Shown: piece by piece, positions 1-64,000 of the stretch
Layout: each line of letters starts with the position of its first letter
Position numbering within the stretch: the stretch's first letter is position 1
NCBI GenBank assembly: GCA_026400435.1
Contig: JAPLOZ010000015.1
Location: 1-64,000, forward strand
Length of the DNA stretch: 64,000 nt
Reading direction: 5' to 3'
Origin: Hyphomicrobiales bacterium
Lineage (GTDB): Bacteria; Pseudomonadota; Alphaproteobacteria; Rhizobiales; Rhizobiaceae
Translations under genes and position numbers: made by a program
Notes under the pieces: generated by a model
Database searches by the model: none
What the model saw: the letters and a program-made list of their open reading frames with translations, nothing else
Told to the model about the DNA's origin: nothing

Positions 1-104
1 GCAGATACTGATCTTTTTGTAGGCATATTGCCTATTCTGTTCGCAACGCGTATTCTGTCGGTAAGTTGAATCGCCTTGCAAATCCAACAACAGGACCTCC
101 GACA

Positions 105-302
105 ATGGATGCGAACTCACCTCGCCCGTCGGCGCAGATAATAAGCTTTCCTGCCGGTGGCCGCCGCTCTGCCTTAATTTTGAGCAATGAGGCGAAATTC
201 GCGGCAGAGGTCAGATCCCTGCGCAAGCTGAAAATCGTTGCCGAAACCGGCTGGTATCATCAGGAGGCGGTCGAGCAGGCCGCGCCCAACCGGAAGAACT
301 GA
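105..302 (+). CDS. DUF2735 family small protein
   Basis: A 65-residue soluble protein of unknown function. Two short conserved-looking blocks match what I know of the rhizobial DUF2735 family: AQIISFPAGGR at residues 10-20 and WYHQEAV at 50-56. The reading frame also opens at a TTG at 66, but the ATG at 105 is preferred: AGGA lies 9 bases upstream (92-95) and family members start just before the SAQI-type block. A clean intrinsic terminator follows, so it is probably a monocistronic unit. No signal peptide or membrane segment is visible. The family call is from memory of the motif; the function is unknown. Confidence 0.7.
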   Translation: MDANSPRPSAQIISFPAGGRRSALILSNEAKFAAEVRSLRKLKIVAETGWYHQEAVEQAAPNRKN

Positions 303-328
303 CCCAGCCAGGCTGGAGAAAGTTTTTC

Positions 329-359
329 AGGCCCTGCGCAAGCAGGGCCTTCTTTTTTC
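329..359 (+). terminator. intrinsic terminator after the DUF2735 gene
   Basis: A perfect 9-bp stem (AGGCCCTGC, 329-337, with GCAGGGCCT, 342-350) closed by a GCAA tetraloop and followed by TCTTTTTTC. It lies 27 bases after the stop codon of the DUF2735 gene. Confidence 0.85.
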
Positions 360-399
360 GGCAGCGAGCGCGGGGCGCACGCCAGTTTGTCACTCGGGT

Positions 400-831
400 T
401 CAGGCGGTCGCAATGTAGCTGCGGATGCTTTCCGCCTCGCGCTCGACGTCCTCGATGCGCCGCTTGACCACGTCGCCTATCGAGATGATGCCGTCGAGCA
501 GCCCGTTTTTCTCGACCGGCAGATGCCGAAAACGGCCGCGGGTCATGATTTCCATCACTTCGTTGACCGTGTGGTGCTCGTTGCAGATGTTGACTTTCGG
601 GGTCATGGCGTCGCGCACCGGGAGATCGAGCGCGGCGGCTCCTTCCCTGCCGAGCATCCTGACAATATCCCGCTCCGAGATGATGCCGACGATCTTGCGG
701 TCGCCATTGGTGACGACCAGTGCGCCGATGCGTTTTTCTGCCAGCAGCCGAACAGCCTCCGACAGTTTTTCGTTGGGCCCCAGCGTGGTGACCTCATGCC
801 CTTTGGCTTCGAGTATGGCTTTGACCGTCAC
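400..831 (-). CDS. tandem CBS-domain protein
   Basis: A 143-residue protein made of two CBS motifs, a module that usually binds adenosyl nucleotides and senses energy state. CBS1 covers about residues 8-63 and CBS2 about 74-130; each ends in the typical strand-helix (GIISERDIVR at 49-58, GIISIGDVVK at 114-123). No effector domain is attached, so this is the stand-alone CBS-pair type common in alphaproteobacteria. The frame extends upstream to 1044, but a GTG at 831 preceded by AGGAGGA is the convincing start and puts the protein at family length. It is transcribed in the same direction as the rhomboid gene upstream, 103 bases away, and may be co-transcribed. The ligand and partner cannot be read from sequence. 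Confidence 0.85.
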   Translation of the reverse strand: MTVKAILEAKGHEVTTLGPNEKLSEAVRLLAEKRIGALVVTNGDRKIVGIISERDIVRMLGREGAAALDLPVRDAMTPKVNICNEHHTVNEVMEIMTRGRFRHLPVEKNGLLDGIISIGDVVKRRIEDVEREAESIRSYIATA

Positions 832-934
832 GGCGTCCTCCTCCTGTTGAGCGTTTTCTCCCGACCCATGCTTGTTGGATGCGATGGTGCAGGGCCTGCG
901 CCGCCAATTCAAGAGGAGAAACGAAAGGCTGGCC

Positions 935-1669
935 TCAGAGGCGCTGCCGCCGATCGAACGCCGACACGAAGAAAAAGCCGACAACGAACCCGCCGACATG
1001 CGCTTCCCAGGCGATCTGGCTTTCCTGGCCAGGCACGATGCCAATCAGCCCGGTGACAGCATTGATCACCATCCACACTGCCAGGAAGGCCACGGTTCCG
1101 CGCATTGTCAGTACCGTTTCAATCGGCAGGACCCGACCTGCGAACGCCGGCTTGCCGGACGCCCTGTCGATTTGGAATCCGAAGCGCGCCGCGGCGCCCA
1201 TCATGCCGGAGATCGCACCCGACGCCCCGATCAGCGGCGCCTGGCTGGTCGAATAGATGACATAGTGCAGACCGGCCGCCGCGATGGAGGTGACGATCCA
1301 GAACAGCACGAAGCGCAGGGCGCCGATGCGGTTGGCGAGCGGCGACCCGAAGGCGGCAAGCCAGATCATGTTGACGGCCAGATGCGCGACGCTGCCATGC
1401 AGCAGCGAATAGGTGACCGGGCCCGCGACCGGGTAAAACTCAACGGGAACTTGCCCGCTGTAGAGAATCGGGATGAAGGCCGCGTGCACCATCACCCAGA
1501 AATACTGTTCCTCGTCCAGCACGAAGCCGGTGACAAAATAGGCGCCGACGCAGATGAGGATGAAGGCCAGAACGATCGGCGGAAGGTTGAACACCGGTTC
1601 ACGCCTCGGCGCTGCATCGCCCTCGCCCGGCCCGGGCCGGGCCGGTCTGTCCACTGCCGGATCGTTCAC
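935..1669 (-). CDS. rhomboid family intramembrane serine protease
   Basis: A polytopic inner-membrane protein of about 244 residues that should cleave transmembrane substrates. The catalytic serine is in GASG (residues 148-151, Ser150) and the histidine is His224 in WEAHVGGF; the upstream HGSVAHLAVN block (91-100) carries the oxyanion-side His and Asn residues typical of rhomboids. Hydrophobic segments occur around 31-50, 61-70, 97-110, 119-139, 148-165, 191-212 and 221-238. The start is a GTG at 1669, chosen because the frame upstream of it looks non-coding; the ribosome-binding site is weak, so the exact start is uncertain. Family assignment is firm; substrates are unknown. Confidence 0.88.
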   Translation of the reverse strand: MNDPAVDRPARPGPGEGDAAPRREPVFNLPPIVLAFILICVGAYFVTGFVLDEEQYFWVMVHAAFIPILYSGQVPVEFYPVAGPVTYSLLHGSVAHLAVNMIWLAAFGSPLANRIGALRFVLFWIVTSIAAAGLHYVIYSTSQAPLIGASGAISGMMGAAARFGFQIDRASGKPAFAGRVLPIETVLTMRGTVAFLAVWMVINAVTGLIGIVPGQESQIAWEAHVGGFVVGFFFVSAFDRRQRL

Positions 1670-1767
1670 GTCAGGTGATTCCGTTTGTGCATACCCGGCT
1701 CTAGAGCATCGGGCCGGAAAGGGGAATCGAAACGGCCGCGCAATCGTCGTTAATGATTCGGTTTGGC

Positions 1768-1803
1768 AAAAGAAAAACCGTCCAGGGTTGCCCCTGAACG
1801 GTT
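1768..1803 (-). terminator. intrinsic terminator with no minus-strand CDS upstream
   Basis: Read on the minus strand: AACCGT, one mismatch, CAGGG, a short loop, then the complementary arm (1776-1787 with 1792-1803), followed by TTTTTCTTTT (1777-1768). No minus-strand protein gene lies upstream before the divergent PAS gene, so it most likely ends a small RNA. Confidence 0.7.
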
Positions 1804-1858
1804 GGTCGAGTCCCCCGACTCTTCCCAAGAATTAGACTGGAAGTGCTGTCCAAGCCCT
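1768..1858 (-). ncRNA. candidate small RNA, about 90 nt
   Basis: Inferred from a promoter-like pair upstream (1865-1893) and the orphan intrinsic terminator at its 3' end. Between them the RNA would form a second small hairpin, GAGTC-GGGG-GACTC (1808-1821), giving a G-rich loop. It contains GGGGGACTCGACC, the exact complement of a stretch in the other small-RNA candidate at 4321-4333. I cannot match it to a named rhizobial sRNA family from memory. Boundaries are estimates; expression is not shown by the sequence alone. Confidence 0.45.
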
Positions 1859-1864
1859 GTATTT

Positions 1865-1893
1865 GGTATGTCACACCTGCATTTCCGGGGCAA
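1865..1893 (-). promoter_or_regulatory. candidate sigma70-type promoter of the small RNA
   Basis: On the minus strand TTGCCC (1893-1888) and CATACC (1870-1865) are separated by 17 bases, predicting a start near 1858. The -35 box is a fair match and the -10 box only a partial match to consensus. It lies in the 378-base gap between the divergent rhomboid and PAS genes; the gap also holds a TTAACC motif at 1907-1912. Confidence 0.35.
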
Positions 1894-2047
1894 TGTAAAC
1901 CACTCGTTAACCTTAACGTACCGCCCCCGTGAACAACCCAAATCCATGCTGGCACGCATCGTGCCCCGCCCTGCATGTAGGTCTCCGGAGGGCGCCATTC
2001 TGTTCGCCGTTGGCACACCTGACGACCGAACGGACGGAGCATGTGGT

Positions 2048-2686
2048 ATGAAGCAGGACGGATCAATCGCACTGTTCCAGTATTGGAACCGGATTCGCAC
2101 CGGCAGGCCCGCTCCGAAACGCACTGAAATCGAGCCAGCCGACATCAAGGCAATGCTGGCGGACACGTTCATCCTTGAGCGCGATACGCGCGGCGAAGCC
2201 GTATTCCGGCTTGCCGGGACGCGGATCTGCGCGACCTACGGTCGCGAACTCAAGGGGTTCTCGTTTCCTTCGCTGTGGCGGACCAAGGACCAGCGCCTCA
2301 TCTCACGCCTCGTCGGCGGCGTCTTCGACGACAACAACGTCGTTGTCGTCGCGTTTGACGGCATCAGCCGCAACGGACGCTCCAACCCCTTCGAGATGAT
2401 CGTTCTCCCGCTCGACGGCGGCATCGACAATCCGCGTTGCGTCGGCGCGATTTCGGCGGCGCGGAGGCCTTTCTGGCTGGGCGCCGACCCAATCGTCGAG
2501 GCGGCGGTCGAATCCTTGCGTTTGGTCGATCCCGACCGTGAGCCGCTGTTCCTCAAGAACCGTCCGGCTATCGAGGTGCCGGCGCTTTCCCCCAGTGAAC
2601 TTCCGCCCGACGACAGCGATACCCGCCCGGCCGGCTCGCGGCGCATCCGCCATCTGGTGGTTTTGGACGGCGGACGCACGGAATAG
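2048..2686 (+). CDS. PAS_5 family (DUF1508/PF07310-like) sensory protein
   Basis: A 212-residue single-domain protein resembling the alphaproteobacterial PAS_5 family. The conserved N-terminal block YWNRIRTGRPAPKRTEIEP (12-30) leads into a PAS-like core around 40-125 (FRLAGTRICATYGREL, FDDNNVVVV, FEMIVLPL). The ATG at 2048 was chosen because family members begin a few residues before the FQYWNR block; the frame extends upstream without coding character. No output domain is attached, so it probably acts as a stand-alone sensor or protein-interaction module. It is followed after 109 bases by a PilZ protein on the same strand, which could make a small signalling pair. The ligand is unknown. Confidence 0.8.
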   Translation: MKQDGSIALFQYWNRIRTGRPAPKRTEIEPADIKAMLADTFILERDTRGEAVFRLAGTRICATYGRELKGFSFPSLWRTKDQRLISRLVGGVFDDNNVVVVAFDGISRNGRSNPFEMIVLPLDGGIDNPRCVGAISAARRPFWLGADPIVEAAVESLRLVDPDREPLFLKNRPAIEVPALSPSELPPDDSDTRPAGSRRIRHLVVLDGGRTE

Positions 2687-2795
2687 GCTGGATTCCAGGC
2701 CCAGACTTACCCGTTGTTAACCTATTTGACCGTACGATCCGGGTAGATATTTTCGCGCCCGGCGAAGGTTCTTCAGCGGAGGTCGAGGGGATTCC

Positions 2796-3413
2796 ATGAG
2801 GTCAGCGGCGATCGAGCATGCGCCGGCCTTGGCTGAAAGGCGTAATTTTCAACGCGTGCGCGTGAAGATTTACGGCCGCTTCATGCTGGAAGACCGCTCC
2901 GAACATCCCTGTCAGGTCATTGACATGTCGCCTGGCAATGTTTCGCTGCGCACCGAGCGCGTCGGACAGCCCGGCGAGAAGATCATCGCCTACATCGATC
3001 ATATCGGCCGCGTCGAGGGCGTGCTGACGCGCACGCTCCAGGACGGATTCGCGATGACGGTCGTGGCGTCTGACCGCAAGCGCGACAAGCTGGCCGCCCA
3101 GCTCACCTGGCTCGCCAACAAGCACGAACTCGATCTGCCTGAGGACCGTCGTCACGAGCGCGTCTCGCCGCGCAATCCGATGAGCGTACTGCACCTACTC
3201 GACGGCCGGCAGTATCCATGCCGTATCATCGACCTGTCGCTTTCGGGCGCCGCCGTCGAAATCGAGGTCAAGCCGGCGATCGGCATCCAGGTTACGCTTG
3301 GCACGATGCGCGGCCAGGTCGTTCGTCATTTCGACGACGGCCTCGCTATCGAATTCGCCGTCATCCAGCGCGCGGAATCGCTCGACGCGGAATTCAGCGC
3401 CCGCGCTTCCTGA
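2796..3413 (+). CDS. tandem PilZ domain protein (c-di-GMP binding)
   Basis: A 205-residue soluble protein with two PilZ domains, which bind cyclic di-GMP through an RxxxR motif and a D/NxSxxG motif. Domain 1: RRNFQRVRV (15-23) and DMSPGN (43-48), the latter departing from the usual DxSxxG. Domain 2: RRHERV (118-123) and DLSLSGAA (146-153), which fits better. Domain 2 is therefore the more credible ligand site and domain 1 may be degenerate. Single-gene transcription unit with a TTAACC element about 75 bases upstream (2717-2722). It probably links c-di-GMP to motility or surface behaviour; the target is not identifiable here. Confidence 0.88.
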   Translation: MRSAAIEHAPALAERRNFQRVRVKIYGRFMLEDRSEHPCQVIDMSPGNVSLRTERVGQPGEKIIAYIDHIGRVEGVLTRTLQDGFAMTVVASDRKRDKLAAQLTWLANKHELDLPEDRRHERVSPRNPMSVLHLLDGRQYPCRIIDLSLSGAAVEIEVKPAIGIQVTLGTMRGQVVRHFDDGLAIEFAVIQRAESLDAEFSARAS

Positions 3414-3649
3414 AGAATTGCGGATTTTTTTCGGCCGCGGTGCGCATTGCCGGTCGCCGACGTGCTTGTGCGAAGCCTTGGGCGGCTTGGGTTTTGCGCC
3501 GGCAGCAATCGTTCCTAAACCAACCTTATTGGGTGTTTTATTCTCAATTCTTTACAACTAGTTCTTGATTTTACTCAACATTCCAGCTTCGTTTTTGCGT
3601 GAAGTAAATCGCCCTCTGTCATGGTGCTCTCGAACGGGGAGACATCACA

Positions 3650-4258
3650 ATGACGCAGAGGACGGGGACGCCGTTGCTTCTTGCGGTGGCGATAGGGTTG
3701 TCCATCTGGGCGGGCATAGCGCATGCCGGGCAGGCTTTCATGCCCACCGGCGGTCGCACGACCCAGCCGATCGGGCACTACGAATTCTGCCAGCGCGAAA
3801 CCGAAGAATGCCGCCAGAAGACGCCCAAGCAGGCGCCGGTGGAACTGACGCGCACGCTGTGGACGACCTTGATCAGCGTCAACAACGCGGTCAACGGCGC
3901 GGTCACGCCGCGCACGGACATGGAAATCTGGGGCAAGGAAGAAGTCTGGTCCTATCCGACCAGCGTCGGCGACTGCGAGGACTATGCGCTTGAGAAGCGC
4001 CGCCGCCTGATGGCCATGGGTGTGCCGGCTGGCGACCTTCTGATGACGGTGGCGCGCCAGCCCAACGGCGACGGCCACGCCGTGCTGACCGTGCACACCA
4101 GCCGTGGCGACTTCGTGCTCGACAATCTCGAGACGCGCGTCATGGCATGGTCGGAGACGCCATACACCTATCTCAAACGCCAGTCCGACCGGAACTCCGG
4201 CGCCTGGGTGTCGATCGACGACAGCCGCTCCACGGTTGCCGTCGGCAGCGTGAAATAG
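3650..4258 (+). CDS. bacterial transglutaminase-like cysteine proteinase (BTLCP, DUF920)
   Basis: A 202-residue exported protein. The N-terminus is a signal peptide (hydrophobic 9-24, likely cut after AHA26). The papain-like/transglutaminase triad is visible: Cys109 in GDCEDYAL, His143 in GHAVLTV and Asp158 in DNL. In other proteobacteria such periplasmic cysteine proteases (LapG type) cut large adhesins under c-di-GMP control, although the rhizobial single-domain BTLCP proteins are not proven to do this. The double PilZ gene 236 bases upstream makes a c-di-GMP link tempting, but no LapD-like receptor or adhesin is in the window. An AT-rich stretch around 3525-3590 probably holds the promoter. 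Confidence 0.85.
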   Translation: MTQRTGTPLLLAVAIGLSIWAGIAHAGQAFMPTGGRTTQPIGHYEFCQRETEECRQKTPKQAPVELTRTLWTTLISVNNAVNGAVTPRTDMEIWGKEEVWSYPTSVGDCEDYALEKRRRLMAMGVPAGDLLMTVARQPNGDGHAVLTVHTSRGDFVLDNLETRVMAWSETPYTYLKRQSDRNSGAWVSIDDSRSTVAVGSVK

Positions 4259-4269
4259 CGTCGCAATGC

Positions 4270-4400
4270 AATATTGCGCTGACCGAAGTCTGCTTCTTCG
4301 GTCAGCTTGAGGAAAAGCCCGGTCGAGTCCCCCACTCCCCGTCCCCAACGACCGGGTTCAGGAGCCGGCCCCATGTCCCCGGGGTCGGCTCCACTTTTTT
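4270..4400 (+). ncRNA. candidate three-hairpin small RNA with C-rich loop
   Basis: Three consecutive stems between two convergent genes. SL1: GCTGACCGAAG (4278-4288) with CTTCGGTCAGC (4296-4306), a perfect 11 bp. SL2: CCCGGTCG (4318-4325) with CGACCGGG (4349-4356), enclosing a 23-nt loop built of C-runs (CCCCC, CCCC, CCCC) that could pair with Shine-Dalgarno sequences. SL3: an intrinsic terminator. I see no obvious promoter of its own, so it may be processed from the 3' UTR of the transglutaminase-like gene. C-rich anti-SD loops are a known theme in alphaproteobacterial sRNAs, but I cannot assign this one to a family. Confidence 0.5.
4361..4400 (+). terminator. strong intrinsic terminator
   Basis: A 12-bp stem with a single G-T wobble (GGAGCCGGCCCC, 4361-4372, with GGGGTCGGCTCC, 4381-4392) followed by ACTTTTTT. 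The T-run is on the plus strand only, so it ends transcription coming from the transglutaminase-like gene and the small-RNA candidate. Confidence 0.9.
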
Positions 4401-4929
4401 ATGCCACGAGTTCAAGGCCAGCGATGAAGCGCCTGCCGTTCCTCACATAATGCTCGGCCGAGGCGAGCAGCCTGCGCACATCAGCGTCGTCCAGCGTGCG
4501 CACCACCCTGGCGGGTGAGCCGACGATCAGCGAATGGTCGGGAAATTGCTTTCCCTCGGTCACCAGCGCCCCGGCCCCTACCAGCGAATTCCTGCCGATC
4601 CGCGCGCCGTTTAATACGATCGCCCCCATGCCGATCAGGCTGTTGTCGCCGACGGTGCATCCATGCAGCAGAGCGCGGTGACCGATCGTGCAGCCGCGCC
4701 CGACGGTCAGCGGAAAGCCGGGATCGGTGTGCATGACGCTGTGCTCCTGCACATTGCTGCCCTCGCCGATTTCGATTGCTTCGTTGTCGCCGCGCAGCGC
4801 GGCGCCGAACCAGATCGAGACGTCCCGTCCAAGCATGATCCTGCCAACCAGCGTTGCATCAGGCGCGATCCAGTTGCTCGTGCGGTCGGCGAAGACGGGC
4901 GCTGTTCCTTCAAGGGCGTAGATCGGCAT
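4399..4929 (-). CDS. gamma-class carbonic anhydrase-like hexapeptide protein
   Basis: A 176-residue left-handed beta-helix protein of the gamma-CA/PaaY-like family. The metal ligands line up: His67 (VMHTD), His84 and His89 (GHRALLHG), with Arg46 and Asp48 in RGDN and QEHS at 61-64. Hexapeptide repeats run from about 20 to 140 and a C-terminal helix follows. The start at 4929 is supported by AAGGAGA seven bases upstream; the frame continues to 4986 without support. Family members bind Zn or Fe and may hydrate CO2, but many bacterial homologues have unproven activity. It is convergent with the transglutaminase-like gene and separated from it by the terminator at 4361-4400. Confidence 0.85.
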
Positions 4930-5050
4930 CGTTTCTCCTTCGCTCATACGATCCGGCAGGCGGTCGCGTGGTGCTAGCGCACGCACCGGCCTTTACCCTC
5001 CGTTTACCATGACGGCCCCAGAGTCCACCCGGGGATTCTGGAAAACCGCC

Positions 5051-5788
5051 ATGACACAGGCTTCAGCAGCCGCATCGCCAACCTACCGCGCGATCGATTC
5101 GTCGTTTCTGCTCAAAGTGTTTTATGGGTTTGCCGCGTTGGCGCTGCTGTCGTTGGGCATCAGCGTCGGCGGCAAATGGCTCGGCCGCTCGATCGCTCTT
5201 GCCGGCCACACCGACGACGCGACGCTGCACGAGATTGTCATCGGCAACAACGTGATCGCGGCGCGGGCCAACGCGATCCGCTTCGAGCGCCAGCGCCACG
5301 ACGGCGTCGCTGACAGGCTCGATCTCTATCTGCGCTGGCCGCAGCTTGACGGCTACACCGACGCTGCCCGCGACGATTTCAACAATGCCAGCGGCGCGCA
5401 CGACATCCTCTTTCTCTCGTTCGAGGAACGCATGATGTCGCGCGACATGAGCGGCCGCCTGGAACCCATCTATTCGCCCATGCTGGTGCGGCCAGGGCAG
5501 CCCGGCCCCGACGGCGTCACGCTTTACTCTTTCAACGAGAAATCGGGTTACCTGAACGAGGTCCTGGCCGTGGCGGGTGAAACCACCGGCGAACCGTTCG
5601 TTGCGCGCTGCCTGGCCGGCGACAGTGCTTCCGAATCGCTCGCGCCATGCGAACGCGACATCCATCTCGGCGACAACCTCAGCCTCACCTATCGCTTCCC
5701 CAGGGAATTGCTCGGTGACTGGGACCGGCTGGACACGGCCATCCGCGCCAAGGCAGCGTCTATGTCCTTCGTGGGCGCCGGCGGCTGA
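5051..5788 (+). CDS. membrane-anchored protein of unknown function
   Basis: A 245-residue protein with one N-terminal transmembrane segment (about 19-41) and a predicted extracytoplasmic domain rich in Asp/Arg. I do not recognise a domain. It contains two cysteines around residues 196-207 (ARCLAG, APCERD) that could form a disulphide outside the cytoplasm. An in-frame ATG at 5009 would add 14 residues; the ATG at 5051 is preferred because it begins a short typical leader before the membrane segment, but neither has a good ribosome-binding site. It ends at a recognisable terminator. Probably a rhizobial envelope protein; function unknown. Confidence 0.65.
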   Translation: MTQASAAASPTYRAIDSSFLLKVFYGFAALALLSLGISVGGKWLGRSIALAGHTDDATLHEIVIGNNVIAARANAIRFERQRHDGVADRLDLYLRWPQLDGYTDAARDDFNNASGAHDILFLSFEERMMSRDMSGRLEPIYSPMLVRPGQPGPDGVTLYSFNEKSGYLNEVLAVAGETTGEPFVARCLAGDSASESLAPCERDIHLGDNLSLTYRFPRELLGDWDRLDTAIRAKAASMSFVGAGG

Positions 5789-5871
5789 CCAGCCTTTCCG
5801 CCGCTGCCTGGATCGTAGCGTCCTGTCGGACGCACAACGGGCAATCCAAGATCATAGAGCACCGGAATAAT

Positions 5872-5894
5872 CCGAATACCGGATTCGGCTTTTT
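5872..5894 (+). terminator. intrinsic terminator
   Basis: CCGAAT (5872-5877) pairs with ATTCGG (5883-5888) around ACCGG, followed by CTTTTT. It lies about 85 bases after the stop of the membrane-anchored protein gene. Confidence 0.65.
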
Positions 5895-5904
5895 AGTCCG
5901 ATGT

Positions 5905-6108
5905 CTAGTTCAGGTCGATGTCGAGGATTGCCATCGAGAAATTGTAGTCGCCCTCGTCCTCATCCTTGTAAACGAGGCCGATGAACTCGTCGCCGACATA
6001 GACCTCGGCGGAGTCTTCCTTGCGCGGCCGCGCCTTCACGTCCATCGTCGGGTTCTGGAACATGCGCCTGAAATATGCGGTGAGCTTTCTGATTTCTTCC
6101 GGCTTCAA
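5905..6108 (-). CDS. DUF3126 family protein
   Basis: A 67-residue protein matching the small alphaproteobacterial DUF3126 family (KPEEIRKL near the start, KARPRKEDSAEVYVGDEF in the middle, YNFSMAILDIDL at the end). The start is probably a TTG at 6108: family members begin MKPEEI and GGAGAAG sits 8 bases upstream of this TTG. An ATG at 6135 in the same frame lacks a ribosome-binding site and would add nine non-conserved residues. Function unknown; it lies 189 bases downstream of cysE on the same strand and could be on the same transcript. Confidence 0.78.
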   Translation of the reverse strand: MKPEEIRKLTAYFRRMFQNPTMDVKARPRKEDSAEVYVGDEFIGLVYKDEDEGDYNFSMAILDIDLN

Positions 6109-6297
6109 GATGCTTCTCCGATTGTATGGGAACATGCGTCCAGCCGACGCCTTCCGGTGGCGCGGGACATGCTCTGCGATTGGTCGCGCTTCTGGCATGG
6201 AGCGCACGGCGGTGTAAAGGCTGCCTGGCTGCCGGCGTGCGTCATGAACCGGCGCAGACGCGCCGCGCACACCGCCGTTGTCCGGGCGAGGGCCGCG

Positions 6298-7146
6298 TCA
6301 GATGTCGAAGCTTACTACGTGGTCCATCGACTGCGACGGCAGCAGCTGGTCCATCTGGCGGGACGGGTGCGAGCAGCCGCTTTCGCCAACCACCCGCGCC
6401 GGCACGCCAGCCACCGTCTTGTTGTGCGGCACGGGCGACAGCACCACGGAGCCCGCCGCGATCTTGGCGCAATGGCCGACCTCGATGTTGCCGAGAATCT
6501 TTGCACCGGCGCCGATCAGCACGCCATGGCGGATCTTCGGATGGCGGTCGCCGCCGGCCTTGCCGGTGCCGCCCAGCGTCACGCCGTGCAGGATCGACAC
6601 GTCGTCCTCGATCACCGCGGTCTCGCCCACCACGAGTCCGGTCGCATGGTCGATGAAGATGCCCTTGCCGATGCGCGCGGCCGGGTTGATGTCGGTCTGG
6701 AACACCGAGGACGATCGGCTCTGCAGGTAGAGCGCGAAGTCCTTGCGGCCTTCATTGTAGAGCCAGTGCGCAAGACGGTGCGTCTGCACCGCGTGGAAGC
6801 CCTTGAAATAAAGCACCGGCATCAGGAAACGGTCACAGGCCGGGTCGCGGTCGTAATATGCCTGGATGTCGACCCTGACGATCGAGCTCCATTCCGGATT
6901 GGCCTTCGACATCGCCTTGAAGCTCTGGCGAATGATGTCGGCGCCGAGATCCTGATGCGAAAGACGCTCCGCGAGGCGGTGGATCACCGCGTCTTCGAGG
7001 CTATCCTGGTTCAGGATCGTCGAATAGAGGAATGCTGCCAGCAGAGGATCCCGATCGACCGCCTCGTTGGCTTCGTCACGTACCGAGCGCCAGATCGGAT
7101 CGATCGGCTGCAGATTGGGGCTACGGGCCACGCTCAGCGTATTCAT
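6298..7146 (-). CDS. cysE: serine O-acetyltransferase
   Basis: Transfers acetyl from acetyl-CoA to L-serine, giving O-acetylserine, the first committed step of cysteine synthesis. The 282-residue length and the layout are those of CysE: an alpha-helical N-terminal domain (to about 145), then a left-handed beta-helix with DHATG (166-170, catalytic Asp-His pair) and ILHGVTLGGTGK (185-196). The C-terminal tail ends in Ile (SFDI); in other species CysE inserts a terminal Ile into the active site of cysteine synthase, so complex formation with the CysK encoded at 18761-19795 is plausible. A promoter-like element lies at 7185-7213. Confidence 0.95.
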   Translation of the reverse strand: MNTLSVARSPNLQPIDPIWRSVRDEANEAVDRDPLLAAFLYSTILNQDSLEDAVIHRLAERLSHQDLGADIIRQSFKAMSKANPEWSSIVRVDIQAYYDRDPACDRFLMPVLYFKGFHAVQTHRLAHWLYNEGRKDFALYLQSRSSSVFQTDINPAARIGKGIFIDHATGLVVGETAVIEDDVSILHGVTLGGTGKAGGDRHPKIRHGVLIGAGAKILGNIEVGHCAKIAAGSVVLSPVPHNKTVAGVPARVVGESGCSHPSRQMDQLLPSQSMDHVVSFDI

Positions 7147-7184
7147 CGACAGGCTCCCATTGCCGTCAGGCGGCTTTGGCGGTT

Positions 7185-7213
7185 TCTATAGTCCAAAAGC
7201 TGGCACGATTGAA
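7185..7213 (-). promoter_or_regulatory. candidate promoter of cysE
   Basis: On the minus strand TTCAAT (7213-7208) and TATAGA (7190-7185) are 17 bases apart, about 40 bases before the cysE start codon. The -10 box is good, the -35 box poor. Confidence 0.35.
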
Positions 7214-7270
7214 CTCAATTTTCCTTAGTCCTCCTTCAAATGGAATTGGTTCATTCGGATTCAAGACGAG

Positions 7271-7864
7271 ATGGCAAACGAACCCTTGATTGGCGAACGC
7301 CTGAAAACGGAGCTTTCCGCCCTCTACCGGAGCCCGGACCGGCACTATCACGGCCTTGCCCACATCGCCGCGCTGCTCGCCCTTCTGGACGAACACCGCG
7401 CGGAATTCGCCGATCCCGAGGCGGTCGAGGCCGCGATCTGGTTTCACGACGCCATCTACGACAGCCGTCGCAGCGACAACGAAGCCAGGAGCGCAGCCCT
7501 TGCCGCGGACAAGCTGTCCCGGGCCGATCCCGAGCGCCTACCGCGCATCCTCGCCATGATCGAGGCAACGGCCACGCATGCCCTGCCCGGCCTTGCCGGC
7601 AAGGCGAAGCACGATGCTGCATTTTTCCTCGACATGGACCTGGCCATACTCGGAACCGAGCCCACGGCATTCGACGCCTACGAGGCAGCAGTGCGGCGCG
7701 AATACGCATGGGTCGAAGAAGCCGCCTGGCGGTCCGGCCGCGCAGCCGTGCTGCAGCGCTTCCTCGCCCGCCCGGCCATCTTCCACACGCATACGTTCAG
7801 GCAGCGCTACGAACAGATGGCGCGGGCAAACATCGCGCGCTCGCTGGCGGCGCTGCTGGCCTAG
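7271..7864 (+). CDS. HD-superfamily predicted metal-dependent phosphohydrolase
   Basis: A 197-residue protein of the small COG4339-like HD family. Metal-binding residues are visible: HYHGLAH (25-31), FHD (58-60, the HD pair) and the later DMD (121-123). The YDSRRSDNEARSA block (63-75) is typical of the family. The likely role is phosphate-ester hydrolysis of a nucleotide or other small molecule, but no substrate is known to me. It is divergent from cysE and convergent with the small membrane gene that follows, with a six-base gap. Confidence 0.8.
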   Translation: MANEPLIGERLKTELSALYRSPDRHYHGLAHIAALLALLDEHRAEFADPEAVEAAIWFHDAIYDSRRSDNEARSAALAADKLSRADPERLPRILAMIEATATHALPGLAGKAKHDAAFFLDMDLAILGTEPTAFDAYEAAVRREYAWVEEAAWRSGRAAVLQRFLARPAIFHTHTFRQRYEQMARANIARSLAALLA

Positions 7865-7870
7865 GCGTTT

Positions 7871-8155
7871 TCAGGGCTTGAGACCGGCGGCCCTGCGTCG
7901 GCGGCGCTTCTCCCACCAGACGTCCAGTCGCCGCCTGCCGCGTCGCGCCCATGACAGGTCGTGCGACAGCACCATGAGACCGAGCGGGATCATCCAGAAC
8001 CCGAGGACCGGCAGGAAGCCGAGGAAGCCGAAAACGACGAGCGCGCCACCGATCGTCATCCTCAGCGGCTTCGAATCCGGCAGCGCGAGCGTGCGCCCGA
8101 ACACATGGATCTTGCGGCGGGGCCGCAGACTGTGCTCTCTCGGTTGCTCGGTCAT
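7871..8155 (-). CDS. small membrane protein, PGPGW-like
   Basis: A 94-residue protein with a hydrophobic stretch at about 33-63 that probably forms two short membrane helices around LPVLGFWMIPLGLMVLS, flanked by very basic ends (RPRRK near the N-terminus, EKRRRRR near the C-terminus). The pattern resembles the PGPGW-type transmembrane family, but I cannot confirm it. No ribosome-binding site is compelling. Function unknown. Confidence 0.6.
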   Translation of the reverse strand: MTEQPREHSLRPRRKIHVFGRTLALPDSKPLRMTIGGALVVFGFLGFLPVLGFWMIPLGLMVLSHDLSWARRGRRRLDVWWEKRRRRRAAGLKP

Positions 8156-8385
8156 CGCGGTGTTTATCTGGTTCCAGAGGACGACGGTCGTTCAACGCGC
8201 GCCCATATTTAATGCGTGAGACGCGCATATGATGCATCCTGGCGGAAAATGCGAGGTGGCGCGCCAAGCCAGACAGAAACAGCCACCGAAACCGCAATCG
8301 TCTCACGGTTTTCCAACTACGCCGAATTCCGGATCATCCTTTGCCGGCTCGGCCGCGATCCGCCCGAAAAATTCCTTTCGCCCCT

Positions 8386-8412
8386 TTGCAAACACGAAAG
8401 GTGTGGTATAGG
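8386..8412 (+). promoter_or_regulatory. candidate promoter of tRNA-Asn
   Basis: TTGCAA (8386-8391) and TATAGG (8407-8412) lie about 25 bases before the mature tRNA. The spacer is 15-16 bases, shorter than ideal. Confidence 0.4.
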
Positions 8413-8436
8413 CACCCCGCATCCAAGCGAGCCTGT

Positions 8437-8512
8437 TCCCTGATAGCTCAGTTGGTAGAGCATTCGACTGTTAATCGAATGGTCGCAGGTTCGAGTCCTG
8501 CTCAGGGAGCCA
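8437..8512 (+). tRNA. tRNA-Asn (GTT)
   Basis: A complete 76-base cloverleaf with encoded CCA. Acceptor TCCCTGA (8437-8443) pairs with TCAGGGA (8502-8508), discriminator G, CCA at 8510-8512. The anticodon arm TTCGA-CTGTTAA-TCGAA gives anticodon GTT at 8470-8472. The T-arm contains GGTTCGAGTCC. Seven T residues (8514-8520) follow and probably end the transcript. The 3' end of this tRNA borders a lower-G+C sugar-transport operon, but I find no integrase or duplicated 3' end in the window. Confidence 0.97.
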
Positions 8513-8741
8513 CTTTTTTTGCAGTGCGGTTCAGGCGCTGCGCCATGCCGACATCCAACATTGCTCCCGATCACCTGCTCCCAACCTGGCGTATCGTTGG
8601 CGCAAGCAGCTTGCTTGCTTGCCGCCGCCCCGCCGCAGGCATTGCACCGCCAAACGGTCGAGACGGGCATGACACGTCCACGCGCACCGAGCAGTCGCAG
8701 TCACCAGCGAGAAGATGGGTGACCCAGGTTTTCAATCAGCG

Positions 8742-9707
8742 TCATTTTGCGCGACGACGCAGCCCGTCGAAATAGACGATTATGATTATCAAAGCCCCGG
8801 TGATGATCCGCTGCCAGAACGAGTTGACGTTCAGAAGGTTGGCGCCGTTGTTGATGGTCGCGAGAATGAATGCCCCAAGCAGCGGCCCATGCACCGAACC
8901 GATCGCCCCAAACAGGCTGGTGCCTCCGATGACCGAAGAGGCAATCGCCTGCAATTCCCATCCTTCAGCCTGGGTTGGATTTCCAATCCCAATGCGTGCG
9001 GCAAGCAGGACGCCAACAAACGAAGCCAGCAGGCCCGACAAGACATAGGCCATGAAAATGGTTCGTTGGATGTTGACGCCGGACAGGCGCGATGCCTCCG
9101 CATTGGAGCCCACGGAAAAAAGATAGCGACCCCATCGGCTGTGATGAAGGAAGACGTAAGCCGGGATGGCAACCAGGATGACCATCCAGAAAAGGTTGGG
9201 TATGCCCAGCACGGAATTGCGGGAGAAAGCCGTGAACTCATCGCTGTTGATGTTGATTGAGTTCCCATTGGTCATCAAGAGACCGATTCCGCGCAGCGAC
9301 GTCAGCGTGGCGAGCGTTATGATGAAAGGCGGCAGGCCCATCCTGACGATGCCGAAGCCGTGAAAGAGGCCGATCCCCACACCGACCAGAAGGGTCGAAA
9401 GAATGGCTACCCAGATCGGCCAACCGGCATTGATCATCATCGCGACAATAACGGTACCGAAACCGACCACTGCACCAACCGACAGATCAATGCCGCCGGT
9501 AATGATGACGAACGTCTGGCCAACCGCGAGAATCGCGATCATGGATCCCTGCCGCAAGAGGTTGGCAATATTGTTGCCTGACGCAAAGCTGGCCGTCGTC
9601 AATGACAGCAGGATCCAGAGAAACACCAGCAACGCCAGGAGCGTAAGCCCGAACAGCACGTTGTAGTTTCGTTTCGGCTTCTCTGTCGCGACCGTGTCCG
9701 TAGTCAT
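8742..9707 (-). CDS. sugar ABC transporter permease (RbsC family)
   Basis: A 321-residue inner-membrane permease of the ribose/xylose/galactose import class. The family hallmark GGIDLSVGA is at 71-79, and multiple hydrophobic helices run through the protein. It is the last gene of the operon binding protein - ATPase - permease, starting 26 bases after the ATPase stop. Only one permease gene is present, so it should act as a homodimer as RbsC does. No catabolic gene is attached, so the sugar cannot be named. Base composition is visibly less G+C-rich than the neighbouring core genes. Confidence 0.9.
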   Translation of the reverse strand: MTTDTVATEKPKRNYNVLFGLTLLALLVFLWILLSLTTASFASGNNIANLLRQGSMIAILAVGQTFVIITGGIDLSVGAVVGFGTVIVAMMINAGWPIWVAILSTLLVGVGIGLFHGFGIVRMGLPPFIITLATLTSLRGIGLLMTNGNSININSDEFTAFSRNSVLGIPNLFWMVILVAIPAYVFLHHSRWGRYLFSVGSNAEASRLSGVNIQRTIFMAYVLSGLLASFVGVLLAARIGIGNPTQAEGWELQAIASSVIGGTSLFGAIGSVHGPLLGAFILATINNGANLLNVNSFWQRIITGALIIIIVYFDGLRRRAK

Positions 9708-9733
9708 GGGGTCTCCCGCTTGCTGATTGATTG

Positions 9734-11260
9734 TCAGACGCCGATCGCCTGCGTCAGAACCTCTTCGTGGCTTGCCGCGCGGAAGCCGTGGCTGGCAACC
9801 AGGCGGCCGCGCCGGAATACGTGAAGCGTATCCGCGAGTTCGTAAACCTCCGGCAGGTACGAAGAGATCAGTATGATGCCGGCGCCCTTGGACAGCAGCT
9901 CGCCAAACAGCCGGTAAATCTCGGCCTTCGTGCCGACGTCAACGCCGACGGTAGGTTCGTCGAAGATGAACAGCTTTGCGCCGTGATTGAGCCACTTGCC
10001 GATGACGATCTTCTGCTGGTTGCCGCCCGAAAGACTTGATGCAAGCGCGTGTCTCGTTGGCGTCTTGATGCGCAACCCGCCGATCTGGCGGTCGGCAAAC
10101 TCTTTCTCCCGCTTGGCCGAAATCAACATGTTGCTGGAGATGCGCTTGTAGATTGGAAGATTGAGGTTCAGTCCGACCGGCAGGTTGAGGCAAAGGCCCT
10201 GGTCGCGCCGACTCTCAGGCGCCAGCGCCATGCCAAGACGCATCGCATCTTGTTCGGAGGAGATCGAGACCTCCTTGCCGTCCCACAAGACACTGCCGGC
10301 GGATTTCTGATGCCGGCCGTATAGCGTCGTCACGAACTCGCTGCGCCCAGCGCCGATCAGGCCGTACAGGCCGACGATCTCACCGGCGCGCACCGAGATC
10401 GACACCTCTTCGAAGCCTTTGCCGGACAGCATCTTTGTCTCGACGATCGTGGCGCCGAACTTAAAGTGCTCCTTGTGGTAGATCTGATCGATCGAGCGAT
10501 TGATCATCATCTTTACCAACTCGGCGTCGCTGGTCTCGCTTATGTTGCGGGTGCCTATGAAAGCCCCGTCCCGCAGCACGGTAACGCGGTCCGCGAGCTC
10601 GAACACCTCCTCCATGCGGTGGCTGATGTAGATGATGGTGACGCCTTCGGCCTTCAGGCGGCGGATGAGCGCGAAGAGTTGACCGGCCTCCTTGCGGGTC
10701 AGATAGGCGGTTGGCTCGTCGAATATCAGAAATTTTGTGCCGCGCAGCGTGGCGCGCGCCGCAGCGATCAACTGCTGCTGACCGATGGTCAGTTCACCAA
10801 GCACCACATGCGCGGGCAGGTCGAAGCCAAGGTCGTCGATTATCTGCTGAGCCTCGCGCACCATGGCGCGCTGTTGCAGGATTCCGAAACGGACATTTTC
10901 CTCGCCGAGAAAGATGTTGGCCGCAACCGTGAGGTGCCGGCAGAGGACCACTTCCTGATGAACGGCATTGATGCCGAGCGCCATCGCCTCATGCGGCGTG
11001 GCCAGCGCGGTCGGCTTGCCGCGCCAGATGATCTCTCCCGATGTCCTGGGAATAACACCCGTGAGCAGTTTGATGAGCGTGGATTTTCCTGCGCCGTTCT
11101 CACCGACTATAGCGTGGATTTCACCGGCCTTGAATGCAAGGTCGAGAGGCTTCAGCGCATGGGTCCCGGGGTATTTCTTCTCAAGGCCCCGCAACTCGAG
11201 AATTGTACCGCTCTCGAGATTGTCGCCCGCCGGATGCAAGTGCGCCATCAACGTGTTCAT
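9734..11260 (-). CDS. sugar ABC transporter ATP-binding protein (RbsA-like, two NBDs)
   Basis: A 508-residue cytoplasmic ATPase with two fused nucleotide-binding domains, as in RbsA/MglA/XylG. Domain 1 has Walker A GENGAGKST (53-61), the linker LTIGQQQLIAAARA and a Walker B LIFDEPTAYL. Domain 2 lacks a clean Walker A (YGLIGAGRSEF) but keeps LSGGNQQKIVIGKWL and IFDEPTVGVDVG; degeneracy of one P-loop is normal for this class. It powers import through the downstream permease. An unusually strong intercistronic hairpin separates it from the upstream binding-protein gene. Confidence 0.93.
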   Translation of the reverse strand: MNTLMAHLHPAGDNLESGTILELRGLEKKYPGTHALKPLDLAFKAGEIHAIVGENGAGKSTLIKLLTGVIPRTSGEIIWRGKPTALATPHEAMALGINAVHQEVVLCRHLTVAANIFLGEENVRFGILQQRAMVREAQQIIDDLGFDLPAHVVLGELTIGQQQLIAAARATLRGTKFLIFDEPTAYLTRKEAGQLFALIRRLKAEGVTIIYISHRMEEVFELADRVTVLRDGAFIGTRNISETSDAELVKMMINRSIDQIYHKEHFKFGATIVETKMLSGKGFEEVSISVRAGEIVGLYGLIGAGRSEFVTTLYGRHQKSAGSVLWDGKEVSISSEQDAMRLGMALAPESRRDQGLCLNLPVGLNLNLPIYKRISSNMLISAKREKEFADRQIGGLRIKTPTRHALASSLSGGNQQKIVIGKWLNHGAKLFIFDEPTVGVDVGTKAEIYRLFGELLSKGAGIILISSYLPEVYELADTLHVFRRGRLVASHGFRAASHEEVLTQAIGV

Positions 11261-11359
11261 GGCAATCCTCCGATTGACACGGGGCGACGCCTGGGACGCC
11301 GCCTTCTTTGGGGCGCGACCAAATCAGGTCGCCGCCAGATCAAGGCTTGCGGATCGGTA

Positions 11360-11390
11360 GTGCTCCGGGACGCTAGCCGTCCCGGAGCAC
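11360..11390 (-). promoter_or_regulatory. intercistronic stem-loop between binding-protein and ATPase genes
   Basis: A perfect 13-bp inverted repeat, GTGCTCCGGGACG (11360-11372) with CGTCCCGGAGCAC (11378-11390), around a 5-base loop. It begins 15 bases after the binding-protein stop and has no T-run downstream on the minus strand. Such hairpins after periplasmic binding-protein genes commonly protect the 5' part of the mRNA from 3' exonucleases and limit read-through, raising binding-protein levels over membrane components. Confidence 0.75.
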
Positions 11391-11405
11391 TTTTGGGAGG
11401 CGACC

Positions 11406-12401
11406 TCAGTCCAGCTTGGGATTGAGCAACGCGTCGATCTTCGGATCCTTCATGTTGTCCTTGGTGACAAGGTTCGCACCGGTGTCAACATTTGCTTCAA
11501 CCTTCTCGCCTTTGGAAGCTGCCAGAGCGGTCTTGATGCCGTCGTAGCCCATGCGATACGGGTCCTGGACAACCAGGGCCGATATCACACCGTCGTTGAG
11601 AAACTTGATCAGCTTTTCGTCGCTGTCGAAACCCACCAGAGCGACTTTGCCGCCAAGGTTGTTCTCCGCGACAGCCTGGCCAACGCCTTGAGCCATGATA
11701 AGGTTCGAGGCGAAAATGCCCTTGAGGTTCGGATTGGCCGTGATCAGATCGGTCGCGATGTTAAGTCCAGTGGTTGCCTGACCGTCCGCATATTTGTCAG
11801 CCACAAGCTTCAGACCCGGATACTTGGCGGCGAGCTGTTCCGTGAAGCCCTGCTTGCGCTGTTCGAGCGAACCCGCTCCCGGCGCATTGGTGATAAGGGC
11901 GACATCGCCCTCGATCTTGCCGCCATTTGCAGCGCCGATGGCTGCGGCAAGACCGTCCGCCGCCACGCGACCGCCAGCAATGTTGTCAGTCGTCAGGAAG
12001 GACGTGAATGCTTTGGAATCGGCTCCGGAATCGATCCCGATGATCTTTACCTTGGAGGCGGCTTCGTCGATGGGCTTGCCCAGAGCCTTGAATTCCGTGG
12101 GTGCAATGACGATTGCCGCCGGATTTCCAGAAACCGCATTCTCCAGAATCGAAATCTGGCCATTCACGTCGGTTTCTGCCTGCGCGCCAAGTTCAGGAAC
12201 ATTGACGCTGAGATCCTTGCCTGCCTTTCGGGCGCCGGCCAGCACGATCTGCCAGTAGAAGGACGTCGTGTCCTTGACGATGATCGGAATGGTCACGTCT
12301 TGAGCAGAGGCATGGCCCACGGGCAACATAGCCGTAAAGATTGTAGCGGCGGCAAGCGCAACGAAACCGCGTCTTGTTGTTGAGCCGATTGAAAACTTCA
12401 T
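11406..12401 (-). CDS. periplasmic sugar-binding protein (RbsB-like)
   Basis: A 331-residue periplasmic binding protein (Peripla_BP_4 type) for the adjacent ABC importer. The signal peptide is residues 1-33, cut after ASA; it carries consecutive arginines in TTRRGFVAL, which resembles a Tat signal, though a Sec signal is equally possible. The mature part begins with a beta strand (VTIPIIVKDTTSFYWQ), followed by GARKAGKDL and IDSGADS blocks typical of ribose/allose/xylose binders. The start at 12401 has a strong GGGAGGAA ribosome-binding site; the frame extends further upstream without support. The ligand is unknown: ribose, allose or a cyclitol are all possible. Confidence 0.9.
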   Translation of the reverse strand: MKFSIGSTTRRGFVALAAATIFTAMLPVGHASAQDVTIPIIVKDTTSFYWQIVLAGARKAGKDLSVNVPELGAQAETDVNGQISILENAVSGNPAAIVIAPTEFKALGKPIDEAASKVKIIGIDSGADSKAFTSFLTTDNIAGGRVAADGLAAAIGAANGGKIEGDVALITNAPGAGSLEQRKQGFTEQLAAKYPGLKLVADKYADGQATTGLNIATDLITANPNLKGIFASNLIMAQGVGQAVAENNLGGKVALVGFDSDEKLIKFLNDGVISALVVQDPYRMGYDGIKTALAASKGEKVEANVDTGANLVTKDNMKDPKIDALLNPKLD

Positions 12402-12665
12402 AGGTATTCCTCCCTGGTGCCTCGACTGTTCAAGCGGTGTTCCGTCAGGAGAGGCATAGTCCGGACCGAACTGTTTGAATATGGCGAGCCGAGTTGTACG
12501 GCACCTCACATGTGTTTGAAAGCTTGAATTATTTCGCGCTTTGAAAAATGGTTGAATCGCCTGGACCGGCTTGGGTCGGAGTCAGGATGTTGAGCCGACA
12601 AAATGCATATGTTGGGCTGACGTCCGGACTTGACGGGACAAGGAATTCGTTCCTATTTCATTCCC

Positions 12666-12995
12666 ATGCCCGAACCCTATTGGCCCAAGCGCAGAGGATC
12701 GTTTCGTCTGTCCGACGCCGGCGCGGGCGCGGGCTACGCGTCCATTCGCTGCACATGTTGCAAGCGCCAGCGGTACTACGCCATAGCCGATCTCCTGACA
12801 GCCTTCGGCGACATGGAATGCGACGACGTGGTCCGGGTCACGGGACTGCGGTGCCGGAACTGCGATGGCAATGGCGCGCTCGAACTGAAGGTCGGCGGCC
12901 CGCCCCGCGACATGGCCGATGTGGCCATCCAGCGCAAGATCGACCGCATCTTCTACGTCAGGAAAATCGTTTGGAAGGACAAGCGCGGGGTCTAG
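12666..12995 (+). CDS. small protein with two CxxC knuckles
   Basis: A 109-residue basic protein of unknown function. Cys29/Cys32 (with an extra Cys31) and Cys63/Cys66 (CRNC) form two CxxC pairs 34 residues apart, the spacing of a zinc-ribbon. The rest is mixed alpha/beta with a basic C-terminus. The ATG at 12666 is the first in a plausible context; an upstream alternative start at 12630 would add 12 residues. No clear ribosome-binding site is seen for either. It might bind nucleic acid or act as a metal-dependent adaptor; nothing nearby indicates a role. Confidence 0.55.
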   Translation: MPEPYWPKRRGSFRLSDAGAGAGYASIRCTCCKRQRYYAIADLLTAFGDMECDDVVRVTGLRCRNCDGNGALELKVGGPPRDMADVAIQRKIDRIFYVRKIVWKDKRGV

Positions 12996-13034
12996 GCTGA
13001 AAGCGCCGCAAGCCGCACGGAGCCTGGCCGCGGC

Positions 13035-13547
13035 TCAAGCCAGTTCTGGCTTCATCCCCGCAGCGGTGCGGTCGATGATCTCGCGCAGCGCAAACGACGA
13101 ATTTATCTTCGTCACATGTGGCATGGCTGTCAGCCATTCCTTGTGGATGCGTTCGTAGTCCTGCAGGTCCTTTGCAGCGATGCGCAGGATGTAGTCGTAT
13201 TCGCCCGACATCAGGTGGCAAGACAGTATGTTGGGACAGCGCTTCACCGCCGCCTCGAATTCCGAAAGCGTCTTCTCGAACTGGCCCGACAGCGAGATAT
13301 GCACGATGACGGTCATGCGGTGTCCGAGCGCCGCGTTGGAAAGCTGCGCATGATAGCCGCGAATGACGCCGGACTTTTCGAGATTGTCGAGCCTGCGCGA
13401 GCAGGCCGATTGCGAAAGCCCAACCTTTTCGGCGAGCGCCGCATTGGGCATCCGGCCGTCTTTCTGCAGCGCTTCCAATATGGCGATATCGATCCTGTCG
13501 AGCGGCAAAGTTCGAAGTTCCTTCGGATTGAGCCTGATTTTGCGCAA
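13035..13547 (-). CDS. Lrp/AsnC family regulator of ald
   Basis: A 170-residue feast/famine regulator. The N-terminal winged helix includes LDRIDIAILEALQKDGR (16-32) and the recognition helix LSQSACSRRLDNLEKSG (about 44-60); the C-terminal half is the RAM ligand-binding domain (about 75-150). It is divergent from the alanine dehydrogenase gene, with 117 bases between the start codons. By analogy with AldR and other rhizobial pairs, it probably activates ald in response to alanine or branched amino acids, acting on sites in the shared intergenic region. Confidence 0.9.
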   Translation of the reverse strand: MRKIRLNPKELRTLPLDRIDIAILEALQKDGRMPNAALAEKVGLSQSACSRRLDNLEKSGVIRGYHAQLSNAALGHRMTVIVHISLSGQFEKTLSEFEAAVKRCPNILSCHLMSGEYDYILRIAAKDLQDYERIHKEWLTAMPHVTKINSSFALREIIDRTAAGMKPELA

Positions 13548-13664
13548 CGATTAGCGTTTTGAAGCGCCGTTCGCAACGCCATTCGCAAACACGTTCGGCG
13601 CCATTTCTGCTTGAATGCGGTCAATGGAGTTAAGCCCCTACGACTCTAACATGGAGATCGCGAG

Positions 13665-14780
<1,116 letters not shown>

Positions 14781-14843
14781 AGTCTGGAATTTGACGGGCT
14801 GCGCAGATGCGGCGGGGTGATCTGGTGTGGCTACGCGGCAGGC

Positions 14844-14984
14844 CTAGGTAATGCCGCCGCCCTCGTCGTTGCCGTCCTCGTTGCCATCCTGCGGAGATGG
14901 CGTGAAATTGGACGGAACGGACTGAGCCGTAACCACCGACAGCATGGCGCGTTTTTCCAGCCGCGGCTTCTCGTATCGCGTCAT
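14844..14984 (-). CDS. putative RiPP precursor peptide with lasso-type leader motif
   Basis: A 46-codon reading frame, ATG at 14984 to TAG at 14844, in the 356-base gap between ald and the glycosyltransferase gene. The N-terminus contains YEKPRLEKR and LSVVTA. Tyr4, Pro7, Leu9 and Thr19 fit the YxxPxLxxxGxxxxxT leader motif that lasso-peptide RRE domains recognise, with exact spacing; only the Gly position is changed (Ala13). After Thr19-Ala20 comes a 26-residue candidate core, Ser/Pro-rich then Gly/Asn/acidic (GNEDGNDEGGGIT at 34-46). No acidic residue sits at core positions 7-9, so a canonical lasso ring is not predicted. The ribosome-binding site is weak (GGTGGGAAA lies far upstream). No maturation or export gene is in the window, making it an orphan. 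Short orphan proteins of this look are, from memory, common in Mesorhizobium. Confidence 0.6.
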   Translation of the reverse strand: MTRYEKPRLEKRAMLSVVTAQSVPSNFTPSPQDGNEDGNDEGGGIT

Positions 14985-15136
14985 CCCCGGAGTTTCCCAC
15001 CCGACGCCTGATGCTAGATAAATTGCACACCGGCAAGCTCATTTCAAATATACCGACAGCCTATCCTTTCCCGGCGTCGCATAAAAGGCATAAAATTCGG
15101 GCACAGTGGCAGTCTTGCGGAAGAAGTCGCGCCGGA

Positions 15137-15844
15137 ATGCCCTCAGACATGCCGATCCCCCCGCTCGTCCACCAGACCTGGAAGACCGCAAGGACGCCGC
15201 TGCGCTGGCGCCATCTGGTCCAGACCGTGAAGCAGCATCATCCCGGCTGGACGTATCGTCTCTGGTCCGACCAGGAGATGGACGCGCATGTGCGGGCAAG
15301 CCACCCTGCCCTGCATCCCGTTTACGCGGCCTTCGAGAAGAACGTCATGCGCGCCGATGTGTTTCGCTACGTCGTCATGCACGATCTGGGAGGGCTGTAC
15401 TGCGATCTCGACTACGAGTTCCTCCGACCCTATCCCTACGGCGACGCTGAACTGGTGCTTATGGAGGAATTTTCCCCACAGGCCGGCGATAGCGACCTGC
15501 AGATCGCCAACTATGTCTTCGCCTCGGCCACCGGGCATCTGTTCTGGAAAGATGTACTCGACGATCTGGTCCGCAACCCGCCGGTAGTCACCACGGCCGG
15601 CGATGTCACTGGCGCGACCGGACCAGGCCTTCTTTCACGCATCTTCCTTGCCGGCGCGGAGCGCTACCCGGACGTGGTGGTGGCCCCCAAGCAGGCTTTC
15701 AGCCCTGTCCGAATGCGCGGAAGGAACGAAAGCACCAGCCTGATCGGGTCTGGCGCCTATGGCGTCCACCACGCGTGGGGCAGTTGGAAGGAGCGCACTG
15801 GCGCCCACTACATCCGCAAGGCCGCCCGTCTTCTGGACCGGTAG
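15137..15844 (+). CDS. GT32-type glycosyltransferase
   Basis: A 235-residue enzyme with the DxD-containing fold of family 32 (Och1/capsular sugar transferase-like). IPPLVHQTWKT (7-17) begins the domain, ADVFRYVVMHDLGG (73-86) precedes the metal/nucleotide-sugar motif YCDLD (88-92; Asp90, Asp92), and a C-terminal VHHAWGSW block closes it. Start candidates are ATGs at 15137 and 15149; the frame continues upstream to 15011 without coding character. It probably adds a sugar to a surface polysaccharide or lipid. It stands alone: no polysaccharide cluster is adjacent. It ends 7 bases before the convergent OmpA-like gene. Confidence 0.85.
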   Translation: MPSDMPIPPLVHQTWKTARTPLRWRHLVQTVKQHHPGWTYRLWSDQEMDAHVRASHPALHPVYAAFEKNVMRADVFRYVVMHDLGGLYCDLDYEFLRPYPYGDAELVLMEEFSPQAGDSDLQIANYVFASATGHLFWKDVLDDLVRNPPVVTTAGDVTGATGPGLLSRIFLAGAERYPDVVVAPKQAFSPVRMRGRNESTSLIGSGAYGVHHAWGSWKERTGAHYIRKAARLLDR

Positions 15845-15851
15845 AGCCTGA

Positions 15852-16412
15852 CTACTGCGCAAGGAAATCGTCGAAGCGGCGCAGCGTGACGCGGCGATTG
15901 CGCCAGTTCTCGTTGGGCGTCGGCACCAGCAGGAATTCCTCGCCGTAACCGACTGTCTCGAGCGCGCGGCGCGGTATGCCGAATTCTACCGCCAGCGTCC
16001 GCTTGAGCGATTCAGCGCGGCGTTCAGACAGCACGAGGTTCGACTGCGCCGAACCCACGGCGTCCGTGTGACCTTCGATCAGGACCTTGGAGCGCGGCCG
16101 CCGATCGAGCAGATTGTCGAGCGCATCGGCAATCGCCTCGACCTTGCGGTATTGCGAGCGCGGAATTTCGGCCGACCCGAAGGCAAAGTTGATCGACTGT
16201 ATGTCGATCGACGGCGCCATCCGGCGCAATTCCGGCCGGCGCTTGAACTCGCGTACGGTTACTTTCTGGTCCGGCCGCACCTTGACGCGCGGCGCAGCGT
16301 CAAGCTGGCGTTCGATCTGGGTCGCCGAAGGCATCGCGTCCTGCGCGACGGCGAGCGATGGCATGGCGACGAGCGCAAGCGCTGCAGCGGCAATCTGGCG
16401 GCGGGTGAACAT
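15852..16412 (-). CDS. OmpA-C domain periplasmic protein
   Basis: A 186-residue exported protein. The signal peptide is residues 1-23 (cut after AVA). After a basic linker, the C-terminal OmpA-like domain (about 78-185) has INFAFGSAEI, EGHTDAVGS, LSERRAESLK and NRRV, the residues that bind the diaminopimelate of peptidoglycan. No beta-barrel and no lipobox are present, so it is a soluble or peptidoglycan-attached periplasmic protein. The start at 16412 follows AGGAGAAAT; the frame extends to 16508 without support. Confidence 0.85.
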   Translation of the reverse strand: MFTRRQIAAAALALVAMPSLAVAQDAMPSATQIERQLDAAPRVKVRPDQKVTVREFKRRPELRRMAPSIDIQSINFAFGSAEIPRSQYRKVEAIADALDNLLDRRPRSKVLIEGHTDAVGSAQSNLVLSERRAESLKRTLAVEFGIPRRALETVGYGEEFLLVPTPNENWRNRRVTLRRFDDFLAQ

Positions 16413-16522
16413 GCTATTTCTCCTCGGGCTGCGGAGTGGGTGTCCGCGTGTGACGTTGCCGCGACTGTGGCGCAGCGCAGCTGAATTGCCGCTGAACGGC
16501 CGGTTCATCCGGGAACGAAAGG

Positions 16523-17113
16523 CTACGGCCGCATGACGCTGCGCGACCGCTCCTCGAACGGCAGCGGATCGACCTGCTCCTGCTTCTGGCCAACCGGCGA
16601 GAAGCCAAGCTTCTGATAGAGCGGCAGCGCCGCGGGGTGGTCAAGCGTGCAGGTCTGCACGACGACCTGGTCCGGCCCGGTCGCCCACGCCGCCTCGATC
16701 GCCGCGCCAAGAAACCAGCGCCCGAGCCCCATGCCCGTGGCGTGCTCCATCATGCCGAAATAGGCGATTTCGGTCTCGTCCGCCTTGAGCGGATTGATGT
16801 CGAAGAAGCCGGCCGGCGCGCCGTCGAGGAACAGCACGCGTATGTCACGCTCCGGCTTGTGAATTTTCGCCGCCAATTGCTCGTCGCTGAGCCGCAGCAC
16901 ATTCACCCAGTGCCATTTGCGGCCAACCCGGTCTGTCAGATAGCGGTAGAAGTGCAACGGCATGTTGCGCGTCTTCATCAGAGCGATGTTCACGTTGGCC
17001 GGCGGGTGGGGATAGGACGCCGGCTGTCTCTTCATTTCGAGGAACGTGACCGTTACCGCGATCGGCTCCAGCCGTTCGGCGTCGTTGGCCGCGCTCTGTT
17101 CCTTGATGCTCAT
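16523..17113 (-). CDS. GNAT family N-acetyltransferase
   Basis: A 196-residue protein with the GNAT fold in its second half: IRVLFLDGAPAGFFDI, then GMGLGRWFLGAAIEAAW (acetyl-CoA pyrophosphate loop, Q/RxxGxG/A-like) and LYQKLGFSPVGQ near the end. The substrate is unknown. Its ATG overlaps the stop of the sulfurtransferase gene as ATGA (17110-17113), so translation is probably coupled and it belongs to the cysK-alaX-sseA operon as the last gene. The coupling suggests a substrate connected to sulfur or alanine/serine metabolism, but that is inference. Confidence 0.82.
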   Translation of the reverse strand: MSIKEQSAANDAERLEPIAVTVTFLEMKRQPASYPHPPANVNIALMKTRNMPLHFYRYLTDRVGRKWHWVNVLRLSDEQLAAKIHKPERDIRVLFLDGAPAGFFDINPLKADETEIAYFGMMEHATGMGLGRWFLGAAIEAAWATGPDQVVVQTCTLDHPAALPLYQKLGFSPVGQKQEQVDPLPFEERSRSVMRP

Positions 17114-17958
17114 CGACCCTTGACCACCGGCGTGTCGGGACGCCCGCCCCACTCGCTCCACGATCCGTCGTAGAGCCGGTTGGCGGAATGGCCCAGCGTT
17201 TCGAGCGCCAGCGTGATGACAGCCGCCGTAATGCCTGAGCCGCAGGACGTGACAACCGGCCTGGCCAAATCCACGCCGGCGTCCTCGAAACGCTTTCTCA
17301 ATTCCTCGGGCGGCAACAGCTTGCCATCCTTTGCCAGTGTCGATGCAGGCAGGCTCTTCGCGCCCGGCATATGACCGCCGCGCACGCCCGCGCGGGGCTC
17401 CGGGTCGTCGCCGGTGAAGCGGCCGGCCGGTCGCGCATCCGCGACCTGGCTTTCGCCGGTCGCAACGATTTTGAGCATGTCCTGCAGCGACGCCACGCGC
17501 GCGGCATCGAATTCGACGTGGAAGACGTTGGGGGCGACCTTGGTGGGAGCATCAGTCACCGGGCGGCCTTCGGCTTTCCACCGATCGAACCCGCCATCCA
17601 GAACATAGACCTGGAAAACCCCCATCACGCGAAACATCCACCAGACGCGCGGTGCTGAGAACATGCCTGGCCCGTCATAGACCACGATCGTGTCGTCGGC
17701 CGAGATGCCCATCGAACCGGCGTGGCGTGCGAAGGTCGCTGCGTCGGGCAGCGTGTGCGGCAATTGCGAATTGGGATCGACCACGGCGTCGTGATCGAAG
17801 AACAGGGCGCCGGGAATATGGGCTGCGGCATATTCGGCCCGCGCGTCGCGACCCTGCGCCGGCAGGTACCAGGAACCGTCGACGATGGAGAGCCCGGGCG
17901 TGCCGAGCCGGCTTTGCAGCCAGTCCGCGTCGATTGTGAAGGCTCCGCTCTCCGCCAT
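17110..17958 (-). CDS. sseA: 3-mercaptopyruvate sulfurtransferase
   Basis: Transfers sulfur from 3-mercaptopyruvate to a thiol or cyanide acceptor. The 282 residues form two rhodanese domains; the C-terminal one carries the catalytic loop CGSGITA with Cys239, the CGSGxT signature that separates mercaptopyruvate sulfurtransferases from thiosulfate ones (CRxGxR/T). The first domain has YDGPGMFSAPR in the equivalent inactive position. The start at 17958 has GGAGGAAAG just upstream. It is the third gene of the minus-strand operon that begins with cysK, 62 bases after alaX, and is coupled to the GNAT gene by an ATGA overlap. Confidence 0.92.
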   Translation of the reverse strand: MAESGAFTIDADWLQSRLGTPGLSIVDGSWYLPAQGRDARAEYAAAHIPGALFFDHDAVVDPNSQLPHTLPDAATFARHAGSMGISADDTIVVYDGPGMFSAPRVWWMFRVMGVFQVYVLDGGFDRWKAEGRPVTDAPTKVAPNVFHVEFDAARVASLQDMLKIVATGESQVADARPAGRFTGDDPEPRAGVRGGHMPGAKSLPASTLAKDGKLLPPEELRKRFEDAGVDLARPVVTSCGSGITAAVITLALETLGHSANRLYDGSWSEWGGRPDTPVVKGR

Positions 17959-18020
17959 GCTTTCCTCCGCCCCGCTGCACGCGCCATCCATAGCGCGGCG
18001 CTTCGAAAACTCAAAACGGC

Positions 18021-18761
18021 TCACAACGCAGGCGGTTGCCCGAAGCGGATGCGAAAGCGCCGGTTCTCGCGACCCTTCTTCTCGATCTTGCCGATGTGGA
18101 TTTCGCCAACCTCCGCGGTCGATCTGACGTGCGTGCCGCCGCATGGCTGGCTGTCCACCGCGCCGTTGTCGCCGATTAGTACCAGCCGGATTCGTCCCGT
18201 CCCTGTCGGCGGACGCACGTTCTTCGATTTCACAAGCGTCGGATTCGCGGCCAGCTCCGCGTCCGTGATCCAGCGTGTCGAAACCGGGTAGTCGGCGCGC
18301 ACCAGTTCCATCAGCCGCTCGGTCACGTCTTCCTTGGTGAAACCGGCGTCGGGAATGTCGAAATCGACCCGCGAATCGTCTCCGGCAACAGCCGCTCCGG
18401 TGATCGGAAACGGACACACCACCGTGAGCAGGTGGCAGGCGCTATGCATCCGCATGAAGTTTAGCCGCCGCGGCCAGTCGATCGCCATCGCCACCTGGTC
18501 GCCAGGCTTCAGCAGCGCGTCGGCGGTCGGCACGTGGATTATTTCTTCCTTGGTTTCACCGGTGACCGTCGCCGCGATGTCGATCACGCGTCCGTCCGCC
18601 AGCGTCAGCCGGCCGGTGTCGCCCGGCTGGCCGCCCGAAGTGGCGTAGAAGACCGTCCGGTCGAGGATTATGCCGCCACGCTCGTTGACGTGCACGACTT
18701 CGGCCTCTGCCTGCGCAAGATAGGCGTCTTCGCGAAACAGCGCTTGCGTTGAGTAGGCCAT
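18021..18761 (-). CDS. alaX: alanyl-tRNA editing protein (AlaX)
   Basis: A free-standing trans-editing domain that hydrolyses mischarged tRNA-Ala, chiefly Ser-tRNA-Ala. The 246-residue length fits the longer AlaX class. Zinc ligands are visible as His106 and His110 (HSACH) and Cys207 and His211 (CGGTH). The N-terminal part (FYATSGGQPGDTG, 38-50) matches the beta-barrel domain of AlaRS editing proteins. The start overlaps the cysK stop as TGATG (18759-18763), indicating translational coupling. Being tied to cysteine synthesis, whose precursor is serine, gives a plausible reason for its place. Confidence 0.92.
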   Translation of the reverse strand: MAYSTQALFREDAYLAQAEAEVVHVNERGGIILDRTVFYATSGGQPGDTGRLTLADGRVIDIAATVTGETKEEIIHVPTADALLKPGDQVAMAIDWPRRLNFMRMHSACHLLTVVCPFPITGAAVAGDDSRVDFDIPDAGFTKEDVTERLMELVRADYPVSTRWITDAELAANPTLVKSKNVRPPTGTGRIRLVLIGDNGAVDSQPCGGTHVRSTAEVGEIHIGKIEKKGRENRRFRIRFGQPPAL

Positions 18762-19795
18762 CAGCCGACCTTCTCGTAGGGCACGGCGATCTCTACTTTT
18801 CGTTCCAGCCATGACGGCCACGGCAGGTTTTTCTCGCGCAGGAATTGCGGATTGAACAGCTTGGACTGATAGCGCGTACCGTAGTCGCAAAGGATGGTGA
18901 CGATCGTATGCCCCGGCCCGAGGTCTTTTGCGAGCCGGATCGCCCCGGCGATGTTGATTCCGCTCGATCCGCCGAGGCACATGCCTTCCTCCAGCACCAG
19001 GTCGAACACGATCGGCAGGGCCTCCTCATCGGGCACCTGGTAGGAAAAGTCTGGCGTGAACCCGTCAAGGTTCGCCGTGATGCGCCCCTGCCCTATGCCC
19101 TCGGTGATCGAGCTTCCCTCGGCCTTCAGCACACCCTCGGTGTAGAAGCTGTGGAGCGCGGCGCCGAGTGGATCGGCCAGCGCGATCTTGACCGCCTTGT
19201 TCTTCTCCTTGAGCCCGACAGCTACGCCGGCCAGCGTTCCGCCGGTTCCGACCGACGACACGAAGCCGTCGACCTTGCCCCCGGTCTGCTGCCAGATTTC
19301 CTGGGCTGTGGTGCGGATATGGCCGTCGCGGTTGGCGACATTGTCGAACTGGTTGGCCCAGATCGCGCCGTTCGGCTCGCTCTTCGCCAATTGCTCGGCA
19401 AGCCGCCCGGACACCTTCACGTAGTTGTTCGGGTTTTTGTAGGGAACAGCCGGCACTTCGATAAGTTCGGCGCCGAGCACGCGCAGCGCATCCTTCTTTT
19501 CCTGACTCTGCGTATCGGGAATGACGATGACGGTACGGTAGCCGAGCGCCCGGGCGACGACCGTCAGCCCGATGCCGGTGTTGCCCGCGGTTCCCTCCAC
19601 GATCGCTGCGCCTGGCTTCAGCAGGCTCCTCGCCTCGGCGTCGCGAATGATGAAAAGTCCCGCGCGATCCTTCACAGACTGGCCGGGGTTCATGAACTCT
19701 GCCTTGCCGAGGATTTCGCAGCCCGTCTCTTCCGAGGCGCGCTTCAGCCGGATCAGCGGGGTATTGCCGATCGCGTCGATCACGGAACGCTGCAT
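18761..19795 (-). CDS. cysK: cysteine synthase A
   Basis: PLP-dependent O-acetylserine sulfhydrylase that makes cysteine from O-acetylserine and sulfide. PLP lysine Lys42 lies in GQSVKDRAG; the substrate loop is EGTAGNTG (67-74), slightly different from the usual EPTSGNTG but common in rhizobial enzymes; SSVGTGGTLAG is the phosphate-binding loop. At 344 residues it is a little longer than E. coli CysK, and a different specificity (for example O-phosphoserine or cystathionine) cannot be excluded. First gene of the four-gene operon cysK-alaX-sseA-GNAT. Confidence 0.9.
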   Translation of the reverse strand: MQRSVIDAIGNTPLIRLKRASEETGCEILGKAEFMNPGQSVKDRAGLFIIRDAEARSLLKPGAAIVEGTAGNTGIGLTVVARALGYRTVIVIPDTQSQEKKDALRVLGAELIEVPAVPYKNPNNYVKVSGRLAEQLAKSEPNGAIWANQFDNVANRDGHIRTTAQEIWQQTGGKVDGFVSSVGTGGTLAGVAVGLKEKNKAVKIALADPLGAALHSFYTEGVLKAEGSSITEGIGQGRITANLDGFTPDFSYQVPDEEALPIVFDLVLEEGMCLGGSSGINIAGAIRLAKDLGPGHTIVTILCDYGTRYQSKLFNPQFLREKNLPWPSWLERKVEIAVPYEKVG

Positions 19796-20010
19796 TCGAA
19801 GTTCCTTGCCTTTCGCGCCCGGATGTCGTTGCGCATTTCGGTTCTAGAAACGGTCGCATTGCCTTTCAAGCAAAGAAATTTCACCTTCGCGGCGCCCAAG
19901 GGCATCGGGTTGCGCGCCTGTGGGTTCGTGCGGCGGCGGCGTTGCGGCATATTGCATTCATCCGCGCCTTCGGCCAGACGATGGCAGCACGGTCTGACAG
20001 GGGTGCGGAC

Positions 20011-20826
20011 ATGGCAATCTACAGGGCCGATACAAGCCACGGCGTTTGCTGGATCACGGGCGGCGGCACCGGCATTGGCCGGCAGGTTGCCCTCGATCTT
20101 GCACGCGCGGGCTGGACGGTCGCGGTCAGTTCCCGCGTCGAAGACCCGATTGAACCCGTAGTAAAGGCGGCAGCCGGCCTGACGGGCAAAATCCTCCCTT
20201 TCTACTGCGACGTTACCGACGAAGCGGCCATGGCTGCCACGGTCGACGCCATCGAGACCCAAGCCGGACCCATCACGCTCGCCATCTTCAATGCCGGCGT
20301 TTACCTGCCTGTGCATGCCGAGGCGCTGAGCATGGCCAATTTCCGCGGCACCTACGCGGTCAATCTGTTCGGCGTGCTGAACGGACTGGTGCCGACGGTC
20401 GCCCGGATGCAGACCCGCACACGCGGCCATATCGTCCTGGTAGGATCGGTCACCGCCTATTTCGGCTGGCCGACGCTGGCGGCCTACGGCGCCACCAAGG
20501 CTGCTCTCAACAACATGGCGGAAGCGCTGCGTTACGACTTCGAGAAAATGAACATCCGCATCCAGGTCATCAATCCGGGCTTCGTTGACACGCCGCTTGC
20601 CGCCAAGAACACGCACATGATGCCCTATCTCATGTCGGTTGAGGACGCGTCCGCACGCATCGTCAGGGCGATCGGCAAGGGCGGCTACGAAACCACCTTC
20701 CCGCGCCGGCTCACCTGGGGGCTCAAGTTCATGCGCATGTGGCCCCACTCGGCCCGCTTCGCGTTCATGAATTTCGCCACGCGCTGGCGCGGCTATCCGC
20801 TGATGCCGGGCAGGAAGCGGGAGTAG
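20011..20826 (+). CDS. short-chain dehydrogenase/reductase
   Basis: A 271-residue classical SDR. The cofactor motif TGGGTGIG is at 16-23, NAG at 94-96, and the catalytic Ser146, Tyr159 and Lys163 (YGATK) are all in place. The C-terminal part has a basic amphipathic end (RRLTWGLKFMRMWPHSARFAF) that may touch the membrane, as in SDRs acting on lipophilic substrates. The ATG at 20011 was chosen to start just before the Rossmann strand. The substrate is unknown. It ends 5 bases before the convergent amidohydrolase gene. Confidence 0.88.
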   Translation: MAIYRADTSHGVCWITGGGTGIGRQVALDLARAGWTVAVSSRVEDPIEPVVKAAAGLTGKILPFYCDVTDEAAMAATVDAIETQAGPITLAIFNAGVYLPVHAEALSMANFRGTYAVNLFGVLNGLVPTVARMQTRTRGHIVLVGSVTAYFGWPTLAAYGATKAALNNMAEALRYDFEKMNIRIQVINPGFVDTPLAAKNTHMMPYLMSVEDASARIVRAIGKGGYETTFPRRLTWGLKFMRMWPHSARFAFMNFATRWRGYPLMPGRKRE

Positions 20827-20831
20827 CTACC

Positions 20832-22529
20832 TCACTGCTGCGTCGGCTTGGGCAACCCCTCCCCTTCATACGCGGGCATTCCGTCGATCATCGTCAGCAG
20901 CGCCTTTGCCGAGGCAATTTCGGTCGGCGCAATCTTGGTAAGGTCCTTGTCCAGCACCACCACGTCGGCGCGCTTGCCGGATGTCAGCGTACCCGATTCC
21001 GCTTCGTCGAAGGCCGCATACGCGCCATTCACCGTGTAGGCGCGCAGCATGTCCATGAGGTCGAGCTTGTGCTGCGGCGTCAGCACCGCGCCCTGTGGGT
21101 CGGCGATATCCTGCCGGGTCACGCCGGTCTGGATCGCCTCCAGCGGGTTCATCGACGACACGCTCCAGTCGCTGGAACCGGCAATCGTGGCGCCGGCCTT
21201 TTTCAGCGCCCCGAACGGATAAAGCCATTCGGAACGCTCAGGTCCAAGTTTCGGCCGCGTCAGGTCGACAATGTAGGTGTCGGGATAGGCCCACAGCGCC
21301 TGAATGTTGGCAATCACCCCAAGCTGTTTGAAGCGCCCGATGTCGGCAGGATCGACAAGCTCCAGATGGGTGATCTGATGGCGGCTGTCGCGCACCCCAT
21401 TGGCCTTTTGAGCGGCTTCGTAGGCATCGAGGGCCGCGCGCACCGCACGGTCGCCGATCGCATGCGCGTGGAGCTGGAGATTGGCCTTGTCGCCGGCGAT
21501 GGCGATCGCGTTCAGCTGTTCTGGCGTGTAAAGCAGCTCACCCGCCGAGTTGGAGCCGACATAGGCTTCGAGCAGCGCGGCCGTCCCCGTCTCGATCACG
21601 CCGTCCACAAACAGCTTTATCGATGTCACTTCGAGATGCGGGCTGGCATAGCGGTTCTTCAGATCGAGCGTACGCTTCACCCCAGCCACGCCCTCTTCCG
21701 CAGCCACGGTGACTGCGGCCTCGACGCGCAGCTTCAGCGTGCCGGCTGCGTCGGCGCGCTGGTAGCCCTTCAGCATCCACTCCTCGACCGCCGGGTCGAT
21801 GAAGGCGGTTACGCCGTAGCTGATCGCCTCGGCCTGCGCCTTCTCCAGACCGATATCGACCTGGCTGTCCGGATAGTCGGGCAACAGGTCGGCCACCAGC
21901 GCCATGGCGTTCTCGCGCAGCATTCCGGTCGGGTTGCCCTGCGCGTCACGTTCGATACGCCCGCCCTCAGGGTCCTTGCTGGCCGCATCGATGCCGGCGG
22001 CTTTCAGCGCCGCCGAATTGGCCCAGCCCGAATGGCCGTCCACGTCTTCGAAGTAGGCCGGCCGGTCGCCTGTTACCTTGTCGAGCACCGCCGCGCTGGG
22101 GTCCTTGTATACAGCCACGCTCCATCCGCCGCCGCGCAGCCACGCGTCCTTGGGCAGCGCCGCCATCGCCGGTTCGATCGCCGCTCGCAGCCCGGCTTCG
22201 TCGGACACATCGGTGAGGCTGATATTCTCGGCCTGCGCGGCGCTCCAGATCAGGTGGTTGTGCGAGTCCTGGAAGCCCGGCAGCACGAGCGCGCCGGCCG
22301 GCAGGTCGTAAACGCGGGCGCCCTTGAGGAAGGGCTCGACATCGGCGGCGGACCCGACCGCTGCAATCCTCCCGTCCACCAGTGCTATTGCCTCTGCCTC
22401 GGGCTTTGCCTCGTCCATGGTCAGCACACGCGCGCCGCGCAGTACGATCGTGTCGGCGTAGGCGGATGCACTCGACAGCAGCGCCACCGCAACGGCGATC
22501 AGGCTGTATCTACGAGGCAATACCGGCAT
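20832..22529 (-). CDS. exported amidohydrolase family 3 protein (YtcJ-like)
   Basis: A 565-residue metal-dependent hydrolase with a signal peptide (hydrophobic 9-20, cut near AYA25). The metal motif FQDSHNHL places His90 and His92; later blocks LQLHAHAIGDRAV, HQITHLELV and IAGSSDWSV supply the remaining ligands expected of this class. Members act on N-acyl groups or cyclic amides, but the substrate cannot be told from sequence. Monocistronic, convergent with the SDR gene and divergent from the YCII gene. Confidence 0.87.
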   Translation of the reverse strand: MPVLPRRYSLIAVAVALLSSASAYADTIVLRGARVLTMDEAKPEAEAIALVDGRIAAVGSAADVEPFLKGARVYDLPAGALVLPGFQDSHNHLIWSAAQAENISLTDVSDEAGLRAAIEPAMAALPKDAWLRGGGWSVAVYKDPSAAVLDKVTGDRPAYFEDVDGHSGWANSAALKAAGIDAASKDPEGGRIERDAQGNPTGMLRENAMALVADLLPDYPDSQVDIGLEKAQAEAISYGVTAFIDPAVEEWMLKGYQRADAAGTLKLRVEAAVTVAAEEGVAGVKRTLDLKNRYASPHLEVTSIKLFVDGVIETGTAALLEAYVGSNSAGELLYTPEQLNAIAIAGDKANLQLHAHAIGDRAVRAALDAYEAAQKANGVRDSRHQITHLELVDPADIGRFKQLGVIANIQALWAYPDTYIVDLTRPKLGPERSEWLYPFGALKKAGATIAGSSDWSVSSMNPLEAIQTGVTRQDIADPQGAVLTPQHKLDLMDMLRAYTVNGAYAAFDEAESGTLTSGKRADVVVLDKDLTKIAPTEIASAKALLTMIDGMPAYEGEGLPKPTQQ

Positions 22530-22710
22530 GTGTCCTCCCGTCGTTTTTGTCTTGCAGCCAGCCTACAAGCGGAATGCTGGCGGTCAAGCGGCCCGCCCGG
22601 CGCCGTCTTGCGGAAATCTTTCGGCGGTCATGTCGAATCCGCACTGCCCCGTTCGTCGTTTATGCACAGGCCGGACATTCCGGTCCGATCGAAACCCGAG
22701 GAGAAGACAG

Positions 22711-23142
22711 ATGCGTTTCATGGTGCTCGTCAAGGCAACCGAGGACAGCGAAGCCGGCGTTATGCCGAGCCAAGACCTGCTGACAGCCATGATGAATTAC
22801 AACGAGGAACTGGTCAAAGCTGGCATCCTGCTCGCGGGGGACGGCCTGAAGCCGAGTTCAAAGGGCGTCCGGGTCGCCTTCGACGGCGCCAGTCGCACCG
22901 TCATCGACGGCCCGTTCGCGGAGACCAAGGAACTTGTCGCGGGTTACTGGATCTGGGAAGTGCGTTCGCTTGAAGAGGCGATCGAATGGGTCAAGCGGTG
23001 TCCGAACCCGATGCCGGGGCCCTCGGAAATCGAGATCCGGCCCTTCTATGAAATGCAGGACTTCGGCGACATCGTCACGCCAGAAGTCATCGAGCAGGAA
23101 AAGCGCCTGCGCGCCGCAAGCGAGACGCTGGCCAAGGGCTGA
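22711..23142 (+). CDS. YCII-related (DGPF) domain protein
   Basis: A 143-residue protein of the YciI/DGPF family. The motif DGPFAETKEL (66-75) and the opening MRFMVLVKAT are characteristic. Family members adopt a ferredoxin-like fold; some rhizobial ones sit beside ECF sigma factors, but none is here. The start at 22711 is supported by GAGGAGAAG. It probably has its own promoter in the gap after the divergent amidohydrolase gene. The biochemical role is unproven. Confidence 0.85.
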   Translation: MRFMVLVKATEDSEAGVMPSQDLLTAMMNYNEELVKAGILLAGDGLKPSSKGVRVAFDGASRTVIDGPFAETKELVAGYWIWEVRSLEEAIEWVKRCPNPMPGPSEIEIRPFYEMQDFGDIVTPEVIEQEKRLRAASETLAKG

Positions 23143-23204
23143 TCCACAGGACACTGCAATCTCCGCGACAACTGCCTCCGGGTGAGGCAGCGACCGTTGC
23201 AATG

Positions 23205-23240
23205 AAAAAAGGCGGCCGGGACATTTGCCCGACCGCCTTC
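23205..23240 (-). terminator. intrinsic terminator after the RhlE-type helicase
   Basis: On the minus strand GGCGGTCGGG pairs with CCCGGCCGCC (23237-23228 with 23220-23211; one G-U pair) and is followed by TTTTTT (23210-23205). It starts 41 bases after the helicase stop and may also serve the YCII gene on the other strand as a plain hairpin. Confidence 0.85.
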
Positions 23241-23277
23241 TGTTTATCGTCGACGAAGGTGTCGACAGGTCTAGCCT

Positions 23278-24687
23278 TTATGCAGCGCGCGCCGGCTTGC
23301 CGCCACCGCCGAAGCCGCGGCGCTTGCCGCGGAAAGGCTTGCCGCCGCCCGGCTTGCCATTGTGCGGCCTGCCGCCTTCGGGCTTGCCCGCATGCTGCTT
23401 GTGGCCAAAGCCCTGTGCCGGCTTGCGGATGCCGCCCGGACCCCTGTCGCGGCGATCGCCTGCGCGGTCCCTCGCCTCTTCCGCCGCCCGCTCCTTGGCT
23501 TCGGCGGGATTGCGCTGCGGGTCGGGCTGGCCAGTGTGGTCAGCCGTGATCGGCAGCTTCATGCGGATGATCCGCTCGACCTGACGCAGCTTCGCGCCTT
23601 CGGCGGGATCGCACAGCGTAATCGCAATGCCGTCGGCCCCGTTGCGGCCGGTGCGGCCGATGCGGTGGACGTAGCTCTCGGCTTCGTCCGGCAGGTCGAA
23701 GTTCACGACATGGCTGATGCCGGGCACGTCGATGCCGCGCGCCGCGATATCGATTGCGACCAGAATGCGCACCGAACCGTCGCGGAAGCCGTTCAGCGCC
23801 TTCTGGCGAGCGTTCTGGCTCTTGTTGCCGTGGATCACGGCGGCGTTGAAGCCGTCGCGCTCCAGGTCGCGCACCACGCGGTCGGCGCCGTGCTTGGTGC
23901 GTGCAAACACGATCACCGAGCTCATCGCGGCGTCGGCCAGCATGTCAGACAGCACCTTGCGCTTCTGCTTGAGGCGCGCCATCACCACGCCCTGCGTGAT
24001 TTCGGCGGCCGTGGTGCCCTGCTTGGCGACCTCGACGTGCACCGGATCCTTCATGATGCCGCGTGCGAGCTGCTCGATCTCCTCGGGCATGGTCGCCGAG
24101 AACAGCGCGGTCTGCTTGTCGCGGTGCACTGCCTTGGCGATCCGCCTGACGTCGTTGATGAAGCCCATGTCGAGCATGCGGTCGGCTTCGTCGAGCACCA
24201 GCCAGCGCGTCTCGGCGAGAGTGATGTCCCCTTCGCGCACCAGGTCGGTCAGCCGCCCCGGCGTGGCGACGAGAACGTCGACGCCCGGCGCGATTTTCCT
24301 GACCTGGCTGGAACGGGAAACGCCGCCCAGCACCAGCGCCGTCGAGATGTGCAGGCCCTTGGCCAGCACGCGGATCGTCTCTTCGATCTGCACCGCGAGT
24401 TCGCGCGTCGGTGCAAGGATGAGCGCACGCGCCGTCTTCGGCAGCCGCCGGGTGCCAAGCGCAACGATCTTGGTCAGGATCGGCAGGCTGAACGCCGCCG
24501 TCTTGCCTGAACCCGTCTGTGCGACGCCCAGCACGTCGCGTCCAGCGAGGAATGGCGGGATCGCCTGCTCCTGGATGGTCTTGGGTACATCGAATCCGGC
24601 AGTCACGGTCGCTTTCAGCAGCTGGCCCGAGATGCCCAGTTTGGCGAAACCGGTCAGTTCCGCAGTGTTTTCAATCGTCAATTTCAT
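23278..24687 (-). CDS. rhlE: DEAD-box RNA helicase (RhlE type)
   Basis: A 469-residue ATP-dependent RNA helicase. All core motifs are present: AQTGSGKT (56-63), PTRELAVQ (93-100), ATPGRL (141-146), DEAD (166-169), SAT (197-199), then [12 protein letters not shown] and [10 protein letters not shown] in the second RecA domain. From about residue 385 the tail is low-complexity, basic and Gly-rich with repeated KPxGG elements, typical of RhlE proteins that help ribosome assembly or RNA decay. Monocistronic, with its own terminator. Confidence 0.93.
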
Positions 24688-25060
24688 CTTCTTTCACGCG
24701 GCCAATGGCCGCAAAACGACCCATGGCGCAGGGCGCAACCTGCGTCGGGTTTGGACATGTGGTGAACGACAAGGCGGCGGACACTGTTGGTGTCCACGCG
24801 GCTGCGCTGCCGTGCCCACGGATCATCCGCGGGACTTTTCCGCCGCTTGCCGGGAAACCGGAAAGGGAGAAAACAGACGCAACCAGTCCTATTGCAGGAG
24901 AGCCGGATATCCGGCCCAAGCGCCTATGCCGCCGCATATGGTCCTGTTCTTCCGAAATAGCAAGCCCATTGCTGCAACGCAGTATCGCGCACGTGACGCC
25001 AGCCCCCGCTTGCACCGCATTCCCGTCATGGTACGACAATCCGATGAGGGAGACCCGCTG

Positions 25061-26593
<1,533 letters not shown>

Positions 26594-26601
26594 CGTCGCC
26601 T

Positions 26602-26820
26602 TCAATCGGCAGGGCGCGCGAATTCCATGGCCGCGCTGAGGCGCTGGGCATGCGCCATCACGTGCGCTGTAATGTCTTCGAGGGCGACGTTGTCGATCTC
26701 GTTACGCCTGCGGATGTCCTCCGCGAGCTGGGACACGTTGACGATCCCATTTGTGGCCAGCGCGGTGTGAACCGACATAGCCAGGTCGTCCATCAACTGC
26801 TGCGATAATCTCATTTCCAT
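26602..26820 (-). CDS. small protein of unknown function
   Basis: A 72-residue acidic, helical protein (MDDLAMSVHTALATNG at 10-25, then a second helix). It could be a small dimeric helical protein; I recognise no family. GGAG lies 8 bases before the ATG at 26820; an in-frame ATG two codons later is possible. It is convergent with pccB with an 8-base gap. The coding call rests on the ribosome-binding site and composition only. Confidence 0.55.
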   Translation of the reverse strand: MEMRLSQQLMDDLAMSVHTALATNGIVNVSQLAEDIRRRNEIDNVALEDITAHVMAHAQRLSAAMEFARPAD

Positions 26821-27090
26821 TGGGCCGCTCCTTGTAAGACGAGCGCTTCCGCATACGGCTCGCGTGAGCTTGCAATATGGGGCGCCTGACCACGCAAAGC
26901 AACAAAAGAAAACAATTTATCTGTTTATTTTCAATTAGTTAGCACTTTGCTGTTGCCGCACATTTCTGGTCTTTTGATGTCATTCGTCAAACGGCAAATA
27001 ACCCAATCTTGCAGGCCTTTACCTCTTGTGACAACAATGGGTGGAACCCGTCACTTACTAATTCGTTTCTCGCCTGATTGAGGGTGAAGA

Positions 27091-27333
27091 ATGAATGACC
27101 TTGAACGACCGGAGCGCTTGCAAATCATGCTCAGCGCCGAGGAATTGACGGCTCTGGAGAACTTCCGCTTTGACAAGCGGATGCCGAGCCGCGCCGCCGC
27201 GGTACGCGAACTGTTGCGCCGCGGCCTGGCATCGGAAGGCTTTCTGCTCGCCGATCCGCAGTCGAAGTCTCGGGATTTCAGCGTTGTCGGCCGCAAGCGC
27301 AGTAACGGTGAGAGCGCCAGCGGCGACGAGTGA
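27091..27333 (+). CDS. ribbon-helix-helix (CopG-like) small protein
   Basis: An 80-residue protein whose first half fits a ribbon-helix-helix DNA-binding fold: beta strand RLQIML (9-14), helix AEELTALENFRF (16-27), then MPSRAAAVRELLRRGL (31-46). The rest is a basic disordered tail. Ribosome-binding site GAGGGTGAAG precedes the ATG. An A+T-rich stretch (26890-26960) upstream likely holds its promoter. Such proteins are often antitoxins or autoregulators, but no toxin gene follows on the same strand. Confidence 0.75.
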   Translation: MNDLERPERLQIMLSAEELTALENFRFDKRMPSRAAAVRELLRRGLASEGFLLADPQSKSRDFSVVGRKRSNGESASGDE

Positions 27334-27396
27334 TGCCGCGATGCTTGCGCCCCACAGCTCGGCCAGATCCCGGCACGCCGGGTTCGCAATGGGCAG

Positions 27397-27576
27397 CTAC
27401 GCCGCCGCGCGCACGATTTCGTTGAACTCGTCAAGGTCGACGTAGAAAATCCTGGTGATCTCCAGGATCAGTTCCTCGTGTTCATACCCCTGCGAGCGCA
27501 GGATGTTCACGGCGGTCAGGATGTCCAGCCGATCAATCAGCCGCTGCTTGGCATTGTCCTCGACGTAATGATCCAT
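27397..27576 (-). CDS. 59-residue protein of unknown function
   Basis: A short minus-strand frame, ATG 27576 to TAG 27397. It has a balanced, non-repetitive composition and two plausible helices: QRLIDRLDILTAVNILRSQG (11-30) and HEELILEITRIFYVDLDEF (33-51). The product is acidic and probably cytoplasmic. The ribosome-binding site (GGGGGC) is mediocre. It faces the ribbon-helix-helix gene, 63 bases apart. An inverted repeat at 27721-27744 lies 145 bases upstream of its start. No family recognised. Confidence 0.5.
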   Translation of the reverse strand: MDHYVEDNAKQRLIDRLDILTAVNILRSQGYEHEELILEITRIFYVDLDEFNEIVRAAA

Positions 27577-27720
27577 GAACTGCCCCCGTTCGTTGGCTCA
27601 ACGCACTGAAGGAAAATGAATTCCGGGAACACTGTCGGCTACATTGCTTGCGCGGACCTTGTCTGCGGCTGCAACGCGGCCTGGAGACGTACACGTTGGA
27701 CGCTCGACTCATCAGTTGAG

Positions 27721-27744
27721 GCAATATTATCACAAATATATTGC
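27721..27744. promoter_or_regulatory. A+T-rich inverted repeat, possible operator
   Basis: GCAATAT (27721-27727) and ATATTGC (27738-27744) form a perfect 7-bp inverted repeat with 10 bases between, in a notably A+T-rich pocket of the gap between cckA and the 59-residue gene. Spacing of 17 between arm starts fits a dimeric regulator binding one DNA face. Confidence 0.35.
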
Positions 27745-27802
27745 ATTGTATTCGCGGCAGGCAGCAGCCAGGCCGGGCGCGCCATCGTCACGGTGTCGCG
27801 GG

Positions 27803-30382
27803 TCAGGCGCCTTCCAGCACTTCCTTCACCACCGTCGCCAGTTGCTTCAGCGAAAATGGCTTGGGCAGGAAACCGAACTTCGCCTCTGCGGGCAGGTTCC
27901 TGGCAAAGGCGTCCTCGGCATAGCCCGACACGAACACGAACTTGATATCGGGCTGCAGCTTGCGCAACTCGCCAAGCAGCGTTGGCCCGTCCATTTCTGG
28001 CATCACCACGTCGGACACCACGATGTCCACCTTGCCATCGAGCTGATGATAGACTTCCAGCGCCTCGACGCCGGACGAAGCCTCGTGCACGGTGTAGCCG
28101 CGCGACGTCAGCGCCCGCATGCCGCCCATGCGCACCGCGTCTTCGTCTTCTACCAAAAGTACGGTCGCCGATCCCGAGAGGTCGCGCATCGCGTCCGCCG
28201 GCTTGGCCGGAGCGGCGGGAGGCGCCTCGCCCGCCGCTGGCTGCGCAACAGCCTCCGGCACATGGCGCGGCAGGAAGATACGGAACACCGTCCCCTTGCC
28301 CACCTCGGAATCGCAGAAGATGAAGCCGCCGGTTTGCTTGATGATGCCGTACACCATCGACAGGCCGAGCCCGGTGCCCTTGCCGACGTCCTTGGTGGTG
28401 AAGAACGGCTCGAAGATTTTCTTCAGCACATCGGGCGGTATGCCGGTGCCTGTGTCCTCCGCCTCGACCAGCACGTAGTCCGCCGGCGCCAGTTCGCGAT
28501 ACCCGAAGGCTGCCGTCTCGTCGGCGCGGACGTTCTTGGTCCTGACAGTCAGCTCGCCGCCGCTCGGCATCGCGTCGCGCGCATTGACGGCCAGGTTCAC
28601 CACCACCTGCTCGAACTGCCCGATGTCGACCTTCACCGGCCACAGGTCGCGCCCGTGGTCCACTTTGAGCTTGACCTGATTGCCAACCAGGCGGGCCAGC
28701 AGCATGCGCAGGTCCGCCAGCACGTCGGTAAGGTTCAGCACCTCGGGACGCAGCGTCTGCTTGCGCGAGAACGCCAGCAACTGCCTGACCAGCGACGCCG
28801 CCCGGTTGGCGTTCTGCTTGATGTTCATGATGTCGGGGAACGATGGGTCGGACGGTCGGTGGTTCGCCAGCAAAAGGTCAGACGCCATGATGATGGCGGT
28901 CAGCACATTGTTGAAGTCGTGCGCGATCCCACCGGCAAGCTGGCCAACGGCCTGCATCTTCTGGCTCTGCGCCATCTGGCCCTCGAGCGCCTTCTGCTCG
29001 GTCGTGTCGACGGCATAGACGATCGCGGCTTCCTCGGCTTCCTCGCCGCCGGTGCCGTCGGCCACGGCGTTGACGTAGAAGCGGACATGGCGTTCTTCGT
29101 TGTTGGGAAGCGCGGTGTCGATCGGCGCGATATCGGCCTGCCGCTGCCCGGCCTTTTCCAGCGCGGCGGCGAAAGCTGCCCTGTCCCGTTCGTGGATGAC
29201 GGCGTCGAGGCGGATCTTGCGATCCACCGCGTCGCGGTCGACGACCCCCGAAAACAGCGACAGGAACGGCGCATTGGTGCGCACGATGCGCCCCTGCATG
29301 TCGACGCCTGCGATCGCCATGGGCGTCGAATTGAAGAAGCGCGTGAAGCGTATTTCGGAAGCCCGCAATTCGGCCGAGGAATCCTCGCCCTGCATGCGGT
29401 TGAGCACGATGGTGCGGCTCGCTCCGGCGAGGCCTTCCCGGCTCGCCGAAACCCGGTGCATGAAGCGCACCGGCAGCGCCTTGCCGGTCGTGGTGGCCAG
29501 ATCGAGGTCGATGACCGCGTTGCGCACCGTGCCCGGGTCGGCCTTCACCGAACGGATCAGCGCCATGCCGTCTCCCGCGACAATCTCCTGCAGGGTGGTC
29601 GCGCCGGGCGAGAAACTCGCAAGGTCGATGCCCAGCCATTCGGCAAGCGTGGCGTTGATGTAGGTGACGCGGCCCTCCGGGTCGGCCGAGAAGAACCCGG
29701 CCGGCGCGTGGTCGAGATGGTCGATCGCTTTCTGCAGGTCGAGGAAGAAGCGTTCCTGCTCGGCGCGCTCCTTGGAAATGTCGTCGATCTGCCAGGCAAG
29801 CAGCGGTTGCCGCTGCCCGGGAGCGGTGAACGCTCGGGCGCCAACCCTGTACCAACGCGCGCCGGGTTCCGACCCGGGGCGGATCGCCTGCGACAGGCGG
29901 AACTCGCCGTCCCCGGCAATACCGTCGCGCACGCCCGACGCCAGCCTGTAGATGGTGGAGGAAGCTTCCGGCACGTCGGAAAGCAGGTTTTCGACCGTGC
30001 GTATGTCGGCGGCCGAAGACGCGCCCGTCATCTCGCCGTATGATTTGTTGGCATAGACCACACGCCCCTTGGTGTCGGTTACCACCAGGCCCTGCGGCGT
30101 CGAATCGACGAACGCCTTGGACAGTTCGTCGGTGGTTGAGCGCGGCGCGATCTGCACGAAGCCGATCGCCGTCGCGAACAGGTAGCCAACGCCGATCATC
30201 GCCAGCACGCCAAGCATGCCGAGCAGGAACGGGTCGCCCAGCCGATCGCGGAAAATGCCGAACACTATGGCCGCCCCGGTCAGGACCACTATGAAGATGA
30301 TCAGGCGGGTGACAGCGCCGGGTCGCGTGTTCTGGTCGACGATCGGGAGCGGGTAGAAGTCGCCGCGCGGCTCTCTTGCCAT
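27803..30382 (-). CDS. cckA: cell-cycle hybrid histidine kinase CckA
   Basis: An 859-residue inner-membrane hybrid kinase. In Caulobacter and rhizobia CckA phosphorylates the phosphotransferase ChpT, which feeds CtrA and CpdR. Layout: two membrane helices (about 24-43 and 51-73), PAS-like domains (about 85-200, 215-330, 340-460), dimerisation domain with His488 in GGIAHDFNNV, ATPase domain with the N box around Asn600 and GTGIPP / GKGTGLGLSM, a Pro/Ala-rich linker (710-730) and a receiver domain with phospho-acceptor Asp791 (VSDVVMPEMDG) and Lys841. The ATG at 30382 was chosen as the start of the conserved N-terminus; the frame extends to 30613. Divergent from fliO, 296 bases apart. Confidence 0.93.
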   Translation of the reverse strand: MAREPRGDFYPLPIVDQNTRPGAVTRLIIFIVVLTGAAIVFGIFRDRLGDPFLLGMLGVLAMIGVGYLFATAIGFVQIAPRSTTDELSKAFVDSTPQGLVVTDTKGRVVYANKSYGEMTGASSAADIRTVENLLSDVPEASSTIYRLASGVRDGIAGDGEFRLSQAIRPGSEPGARWYRVGARAFTAPGQRQPLLAWQIDDISKERAEQERFFLDLQKAIDHLDHAPAGFFSADPEGRVTYINATLAEWLGIDLASFSPGATTLQEIVAGDGMALIRSVKADPGTVRNAVIDLDLATTTGKALPVRFMHRVSASREGLAGASRTIVLNRMQGEDSSAELRASEIRFTRFFNSTPMAIAGVDMQGRIVRTNAPFLSLFSGVVDRDAVDRKIRLDAVIHERDRAAFAAALEKAGQRQADIAPIDTALPNNEERHVRFYVNAVADGTGGEEAEEAAIVYAVDTTEQKALEGQMAQSQKMQAVGQLAGGIAHDFNNVLTAIIMASDLLLANHRPSDPSFPDIMNIKQNANRAASLVRQLLAFSRKQTLRPEVLNLTDVLADLRMLLARLVGNQVKLKVDHGRDLWPVKVDIGQFEQVVVNLAVNARDAMPSGGELTVRTKNVRADETAAFGYRELAPADYVLVEAEDTGTGIPPDVLKKIFEPFFTTKDVGKGTGLGLSMVYGIIKQTGGFIFCDSEVGKGTVFRIFLPRHVPEAVAQPAAGEAPPAAPAKPADAMRDLSGSATVLLVEDEDAVRMGGMRALTSRGYTVHEASSGVEALEVYHQLDGKVDIVVSDVVMPEMDGPTLLGELRKLQPDIKFVFVSGYAEDAFARNLPAEAKFGFLPKPFSLKQLATVVKEVLEGA

Positions 30383-30678
30383 TACTCTCGTGCCATCGAA
30401 GGTGATTCCCGAAAGGCGGCAGCCCCGCCGCCGACCGGTTGAATCACATTCTCTCCTGCGGGGGAAGGTGCCCGAGCAGATTGCGTCGGGGAAAAAGGCT
30501 GGCGGAAAGGCAACTTGCGGATGCCAGCCGTCCGGGTTTACTGTCGCGCCTGCAGCATCGAACCGATAAGCCGTCAAACGGCTTTCGGATCGGTTCGGTG
30601 TTTTGGCAGGCATATGGAAGCGGCGAAGCGTTTCTGGGGGCGCGACGTGCGGTTCTCACGTCGGCAACGGGGAGTTCC

Positions 30679-31539
30679 ATGACGGATTGGTTAGAAGGCA
30701 TGGCCGGTCCGCAATTCGCCACGGCGGTTGTCTGGACGCTCGCCGCCCTTATTCTGCTGGTCATCGTGCTGGTTGTCGTCCGGCTGGTCCGCTCGATGAC
30801 TTTTGGGACGTTCGTCGCCGGCGGCCGCAACCGCAAGACGCGGCTTGCCGTCATGGACGCGACCGCCGTCGACAGCCACCGCAGGCTGGTTCTGGTGCGC
30901 CGCGACGACATCGAACACCTGCTGCTGATCGGCGGGCCGACCGACGTTGTCGTGGAGAGCGAAATCCGCACCGGCCAGGGACAGGCGCGCGGGCGTCAGT
31001 CCGTGTTCGGCCCCGAGACCGGCAATGACGGCGAATTCGAGATGCAGCAGAGCGCGCCGCCCCTGCCCACCACGCCACAGCCTCAGCCTACCCGCCATCG
31101 CGCGCCAGAGCCCGCACAGCTTCCGCCGCTGCCGCCGCGCGCCGCGCCGCCGCAGCCTGCAAGAACGCAGGAGAGACAGCCCGACCACCAGCAACAGCCG
31201 GCGCGGCAGCCCGAACGTGCTGCGGCTACCCCGCCCCGCCCCGCGCGGCAGACCGGGTCCCGGCCGCCTTCCCGCGAGGCGCCGCCTCCGGCACGGTCAA
31301 ACCCGCCGCGGATGCCGCCTGCTTCCATGCCCGTGACCCATTCGGTGTCGCCGGTCGGCGTGGCCCCTGGCGTGCGCCCGCTGCCGTCGCGCGCGAACAA
31401 CCTGGACGACGCGCTGCTCAGGGAACTTGAAGTTACCTTCGACACCACAATGCCCAAGAGCGCCCCCAAGCCGGTCGAGATGACACTCGACGACGAGATG
31501 ACCAAACTGCTTGGCGAACTGTCAAACAACGGCCGCTGA
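30679..31539 (+). CDS. fliO: FliO/MopB-like protein
   Basis: A 286-residue membrane protein. One transmembrane helix (about 13-38) is followed by the FliO-like block RLAVMDATAVDSHRRLVLVRRDDIEHLLLIGG (read as two parts, RLAVMDAT and RRLVLVRRDDIEHLLLIGG), then a long Pro/Gln/Arg-rich disordered region (about 115-225) and a short conserved C-terminal helix (LDDEMTKLLGELS). FliO assists assembly of the flagellar export gate, but in Rhizobiales this gene lies outside flagellar clusters beside cckA and dksA, so a non-flagellar role is possible. GGGGAG precedes the ATG at 30679. Confidence 0.7.
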   Translation: MTDWLEGMAGPQFATAVVWTLAALILLVIVLVVVRLVRSMTFGTFVAGGRNRKTRLAVMDATAVDSHRRLVLVRRDDIEHLLLIGGPTDVVVESEIRTGQGQARGRQSVFGPETGNDGEFEMQQSAPPLPTTPQPQPTRHRAPEPAQLPPLPPRAAPPQPARTQERQPDHQQQPARQPERAAATPPRPARQTGSRPPSREAPPPARSNPPRMPPASMPVTHSVSPVGVAPGVRPLPSRANNLDDALLRELEVTFDTTMPKSAPKPVEMTLDDEMTKLLGELSNNGR

Positions 31540-31565
31540 TTTTCCCGACCGCTTCCACGACCAAC

Positions 31566-31591
31566 AAAAAAGCGGCCCGAAGCCGCTTTTT
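31566..31591. terminator. bidirectional terminator between fliO and dksA
   Basis: AAAAAAGCGGC, loop CCGAA, GCCGCTTTTT: a short G+C stem flanked by an A-run on one side and a T-run on the other, placed between two convergent genes, so it can stop transcripts from both. Confidence 0.9.
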
Positions 31592-31614
31592 GCGTAAAAT
31601 TGCAATGGGTAGCG

Positions 31615-32031
31615 TCAATCGTCGCGATAGACCTTCTCGCGCCGCTCGTGACGCTCCTGCGCCTCGATCGACAGGGTAGCAATCGGCCGCGCATCGAGGC
31701 GCTTCAGCGCGATCGGCTCGCCAGTCTCCTCGCAATAGCCGTAGGTGCCCTCCTCGATACGCTGCAGCGCCGAATCGATTTTGGCGATCAGCTTGCGCTG
31801 GCGGTCGCGGGCGCGCAGTTCGATCGCACGGTCTGTCTCCGAAGACGCGCGGTCGGCAAGGTCGGGATGATTGGCGTTTTCCTGCTGCAGGATTTCAAGC
31901 GTCTCGCGCGCCTCGCGCAGGATGTCATTCTTCCAGGTCTGCAGCTTGGCCCGGAAGTACGCCTTCTGCCGCTCGTTCATGAACGGCTCCTCGTCGGTGG
32001 GCACATAATTGGAAGTAACGAGATCGTTCAT
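31615..32031 (-). CDS. dksA: RNA polymerase-binding transcription factor DksA
   Basis: A 138-residue secondary-channel factor that works with ppGpp. The coiled-coil tip has the DxxDxA motif (Asp57, Asp60, Ala62) and the arms ELRARDRQRKLIAKI follow. In the zinc-finger region only Cys100 of the four canonical cysteines remains (GYCEETGEPI, then RLDARPIATLSIEAQ), so this is the cysteine-poor alphaproteobacterial form that should not need zinc. The start at 32031 has GGTGAG upstream and a good promoter at 32067-32095. The frame extends upstream to 32241 without support. Confidence 0.93.
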   Translation of the reverse strand: MNDLVTSNYVPTDEEPFMNERQKAYFRAKLQTWKNDILREARETLEILQQENANHPDLADRASSETDRAIELRARDRQRKLIAKIDSALQRIEEGTYGYCEETGEPIALKRLDARPIATLSIEAQERHERREKVYRDD

Positions 32032-32066
32032 TCGACTCACCCCACTTAGGACCCGTTTTGGGCGCC

Positions 32067-32095
32067 TATATATTCGGGCACAAATACTGGCACAA
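32067..32095 (-). promoter_or_regulatory. candidate dksA promoter
   Basis: On the minus strand TTGTGC (32095-32090) and TATATA (32072-32067) are 17 bases apart, giving a 5' UTR of roughly 30 bases before the dksA ATG. Both boxes are reasonable for a housekeeping promoter. Confidence 0.5.
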
Positions 32096-32305
32096 GCCCA
32101 TTTGGTCTGGCCCTCACGCAAAAGTAAAAAGCAAGGCCCATGCCAGTTTTTCAGGCCAGATCGCCCGTTTCCGTGGCGGAAGTTTGACGCGAAAATCGCC
32201 TTGCCGCGGGACTTCGTCGGGCGCGCTGTTGCTCCTGCCACCGCGCATGTCTAAATGCCAGCCAGCAACGCCGGCGCGCCGGCGGCGGAACCGGGAGGAA
32301 AAATC

Positions 32306-32809
32306 GTGAGCAGGCTGTTTCTGCTCCGTCATGCCAAGGCCGGCTGGGCCTTGCCGGGGATGCGCGACTTCGACCGTCCGCTCGACGCCACCGGCCACGC
32401 CGATGCGGAGGCGATGGGCGCGCAGATGCGCCATCGCGGGTATGTGCCGGATGTAACGCTCTGCTCCAACGCCCGGCGCGCCCGCGAGACGCTCGAGGAC
32501 ATCGCTGGCCAAGCTGATACCGGTCGGGTGATATTCTGCGACAGCCTCTACAGCGAGGACGCTGCCGGCTATCTCGCGCTCATTCGCGAAAACTCCGACA
32601 GCGGCTCGATCCTTGTGGTTGGCCACAATCCGATGATGGAGGATCTGGCCGGCGCCGTGGCCGGCGGCGGCAATGCGTCGGCACGCTCGACGCTGGGGCT
32701 AGGCTTCCCGACTTCGGCGCTGGCGGTCATCGCGTTTGCCGGCAGCCTGAGGAATGCCCTGCCGGGCGGCGGCTATCTTGAAGCGTTCCACACGCCGGCG
32801 ACCGGTTGA
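32306..32809 (+). CDS. SixA-like histidine phosphatase
   Basis: A 167-residue phosphoglycerate-mutase-superfamily protein of SixA size. The catalytic motif LLRHAKA holds the phosphorylated His9; the second active-site His is in VVGHNPMME. SixA in E. coli dephosphorylates phosphohistidine on Hpt-type or PTS (NPr) proteins; an Hpt protein is encoded at 42631-42969, but no direct link is shown. The GTG at 32306 with GGGAGGAAAA upstream is chosen over an ATG at 32255. It is followed by ycjX on the same strand. Confidence 0.85.
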   Translation: MSRLFLLRHAKAGWALPGMRDFDRPLDATGHADAEAMGAQMRHRGYVPDVTLCSNARRARETLEDIAGQADTGRVIFCDSLYSEDAAGYLALIRENSDSGSILVVGHNPMMEDLAGAVAGGGNASARSTLGLGFPTSALAVIAFAGSLRNALPGGGYLEAFHTPATG

Positions 32810-32879
32810 AGGGGCATCCTGCCATTTCAAAGCCAGCCGCTTAAGCCTATATCCAGCCTTCATTTGCCGGGAACGGATT

Positions 32880-34352
32880 TTGGCGACATCGCTGACGACA
32901 TTCACCGACGAGGCCCGCATTGCGCTCGATACCCTCGCGGGGCGCGCAACGACGCTGTTTGCCCCATCAGTGCGCCTCGGCGTCACCGGGCTTTCGCGCG
33001 CCGGCAAGACGGTGTTCATTTCGGCGCTGGTGCACAATCTCATCCACGGCGGCAGGCTGCCGCTGTTCGAAGCGCAGCGGACGGGACGGATCGCGCGAGC
33101 CTTTCTTGAGGAACAGCCAGACGACGCGGTGCCGCGCTTCCAGTACGAGGATCACATAGCGGCGCTGGTCGATCACCGCTCATGGCCGGACTCGACCCGT
33201 GCCATTTCCGAACTGCGGCTCACCGTCGAGTTCGAGTCCGCCTCAGGCTGGAACCGTCTGTTTTCCAGCGGCAAGCTGTCCGTCGACATCGTCGACTATC
33301 CGGGCGAGTGGCTGCTTGACCTGCCGCTGCTTGGCAAGAATTACGCCGAATTCAGCCGCGACGCCTTCGAGCTCGCGGCCCTGCCGGTTCGCGCCGGGCT
33401 ATCGGCGGACTGGCGTCAACTTGCCGGCACGGTTGATGCTGCGGCCGGGGCCGACGAGATGCTGGCGCGCCGCCTGGCGGAAGCCTTCACCGCCTATCTG
33501 CGCGCCTGCAAACTTGACGAGCGCGCGCTCTCAACACTGCCGCCTGGCCGTTTCCTCATGCCAGGAGACATGGACGGTTCGCCGGCGCTGACTTTCGCGC
33601 CGCTGCCTGGGCTGGCCGAGTCTCGACCACGTCCGGGCTCGCTTCACGCGATGATGGAACGCCGCTACGAGGCCTACAAGACGCACGTCGTCAAGCCGTT
33701 CTTCCGCGAACACATTACGCGGCTTGACCGCCAGATCGTCCTGATCGACGCTATGCAGGCGTTGAACGCGGGACCGGGCGCCGTCGCCGACCTGGAGCGC
33801 GCGCTGACCGAGATCCTCGCCTGTTTCCGGCCCGGCCGGGGCAGTTTCCTTACCGACTTCTTTGCCCGCCGCATCGACCGCATCCTGATCGCCGCCACCA
33901 AGGCCGATCACCTGCATCACGAAAGTCACGACCGCCTCCAGGCGATCGTGCGCCGCCTTGCCGACCGCGCCATCAGCCGCGCCGATTTTTCCGGCGCCGC
34001 TGTCGACGTGCTGGCGCTGGCTGCCGTGCGCGCCACCCGCGAAGGCACCGTCAAGCAGGGCCGAGAGACATTGCCGGTCATCATCGGCACGCCGCTGAAG
34101 GGCGAAACGATCGGTGGCGAGACGTTCGACGGAAAGTCCGAAACCGCAATATTTCCCGGTGACTTGCCGTCAGCGCTTGACTCAATCTTTGAAGAAGCCG
34201 GACGGGCGGACATGCAGCCGGAGACGCCAGTCCGCTTCGTGCGGTTCCGTCCGCCGCGCCTTGAACGCGACGCCGACGGCCTGAAACTCTCCCTGCCGCA
34301 CATCAGGCTCGACCGCGCGCTGCAGTTCCTGATCGGAGACCATCTCGCATGA
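32880..34352 (+). CDS. ycjX: YcjX family P-loop protein (DUF463)
   Basis: A 490-residue predicted GTPase/ATPase. Walker A is GLSRAGKT (37-44), and VDIVDYPGEWLLDLPL holds the Walker-B-like Asp; LIAATKADHLHH resembles an NKxD nucleotide-specificity element. In E. coli ycjX is in the phage-shock regulon next to ycjF, and the same pair is kept here without other psp genes. The likely start is a TTG at 32880, since the frame upstream overlaps the phosphatase gene and family proteins begin near here. It is coupled to ycjF by an ATGA overlap. Confidence 0.88.
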   Translation: MATSLTTFTDEARIALDTLAGRATTLFAPSVRLGVTGLSRAGKTVFISALVHNLIHGGRLPLFEAQRTGRIARAFLEEQPDDAVPRFQYEDHIAALVDHRSWPDSTRAISELRLTVEFESASGWNRLFSSGKLSVDIVDYPGEWLLDLPLLGKNYAEFSRDAFELAALPVRAGLSADWRQLAGTVDAAAGADEMLARRLAEAFTAYLRACKLDERALSTLPPGRFLMPGDMDGSPALTFAPLPGLAESRPRPGSLHAMMERRYEAYKTHVVKPFFREHITRLDRQIVLIDAMQALNAGPGAVADLERALTEILACFRPGRGSFLTDFFARRIDRILIAATKADHLHHESHDRLQAIVRRLADRAISRADFSGAAVDVLALAAVRATREGTVKQGRETLPVIIGTPLKGETIGGETFDGKSETAIFPGDLPSALDSIFEEAGRADMQPETPVRFVRFRPPRLERDADGLKLSLPHIRLDRALQFLIGDHLA

Positions 34353-35419
34353 GCACCCCCGTGAAGGCGCCCCGCCAGCCGGCGGCCTTCCGCATTGAGC
34401 CGGTGCCCGGGCATCGGGCAGAACCCGACGCGCCGCCGCGCAAGCCGCGCGCGCACGACCGGTCGGCCGTCGTCGTCACGCCGGCCGAGGTCGATGTCTT
34501 CGACCAACCCGCCGACGATATTCCGCCGCCGCCGGTCGCGCCGCGGCGTCGCTCCTGGCTGGGCACGATTTTCGTCAGCGCCTTCGGCGCGCTTCTGTCT
34601 CTGGCCCTCGGCCTCTGGACTGACCAACTCATCCGCGATCTTTTTGAGCGCGCCCAGTGGCTGGGCTGGCTTGCCGCCGGCCTCGCGGCGCTTACCGGAT
34701 TGGCGCTGCTCGTAATTTTCGGCCGCGAGATGCTGGCTGTCGCACGCCTGGCGTCCGTCGAGAAAATGCGCGCCACCGCGCTCGATGCGATTGCACGCGA
34801 CGACCCGAAAGCGGCGCGCAGGCTGGTGGCGGAACTGACTGGCTTCCTGGCCCACAAGCCTGAAACGGCTGCCGGCCGCCGCGCGCTCGCCGACCTCGAG
34901 AACGATGTCATCGACGGCGCCAACCTCGTGCGCATCGCCGAGACCGAACTCCTCGCCCCGCTCGACGCGCGCGCGCAGCAGATGATCCTCGACGCCGCCA
35001 AGCGCGTGTCCATCGTCACTGCCGTCAGCCCGCGCGCGCTGGTCGATCTCGCCTATGTCGTCTTCGAGGCAGGCCGGCTGATCCGTCGCCTCTCCGAGCT
35101 TTACGGCGGTCGCCCCGGTACGCTTGGCTTCCTGCGGCTGGCGCGCGGCGTGCTTGCCCACCTTGCGGTTACCGGCGCCATCGCGGCCGGCGACGATTTC
35201 GTCCACCAGATCGTGGGACAGGGGCTTGCCGCCCGGCTATCGGCCAAGCTGGGGGAAGGCGTCGTCAACGGCATGATGACGGCCCGCATCGGCGTCGCCG
35301 CCATGGAAGTCACCCGCCCGCTGCCCTTCACCGCGCTGAAGCGCCCGGGCATGTCCGATTTCCTCTCCGCCCTCGCCTCTTTCGCGCGCCGCAAGGCCAC
35401 CAGCGGCGACGCCGAATAA
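34349..35419 (+). CDS. ycjF: YcjF family membrane protein (DUF697)
   Basis: A 356-residue inner-membrane protein of the TIGR01620/DUF697 family. A Pro-rich cytoplasmic N-terminus (1-68) leads to two membrane helices (about 70-90 and 104-124), then an alpha-helical domain including VSPRALVDLAYVVFEAGRLI and FTALKRPGMSDFL. The ATG overlaps the ycjX stop (34349-34352, ATGA), so the two are coupled and likely work together, probably in a membrane-stress response. Confidence 0.88.
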   Translation: MSTPVKAPRQPAAFRIEPVPGHRAEPDAPPRKPRAHDRSAVVVTPAEVDVFDQPADDIPPPPVAPRRRSWLGTIFVSAFGALLSLALGLWTDQLIRDLFERAQWLGWLAAGLAALTGLALLVIFGREMLAVARLASVEKMRATALDAIARDDPKAARRLVAELTGFLAHKPETAAGRRALADLENDVIDGANLVRIAETELLAPLDARAQQMILDAAKRVSIVTAVSPRALVDLAYVVFEAGRLIRRLSELYGGRPGTLGFLRLARGVLAHLAVTGAIAAGDDFVHQIVGQGLAARLSAKLGEGVVNGMMTARIGVAAMEVTRPLPFTALKRPGMSDFLSALASFARRKATSGDAE

Positions 35420-35462
35420 GTCGTCCCGCAGATCACGCCGCATGGCCTCCATAGAGGTTCCA

Positions 35463-35470
35463 TTAACCAT
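35463..35470 (+). promoter_or_regulatory. TTAACCAT, possible CtrA half-site
   Basis: An exact match to the CtrA half-site as I recall it for rhizobia, 61 bases before the start of the secreted-protein gene at 35531. An 8-mer alone is weak evidence. Confidence 0.25.
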
Positions 35471-35530
35471 TTCTGGTCATGGTTCCGGGAGGTCGTTTTC
35501 CCCCGTCGTGCGTTGCCGGATGTTCTATCG

Positions 35531-36085
35531 ATGAAGCGTGCAATCCAGTCCATAGTCCTGCCGCTAGCGGCGACCCTGGCATTTGCGTCGGGCACAGCCG
35601 CGCCGGTTGCGGCAGCCGAGAGCGACCAGCAGTTCTTCCAGTCGATCGAGGGCACGTGGTCAGGCGCCGGCGAGATCGTTGCCGGCAAGTACAAGGGCAC
35701 CAAGTTCAACTGCACCTTCGCCGGCTCCACGCCCGACCAGAAGCTCGGCATGGCTCTCGACGGCGGCTGCCGGGTTGGCGTCTTCATGCAGAAGATGTCG
35801 GCCAGCGTCGTCCAGGCCAGTCAGGTCGGCTACCGCGGCCAGTTCATGGACGGTGCGGCCGGGTCGGGTCTCGACATCATTTCCGGCAATGTCATCAACG
35901 ATCGAAAGGTGGTGTTCGGCATCCACCGCAACGATCTGCGCGGCATCATGCAGGCTCGCCTGCCCGACAACGACACGATGAACGTGACGATCTCGGTTCG
36001 CGTCGAGGAATCGATGGTGCCGGTCATCGGCATGAGCCTCAAGCGCGTAGACGACATGGCCGTCGGCGCGATCGCCAAGCAGTAA
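35531..36085 (+). CDS. secreted protein of unknown function
   Basis: A 184-residue exported protein: signal peptide 1-29 (cut near VAAA|ES), then a predicted all-beta domain beginning FFQSIEGTWSGAGEI, reminiscent of lipocalin-like or DUF-type small-molecule binders. Two cysteines (FNCTF and GGCRV) probably form a periplasmic disulphide. I recognise no catalytic motif. It appears monocistronic, with a TTAACCAT element upstream. Confidence 0.75.
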   Translation: MKRAIQSIVLPLAATLAFASGTAAPVAAAESDQQFFQSIEGTWSGAGEIVAGKYKGTKFNCTFAGSTPDQKLGMALDGGCRVGVFMQKMSASVVQASQVGYRGQFMDGAAGSGLDIISGNVINDRKVVFGIHRNDLRGIMQARLPDNDTMNVTISVRVEESMVPVIGMSLKRVDDMAVGAIAKQ

Positions 36086-36233
36086 TCCGGGTTCCGCATC
36101 TCTTCAGGCGGTCCGCTTTCGCAATGCCGCGATTCGGGCTGTTCGATCGCCCGGTCAGACCCTATCTTGACCGTTTCGGCAGGCGCGTCCGTGACTAGAC
36201 TGCTTCCGGAGCGCTCAGGAAATCGGGGTAGGC

Positions 36234-38069
36234 ATGGCGGTTGAAGCTTCGGGCAGCGATCTGGTTCAGGTGGTGGCCCTCCTGACGGCGGGCGTCGTTG
36301 CTGTCCCGATATTCCGGCGCATGGGTCTTGGCTCGATCCTCGGCTATCTCGCCGCCGGCCTCGCCATCGGACCTTTCGGCCTCGCCGTCTTCTCGGACCC
36401 GGACGCCATCCTGCACGTCGCCGAACTCGGCGTCGTGATGTTCCTCTTTATCATAGGCCTGGAAATGCAACCCTCGCGCCTGTGGGGGTTGCGGCGGGAA
36501 ATCTTCGGGCTTGGCGCATTTCAGGTCGGCGTCTGTGCGGTTCTGCTCACACTGGTTGGCGTGATTGGCGGCTTCCCGCTGTCGGTTTCCTTCGTCGCCG
36601 GCGCGGGCTTCGTGCTGACGTCGACGGCCATCGTCATGCAGATACTGGAGGAGCGCGGCGACGTCTCGACGCCGAAAGGACAGCGCATCGTCTCGATCCT
36701 GCTGTTCGAGGATCTTGCCATCGTACCGCTTCTGGCGCTCGTCGCCTTCCTCGCCCCCTCGGGCGAGGAAGTCACTCTTTCGCAACGCCTCACCGACGTC
36801 GCCATCGGCGTCGCCTCCATCGTCGGCCTGGTCGTTGCCGGCCGCTATCTGCTCAATCCGCTGTTCCGGATACTGGCGGATTCGCGCGCCCGCGAGGTCA
36901 TGACGGCTGCTGCCCTGCTGGTCGTGCTCGGCTCCGCGCTTGCCATGCAGCTTGGCGGCCTGTCGATGGCGCTCGGCGCGTTCCTGGCCGGCGTCATGCT
37001 GTCGGAATCCACCTTCCGCCATCAGCTTGAAGCCGACATCGAGCCGTTCCGGGGCATCTTGCTCGGTCTCTTCTTCATGGCTGTGGGCATGTCGCTCGAC
37101 CTGTCGGTCGTGGCCGCCAATTGGCGCACCGTGGCGATCTACGTCGTCGCCTACATGGCCATGAATTCGCTAGGCATCTACACCGTCGCACGCCTCGTTG
37201 GGACCAGCCACCGCGACGCTGTGGAGCGCGCGGTCATCATGGCGCAGGGCGGTGAGTTCGCCTTTGTCCTCTATGCGGCTGCGACCGCCGTCGGCATCAT
37301 CGACGGCGAGGCCAACGCCATCCTCACCGCCATCATCATCGTGTCGATGATCCTCACTCCCTTCTGCATCATCGTCATGCGCGCCCTGACGCCGAAGGAC
37401 GAACAGACGCTCGAGGGAGTCGAGATCGCCGAAGGCCTGTCGGGCAGCGTGCTCGTCATCGGCTTCGGGCGCTTCGGGCAGATCGCCAGCCAGCCGCTCC
37501 TGTTGCGCGGCATCGACGTCTCGATCATCGACAACGACGTCGACATGATCCAGGCCGCCGCCGATTTCGGCTTCAAGGTCTATTTCGGCGACGGCACGCG
37601 CCTCGACATCCTGCACGCGGCGGGCGCAGGCAGGGCAAGGGCTGTGCTCGTCTGCGTCGACAAGGCGGAAACCGCGGTACGCATTGCCGAACAGTTGAAG
37701 GCTGAGTTCCCGTTGGTGCCGGTGCTTGCCCGCGCATACGACCGCGGCGCGGCGCTTGGGCTCATCAATGTCGGCGTCGACTACCAGATCCGCGAAACCT
37801 TCGAGTCGGCGCTGCAGTTCGGCGCCGCGACGCTCCAGACGCTCGGCGTCGAGGAGACGGAGGTCGGCGAAGTCATCGCCGATGTCCGCCGGCGCGACGC
37901 CGAAAGGCTGGAGCTGCAAGTCGCGGGAGGACTGCAGGCTGGCCGCAAGCTTATGAAAGGCAACATCCCCGAACCGGTGCCGACCCCGCTGGCGCCTCCC
38001 AGGCGGCGCGGCGAGGCCATGAACGAAGGTGCCGCCGACGCGCTCGGCAAGACAGCGGCGCAAAGCTGA
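36234..38069 (+). CDS. CPA2 family K+/H+ antiporter with TrkA-N domain (KefB/KefC-like)
   Basis: A 611-residue transporter. About 12 membrane helices form the Na+/H+-exchanger domain (about 8-385); it opens with SDLVQVVALL and includes the half-helix region LFIIGLEMQPSRLW. A cytosolic Rossmann TrkA-N domain begins near 403 with VLVIGFGRFGQ, and a disordered Pro-rich tail closes the protein. In Kef systems the TrkA-N domain senses glutathione adducts and NADH; no KefF/KefG ancillary gene is nearby, so gating may differ. The DUF924 gene follows 11 bases later and may be co-transcribed. Confidence 0.9.
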   Translation: MAVEASGSDLVQVVALLTAGVVAVPIFRRMGLGSILGYLAAGLAIGPFGLAVFSDPDAILHVAELGVVMFLFIIGLEMQPSRLWGLRREIFGLGAFQVGVCAVLLTLVGVIGGFPLSVSFVAGAGFVLTSTAIVMQILEERGDVSTPKGQRIVSILLFEDLAIVPLLALVAFLAPSGEEVTLSQRLTDVAIGVASIVGLVVAGRYLLNPLFRILADSRAREVMTAAALLVVLGSALAMQLGGLSMALGAFLAGVMLSESTFRHQLEADIEPFRGILLGLFFMAVGMSLDLSVVAANWRTVAIYVVAYMAMNSLGIYTVARLVGTSHRDAVERAVIMAQGGEFAFVLYAAATAVGIIDGEANAILTAIIIVSMILTPFCIIVMRALTPKDEQTLEGVEIAEGLSGSVLVIGFGRFGQIASQPLLLRGIDVSIIDNDVDMIQAAADFGFKVYFGDGTRLDILHAAGAGRARAVLVCVDKAETAVRIAEQLKAEFPLVPVLARAYDRGAALGLINVGVDYQIRETFESALQFGAATLQTLGVEETEVGEVIADVRRRDAERLELQVAGGLQAGRKLMKGNIPEPVPTPLAPPRRRGEAMNEGAADALGKTAAQS

Positions 38070-38080
38070 CGGAGCGACCT

Positions 38081-38629
38081 ATGGCCACCATCGATCCGCG
38101 CGCGACGGAAATCGTGAGGTTCTGGGCCGACGCTGGATATGACGCCTGGTTCACCAAGGACGCCGCGTTCGACGCCGGCTTCCACGACCGCTTCCGCGCC
38201 CTGCATTTTCAGGCCGCGTCGCGCGAACTCGACGCTTGGCTCGATCACCCCGAAAGCGCGCTTGCGCTCATGATCCTGCTCGACCAGTTTCCGCGCAACT
38301 GCTTTCGCGGAACCGCCCATATGTTCGCCACCGACCCGCTGGCGCGCCATTTCGCGCGCAGGGCGCTGGCCGATGGTCACGTCGGTGGCGTGGCGAAGGA
38401 ACTGCAGATTTTCTTTCTGCTTCCCTTCGAGCATTCGGAGAATATCGAAGACCAGAACCTTTCGGTCGAACTGTTCGCCGCCTACGGCGACAACTACCTC
38501 AAATACGCGATCGTCCACCGCGACGTTATCGACCGGTTCGGCCGCTTCCCGCACCGCAATCCCTTGCTCGGCCGCGAGACTACGTCAGAGGAAGAGGCAT
38601 TTCTCGATGAAGGCGGCTTCGCCGGCTGA
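38081..38629 (+). CDS. DUF924 family protein
   Basis: A 182-residue all-helical protein of the DUF924 family: WFTKDAAFDAGFHDRFRAL near the start, LILLDQFPRNCFRGTA, FFLLPFEHSE and HRDVIDRFGRFPHRN are typical. Its fold is TPR-like and the function is not known to me. It starts 11 bases after the antiporter stop and probably shares its transcript. Confidence 0.88.
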   Translation: MATIDPRATEIVRFWADAGYDAWFTKDAAFDAGFHDRFRALHFQAASRELDAWLDHPESALALMILLDQFPRNCFRGTAHMFATDPLARHFARRALADGHVGGVAKELQIFFLLPFEHSENIEDQNLSVELFAAYGDNYLKYAIVHRDVIDRFGRFPHRNPLLGRETTSEEEAFLDEGGFAG

Positions 38630-38630
38630 A

Positions 38631-39146
38631 CTAATCTTTCCACCAGTCACGACCGGATGGCAGCCGCTCAATCCCCGCCGTATCGAGTTCGGCGAGCCAT
38701 TCCGTCAGGCGGCGTCCCTTGGCTACGAAATCCGGCGCGATCTCGGCGAGCGGCGCCAGCACGAAACCGCGTTCGAGCATGCGCGGATGCGGTAGCTCAA
38801 GCCCCGCCTCGTGCACCGTCCGGTCGCCGAACACCAGAATGTCGATGTCGATCAGCCTCGGTCCCCAGCGCTCCTGCCTGACCCGCTTCAGGCGGCGTTC
38901 CGCATCGAGGCAGGCATCGAGCAGCGCGCGCGGAGATAGCTCCGTTCGCACCTCGGCGGCGATGTTCAGGAAATCCGGCTGGTCGATCTTGCCCCATGGC
39001 GGCGTCCGGTAGAGCGACGACACGCAAACCACGTCGTTCTGCGCGTCGGCGTCGAGCATCCTGAGCGCCGCGCCCATCGACTTGTCGGGCTCGCCGAGAT
39101 TGCCGCCAAGGCTGAGATAGACGGTATCTTTACTGCGGCCAGGCAA
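38631..39146 (-). CDS. folK: 2-amino-4-hydroxy-6-hydroxymethyldihydropteridine pyrophosphokinase
   Basis: Pyrophosphorylates 6-hydroxymethyl-dihydropterin for folate synthesis. The 171 residues contain LSLGGNLG near the start, the FLN-type pterin pocket (QPDFLNIAAEV) and the signature RWGPRLIDIDIL with its Mg-binding aspartates. Last gene of folP-folB-folK; its ATG (39146) overlaps the folB coding end by 17 bases. Confidence 0.95.
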   Translation of the reverse strand: MPGRSKDTVYLSLGGNLGEPDKSMGAALRMLDADAQNDVVCVSSLYRTPPWGKIDQPDFLNIAAEVRTELSPRALLDACLDAERRLKRVRQERWGPRLIDIDILVFGDRTVHEAGLELPHPRMLERGFVLAPLAEIAPDFVAKGRRLTEWLAELDTAGIERLPSGRDWWKD

Positions 39147-39489
39147 CGGTCACCTCGACATGATCGAGCACACCGGGCACGGGCGCGTTCGGCTTGCGCA
39201 CGGTGATCTCCGCGCGTGCGATCTGCGGGAAGCGCTGCGTCAGCGCCTTGCCGACCTCAAGCGCCAGCGCTTCGATCAGGAAACGCCGCTCGCCGGTGAT
39301 GATTTTTTCGATCACCTGGAACGCCACGCCGTAGTCCACCGTCCCCTCGATTGTGTCGTCTTCGAGCGCGCGGCCTGGATCGACCGTCAGCGTCGCATCG
39401 ACATAGAAGCGCTGGCCGAGCATCTCCTCCTCGTCGAACACGCCGTGGCGCGCGAAAAAGGCGCAGTTCTTCATGCGTATCTGGTACAT
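39130..39489 (-). CDS. folB: dihydroneopterin aldolase
   Basis: Converts dihydroneopterin to hydroxymethyl-dihydropterin and glycolaldehyde. The 119-residue protein has FFARHGVFDEEEMLGQRF (catalytic Glu region), TVDYGVAF and the C-terminal KPNAPVPG. The start at 39489 overlaps the folP stop as TGATG, so translation is coupled. The frame runs on upstream inside folP but that part is antisense-like noise. Confidence 0.94.
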   Translation of the reverse strand: MYQIRMKNCAFFARHGVFDEEEMLGQRFYVDATLTVDPGRALEDDTIEGTVDYGVAFQVIEKIITGERRFLIEALALEVGKALTQRFPQIARAEITVRKPNAPVPGVLDHVEVTVAWPQ

Positions 39490-40334
39490 CAGCTGCTTCC
39501 GGGCTTGTCGCGCGCAAGCATAGCATCCGCCAGGGCCAGCGCGTCCACGTTGATTGCGACATCGTGCACCCGAAACAGCGCTGCGCCCCTGAGCCTCAGG
39601 ATCACGCTTGTCGCCGCCGTGCCGGCGGCGCGGTGTTCGGCGTCGCGGCCGGTCACGTGGCCGATGAAGCGCTTGCGCGACGTGCCGGCCATCAGCGGCA
39701 AGCCGAATGCCTTGAGTTCGTCGAAACGCGCCATCAGATCGAGGTTCTCGTCCACCTCCTTGGCGAAGCCGAAGCCGGGATCGAGCACGACGCTTTCGCG
39801 CCCCACGCCCGCTTTCCCGGCGATCTCCAAAGAACGGTCGAGGAAGGCGAATTGGTCGGCGATGACGTCCGGCAATTTCTCGCGGCCTCGCCCGGTATGC
39901 ATGATGACGAGCCCTGCCCCGGTCGCAGCGGCAAGCCGCGCGATGCCGGATTCGCGCTGCAGCCCCCACACGTCGTTGACGATATGCGCGCCGGCAGCCA
40001 AAGCCAGCTGCGCGGTCTCTTCGCGGTATGTGTCCACCGAGACCAGGCAGCCGCGTTCGGCTGCCAGCGCCTCGATGACCGGGAGGACGCGCCGCTGCTC
40101 TTCCAGCGCCGTAACCGCTTGGGCGCCCGGCCGCGTCGATTCTCCGCCGACATCGACAATCGCCGCCCCTTCGGCGACCATGCGCCTGGCCTGCGCCAGC
40201 GCATTCTCCGTTGTGTCGAACTGTCCGCCGTCGGAGAAGCTGTCCGGCGTTACGTTGAGCACGCCCATCACCACGGCCTTGCCGCCAAGGTCAAGGTGGC
40301 GTCCATGCGCCAGCATCCAGCTTCTGTCGGTCAT
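39489..40334 (-). CDS. folP: dihydropteroate synthase
   Basis: Condenses hydroxymethyl-dihydropterin pyrophosphate with para-aminobenzoate; target of sulfonamides. The 281-residue TIM barrel has GVLNVTPDSFSDGG (24-37), VDVGGESTRPGA, IVNDVWG, LDPGFGFAKE and GTSRKRFIG, all standard. The ATG at 40334 is the family start; its ribosome-binding site is weak. First gene of the folate operon. Confidence 0.95.
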   Translation of the reverse strand: MTDRSWMLAHGRHLDLGGKAVVMGVLNVTPDSFSDGGQFDTTENALAQARRMVAEGAAIVDVGGESTRPGAQAVTALEEQRRVLPVIEALAAERGCLVSVDTYREETAQLALAAGAHIVNDVWGLQRESGIARLAAATGAGLVIMHTGRGREKLPDVIADQFAFLDRSLEIAGKAGVGRESVVLDPGFGFAKEVDENLDLMARFDELKAFGLPLMAGTSRKRFIGHVTGRDAEHRAAGTAATSVILRLRGAALFRVHDVAINVDALALADAMLARDKPGSS

Positions 40335-40499
40335 CGTCGGGCGTCGTCCGAATTCGCGTGAGCCATGCCGCTGATGTGACCGAAAATCAACGACTTTCCA
40401 TTGCGCCGGCAGCGAGAGCGGGAAATCCGCGCCCGGGCGGCGAATTCCGTTGCGCCCTCCCTTGCGCTGTCGCAATGTCGCCCGAAACAAGGCGCAGCC

Positions 40500-41114
40500 A
40501 TGATCCGCATCCTCGTCGCAGCTTGCATGGTCGCGCTCGCGGTCGTGCCCGCATCAGCCGAAACCCTGAACAAGACATACAGCTACTTCTCGGTCGGCGG
40601 CACCACGCTCGATCAACTGGAAGACGAGCTCAACCGTCGCGGCCCCAGGGTCAAGAGCACAGGCCAGCGCCACCCCGGCGCTACACAGATGCAGTTCAAC
40701 ACCCGGCTGGGCTATCTCGAAAAGGATGGGAAGTGCCGCGTCGTCGACGCGAAGGTCACCGTCAAGGCAAAGGTAATCCTGCCCCGGTGGCGCAGGCGTG
40801 GCGCCGCCGATCCTGATACGCGGCTCATCTGGGACACGCTGTCTGACGACATCAAGCGCCACGAAGAGCAGCATGTCGGTATCGCGCGCGACTATGCGCG
40901 CAAGCTGGAATCGAAGCTGATGATGCTGGGCAGGCAACCGGACTGCGCAATCGCACAGCAGAAGGCAGCAGCGACCGCCGACACGATTCTCGCCCGGCAT
41001 GACAAGGCACAGGCCGCATTCGACCGGGCCGAAAGCGCCAATTACGAGAAGCGATTGATCAGGTTGATGCGCCAGCGCATCAACCTGATCGAGTCTGGCA
41101 AGATCCCCGGGTAG
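40500..41114 (+). CDS. DUF922 putative secreted Zn-dependent protease
   Basis: A 204-residue exported protein: signal peptide 1-20 (cut after ASA), then a DUF922 domain. The metal motif HEEQH at 121-125 fits the HExxH pattern of metallopeptidases, followed by GIARDYA. Two further cysteines (GKCR, PDCA) may form a disulphide. Proteolytic activity is predicted only. AAGGCG lies just before the ATG at 40500. Convergent with the ferredoxin reductase gene. Confidence 0.82.
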   Translation: MIRILVAACMVALAVVPASAETLNKTYSYFSVGGTTLDQLEDELNRRGPRVKSTGQRHPGATQMQFNTRLGYLEKDGKCRVVDAKVTVKAKVILPRWRRRGAADPDTRLIWDTLSDDIKRHEEQHVGIARDYARKLESKLMMLGRQPDCAIAQQKAAATADTILARHDKAQAAFDRAESANYEKRLIRLMRQRINLIESGKIPG

Positions 41115-41120
41115 GCGGCC

Positions 41121-42528
<1,408 letters not shown>

Positions 42529-42630
42529 TGGGAATTCCCGAGAACCGCCTCCCGAGATAATGACTCCGCCGCCTGAGTCAACTGCTGCGAGGAAACGTCG
42601 TTTGCGGCCGCAAAATCGCCGCTGGCGGTT

Positions 42631-42969
42631 CTAGCGGTCTATCGAGGCGATGAAATCGCAGGCTTCGTCGATCAGCTGAGTCAGCCGCCTGAGAACCAGC
42701 CGGTCCGTCGGACTGTCTTCCACCGCGCTGGCGCATTGGGCGATCGGGAATGCCCCGACGCTGCGCGCCGAGCCCTTCAGCGCATGTGCCAGGAACAGCC
42801 GCTCCTTGATGGCGGCGTTCGCCATTTGCCGGCGCACCGTCTGCGCCTGCTCCACGAACAGACCGAGCACCTCGCGTTCGAGGCCTCGGTCGCCCATGGT
42901 CTGGCTGGCAAGATGCGACAGGTCGATCGGGCGCGCCCGCCGCGTGCCCGACGCTTCGCCTCCCGGCAT
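42631..42969 (-). CDS. stand-alone Hpt phosphotransfer protein
   Basis: A 112-residue all-helical histidine phosphotransfer protein. The phosphorylatable His62 lies in AHALKGSAR (61-69), the classical Hpt motif. It carries no kinase or receiver domain, so it must relay phosphate between other proteins. The start may be this ATG or a GTG four codons upstream (42981). It is divergent from the giant polar-growth gene, and the shared 316-base gap holds two TTAACC elements. It is not ChpT, which has a different fold; its partners are unknown. Confidence 0.82.
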   Translation of the reverse strand: MPGGEASGTRRARPIDLSHLASQTMGDRGLEREVLGLFVEQAQTVRRQMANAAIKERLFLAHALKGSARSVGAFPIAQCASAVEDSPTDRLVLRRLTQLIDEACDFIASIDR

Positions 42970-43285
42970 GGAAAACGCCACGTTCTCGTAACCATTGCGC
43001 AAAATAGCCAAGAACTGCCTCCCGGGGCTTGGGCCTGTAGCCAGACTAGCGGCTGTCAGTGGACAAGGCGTTAACCTGTGAAACCCGGTAAACCGGGCAC
43101 AAAATCGCCGCAAATCCGTTCGGTGTTAACCTTATGTTTAAACTTTTACACATCGGCCCGATTGCATGTTTCCTTTACCTGTCCGTGTCACTACGATACG
43201 GCGGGTCCATAAAAAGCCTTCGCGTGCGTACACAATTGTGCCAGTTCATGGCGTCCGCACGCGCCAAGTAGAGGGTAACGGCGGC
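42970..43285. promoter_or_regulatory. 316-base divergent control region between Hpt gene and GPR gene
   Basis: Contains TTAACC at 43071-43076 and 43126-43131; the second is followed by a TTAA at 43138-43141, giving TTAA-N8-TTAA, one base off the CtrA consensus spacing of 7. An inverted repeat CCCGGTAAACCGGG (43084-43097) lies between them. No gene is apparent inside apart from an upstream in-frame ATG (43166) for the large gene, which lacks support. Confidence 0.4.
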
Positions 43286-46200
43286 ATGGCGAAAAATACC
43301 AGATCCATCGAGAGCGACGTCTCAAGGGAGCTCGAAAACGCTCTCGACCTGGACTTCGCGGAAACCCGTAAAAATCCTCAGGTCTCCGCCACGATGGATG
43401 ACCTGGAGGCGCAGATTTCCCAGGCGGCCGACGAACTGGCGCGCGAAGGACGCGGCAACAAACCCGCCCCCCGCCAGCCGGCCCAGGACTTCCGACCTTC
43501 TGAAAGGCAAGTGGACAGGCCGGTTGATCGACCGGTCGACAGATCGATGGACAGGCCGGTCGAGCGGCCCCTCGCCGCCCAGCCGGCGAGCTTCGCGCCC
43601 GCCAACGACGATCGCCAGAAGGATTTCCGCTCGTTGCTGAACGGGCTGAACAAGCGCGCGTCAAAGACCGTCTACTGGATCGCCGCCGGTCTTTCGGTCC
43701 TGTGGCTTGGCGCTTCCGCCTTTGTCGCACAGCGCATGTTCGGACCCGGACTGTGGCAGTCCGGCTCGATTGACCAGATCCTGTCGCGTCCCGAAGTCCT
43801 GCTGCTCGCCGTCGGCGCTATCCTGCCCGTCATCCTGATCTTCGCATTCGCGGCCATGGTGCGGCGGGCTCAGGAGATGAGCATCGCGGCACAGTCGATG
43901 ACGGAAGTCGCATTCCACCTTGCCGAGCCTGAAAACCTGGCGCTCGACCGTGTGATGATGGTCGGTCAGGCAGTCCGCCGCGAAGTCGCGGCCATGGGCG
44001 AAGGCATCGAGCGCACTCTGGCCCGCGCCGTCGAACTCGAAACGCTGGTCCACACCGAAGTCAACCAGATCGAGCGCTCCTACTCCGAAAACGCCGCGCG
44101 CATCCGTGCGCTGGTCGATGGCCTCGGCAGCGAGCGGGAGTCCGTCGTCACCCATGCCGAGCGCGTCCGCGCCTCGATCACCGGCGCGCACGAGACGCTG
44201 CGCGACGAGATCGGGCAGGCCTCCGACATCATCCGCGATTCCATTCTCAACGCATCGACCAATCTGTCGATGACGATCACCAATTCCGGCGACACGCTGA
44301 TCGACCGCATCAACGAAAGCGGTATGCACCTGTTCGATTCGATGGACACGCGCGTCGATTCCATCACCGATCGGCTGACAACCTCGGGCGAGGCTTTCGC
44401 CAGCCTGCTCGACACCCGTATCGCCAAGCTTACCGACTCGACCGACAACCTTACCCGTTCGCTGACCGACCTGCTCGACGACCGCACGTCCGGGATGGTT
44501 TCGCTGCTCGGCGGCGCTGCCCGTACGCTCAGCGCGGAGTTCGAGCAGAGCCTGAACAGCATTGAGCGCACGCTTTCGGAGCGTGGCCAGGGCCTCATCA
44601 GCGAGTTCGAGACCCGCGCCCACGCGCTCGATACCGGTACTGCCAAGCTCAACGCGGCGCTGGAAGCCCGCGCCCGCCAGATCAACGAGACATTGGTCGA
44701 GCGCGCCAAGGAAATCGCCACCACCTTTATCGAGGGCAAGGAAACCCTGTTTGGCCTCATCGACGAGGGCAAGTCGCGCATCGGCGCGGAGATGTCCGAC
44801 ATCGTCCAGTCCACTTCTTCGATGCTCGAATCCCGGGCTACCGAGTTCGCCGGACGCCTCGACCATGCCCGCCATGTCGTGTCGCGTGCTTTCGACACCG
44901 ACATCCAGCGTCTCACCGATGCCCGCGCCGGCATCGAGCAGGCGGTCGAGAACCATACCCGCAAACTCGCCGACAGCCGCGATCGGATGGCTTCCGCCCT
45001 GCAGTCGGACCTGGCCAAGTTCGCCGAGGGTCGCGCTTCGATCGACGCCGCTGTCGGCTCGCAGGTCCAGAAGCTCGCTGAAGGCCGCAACATGCTGTCG
45101 CGCGCCCTCGAAGAGGATCTGCGCAAGATCAACGACCAGCGCTCCTCCATCGACGCCGCGCTGAGCAGCCAGCTCGACCGGCTGTCCGCCAGCCGCGACA
45201 GCCTCGCGAAAATCCTCGCAGACGACACGCAGAAACTCGCGCAAACCCGCATGAATATTGATGAAATGGTCGCCGGGCACGTCGGCAAACTGGCCGAGGG
45301 CCGCAACATTCTGGCGCGCGCCCTGGAAGCCGATCTTTCCAAGCTTTCCGAAACGCGCACGAACATCGACGGCATCGTGGCCGCCCAGGTCGAGAAGCTT
45401 GCCGAAGGCCGCGACATCCTCTCGCGCGCCCTCAAGGCAGACCTTGGCGCCATCGACAATCTGGTCGAGAGCCAGATCCAGAAGTTCGCCGACGGGCGCA
45501 ATTCCATCGCCCAGGTGCTGGAGAGCGACGTCGACAAGCTGAAGGAAGGCCGCCAGGTCGTCGAGGATATGGTCGCCGAGCAGTTGAAGCGGCTCGATCG
45601 CGGCCGTGAAACGCTCGCCCAGGCGCTCGAAGCTGATCTGGCCGGCATCAATGGCCTGCTCCAGAGCCATGTCGAGAAATTCGGCGAAGGCCGCATCGGA
45701 CTGACCCGCGCTCTCGAGGACGACCTCGCCAAGCTCACGCAGAGCCGCGCCAACATCGACACCATCGTCGCAAGCCAGGTTGAGAAGCTGGCTGAAGGCC
45801 GCGACATTCTCAAGCGCGCCCTGGAAGTCGATCTCAACAAGATTTCGGAGGCCCGCGCGGAGGTCGACTCGCTGGTCGCCAGCCACGTCGACAGGATATC
45901 ACAGGGCCGCGGCGTGCTCTCGGAAGCCCTGCAGGCCGACCTCGACAAGCTTGGCGACACCCGCGCCACCATCGACGCCTTCGTCTCCGGCCAGGTGCAG
46001 AAGTTCGCCGAAGGCCGCGACATTCTCACCAAGGCTCTGGAGGACGACCTTTCCAAGCTGGCGGAGAGCCGCTCCTCCATCGACGGCCTTGTCGCCGGCC
46101 AGGTCGAGAAGCTCGCGCAGGGTCGCGACATCCTGACCCGCGCCTTGCAGGCCGACCTCGACAAGCTGACCGAGGCGCGCGTCCAGGTCGACGGTCTTGT

Positions 46201-49200
46201 CGCCGCACAGGTGCAGAAGATCGCCGAGGGCCGCGAGACCCTGTCCAGGGCGCTCCAGGCAGACCTGCAGAAGGTCGCGGAAGGCCGCGCATCGTTCGAC
46301 GACGTTGTCGCCGGCCACGTTACGCGCCTTGCCGACGGACGCGATACAATGGCACGCGCGCTCGACGAGGACCTCGGCAAGCTCGCCGATGCCCGCCGCG
46401 AGATCGACGCGGCTATCGCCGCCCACATAGACACCATCGCCAGCAAGCGCATCGACATCTCGCAGGCGGTCGCAGCCGACGTCGAGAAGATCGAGGACGC
46501 CTTCCGTCGTCAGACCGGCGTCATCGATGAGCGCACCGGCACCATGGAGCGCGCGCTCAACATCGGCATCGACAATGTCCGTCAGGTGCTCGAGAAGAGC
46601 GCTGTCGGCGTCGCCGGCGCCCTGCGCGACAAGGTTCTGGAAGTCACCAACACGCTGAGCGAGCAGGCCGGCAATGCCTTTGCCGAGGCCGACCAGCGCG
46701 TCGCCGCGCGCGCCGACCAGACTTCAAGCGCCCTGCTCGCCCGCGTTGGCGACATCGCAAAGGCGTTCGGCGAAGCGGACGCCACGATTGCCGCGCGCAC
46801 CGAAGCTACGTCGAGCGCCCTGCTCGCCCGCGGCGACGAGGTTGCAAGCCTCATGTCGAGCCGCGCCGAACAGATTGCCCGCGTCATGGACGAGGCCGAC
46901 CAGCGGCTTGCCGCCCGCGCCAAGGATACGTCGACTGCTCTCGTGTCGCACAGTGACGAGATCGCCAACCTGATGGCGACCCGCGCCGAGCAGATCGCCC
47001 GCGTCATGGACGAGGCCGACCAGCGGCTCGCCGCCCGCGCCAAGGAGACCTCGAGCGCGCTGGTTTCGCACGGCGACGAAATCGCCAACCGCATGGCCAG
47101 CCGCGCCGAGCAGATCGCCGGGGCCTTTGACGAGGCCGACCAGCAGCTCGTCGCCCGCGCCATGGAAACCGCGGGTTCGCTCGCCGCGCGCGCCGGAGAC
47201 ATTCTGCGCAACTTCGACGATGCCGATCAGCGGCTTGGCATGCGCATCGGCGAGTCCGCCGACGCTCTGGCCACCCGTGCCGCCGAACTCGGACGCATCT
47301 TCGACAAGGCCGACGAGAAGCTGGTTGCCCGTATCGCCGACGGCGCAGAGAAGCTCGAGACCCGCGCGGGTCAGCTCGGCCGCATCTTCGACGATGCCGA
47401 CCAGCGGCTCGCCGACCGCGTTGCAGACAGTGCCGCGACGCTCGGCACCAAGGCCGGCGAAATCCTCTTCAACTTCGAGGAAGCCGACAAGCGCATCTCC
47501 GACCGTGTCGCCGAGACGGCAAGCCTGCTTTCGGGCCGCGCGGCCGACATCGGCAATGTCTTTGCCGCGGCCGACCGCCAGGTCGCGGCCCGCGTCGACG
47601 AGACGACGCAGGTGCTGTCCAGCCGCGCGCTGGAAGTCAGCACCCTGTTCGACGAGGCCGAACAGCGCCTCGCCGCCAGGATCAGCGACAGCGCGATTGC
47701 CATCGGCGAACATGCCGAGGGCATCGTCAACGCCTTCAGCGAAACCGAGCAGCGCATCGTCGCCCGCGCCCACCAGACCTCGGCCGAACTCGATGCCCGC
47801 GCTCGCGCCATCGACGAGACGCTCACCATCGCCGACGAGCGGCTGGCGACGGGCGCCCAGGCCGTCGCCGCGCGCGTCAACGCCCACGTCGAGGACGCCG
47901 AAAACCGCATGGCGGCTGGCGTCGAGGCGGTCGGCCAGAAGCTCGGTGAGCAGATTTCGCAGGCCGAGCAGCAGCTTATCTCGCGCGCCAACGTCATTTC
48001 CGAGACCTTCGCGGCGGTCGGCCAGCATATCGGCCAGAGCACCAACGAAGCGGCGCGCACGATCGGCAGCAACACGCGCGAGCTGAACGCCATGCTTGCG
48101 GAGCGGTCCGCCGAGATCACCCGCATCCTGGACGAGACCGCGCGGCCGCTGGTCGACCGTTTCGGCGAGACTGGCGAAGAGCTCGCCAAGACGATCAGCG
48201 AGGTCACGACCCGTTCGACCGAGCGCCTGCGGTCCGAAAACCAGACGCTCGTCGATGCAATCGCCAACCGCACGGCCGAAACGCTCACCGCGGTCGAGGG
48301 CGCGCGCAGCAGCCTCTCCGAAGGCGTCGTCGGGCTGCTCGACCGCCTGTCGGAATCCAGCACGCAGTTGAACGGGCTCATCGAGGCGGCGGCTGTCAAC
48401 CTGTCGAATGTCGACGAGCATCTGGCCGGCAGCACGCAGAACTTCGCGGCCAGCACCGAAAAGGCGGCTCAGACCTTCGCCAGTTCCGCGCGCCTGGTCG
48501 ACCAGAACACGACCCGGCTCACCGAGCTCTCCTCCAATACGCTGCGCGAGGTGGCCTCCATCGCCACCAAGTTCGAGGCGCATTCACGGCTGCTGGTCAG
48601 CGCTTCCGACCTGCTCAGCTCCGCCCAGAACAACCTCGAGCACACGCTTGAGCGGCAGTCGTCGCTGGAAGACCTCGCCGTTGGCCTTGTCAAGAAGTCC
48701 GAGGACCTCGAACGCGTGATGCGCTCCTTCGAAAATCTCGTTGGGAACGCAATGGAAAAGGCCGAGGGCCGCACCCTCGAATCCACCGAGAAGATGCGCA
48801 ACGCCTTCGCGGACCTCATAGAATCGGCGACCTCGCGCTTCAGCGATGCAACCGACGACATGCGCCGCACCGCGCAGGGCATCCGCGCCGAACTGGAAGA
48901 CACCCGCGCCGAGATCAAGAAGGGCGTGTTCGATCTGCCCCTGGAGGCCAAGGAGTCGACCACCGCCATCCGCCGCGCGGTCAGCGAGCAGATCAACGCA
49001 CTGAAGGAACTTTCGGCGATCGTCGCCAAGTCGGGCCGCAATTCGGACGTGTCGCAGTCGACGACCCCGGCCAGCGCTCCCGTACGCCAGGCATCGCCTG
49101 CCCCGCGTCCGGCCGCTCCGGCACAGCCGGCTCCGCGCGCGGCTGAGCAGCCGCCCCGCCCCGCCGCCGCCCCGCTGCCGCAGGCTGCCCAGCCCCAGAC

Positions 49201-49741
49201 GGCCGCCAGGCGTCCAGCCCCCGCCCCGCAGGCTCCGGCCCGCGCCGGCACGCTGACTGCCGAGCGTTCCGCTCAGGCGCAGCGTACGCCCCAAGGCGGT
49301 TGGGTCAGCGACCTGCTGACCAACGCGTCGCGTGACGAGGCGCCTGCCACGGTCGCCGATGCGCCGCGTACGGCGCCCAGCCAGCGCTCGCCGCTTCAGG
49401 TGGTCGAATCGCTGAACTCGCTGTCGGTCGACATCGCCCGCGCCATCGACCACGACGCCTCGATCGAACTGTGGGACCGCTACCGCCGTGGTGAGCGCGA
49501 CGTGTTCACACGCCGCCTCTACACGCTCAAGGGCCAGCAGACGTTCGACGAAATCCGCCGCAAGTACCAGACGGACGGCGAATTCCGCGCCGCTGTCGAC
49601 CGCTACTGCGAGGATTTCGAGCGGCTGCTCAAGGACGTCGCCCGCAACGACCGCGACAACGTCATGACGCAGACCTATCTGACCTCCGACACCGGCAAGG
49701 TATACACCATGCTGGCCCATGCTGCGGGCCGCCTGCGCTAG
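43286..49741 (+). CDS. rgsE: giant polar-growth coiled-coil protein (GPR/RgsE-like)
   Basis: A 2151-residue inner-membrane protein. A disordered N-terminus (1-125) includes tandem VDRP units (76-94); two membrane helices follow (about 129-149 and 170-191), then about 1700 residues of predicted coiled coil with two repeat arrays, a Pro/Ala-rich linker (about 1920-1990) and a conserved-looking C-terminal domain (about 2045-2151, with VDIARAIDHDASIELWDRY and YLTSDTGKVYTMLAHAAGRL). Size and layout match the Agrobacterium growth pole ring protein and Sinorhizobium RgsE, which organise unipolar growth. The ATG at 43286 has GAGGG 10 bases upstream; an ATG at 43166 would add 40 residues. Monocistronic, ending at a strong terminator. 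Confidence 0.85.
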   Translation: MAKNTRSIESDVSRELENALDLDFAETRKNPQVSATMDDLEAQISQAADELAREGRGNKPAPRQPAQDFRPSERQVDRPVDRPVDRSMDRPVERPLAAQPASFAPANDDRQKDFRSLLNGLNKRASKTVYWIAAGLSVLWLGASAFVAQRMFGPGLWQSGSIDQILSRPEVLLLAVGAILPVILIFAFAAMVRRAQEMSIAAQSMTEVAFHLAEPENLALDRVMMVGQAVRREVAAMGEGIERTLARAVELETLVHTEVNQIERSYSENAARIRALVDGLGSERESVVTHAERVRASITGAHETLRDEIGQASDIIRDSILNASTNLSMTITNSGDTLIDRINESGMHLFDSMDTRVDSITDRLTTSGEAFASLLDTRIAKLTDSTDNLTRSLTDLLDDRTSGMVSLLGGAARTLSAEFEQSLNSIERTLSERGQGLISEFETRAHALDTGTAKLNAALEARARQINETLVERAKEIATTFIEGKETLFGLIDEGKSRIGAEMSDIVQSTSSMLESRATEFAGRLDHARHVVSRAFDTDIQRLTDARAGIEQAVENHTRKLADSRDRMASALQSDLAKFAEGRASIDAAVGSQVQKLAEGRNMLSRALEEDLRKINDQRSSIDAALSSQLDRLSASRDSLAKILADDTQKLAQTRMNIDEMVAGHVGKLAEGRNILARALEADLSKLSETRTNIDGIVAAQVEKLAEGRDILSRALKADLGAIDNLVESQIQKFADGRNSIAQVLESDVDKLKEGRQVVEDMVAEQLKRLDRGRETLAQALEADLAGINGLLQSHVEKFGEGRIGLTRALEDDLAKLTQSRANIDTIVASQVEKLAEGRDILKRALEVDLNKISEARAEVDSLVASHVDRISQGRGVLSEALQADLDKLGDTRATIDAFVSGQVQKFAEGRDILTKALEDDLSKLAESRSSIDGLVAGQVEKLAQGRDILTRALQADLDKLTEARVQVDGLVAAQVQKIAEGRETLSRALQADLQKVAEGRASFDDVVAGHVTRLADGRDTMARALDEDLGKLADARREIDAAIAAHIDTIASKRIDISQAVAADVEKIEDAFRRQTGVIDERTGTMERALNIGIDNVRQVLEKSAVGVAGALRDKVLEVTNTLSEQAGNAFAEADQRVAARADQTSSALLARVGDIAKAFGEADATIAARTEATSSALLARGDEVASLMSSRAEQIARVMDEADQRLAARAKDTSTALVSHSDEIANLMATRAEQIARVMDEADQRLAARAKETSSALVSHGDEIANRMASRAEQIAGAFDEADQQLVARAMETAGSLAARAGDILRNFDDADQRLGMRIGESADALATRAAELGRIFDKADEKLVARIADGAEKLETRAGQLGRIFDDADQRLADRVADSAATLGTKAGEILFNFEEADKRISDRVAETASLLSGRAADIGNVFAAADRQVAARVDETTQVLSSRALEVSTLFDEAEQRLAARISDSAIAIGEHAEGIVNAFSETEQRIVARAHQTSAELDARARAIDETLTIADERLATGAQAVAARVNAHVEDAENRMAAGVEAVGQKLGEQISQAEQQLISRANVISETFAAVGQHIGQSTNEAARTIGSNTRELNAMLAERSAEITRILDETARPLVDRFGETGEELAKTISEVTTRSTERLRSENQTLVDAIANRTAETLTAVEGARSSLSEGVVGLLDRLSESSTQLNGLIEAAAVNLSNVDEHLAGSTQNFAASTEKAAQTFASSARLVDQNTTRLTELSSNTLREVASIATKFEAHSRLLVSASDLLSSAQNNLEHTLERQSSLEDLAVGLVKKSEDLERVMRSFENLVGNAMEKAEGRTLESTEKMRNAFADLIESATSRFSDATDDMRRTAQGIRAELEDTRAEIKKGVFDLPLEAKESTTAIRRAVSEQINALKELSAIVAKSGRNSDVSQSTTPASAPVRQASPAPRPAAPAQPAPRAAEQPPRPAAAPLPQAAQPQTAARRPAPAPQAPARAGTLTAERSAQAQRTPQGGWVSDLLTNASRDEAPATVADAPRTAPSQRSPLQVVESLNSLSVDIARAIDHDASIELWDRYRRGERDVFTRRLYTLKGQQTFDEIRRKYQTDGEFRAAVDRYCEDFERLLKDVARNDRDNVMTQTYLTSDTGKVYTMLAHAAGRLR
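44957..46426 (+). repeat. array 1: 14 units of 36 (twice 29) codons
   Basis: Residues 558-1047 of the giant protein are 14 consecutive units. The consensus begins VEKLAEGRDILTRALEADL and ends in ANIDGLVAAQ. Twelve units are exactly 36 residues; units 5 and 7 are 29, each lacking 7 residues in the second half. The unit total (490 residues) fits the start and end points to the base. Unit similarity is clear in protein and moderate in DNA. Confidence 0.9.
46655..47884 (+). repeat. array 2: 13 units of 29 (three times 40) codons
   Basis: Residues 1124-1533 are 13 consecutive units with consensus RAxxIxxxFDEADQRLAAR followed by xxETSxALxS. Ten units are 29 residues; units 2-4 are 40, extended by an 11-residue segment of the type HSDEIANLMAT. 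Units 3 and 4 are nearly identical in DNA, 120 bases apart (for example 46861 and 46981), pointing to a recent duplication. Confidence 0.9.
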
Positions 49742-49761
49742 GCGACGGACACCGGTACCTG

Positions 49762-49787
49762 AAAGGGCGGGATTTCCCCGCCCTTTT
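49762..49787. terminator. terminator after the giant gene
   Basis: A perfect 10-bp stem, AAAGGGCGGG (49762-49771) with CCCGCCCTTT (49777-49786), loop ATTTC, then TTC. The A and T ends make it usable in both directions for the convergent genes on either side. Confidence 0.85.
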
Positions 49788-50251
49788 CATTTGCGCAGGG
49801 TAGCGCGTGCACCGTGGCAAGCTCTCTGGTGATCGATCCGATCGATGAACCGGCGCGCCCGCTCAACGGGATCGCCCAGGTACTGGTCTGGACCTAGCAT
49901 CTTGCGGCTGTTGAGTTCCGACGTGTGGAGGAGGCCAAAGTCGACCGCCAGGATCTCGCAGTTCCAGCCCGCGTTACGCGCCGACCGGCCCTTGCGGTGA
50001 TGGGCGAGCAGCCGCTCCAGCAGCGAATAGCCATGGTAGTCGAATGCGACGACACCGTCGGTTACATAGACGTGGTTCCCGGCAAACCCCTCGGCAGGGA
50101 CGATCCGCTCCGCGCGGAATCCGTCGAGAGGCGGCTGCTGGAGATAGGTTCCTGCAAGGATGTGGCAGGCGCCGTGGCCGAAGAATATCCGGTCCGGCAG
50201 CGCCCATCGCCTGACGGGATCCTTCTTGATGCCCGGCTTGAGAACGTACAT
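49787..50251 (-). CDS. unknown protein, last gene of the MCE operon
   Basis: A 154-residue soluble protein with no signal peptide or membrane helix. Histidine-rich spots stand out: GHGACHILA (25-33), FDYHGYS and LLAHHRKG, with a single GWNCEI cysteine block. I recognise no family; the pattern could suit a metal-binding or hydrolase-like fold but nothing is certain. GGAAG precedes the ATG at 50251, and the gene begins 24 bases after the lipoprotein gene stop, so it is very likely part of the lipid-transport operon. Confidence 0.7.
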   Translation of the reverse strand: MYVLKPGIKKDPVRRWALPDRIFFGHGACHILAGTYLQQPPLDGFRAERIVPAEGFAGNHVYVTDGVVAFDYHGYSLLERLLAHHRKGRSARNAGWNCEILAVDFGLLHTSELNSRKMLGPDQYLGDPVERARRFIDRIDHQRACHGARATLRK

Positions 50252-50275
50252 GGCTGCTTCCGCCGGGAACCGCAG

Positions 50276-50944
50276 TCAGAGAATCTTGCTCGTCCAGTCG
50301 ACGATCTCTACCGCGGCCTGCCCGAAGGCGGCGTCCAGCGCGCTGACATAGGCGCTGTTTCCGTCTCCCGACACCGGCACGCTGGCAGTGAAGACCTTCT
50401 CCGCCCTCACGACCCCGTTGCGGTCGTTGAGCAACCGCACGAACAATTCGACGTCGGCCGTCGCGGCGCCCTCGACGCGGATTTGGAAGGCGCGCACTTC
50501 CAGGATCACCTGGTAGTCGATCGCCAGCCCCTCGCCCGGCCTGCCGACGCCCTGGAACTCGCCTGAGCGCTGGAAGGTTTCGGCCAGCCGCGCCTGCACG
50601 ATCTTGGGCAGCCTGTCGGCCCACTGGGCGCCCTTGAGGTACTGGATGTTGCCGGGAGCCGGCGTAATCACGATGTTCTGCCCGTCGAGCGCTTTCAGCG
50701 CCGATGGTTCGGCGATCAGGATCTGCCTGTAGCTGCGGCCGCGCCCGTCGCCCGCGGCAGGCGCCGTCAGTTCATAGGTATCGAGCGCCTTCGGAGCGCT
50801 GAGCAGGGCGCAGCCGGAAAGCGCAACCGACAGGGCAATCGCTCCCGACATCAGCTTGACTGATCGCAACAAATATCCCCGCGCGGTGGACGTGGCCGTC
50901 AATCCCTCACCCGGTTTCTTGCGGGCGCGCGCCAGCAAAGTCAA
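50276..50944 (-). CDS. ABC-type transport auxiliary lipoprotein (PqiC/DUF330-like)
   Basis: A 222-residue outer-membrane-type lipoprotein. The lipobox is LSGC with Cys45, after an unusually long basic N-terminus (1-30); a start at Met32 is possible, but the ATG at 50944 overlaps the MCE gene stop as ATGA, favouring it. The body matches the auxiliary-component family (YELTAPA, RLPKIVQARLAETFQRSG, VDWTSKIL). It should sit at the outer membrane and accept or donate lipid with the MCE protein. Confidence 0.82.
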   Translation of the reverse strand: MTLLARARKKPGEGLTATSTARGYLLRSVKLMSGAIALSVALSGCALLSAPKALDTYELTAPAAGDGRGRSYRQILIAEPSALKALDGQNIVITPAPGNIQYLKGAQWADRLPKIVQARLAETFQRSGEFQGVGRPGEGLAIDYQVILEVRAFQIRVEGAATADVELFVRLLNDRNGVVRAEKVFTASVPVSGDGNSAYVSALDAAFGQAAVEIVDWTSKIL

Positions 50945-52314
50945 CGCCGCACCCTCCCGTCATACTGGCGAACCGTCCCTTCGCCGCCGGTAATGATGCG
51001 CTGGGGGTTGCGTCCGAGGTCGGTGATCGCCTCCTCGATGCGGTTGATCGAGCGCCGGCTGTCGCGAACCAGTGAATCGACGTCGCTCAGCCCCTGGCCG
51101 GAGAAGCGGGCGAGCCCGTCCAAGATGGAGGCGAGCCGCGCATTCAGCGTGTCGGCCACCTGCTTGAACGATTTCAGCGTCTCGCTCGCCTGCGCCATCA
51201 CGCCCTGCGCATCGTCGGAGCCAAGCAGCTTGTCAACCTTGACCAGTATTCCGTCCACCCGGGTCGATGCCACGTTCAGCCGGCCCGAGATTTCCCTGGC
51301 GTCGCTGATCACCTTCTCGATGTCCTGGGCGCGCGGGCTGAGCTTGCCGGTGAAGGCAGAGATGTCGGCCGCCGCCTTGTTTGCATTGGCGCTTGCTTCG
51401 GAGATGTTGGTCAGCGCGGTGCGAACAGTTTCCTTGTCGACGCCGTCTAGGATGCCGTCCACCTTGGCCAGCGTCTGCTCAGCCTGCTTTGCAAACCCGT
51501 TGATCGTTCCCACCGCTTGGTCGACGCCGCCGACGATCTCGTCGAAGCGCGCGCTCTGCTGCTTGAGGCTGTCGGTGAACACCTCGACATTGCCGACGAT
51601 GTTCTGGATTTTCTGGGTATCCACGGATTTCAGCAATTCCTCGGCCGCCTTCAGCGTGCCGTCCAGCTTGCCCGATACTCCGGCCAGTTCCGTGGACAGG
51701 GCCGATACGGCCGACAGGAACTTGTCGATGCCGTCCGAATTGTTGGCCAGCGCCTGCGAGAATTTCTCGACGTTCTGGGCCGTCTGGGTCAGCGGCCCGC
51801 GCACGTCGCGCGTGAAGCTTTCAAGGTCGTTCAGCACGTGGTCGGCGCGCGTGAAGATGGTCTGCGCCGTCTGCAGCAGGTTCGTCACCGCCGACGGGTT
51901 GGCCGTGATTTCGGCGACGCGTCCCTTCTGCTCTGCTTCGTCGAGCAGGTTCGGCTCCTTGGGGTCGGCGCCCTTCAGTTCGATGTTGGCCTGCCCGGTC
52001 AGGCCGGCGATGCCGACGTCGGCCTGCGTCGACTTGGTGATCGGCGTCAGCCGGTCCACCTCGGCGTCGGCGATGGCCACCGTCGGATTCAGCACGTCGA
52101 TGTAGACGCGCCGCACATCGCCCACCTTCACGCCGTTGAAAAGCACCGCGCTGCCTCTGCCCAGGCCCGAGGCGGAGCCCGGAATGCGAATGCGCAGCGT
52201 CGTCGTTTCGCCACGGTCGCCAATTGCCGACGCCCAGTAGACGAACGCGAAGGCGGCCGCGATAGCAATCAGCGTGAATATACCGACGACAACGTAGTTG
52301 GCTCTGGTTTCCAT
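50941..52314 (-). CDS. MCE family lipid-transport protein (MlaD-like)
   Basis: A 457-residue protein anchored by one N-terminal helix (8-28). The MCE domain (about 37-115) contains RIRIPGSASGLGRGSAVLFNG and VGDVRRVYID; the remaining 330 residues are long helices with repeated short segments, expected to form a tube or bridge as in longer MCE proteins. It should bind phospholipid or another hydrophobic molecule in the periplasm. It is encoded 20 bases after the ATPase gene and coupled to the lipoprotein gene. Confidence 0.92.
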   Translation of the reverse strand: METRANYVVVGIFTLIAIAAAFAFVYWASAIGDRGETTTLRIRIPGSASGLGRGSAVLFNGVKVGDVRRVYIDVLNPTVAIADAEVDRLTPITKSTQADVGIAGLTGQANIELKGADPKEPNLLDEAEQKGRVAEITANPSAVTNLLQTAQTIFTRADHVLNDLESFTRDVRGPLTQTAQNVEKFSQALANNSDGIDKFLSAVSALSTELAGVSGKLDGTLKAAEELLKSVDTQKIQNIVGNVEVFTDSLKQQSARFDEIVGGVDQAVGTINGFAKQAEQTLAKVDGILDGVDKETVRTALTNISEASANANKAAADISAFTGKLSPRAQDIEKVISDAREISGRLNVASTRVDGILVKVDKLLGSDDAQGVMAQASETLKSFKQVADTLNARLASILDGLARFSGQGLSDVDSLVRDSRRSINRIEEAITDLGRNPQRIITGGEGTVRQYDGRVRR

Positions 52315-52334
52315 TCAGCCCCTAAGAACGCGCT

Positions 52335-53078
52335 TCAAGGTCGAGCTGCCTGGCCCGCTACGAGAACGCGCTTCTTTCCCAGCACCGCAACCCGGTCGCA
52401 TGTCGAGAACAGGCTGTCCAGATCGTGAGTCACCATGTAAACGGTAAGGCCCATCGTGTCCCGCATCTTGACGACGAGTTCGTCGAATTCGGCCGCGCTG
52501 ATCGGGTCGAGGCCCGAAGTCGGCTCGTCGAGGAACACGATTTCCGGATCGAGCGCCAGCGCGCGCGCGAGTGCCGCGCGCTTGATCATGCCGCCGGAAA
52601 GCTCGCTCGGGAATTTCTTGCCCGCGTCGGGCGGCAGGCCGACCAGTTCGATCTTCAGCAGCGCAAGCTCGTCCATCAACGCCTGCGGCAGGTCGAGATA
52701 TTCGCGCATAGGCACCTGGATGTTTTCCAGGACGCTGAGGGCCGAAAACAGCGCCCCGTGCTGGAACAGCACGCCGACCCGCATGTCGAGTTGCATCCGC
52801 TCAGCCTCGCCGGCCTTGTCAAGATCGACGCCGAACAGCTTGATCGTCCCCGACCGCTTCTTGTTCAGGCCGAGGACGGTGCGCAGCAGCACCGACTTGC
52901 CGGCGCCGGAAGCGCCGACAAAACCGAGGATTTCGCCCCGCTTGACGTCGAGGCAGAGCTTGTCCAGCACCATGTTTTCGCCGAACACCACGGTCACGTC
53001 GCGCACCGACAGCACGACATTGGCGTCTGCCGCGCCAGCCCGCTCGTCGCGCGTTTCGATCATGGCCGCATCGCTCAT
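52335..53078 (-). CDS. MlaF-like ABC transporter ATP-binding protein
   Basis: A 247-residue ATPase. Walker A GASGAGKS (55-62), Q-loop FQHGALFSALSV, signature LSGGMIKRAALARAL, Walker B IVFLDEPTSGLDP and switch VTHDLDSL. The FQxGALFxSxxV element is typical of MlaF/Ttg2A rather than of import ATPases. Starts 8 bases after the permease stop. Confidence 0.92.
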   Translation of the reverse strand: MSDAAMIETRDERAGAADANVVLSVRDVTVVFGENMVLDKLCLDVKRGEILGFVGASGAGKSVLLRTVLGLNKKRSGTIKLFGVDLDKAGEAERMQLDMRVGVLFQHGALFSALSVLENIQVPMREYLDLPQALMDELALLKIELVGLPPDAGKKFPSELSGGMIKRAALARALALDPEIVFLDEPTSGLDPISAAEFDELVVKMRDTMGLTVYMVTHDLDSLFSTCDRVAVLGKKRVLVAGQAARP

Positions 53079-53086
53079 CTCGCCAC

Positions 53087-54274
53087 CTAGAAATCGATCG
53101 CGGCGTAGAACACCGCGAACGCCCCGTCGAGGATGATCACCACGAAGATCGACTTCACCACCGAGGCGGTGACGTGCTTGCCGAGCGACTCCGCGCTGCC
53201 GCCGACCTTGAGCCCTTCGACCGCGCCTATGATGCCGATGATGAGCGCCATGAACGGGGCCTTGATCAGCCCGGCGAAGATCGTGGACACGTCGATCGCC
53301 ACGCGCAGGCGGTCGATGAACTGCACCGGCGGGATGTCCGAATAGAGCCAGGTCACGGCGATGCCGCCGCCGAGCGCTGCGAAATTTGCCAGGATCGAAA
53401 GGCATGGCAGCGCGACAACGAGCGCGACGAGGCGCGGGAAAACCAGAACCCCGACCGGGTTCAGCCCGATCACGGTCAGCGCATCGACCTCCTCGCGCAT
53501 CTTCATCGAACCGATTTCGGCGGTGATGGCGCTGCCCGAGCGACCGGCGATCATGATCGCCGTCATCAGCACGCCGAGTTCGCGCAGCACAAGGATGCCG
53601 ACAAGGTCGACCACGAAGATGTCGGCGCCGAAATAGGAGAGTTGGTAGGCGCCCTGCTGGGCGACGATGGCGCCCACTATGCCCGACATGAGGACCACGA
53701 CCGGGATGGCGCCGACACCCATGCGGTCGATCTGCGAGAAGATCGCGGCCATGTTGATGCCGTGTCCGCGCCCGAGCTTCATCTGCCCGCCGCGTATCGT
53801 GGCGCCCAGTATGTTCATGGCGCCCAGGAAGTCGTCACGCATCTCATAGACGCGCGCGCCGATCGCCGCGAGGATCAGGACGACGAAGTTAGCCGGCTTT
53901 TCGGCGCGGCGGCCCATCGTCTTGTCGGAAGCGTCGGCGACCGCGCCAAGCAGGATTTTGGTGACGTCGCTCTGACCTTCGAGCCGTGCGTCCACGCCCT
54001 TTTCGCGCGCGGTCGCAACCAGCCGCTGAATCAGCCAGGCCCCTGCAGTGTCCATGCGGCCAACCTGGGCGACGTCGACGACCAGCGCCGTAAGTCCCTT
54101 TCGGTCGGCAATCGCACGCATTGCCTTGTCGACGCCGGCCACCCGGCGCGTCGTCCAGTTGCCGGCAAGTCGGCAGGTCAGCATGCCACCCGCCTCGCTC
54201 TCCTCGATGCGCGGTTCAAGGTTAGGTGCCGGATCTCGGGCTTTGCTGGCTTCCAGTTGGGCGTTGATAACCAT
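53087..54274 (-). CDS. MlaE-like permease with N-terminal STAS domain
   Basis: A 395-residue protein that fuses a STAS domain (about 30-115, MlaB-like) to an MlaE permease. The membrane part has the MlaE-type FSQIDRMGVGAIPVVVLMSGIVGAIV and the ELGVLMTAIMIAGRSGSAITAEIGSMK region (each cited in parts). Because STAS is fused, no separate mlaB is needed; no mlaC is present. First gene of the operon permease-ATPase-MCE-lipoprotein-unknown. The ATG at 54274 was chosen; its ribosome-binding site is weak. Confidence 0.9.
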   Translation of the reverse strand: MVINAQLEASKARDPAPNLEPRIEESEAGGMLTCRLAGNWTTRRVAGVDKAMRAIADRKGLTALVVDVAQVGRMDTAGAWLIQRLVATAREKGVDARLEGQSDVTKILLGAVADASDKTMGRRAEKPANFVVLILAAIGARVYEMRDDFLGAMNILGATIRGGQMKLGRGHGINMAAIFSQIDRMGVGAIPVVVLMSGIVGAIVAQQGAYQLSYFGADIFVVDLVGILVLRELGVLMTAIMIAGRSGSAITAEIGSMKMREEVDALTVIGLNPVGVLVFPRLVALVVALPCLSILANFAALGGGIAVTWLYSDIPPVQFIDRLRVAIDVSTIFAGLIKAPFMALIIGIIGAVEGLKVGGSAESLGKHVTASVVKSIFVVIILDGAFAVFYAAIDF

Positions 54275-54352
54275 GATGAATCGTCTTAACCCGTCGCGCC
54301 ACGGCTGTCGATTTGACGCCTGCGCCTTCGGCCTGCTGCGGAGCATTTAAAC

Positions 54353-55336
54353 ATGGACCGTGTCCTTTCGGTTGTCGAGGAACGCTTTCCTATCGCGGGA
54401 TCTTTCACCATTTCGCGGGGATCCAAGACCGAGGCCGAGGTCATCGTCTGCACCGTGTCCCAAGGTCTCAAATCCGGACGCGGCGAATGCGTTCCGTACC
54501 GGCGCTACGGCGAGACGATGCAAAGCGTGCGCGCCGCGATCGAGGCAGCCTCCGCGGCTGTCGCCGCGGGCATTGGCCGCGATGCGCTTCTCGCCGTCAT
54601 GCAGCCGGGCGCGGCGCGCAATGCTGTAGACTGCGCGCTCTGGGATCTTGAGGCAAAGCTGGCCGGCGTTGGTGCGGCCGAGCGTCTGGGAATCGCCGAG
54701 CCCCGGCTGCTCGAAACGGCATTCACCCTGTCCCTCGCTTCGCCCGAAGCCATGGCCGCGCAGGCCCGCGCCAACGCCTCCCGTCCCCTGCTGAAGGTCA
54801 AGATTGGCGGCGAAGGGGACATCGAGCGCATCCGGGCGGTATGCGAGGCAGCGCCCGACAGCCGCATCATCCTCGACGCCAATGAAGGCTGGACCGACGA
54901 CAATGTCCGCGAGAACCTCGCGGTTGCCGCCGAACTCGGCGTCGCGCTGGTCGAACAGCCGCTCCCCGCCGGAAGGGAAGCCATCCTTGGCCGCATCGTT
55001 CGGCCGGTTCCAGTCTGCGCGGACGAGAGCGTCCACACCGCCGACGGCCTCGAACAGCTTGTCGGCCTCTACGATGCCATCAACATCAAATTGGACAAGG
55101 CGGGGGGCCTCACAGCCGCGCTGGCATTGCGCGACCGGGGCCGGGAATTCGGCTTTTCGATCATGGTCGGCTGCATGGTCGGCACCTCGCTTGCCATGGC
55201 GCCCGCAGTGTTGCTGGCGCAGGACGCCGATTTCGTCGATCTCGACGGGCCGCTGCTGCTGGCCCGCGACCGCCAACCCGGCCTCATCTACCGTGGTTCG
55301 CTCGTTTCGCCACCCGAACCGGAACTCTGGGGCTGA
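54353..55336 (+). CDS. enolase-superfamily dipeptide epimerase / N-acyl-amino-acid racemase
   Basis: A 327-residue muconate-lactonising-type enolase-superfamily enzyme. Catalytic KxK is Lys148/Lys150 (LLKVKIGG); metal ligands are Asp175 (LDANEGW), Glu201 (VEQPLP) and Asp224 (CADES); the second base region is NIKLDKAGG (244-252). It resembles L-Ala-D/L-Glu epimerases that recycle murein peptides; a closely related group, DgcA, acts on N-acetyl-D-glutamate. Sequence alone does not decide. Its 3' end overlaps the convergent MFS gene by 53 bases. Confidence 0.85.
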   Translation: MDRVLSVVEERFPIAGSFTISRGSKTEAEVIVCTVSQGLKSGRGECVPYRRYGETMQSVRAAIEAASAAVAAGIGRDALLAVMQPGAARNAVDCALWDLEAKLAGVGAAERLGIAEPRLLETAFTLSLASPEAMAAQARANASRPLLKVKIGGEGDIERIRAVCEAAPDSRIILDANEGWTDDNVRENLAVAAELGVALVEQPLPAGREAILGRIVRPVPVCADESVHTADGLEQLVGLYDAINIKLDKAGGLTAALALRDRGREFGFSIMVGCMVGTSLAMAPAVLLAQDADFVDLDGPLLLARDRQPGLIYRGSLVSPPEPELWG

Positions 55337-56519
55337 GAGCGGCGGCGACAATGCAGCCGAGCCCAACCGCCGCCACCAGCGCCATCACATAGAACCCGCC
55401 GGTGCCGAGCCGTTCGTAGAGCGGCCCCGATGCCAGCGTCACCGCGGCCATCGAGAAGCCCGTCGAGAAGAACGCCACGCCCTGCGCCGCCCCGGTCCGC
55501 TCTTCCGGAGCCGTTTCGCCGATCATCTTCTGCAGCCCTATCAAGAGCATGCCGGTGGACAGCGCGTGCAGGCTCTGCACGACAAAAAAACCCGGCACGC
55601 CGAGGCCGGCCGGCTCGATCAGCGGATAGGCGATCCAGCGCACGATCGCCGCCACGCCGGCTATGGCGAGCACGGTGGTCGACGGGATCGAGCCGAACAG
55701 GCGGTTGAAGAACATGAATATCACGACCTCGGCCACCACCGCCCAGGCCCACAGCATGCCTATAACGCTGTCGCTGATGCCGATCCCCTTCCAGTATATG
55801 GACACGAAGCCGAACAGGAATCCGTGGCTGGAATTGATGATGCCCACGCCAGCCACGAACAGCAGGAAATAGCGGTTGAAGAGTTTCGGCGCCGCTTCGT
55901 GCAGTCCCACCGCTGAGACCGGCAAAGCGCGGCGCGGACGCCCCAGACGCGGCGTGACAAACGCCGCCGCGAGCGTGCCGGCCAAGCCCGCCGAGATCAT
56001 GACCGGAACCACCTGCGCGCTGGTCGCTGCAAGGACAAGTCCGCCAAGAAAGCTGCCCGCTAGAAACATCAGCGAGCCCCATATCCGCATGCGCGGATAG
56101 CTTGCGCCGAAGCGCCTGACGCCCGACAGCGCGATCGAATCGGCCAGCGGCGAATGCGGCGTCCAGAAGATCGCCAGCAGCACCGATACCGCAAGCACCA
56201 CACCGTAGCTCGGCGGCAGGAAGTATCCCAGAGACAGGACGACCGACGCCGCGCCGACCGCTACCAGAATGTCCGCCCGGTCCTTGGCGCGATCCGCCAT
56301 CGTCGTCATGATCGGCGTCGTGACCACGCGCAGGAACATTGGCGCGGCCAGCACGATCCCGATCTGCTCGGCAGTGAAGCCGTTCGCTTCCAGCCACAGC
56401 GGGAAATACGGCAGATGGATGCCAAGTGGCAGGAAGATCGCGCCGAACAGGATCGAAATCCGCAATTCGAAATGGCTGGGCTTGATGAGCTGGTCAGGCT
56501 GTAACGGCGGCAAGGACAT
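55284..56519 (-). CDS. MFS transporter (MFS_1-like / HcaT-like)
   Basis: A 411-residue transporter with about 12 membrane helices. The N-terminal FGAIFLPLGIHLPYFPLWLE and the ADRAKDR cytoplasmic loop match the family of HcaT-like major-facilitator proteins often found in Rhizobiales. The substrate is unknown. It is not clearly linked to its neighbours. The 269 bases after its start toward the phosphoesterase gene show only a palindromic hairpin near 56629-56653 (CAGCGG and CCGCTG arms). Confidence 0.85.
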   Translation of the reverse strand: MSLPPLQPDQLIKPSHFELRISILFGAIFLPLGIHLPYFPLWLEANGFTAEQIGIVLAAPMFLRVVTTPIMTTMADRAKDRADILVAVGAASVVLSLGYFLPPSYGVVLAVSVLLAIFWTPHSPLADSIALSGVRRFGASYPRMRIWGSLMFLAGSFLGGLVLAATSAQVVPVMISAGLAGTLAAAFVTPRLGRPRRALPVSAVGLHEAAPKLFNRYFLLFVAGVGIINSSHGFLFGFVSIYWKGIGISDSVIGMLWAWAVVAEVVIFMFFNRLFGSIPSTTVLAIAGVAAIVRWIAYPLIEPAGLGVPGFFVVQSLHALSTGMLLIGLQKMIGETAPEERTGAAQGVAFFSTGFSMAAVTLASGPLYERLGTGGFYVMALVAAVGLGCIVAAALSPRVPVRVAKRANHGR

Positions 56520-56788
56520 GAAGAACGGCTGGTCCGGCTGGCGCTCTTCGGATCGTTGGCCGAGAGTCGCCTCCCCTTACCATGCGCCCCTTGGTTGCGG
56601 AACCGACTGGACCAATCGATGCATCCACAGCGGCCGGCCGGCCGGACCGCTGCATTGGTTGACTGGCCGAGCCAAACACGCCCAGCAGTTCCGCACGGCG
56701 ATCAGCCGGCCGCATTGCCGCCGCTTTTGCCGAATCGTGACCGGCACGGCGGTCCGCTGTCTTGCTTGCTCTCTGCATGTCAGTCAGT

Positions 56789-57670
56789 TCAGGCGGCCTC
56801 GACCGCCCGCCCGTCAGCCAATTCGCCCGGTGTCTCCAGGCCACCGCTCAGGCGTCCATCGAGCGGGCGTCCCTCGATCGTCACCGGCACGAGGTGGTCG
56901 ATCGCAAGCGGCGTGGTTGCCATGATGTGCGGCCAGTGGATGATCTCCATGCGCCCGTCGAAATGTTCCACTACCGCCGTGCAGCTTTCAACCCAGTCGC
57001 CGGTGTTGATGTATTGCACGTCGCCCATCGACTCGATCGCCGCGTGGTGGATATGACCGCAGATCACGCCATCGACGTCCGAGCGCCGCGCCTCTTCCGT
57101 CAGCACGTCCTGGAACGCGCCGATGAAGTTGACGGCCTGCTTTACCTTGACCTTCGCCCAGGATGAAAACGACCAGTAAGGTAGCTTGAAGGCCCGGCGC
57201 ACACGCGCCACCAGCCGGTTGGCAAACATCGCCAGTTCGTAGGCGCGGTCACCGAGATAGGCGAGCCAGCGCATGTTCATCACCACGGTATCGAACTGGT
57301 CTCCGTGGATGATGAGATAGCGCTTGCCGTCCGCGCCGATGTGGGTTGCCCTGTCGGCGACCACGATGCCGCCGAAATGCACGCCCTGGAACATCCGCAG
57401 GAACTCGTCGTGGTTGCCGGCTATATAGGTGATGCTGACGCCTTTGCGTGCCTGCCGCAGCAGCTTCTGCACCACGTCATTGTGGCTCTGCGGCCAGTGC
57501 CATGTGCGGCGCAGCCGCCAGCCATCGACGATGTCGCCGACCAGGAATATCGTCTCGGCCTCGTGGTGACGCAGGAAGTCGATCAGGTAGTCGGCCTTGG
57601 CGGCGCGCGATCCCAGATGCACGTCGGAGATGAAAAGGGTGCGAAACTGCTTGGCGGCCTGGCCCGGCAT
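56789..57670 (-). CDS. LpxH-like calcineurin-type phosphoesterase
   Basis: A 293-residue metallophosphoesterase. All five metal motifs are visible: SDVHLG (15-20), GDIVDGW (45-51), GNHDEF (85-90), HGDQFD and GHIHHA. Size and motif context match the rhizobial proteins usually annotated as UDP-2,3-diacylglucosamine diphosphatase (lipid A pathway), but most alphaproteobacteria use LpxI for that step, so the true substrate is uncertain. The ATG at 57670 is chosen near the first motif; the frame extends far upstream without support. Confidence 0.8.
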   Translation of the reverse strand: MPGQAAKQFRTLFISDVHLGSRAAKADYLIDFLRHHEAETIFLVGDIVDGWRLRRTWHWPQSHNDVVQKLLRQARKGVSITYIAGNHDEFLRMFQGVHFGGIVVADRATHIGADGKRYLIIHGDQFDTVVMNMRWLAYLGDRAYELAMFANRLVARVRRAFKLPYWSFSSWAKVKVKQAVNFIGAFQDVLTEEARRSDVDGVICGHIHHAAIESMGDVQYINTGDWVESCTAVVEHFDGRMEIIHWPHIMATTPLAIDHLVPVTIEGRPLDGRLSGGLETPGELADGRAVEAA

Positions 57671-57791
57671 GGTCGTCCAACCGTTGCGTTTGACTGGCGT
57701 ATGCCCCGATTCCTGCAACAGCAGTGTGACGGTTGCGGTTTTCGGCAGGCGCACTAACGTGCCTTGCTCAATCGTTCGAGGAGAAACGAAG

Positions 57792-58571
57792 ATGGATCTG
57801 GGCATTCGCGGAAAAAGGGCCGTCGTCTGCGCGTCGAGCAAGGGGCTTGGCCGGGGCTGCGCGGAAGCGCTGGCCGAAGCTGGCTGCGAGCTTGTCGTCA
57901 ACGGCCGCGACGCAAAGGTGCTGGCGCGCACCGCCGCGGAGATCCGCGACCGCTACGGCGTCTCCGTCATCGAGGTTGCGGGCGACGTCGCCGACCCGGC
58001 TGTCCAGAAGGAAATGCTCGCCGCCGTCCCGCAGGTCGACATCCTCGTCAACAACAACGGCGGCCCGCCCTACCGCGCGTTCAGCGAACTAGACCGCGAG
58101 GCGATCCTCAAGGGCGTCGTCAACAACATGGTGGCGCCGCTCGAACTCATCCAGGCAGTGATGGGCGGCATGGCCGAGCGCGGCTTCGGCCGTATCGTCA
58201 ACATCACGTCGCTGTCGGTCTACAAGCCCATACCCGGCCTCGACCTCTCGTCGGGCGCGCGCGCCGGCCTTACCTCGTTTCTTGCAGGCGTGGCGCGCAC
58301 GGTCGCCGACCGCAATGTCACCATCAACCATATCCTGCCCGGCAAGCTGGACACCGACCGCCTTCGCGGCCCGCACGAGCCGGGCTCCGTAGAGGAGCCT
58401 GCCGCAGCCGCGGCGCGCAAGGCCAAGCAGGCCGAGGACGTCCCGGCCAAGCGCCTCGGCACGCCGCAGGAGTTCGGCCAGGTCTGCGCCTTCCTCTGCT
58501 CTGTCCATGCCGGCTACCTGACCGGCCAAAGCATCCTCATCGATGGCGGGCTCTACGTCAGCGCCTTCTGA
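57792..58571 (+). CDS. atypical SDR lacking the YxxxK catalytic pair
   Basis: A 259-residue Rossmann protein of the SDR superfamily. Cofactor region VVCASSKGLGRGCA (11-24), then NNNGGPP (87-93) in place of the usual NNAG. The active-site Ser140 (NITS) is present, but the Tyr and Lys that normally follow 13 and 17 residues later are Ser153 and Arg157 (SSGAR). Such proteins (BKR-like atypical SDRs) may use a different mechanism or have lost catalysis. The ATG at 57792 has GAGGAGAAACGAAG upstream. The product and substrate are unknown. Confidence 0.85.
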   Translation: MDLGIRGKRAVVCASSKGLGRGCAEALAEAGCELVVNGRDAKVLARTAAEIRDRYGVSVIEVAGDVADPAVQKEMLAAVPQVDILVNNNGGPPYRAFSELDREAILKGVVNNMVAPLELIQAVMGGMAERGFGRIVNITSLSVYKPIPGLDLSSGARAGLTSFLAGVARTVADRNVTINHILPGKLDTDRLRGPHEPGSVEEPAAAAARKAKQAEDVPAKRLGTPQEFGQVCAFLCSVHAGYLTGQSILIDGGLYVSAF

Positions 58572-58723
58572 TGATCTGACTCAAGATTTCAGCCGATCGG
58601 CGCAAACCACTGGAATGGCTGCGGTTTGACCGCAGCAATCGACCAACCCTTTTTGCGGGCGGCCGCCTCGCAAATCACTGTGCGCGTGATAGAACGCCTG
58701 ATGCCAACGGACCGGATATCGTG

Positions 58724-61066
58724 ATGGAAACGGACAAGCAGAAGAACGCGCGCTTCGACCTCGATCAGGCAGCGCTTTTCTTCCACAAATATCCGACGCC
58801 CGGAAAGCTCGAGATCCAGGCGACAAAGCCGCTCGGCAACCAGCGCGATCTGGCGCTCGCCTACTCGCCGGGCGTCGCCGCTCCCTGCCTCGCCATCCGG
58901 GACGACCCGGCGGCCGCCGCAGAATACACGGGCCGCGCCAACCTGGTCGGCGTCGTTTCCAACGGCACGGCCGTGCTTGGGCTCGGCAACATTGGCCCCC
59001 TCGCCTCCAAGCCCGTCATGGAAGGCAAGGCGGTGCTGTTCAAGAAATTCGCCAACATCGACGTCTTCGACATAGAGATCGATGCGCCCGACATCGAGCG
59101 CATGGTCAGCACAATTTCGGCGCTCGAACCGACCTTCGGCGGGATCAACCTCGAAGACATCAAGGCGCCCGAATGTTTTGAGGTTGAGGAGCGCCTCAAG
59201 GCACGGATGGCGATTCCGGTTTTCCACGACGACCAGCATGGCACGGCGATTATCGTCGCCGCCGCCGTCCTCAACGCCCTCGAACTCGCCGGCAAGGACA
59301 TCGCGCGGGTCAAGATCGTCACCTCCGGCGCCGGTGCTGCGGCGCTTGCCTGCCTCAACCTTCTCGTTTCGCTTGGCGCGAAAATCGAGAATATCTGGGT
59401 CACCGACCGTTTCGGCGTCGCCCACAAGGGCCGCGTCGAGGAGATGGACCGCTGGAAGGACCCCTACGTCAAGGACACGCCAGCCCGCACGCTCGCCGAT
59501 GTCATTGGCGGGGCCGACGTGTTTCTCGGCCTCTCGGCCGCCGGCGTGCTTGGTCCGGAACTGCTCAAGGACATGGCAGCCCGGCCGCTCATCCTGGCGC
59601 TTGCCAACCCGACTCCCGAAATCATGCCCGAAATCGCGCGGCAGGCGCGCCCGGACGCGATGATATGCACCGGCCGCTCCGATTTTCCCAACCAGGTCAA
59701 CAACGTGCTCTGCTTCCCCTACATCTTCCGGGGGGCGCTCGATTGCGGCGCGCGCGCCATCAACGAGGAGATGAAGATGGCCGCCGTGCGCGCCATTGCC
59801 GCCCTCGCGCGCGAGGAGCCGTCTGACGTCGCCGCCCGCGCCTATGCAGAGGAAACGCCGACCTTCGGACCGGATTTCCTGATCCCTTCGCCGTTCGACC
59901 CGCGCCTCATCCTGCGCATTGCGCCGGCGGTGGCCAAAGCGGCCTGCAACAGTGGCGTCGCATCGCGTCCGATCGAGGATTTCGACGCCTACATCGACAA
60001 GCTCAACCGCTTCGTCTTCCGCTCCGGCCTGGTCATGAAGCCGGTCTTCTCCATCGCCAAGGCCTCGCAGGCAAAGCGCGTCATCTATGCCGACGGCGAG
60101 GACGAACGCGTGCTTCGCGCAGCTCAGGTCGTGCTTGAGGAAGGCATTGCCGAGCCAATCCTCATTGGCCGCCCCACTGTCGTGGACGCCCGCCTCAAAC
60201 GCTACGGCCTTCGCGTCCGGCCAGGCGTCGATTTCGAACTCATCAACCCCGAGGACGACCCGCGCTACCGCGCCTATGTCGATCTGCTCATCGAGGTGAT
60301 GGGGCGGCGCGGCGTGACGCAGGAGGCCGCGCGCCTGATGGTGCGCAGCAATCCGACGGTCATCGCAGCGCTTGCCCTCAAGCGAGGCGATGCCGACGCC
60401 ATGATCTGCGGGCTGGAAGGCCGCTTCGAGCGCCATCTGCGCAACGTCACGCTGATCGTCGGACGGCGCGCATCCACCCTTGATCGCAACCTGTCGACGC
60501 TATCGATGCTCATCACCCAGCGGGGCGTCATCTTCCTGACCGACACCTATGTGACCGTCGATCCGACGGCCGGGGAAGTCGCCGAGATGACGGTGCTTGC
60601 GGCCGAGGAGATCCGCCGCTTCGGCATCGAGCCCAAGGCTGCGCTGCTGTCGCTTTCCGACTTCGGCTCGCGCGACTCTCCCGGCGCCGTCAAGATGCGT
60701 GAGGCCGGCGCGATCCTCAGGAAGATAGCGCCGGACCTGCAGTTCGACGGCGAGATGCATGCCGACACCGCGCTTTCGGAAACGCTGCGCCAGCGGGTCT
60801 ATCCGCACTCGAGTCTCAAGGGCGAGGCCAACCTTTTGGTATTCCCCAACCTCGACGCCGCCAATATCACGCTGACCGCGGTCAAGCAGATGATGGACGC
60901 GCTGCATGTCGGGCCGATCCTGCTCGGCACCGAGAAGCCGGCTCACATTCTCACCCCGTCGGTCACCTCGCGGGGCGTCGTCAACATGACGGCGCTGGCG
61001 GTTGCGGAAGGCGCGCATCGCACGCAGGAACGTGCACAGATGAACCAGGAACTCGCGGTTCCGTGA
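58724..61066 (+). CDS. maeB: malic enzyme with phosphotransacetylase-like C-terminal domain
   Basis: A 780-residue hybrid enzyme: malic enzyme domain (about 1-430; ALAYSPGVAAPC, FHDDQHGTAIIV, GAGAAALACLNLL) that decarboxylates malate to pyruvate, followed by a PTA-like domain (about 440-780) that in known homologues lacks transacetylase activity and is regulatory. Rhizobia have two such enzymes, NAD-preferring Dme (needed for nitrogen fixation in Sinorhizobium) and NADP-preferring Tme; which this is cannot be told by eye. The frame has GTG at 58721 directly before the ATG at 58724. Confidence 0.93.
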   Translation: METDKQKNARFDLDQAALFFHKYPTPGKLEIQATKPLGNQRDLALAYSPGVAAPCLAIRDDPAAAAEYTGRANLVGVVSNGTAVLGLGNIGPLASKPVMEGKAVLFKKFANIDVFDIEIDAPDIERMVSTISALEPTFGGINLEDIKAPECFEVEERLKARMAIPVFHDDQHGTAIIVAAAVLNALELAGKDIARVKIVTSGAGAAALACLNLLVSLGAKIENIWVTDRFGVAHKGRVEEMDRWKDPYVKDTPARTLADVIGGADVFLGLSAAGVLGPELLKDMAARPLILALANPTPEIMPEIARQARPDAMICTGRSDFPNQVNNVLCFPYIFRGALDCGARAINEEMKMAAVRAIAALAREEPSDVAARAYAEETPTFGPDFLIPSPFDPRLILRIAPAVAKAACNSGVASRPIEDFDAYIDKLNRFVFRSGLVMKPVFSIAKASQAKRVIYADGEDERVLRAAQVVLEEGIAEPILIGRPTVVDARLKRYGLRVRPGVDFELINPEDDPRYRAYVDLLIEVMGRRGVTQEAARLMVRSNPTVIAALALKRGDADAMICGLEGRFERHLRNVTLIVGRRASTLDRNLSTLSMLITQRGVIFLTDTYVTVDPTAGEVAEMTVLAAEEIRRFGIEPKAALLSLSDFGSRDSPGAVKMREAGAILRKIAPDLQFDGEMHADTALSETLRQRVYPHSSLKGEANLLVFPNLDAANITLTAVKQMMDALHVGPILLGTEKPAHILTPSVTSRGVVNMTALAVAEGAHRTQERAQMNQELAVP

Positions 61067-61169
61067 TGGCGTTTCGGGCCGCCGGCGACGACAGGGCTCG
61101 AACGAAGGGTTAACCTCGTCGCCGATAGAATCGACATTCAACCGGTCGGCAGAGCGCGGAGCAAGTGGA

Positions 61170-62405
61170 ATGGCGGCAGCGCCGCTCAGGCAGGGATGGC
61201 GCGCCGCATTGCTCGCAGCGGCGATTTCGCTCGCGCTCATTGTGGTCAGCGCTGTCGTGTCGGACACTGCGGTTGCCGCGTCCCGCGCATGCCGCCAACT
61301 CGAGGCCGAACTCTCTTCGGGCGGAGGCGGAGCGGGCTCGAGCGGTCAGGTGCGCAGGCAGGACGAGGCCATCGCCCGGCAAAGCGAGGTCCTGCAACGC
61401 GCCAAGCGCCAGGCGCGCGGCGCCGGCTGCGGCTTCAAGCTGTTCGGCGGCGGCGCCACTTCCTGCGGCGCCATCAACGAAAAGATCGACCGCATGGAAC
61501 GCAACCTTGACAGCCTGCGGCGCAAGCGGGCCCAGCTCGCTGGCGGCGGTTCAGGCCGGTCTCGCGCCGAAATCAACGCGGCCCTTCGTTCCAATGGCTG
61601 CCGCGACGAACAGGTCGCCGAGCGCCGGGCCCCGCGCGACGCCGATGAGACGCGCACGCTGTTCCAACAGCTGTTCGGCGGCGGCATCCGCAGGCGCGAT
61701 TCGTCCGAGGAGCTGGGCGAACCTGGTCGCGTCCGCGAGGAAGACCGCAACCTACGCCGCGTTCCGCAAGAACGCGAAGGCGGCTGGGTCAACGACGGCG
61801 GCCGCATTCATTTTTCCGCACCGCCCGGCCGCTACCGCACGCTCTGCGTGCGCACCTGCGACGGCTACTTTTTCCCGATGTCGTCGTCGTCGACTCCGCA
61901 GGACTTCGAGCGCGATCAGGCCAACTGCCAGACGAGCTGTCCCGGCGCTACGACCGAGATCTACTACACGCGCCCCGGCGAGGAATCCGAGTCGATGGTG
62001 TCGGGCGTTTCCGGTGAACCCTATGCCTACCTCTCGACGGCATATCTCTACAATCAGACCGGCGTGCCAAGCCCTGCAGGATGCACCTGCAGCGCGCAGC
62101 GCACGGACCCTTCGGCAAACTTCAGTGTCATCGCCGGCAATCCGCCCGCTCCAATCGTCGAGCCCGAACCGTCGCTGCCTTATCCGACCGCGCGCCCCGA
62201 TCCGGCCGCAGACCCCGAAACGCTCGCCAACATCAATGGGAGGCTCGACGCCGAAGCGCTGAAGCGAATGGCCGTTACGCCAAAGGTCAACACAACGAAG
62301 ACGCCAGCCGACGAACGCAAAGTCAGGGTCGTCGGGCCTGTATTCCTGCCGGACCCAGAAGCGGAAGCAGATCCGCTAGCTCCGGCCCCGACGCAAGTCC
62401 GGTGA
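61170..62405 (+). CDS. DUF2865 family exported protein
   Basis: A 411-residue exported protein found in Rhizobiales. Signal peptide about 1-36 (cut near AVAA). After a Gly/Ser-rich stretch come cysteines in a pattern typical of the family: [17 protein letters not shown], then [16 protein letters not shown] (about 225-240), ANCQTSC and GCTCSA. These suggest several disulphides. The C-terminal third is Pro-rich and looks disordered. Function unknown, perhaps cell-wall associated. Its last 83 bases overlap gltX on the other strand. Confidence 0.8.
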
Positions 62406-63696
62406 GGGCCAGCCTGATTGGCTCATAGAGCGGCTTGCCCTTGCGCCCGCTCCGTTCCTTCACCGAGCCAATCCACACCTTGAAGGTGTCGCGATCCCAC
62501 GGCTCGGGCGGCAGCATGTCGATGGCGTCGCGCACGAACACGCTGTCGTCGTCCGACAGCGCCACCGGCGTTTGCGGCCCGTGCTCGACGATACGCCACC
62601 AGTCGACCGCATCGGCAAGTCGGTCGAGGTTGCCGCGCACGGCAAGCCAGAAATCTTCGGCCCGCTCGCCGAGTATGCCCAGCGCCGACAGGCGGTCACG
62701 CGACTCGGAAAATGGCATTTGCCTGAGCAGGTCGCGGTTCAGCGTCTTCAGATCTTCCGGATCGAACTTGGCCGCCGACTTGGAGGCGGTAGAAAGGTCG
62801 AATGCCTTGGCGAGTTCCGACATCGAGGATGTCGCCACGACATTCTCCGACGTGCCGGTCAGCACCGCCAGCGAACTTACCGTCATCGGCTCCAGCCCGG
62901 ATTCCCGCAGGCTGGCGATCGACAGCGCGCCTGTGCGCTTGGACAATGCCTCGCCGGTCGAGGTGGTCAACAGATTGTGGTGCCCGAATTCAGGCGGTTC
63001 CGCGCCAAGCGCCCTGAACAGCGCGATCTGCACCGCCGTGTTGGTCACATGGTCGTCGCCGCGGATGACATGGGTGATACCCATGTCGATGTCGTCTGTC
63101 ACCGAAGGCAGCGTATAGAGGTAGGTGCCGTCCTCGCGGATCAGGATCGGGTCCGACAGCGACGCAAGGTCGATCGTCTCCTCGCCACGCACCAGGTCGG
63201 TCCATTCGACCTCCGTCCGCTCGGTTTCGAACGGCTCATCGCGAAAATTGGGCAACAGGAAGCGCCAATGCGGCTTGCGTCCGTCCGCCTCGTATTCGGA
63301 AATCTGCGCGTGGGTGAGCCGCAGCGCCTCGCGGCCATAGACCGGTGGCAGCCCCCGAGTGCGGCGCACCTTGCGCCTGAGGTCCAGTTCTTCCGCCGTC
63401 TCGTAGCAGGCGTAAAGCAGGCCGTCGCGCTTCAGCCGCGCCACGGCGTCCTCATAGATGTCGAAGCGCCGCGACTGGTATTCGGTCGCATCCTGGAAGA
63501 TGCCCAGCCAGTGGAGGTCGTAGAGGATCGCGTCGGCGTATTCCTGTTTCGACCGCGCCACGTCGGTGTCGTCGAAGCGCTGCACGAAGTTGCCGCTGTT
63601 CTTCATGGCAAACAGCCAGTTGAACAGCGCCGTACGCGCATTGCCGATGTGGATGTTTCCGGTGGGAGATGGTGCGAAACGTACTGTGACGGGCAT
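62323..63696 (-). CDS. gltX: glutamyl-tRNA synthetase
   Basis: A 457-residue class I aminoacyl-tRNA synthetase. The ATP motif is HIGN (16-19), the form typical of GltX, and the KMSKS-like motif is LSKRTGA around residue 240. Rhizobia often have two gltX genes; this one has the short N-terminal start [13 protein letters not shown]. Its 3' end overlaps the DUF2865 gene by 83 bases, convergent and in a different frame. Confidence 0.95.
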
Positions 63697-63929
63697 TTGC
63701 GGGGCCGTATCCGAAGGTTGGCTGATTTACAACACAAAACGCCACCGCCACCGGGGCCGACACATAGTGTATGCCGCGCCGATTGGAAAGGTCAGCGCGC
63801 TGCACCCAAGGGAAAGCGGCCCGGCCAAGACGGTCGCGCGGCCCGCGTCAGGCGCTCTTGGCGCCGGTTTGCTCGAATAGGCCCCGCGTCAGTTCCAGCG
63901 CTTGCCGCTCGCCAACCCTGCAGCGAAGA

Positions 63930-64000
63930 TCACCCGATTGCCGGTCTGTCGAGCCGCATCTCGTTGCCGTCGGTGCAATGACGAAACCCGTAGCGCTCAT
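63930..64000 (-). CDS. C-terminal end of a gene leaving the window, perhaps GNAT
   Basis: On the minus strand a frame enters from beyond 64000 and stops at 63930 (TGA). The visible end reads ERYGFRHCTDGNEMRLDR, which resembles the last strand of GNAT acetyltransferases (YERxGFR...NE). A second frame starting at 64000 with ATG runs to a TGA near 63848 but looks less natural. The 233 bases between this gene end and the gltX start show no gene. Low confidence, since only about 22 codons are visible. Confidence 0.35.
   Translation of the reverse strand, partial: ERYGFRHCTDGNEMRLDRPAIG

Follow-up and report, generated by a model that had tools for sequence, protein, structure and literature searches.

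The stretch of DNA analysed here (the window) comprises 64,000 nucleotides from a Hyphomicrobiales bacterium and carries, on its minus strand, a short open reading frame between two plus-strand genes. The features of this locus are as follows.

14844..14984, minus strand: precursor peptide gene, 46 amino acids plus stop, ATG start, MTRYEKPRLEKRAMLSVVTAQSVPSNFTPSPQDGNEDGNDEGGGIT
14928..14984, minus strand: leader from the leader alignment, codons 1–19 if cut after Thr19, a cut predicted by analogy with LPP (PMC13381572)
14958..14975, minus strand: YEKPRL, by sequence a [Y/W]xxPx[L..] RRE-binding motif, with Tyr4 and Pro7 invariant in a 46-row alignment
14847..14927, minus strand: core, codons 20–46, AQSVPSNFTPSPQDGNEDGNDEGGGIT, whose third and sixth residues are Ser if the cut follows Thr19
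13665..14780, plus strand: ald (alanine dehydrogenase), an unrelated neighbour named from reading, not from a family search
15137..15844, plus strand: GT32-type glycosyltransferase (PF04488), a divergent neighbour without a shown link to the peptide

The initial annotation, made from the sequence alone, had proposed this 46-codon frame together with the leader residues Tyr4, Pro7, Leu9, Ala13 and Thr19; the frame runs from ATG to stop, and all five residues stand at the positions given. Its description of the frame as hidden opposite ald and the GT32 gene is loose, in that the frame lies between both genes and overlaps neither. The precursor and GT32 genes are divergent and separated by 152 bases. 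The putative cut after Thr19 is modelled on LPP, and lasso leaders are cut one residue further on. Gene calls around the locus come from a home-made codon model, and the names of neighbours without a family match are our own reading. NCBIfam and Pfam models gave no match to the window peptide. The ribosome site of the window copy is weak by eye, and we found no consensus promoter (sought as a sigma-70 pattern only) or terminator at this copy.

Four leader positions in register had been considered suggestive, but the bare motif is weak evidence: random (Markov-1) windows of 64 kb contain Y..P.L.{9}T 0.24 times on average, and 0.09 times with G or A in place, based on 100 random windows. A leader profile from which the window row and its nearest relative were removed scores the frame at 27.7 bits (E of 1.1e-7 among 1,314 segments), compared with 4.9 bits for the next-best segment in the window and a maximum of 13.7 bits in 20 random windows, in a test that is not independent, its rows having come from searches seeded with the window peptide. 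A first search with the peptide alone matched congener G001 (E of 6.8e-7, 56% identity). DNA similarity to the G001 relative extends from one base before the ATG through codon 22, with none in the flanks, and over these 22 codons the codon-substitution check that had been suggested gives pN of 0.18 and pS of 0.36 (6 synonymous and 9 nonsynonymous differences, a small sample). A chance open frame without coding function, which the expected frequency of the bare motif and the occurrence of a short ORF within high-GC DNA would allow, is extremely improbable against the profile score, a congener match that begins at the ATG, and the presence of the hub described below in 18/18 genomes that carry the leader.

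The precursor family is conserved and its locus is not. The ald gene is kept in all three congeners (G001, G002, and G003) at 92–94% identity, the genes on both sides of it are syntenic in all three, and a whole-genome leader-profile search placed a leader beside ald in none of them (0/3). In G002, the interval from ald to the syntenic GT32 gene is taken up by a 403-aa gene call. Taken literally, the conserved frame that the initial annotation would require at this locus is absent beside ald in 3/3 congeners; the leader is conserved in trans instead. Because it is absent at the syntenic ald locus of the congeners, the window copy either arrived in this lineage alone or disappeared from the other congeners, although these absences are soft: completeness is 87.6% for the window's genome and falls short for some others as well.

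The family leader has the consensus (M)KKxYxKPxLxKRxxLxxVTA and precedes hypervariable, mostly tiny cores with a median of 12 residues. From fetched stretches, at 17 bits or more, we collected 115 precursors from 18 related genomes; these are 27–107 aa long (median 33) and start with ATG (99), GTG (8), or TTG (7), with one copy for which no start was found. The window's genome encodes 12 precursors at 10 loci, and the gene, formerly called an orphan, has 11 sisters elsewhere as well as an RRE, B2 peptidase, and kinase on contig C111 of the same genome. Tyr4 and Pro7 are invariant across a 46-row alignment, whose rows we chose among the family matches; among all 115 copies, Tyr is missing at the motif place in two (L112 and L129), and L110 and L121 also deviate. 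The Gly/Ala position 13 that had been read as part of the motif is no family feature, being occupied by E, A, G, S, D, and others. In G002, 10 small genes in tandem, which first appeared as weak matches in the peptide-alone search, encode MKKxYxKPxLxKREKLSxVTA leaders with differing short ends, and this array adjoins PqqD-B2-HprK.

When 297 genomes of the bacterial family were searched with a first leader profile (17 rows), 39 matched at E<=0.1, composed of 18 at E<=0.003 and 21 at 0.004–0.1. We treated the latter as chance because approximately 30 are expected at 0.1 per genome; the E<=0.003 line was set after the scores were seen, and the next genomes are G331 (0.0041) and G253 (0.0093). A second leader profile, searched in 25 chosen genomes, matched the same 18 at E<=0.01. 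These 18 leader genomes span 10 genera and hold up to 20 precursors each. Two thirds of the precursors lie away from the hub: 38/115 share a fetched stretch with hub genes and 77/115 do not, and 11 leader loci have hub genes in the same fetched stretch.

Several members of the family depart from this pattern. Ten tandem precursors of G001 (L097:6970-8745) combine the leader KSxxLLQSVTAQ with cores that are short and rich in S/N/Q; no hub genes were detected on their contig. In G001 (L039:5797-6111; PF13884, 30.9 bits) and G002 (L109:4393-4713; similar to the former by BLAST), the family leader stands before a Peptidase_S74 (endosialidase chaperone) type domain, and in these fusions it may tag a folded domain. 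A leader-like frame in a Chloroflexota MAG (KKTYQTPTLTKHQRLQKVT, L161:7297, 26 bits) lies beside weak PqqD and kinase matches, hinting at leader relatives outside Proteobacteria.

The hub is composed of an RRE (PqqD), a lasso-type B2 peptidase, an HprK-like kinase, and usually an NTP transferase. A genome search for RRE, transglutaminase-like and asparagine-synthetase-like genes, as the initial annotation had advised, yields the first two and no cyclase over the cut-off. The single Transglut_core3 protein over the cut-off in the window's genome is encoded on contig C111, away from the window locus; there, a PqqD/RRE gene (51.6 bits vs the Pfam cut-off of 23.4) precedes the B2 gene (NF033537, 57.7 bits vs a cut-off of 33), and an HprK-like kinase gene follows it. 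The Pfam match of this kinase is below the cut-off (16.4 of 33.3), and we named it from weak HprK-related matches together with conserved residues. H136, K159, D176, and D177 are invariant in 11/11 kinases, as are C69 and H106 in 12/12 B2 sequences. Among solved structures, the RRE profile is closest to the lasso RREs TfuB1 and TbiB1, and B2 gave no match; anti-phage models gave no match to four hub proteins.

Across 12 B2 loci, we identified B2 in 12, PqqD in 11, the kinase in 11, an NTP transferase (PF14907 type) in 10, an AMP-ligase family member in six, GNAT in five, ACP in five, and a formyltransferase in three; ABC ATPases are near seven of the 12 hubs. PqqD, B2, and the kinase occur together in 26 of 32 loci examined together, a set in which L156 duplicates the L092 region, L158–L161 are partial or distant, L096 has B2 only, and L108, from G001, lacks B2. 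AMP-ligase, GNAT, and ACP co-occur in 9/32 loci and never with the formyltransferase. The hub of the window's genome is of the formyltransferase type and has no neighbouring NTP transferase, with three PF14907 matches elsewhere in that genome, away from the hub. In G001 the hub is split, with PqqD and the kinase on contig C13 and B2 on C46. The hub stretches (32 loci, ~8 kb on each side) yielded no asparagine synthase; as a control, the same query does recover the true lasso cyclases that other loci contain (E 1e-22 or better). One MsbA-like protein, from L095, had no match besides itself across the 32 hub-type loci (E<=1e-30). On C111 (L032:9700-18998), the hub borders what by eye is an apparent polysaccharide locus with a sugar-nucleotide dehydrogenase, an epimerase, and glycosyltransferases.

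Leader and hub co-occur across genomes. B2 over the Pfam cut-off is present in 18/18 leader genomes vs 6/279 others, and a hub kinase profile at E<=1e-80 matches 19 genomes, which are all 18 leader genomes and G265 (1/279 others), a weaker match in G113 (6e-17) not being counted. The corresponding Fisher values (4.5e-24 for B2 and 6.4e-28 for the kinase) ignore the kinship of the genomes, and the kinase profile was built from hubs, mostly hubs beside leaders. With the leader line at E<=0.01, G331 and G253 join without B2 or kinase, giving 18/20. Leader, B2, and kinase are all absent from G003, a member of the window's genus, and G265 has a hub with no leader in 18 kb around it or genome-wide at E<=0.01. 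When named genomes, which were not selected by leader, were scanned for the kinase, at least 16 loci emerged, including those of Mesorhizobium loti DSM 2626, M. amorphae, M. metallidurans, Kaistia defluvii, and Hoeflea poritis. Leaders were found in eight of the 10 genomes searched from these loci, 2 to 12 in each (12 in M. loti DSM 2626), with at least two of the eight repeating the first set (coordinates as G310 and G318). The other two of the 10, a Pelobacter and a Desulfuromonadaceae MAG, had no leaders.

These data support, at the level of sequence, the initial annotation's view that this is a precursor of RiPP type, with a leader like those of lasso peptides that discrete RREs bind: the peptide has what appears to be a YxxPxL...T leader of the B1-RRE type, with a predicted RRE on C111. 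Its expectation that a standard lasso ring is unlikely also holds, as the window peptide has no Asp or Glu at core positions 7–9, counted from Ala20 or Gln21, and no lasso cyclase (NF033535) over the cut-off was found in the window's genome (87.6% complete). Lasso cyclases over the curated cut-off are absent in 14/18 leader genomes. In the other four, a cyclase (775–790 bits) is part of a separate cluster with B2 and its own precursor, which carries the canonical YETPSLTVHGSIETIT leader (YETPSLTVHG...T); as an internal control, the leader profile is silent on the lasso-cluster precursor, with nothing above 8 bits. These canonical clusters (L163, L164, L165, and L166 in G257, G196, G310, and G115; precursor MEQNVE(R/K)HEYETPSLTVHGSIETITQ...) lie on the same contig as the cyclase-free hub, ~9 to 27 kb off, and the four genomes belong to one genus that includes a named Mesorhizobium (G341, with coordinates identical to G310). 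In G257 the lasso cyclase is ~9 kb from the hub, just beyond the hub stretch examined (~25 kb in the others), so the hub and lasso cluster of that genome are neighbours.

A sister precursor in the window's genome lies directly before an asparagine synthase gene on the same strand (contig C84, L033:5830-7818), the only asparagine synthase beside a precursor among the precursor loci compared. That the window gene encodes a true lasso precursor closed by a cyclase in trans, such as this C84 protein, would agree with that arrangement and with the lasso-type leader, as would the one of ten family members tested that passes NF033521 lasso_leader_L3 (the G205 member, 21.1 vs a cut-off of 19), a model that the window peptide does not pass. 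We nevertheless regard it as very unlikely. The C84 synthase scores 164 as a protein and 137 in the genome search against a lasso cyclase cut-off of 525, whereas the real lasso clusters of four leader genomes reach 775–790; those four cyclases adjoin B2 and a precursor with the canonical leader, and the remaining 14/18 leader genomes have none over the cut-off. Acids occupy core positions 7–9 in 18 or 19 of 112 distinct cores, depending on register, and are missing from the window core, and the family's median core has 12 residues. A lasso cyclase in trans was rejected, the window's genome yielding sub-threshold scores only.

The cores have a distinctive composition close to their start. S is found at position 5 or 6 after the leader T in 60/112 distinct cores (2,000 shuffles: mean 28.7, maximum 43) and S or T at positions 5–6 in 82/112 (shuffles: mean 45.5, maximum 62), with neither in 30/112; SG is found in the cores of 41/115 precursors (shuffles: mean 15.4, maximum 27). 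These features were chosen after inspection, and related cores were counted separately. The window core reads AQSVPSN after Thr19.

It is likely, in our judgement, that the window gene belongs to a set of about a dozen precursors serving a linear RiPP system, which works in trans and ties no lasso. By analogy with LPP, the product is probably linear and Ser-phosphorylated. The discrete RRE (PqqD) encoded on C111 would bind the YxKPxL leader, the adjacent B2-type cysteine peptidase would cut behind the conserved VT(A), and the adjacent HprK-like kinase would phosphorylate a Ser near the core start. The NTP transferase of most hubs could modify the peptide further, as could the AMP-ligase/ACP/GNAT trio or the formyltransferase of some hubs. 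We propose a linear phosphorylated RiPP cut by B2 because of the S/T pattern of the cores, the conserved catalytic residues, and the LPP precedent; leader binding, cutting, phosphorylation, the order of these steps, and any biological role are what we infer from the sequences.

The initial annotation suggested that the peptide may be a RiPP of an unassigned class, which it need not be, as it resembles the linear phosphorylated LPP RiPPs. LPP are linear polyphosphorylated peptides of Bacillota (Popov et al. 2026, PMC13381572), and that report describes an RRE, an HprK-like kinase, and an NTP transferase without a cyclase, a cut after T-1, and a core, AQSNWK, phosphorylated on S3; it calls LPP restricted to Bacillota. 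The system proposed here shares with LPP a discrete RRE, an HprK-like kinase, an NTP transferase in most hubs (though not beside the hub of the window's genome), the lack of a cyclase in the hub, and a YxxPx leader with Thr at the cut, which is predicted here. Ser is near the core start in both (T is followed by AQSNWK in LPP and by AQSVPS in the window), the hub of the window's genome borders polysaccharide genes (by eye) as in LPP, and a lasso cluster on the contig of the hub, here in four genomes of one genus, echoes the co-localisation of LPP and paeninodin in Bacilli. In contrast to LPP, which has an SpI-like (archaeal-type) signal peptidase, an MsbA exporter, a VLxHQxIxFETxxS leader, and an LppA core of 45 residues, our system has a B2 cysteine peptidase, no recurrent exporter seen in the hubs, a KRxxLxxVTA leader, and cores with a median of 12 residues. 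It also differs in the number of precursors (up to 20 per genome), in that two thirds of the precursors lie apart from the hub, and in its occurrence in alphaproteobacteria. We file it as working like LPP and not as a member because the defining SpI peptidase (TIGR02228) was not found over the cut-off in any of the 18 leader genomes (0/18), nine of which have sub-cut-off matches (best 33.5 of 51.85 bits).

The phosphorylated/glycosylated lasso peptides paeninodin and pseudomycoidin provide a second comparison. Lasso kinases (PMC9266682) have a reported His-Lys-Asp-Asp set, and these pathways share with ours B2, an HprK-like kinase with this set, an NTP transferase, and an RRE. Unlike in paeninodin and pseudomycoidin, no lasso cyclase was found in our hubs, and the cores are mostly short or without the ring acid; the phosphorylated residue is a C-terminal Ser in those peptides (PMC9266682) and would be near the core start here. 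Prochlorosins and ProcM differ in having an unrelated Nif11 leader and lanthipeptide chemistry (PMC10783134).

The system bears on a surplus noted with RRE-Finder. In the passages we draw on (PMC7470986), almost 8,000 proteins are best matched by the discrete lasso RRE model, only ~4,000 of those co-occur with a leader peptidase and a lasso cyclase, and the remaining lasso-RRE matches are called possible false positives. An RRE with B2 in a cyclase-free, multi-precursor pathway is one concrete answer to this surplus in rhizobia and their relatives, and gene-cluster mining would miss precursors that often lie outside the cluster. The idea of a linear phosphorylated RiPP would also be extended beyond Bacillota, with a different peptidase. 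More tentatively, and at less than even odds, we suggest that this is a distinct alphaproteobacterial class of linear RiPPs in which one RRE/B2/HprK hub serves, in trans, as many as 20 mini-precursors per genome, most of them unlinked, each yielding a different short, phosphorylated peptide. If so, the peptides would be acylated or formylated in some lineages and might form a set of peptide signals, the pathway would either have arisen from a lasso pathway by loss of the cyclase or be ancestral to one, never having had a cyclase, and the tag may also release small proteins, given the two Peptidase_S74-type fusions. We found no description of the system in alphaproteobacteria in the open-licence PMC literature, a corpus largely without subscription papers and hence weak evidence of novelty.

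The scattering of the precursors raises two alternatives. In the first, the precursor and the divergent GT32 gene form a dedicated pair, with the glycosyltransferase decorating the core; the pair is 152 bases apart, some other scattered copies lie beside GT8, methyltransferase, DUF6065, and amine oxidase genes, and another is beside a sulfotransferase-like protein below Pfam's cut-off. We find this highly improbable given that no leader lies beside either the syntenic GT32 gene in G002 or a distant homologue in G001 and that few neighbours recur across the scattered loci. In the second, the scattered copies, including that of the window, are relics that were once mobile or duplicated and have lost expression or processing, for which the empty slot in 3/3 congeners, the weak ribosome site (by eye), and the mostly unrelated neighbours of scattered copies could be cited. 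This too is unlikely, on several grounds: the leader Tyr and Pro are nearly invariant and the frames open (copies without an open frame would escape the search), and pN is below pS in the leader relative to G001, at few sites. Moreover, a leader is present in one of seven Mesorhizobium hub loci and missing from the flanks of the other six, in genomes that hold 6 to 12 leaders where searched. We therefore take scattering to be the normal state in Mesorhizobium.

A more general idea, that each precursor has its own modifying gene, found no support when the first and second neighbours were clustered, and was rejected; GT32, GT8, methyltransferase, sulfotransferase, and asparagine synthase were considered as tailoring candidates. 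Neighbour recurrences at scattered loci are mostly orthologous loci within one genus. DUF6065 is shared by precursor loci of two genomes from a single genus. Between genera, two precursors have an amine oxidase as a neighbour, and the few other shared neighbours have no evident role (ABC ATPases, an exonuclease-like protein, and a TerC-like protein, by eye). The DUF6065 loci (L085:4856-5891 and L037:6282-8434) have KRxVLPxVTA-subtype precursors shortly before the DUF6065-type gene, with a sulfotransferase-like gene in between in the second. At L081:4163-5907 and L134:4379-5998, from two genera, the precursors adjoin an amine-oxidase type flavoprotein. All three scattered precursors of G173 (L116, L117, and L118) lie 111–252 bases from paralogous proteins that by eye are outer-membrane-like.
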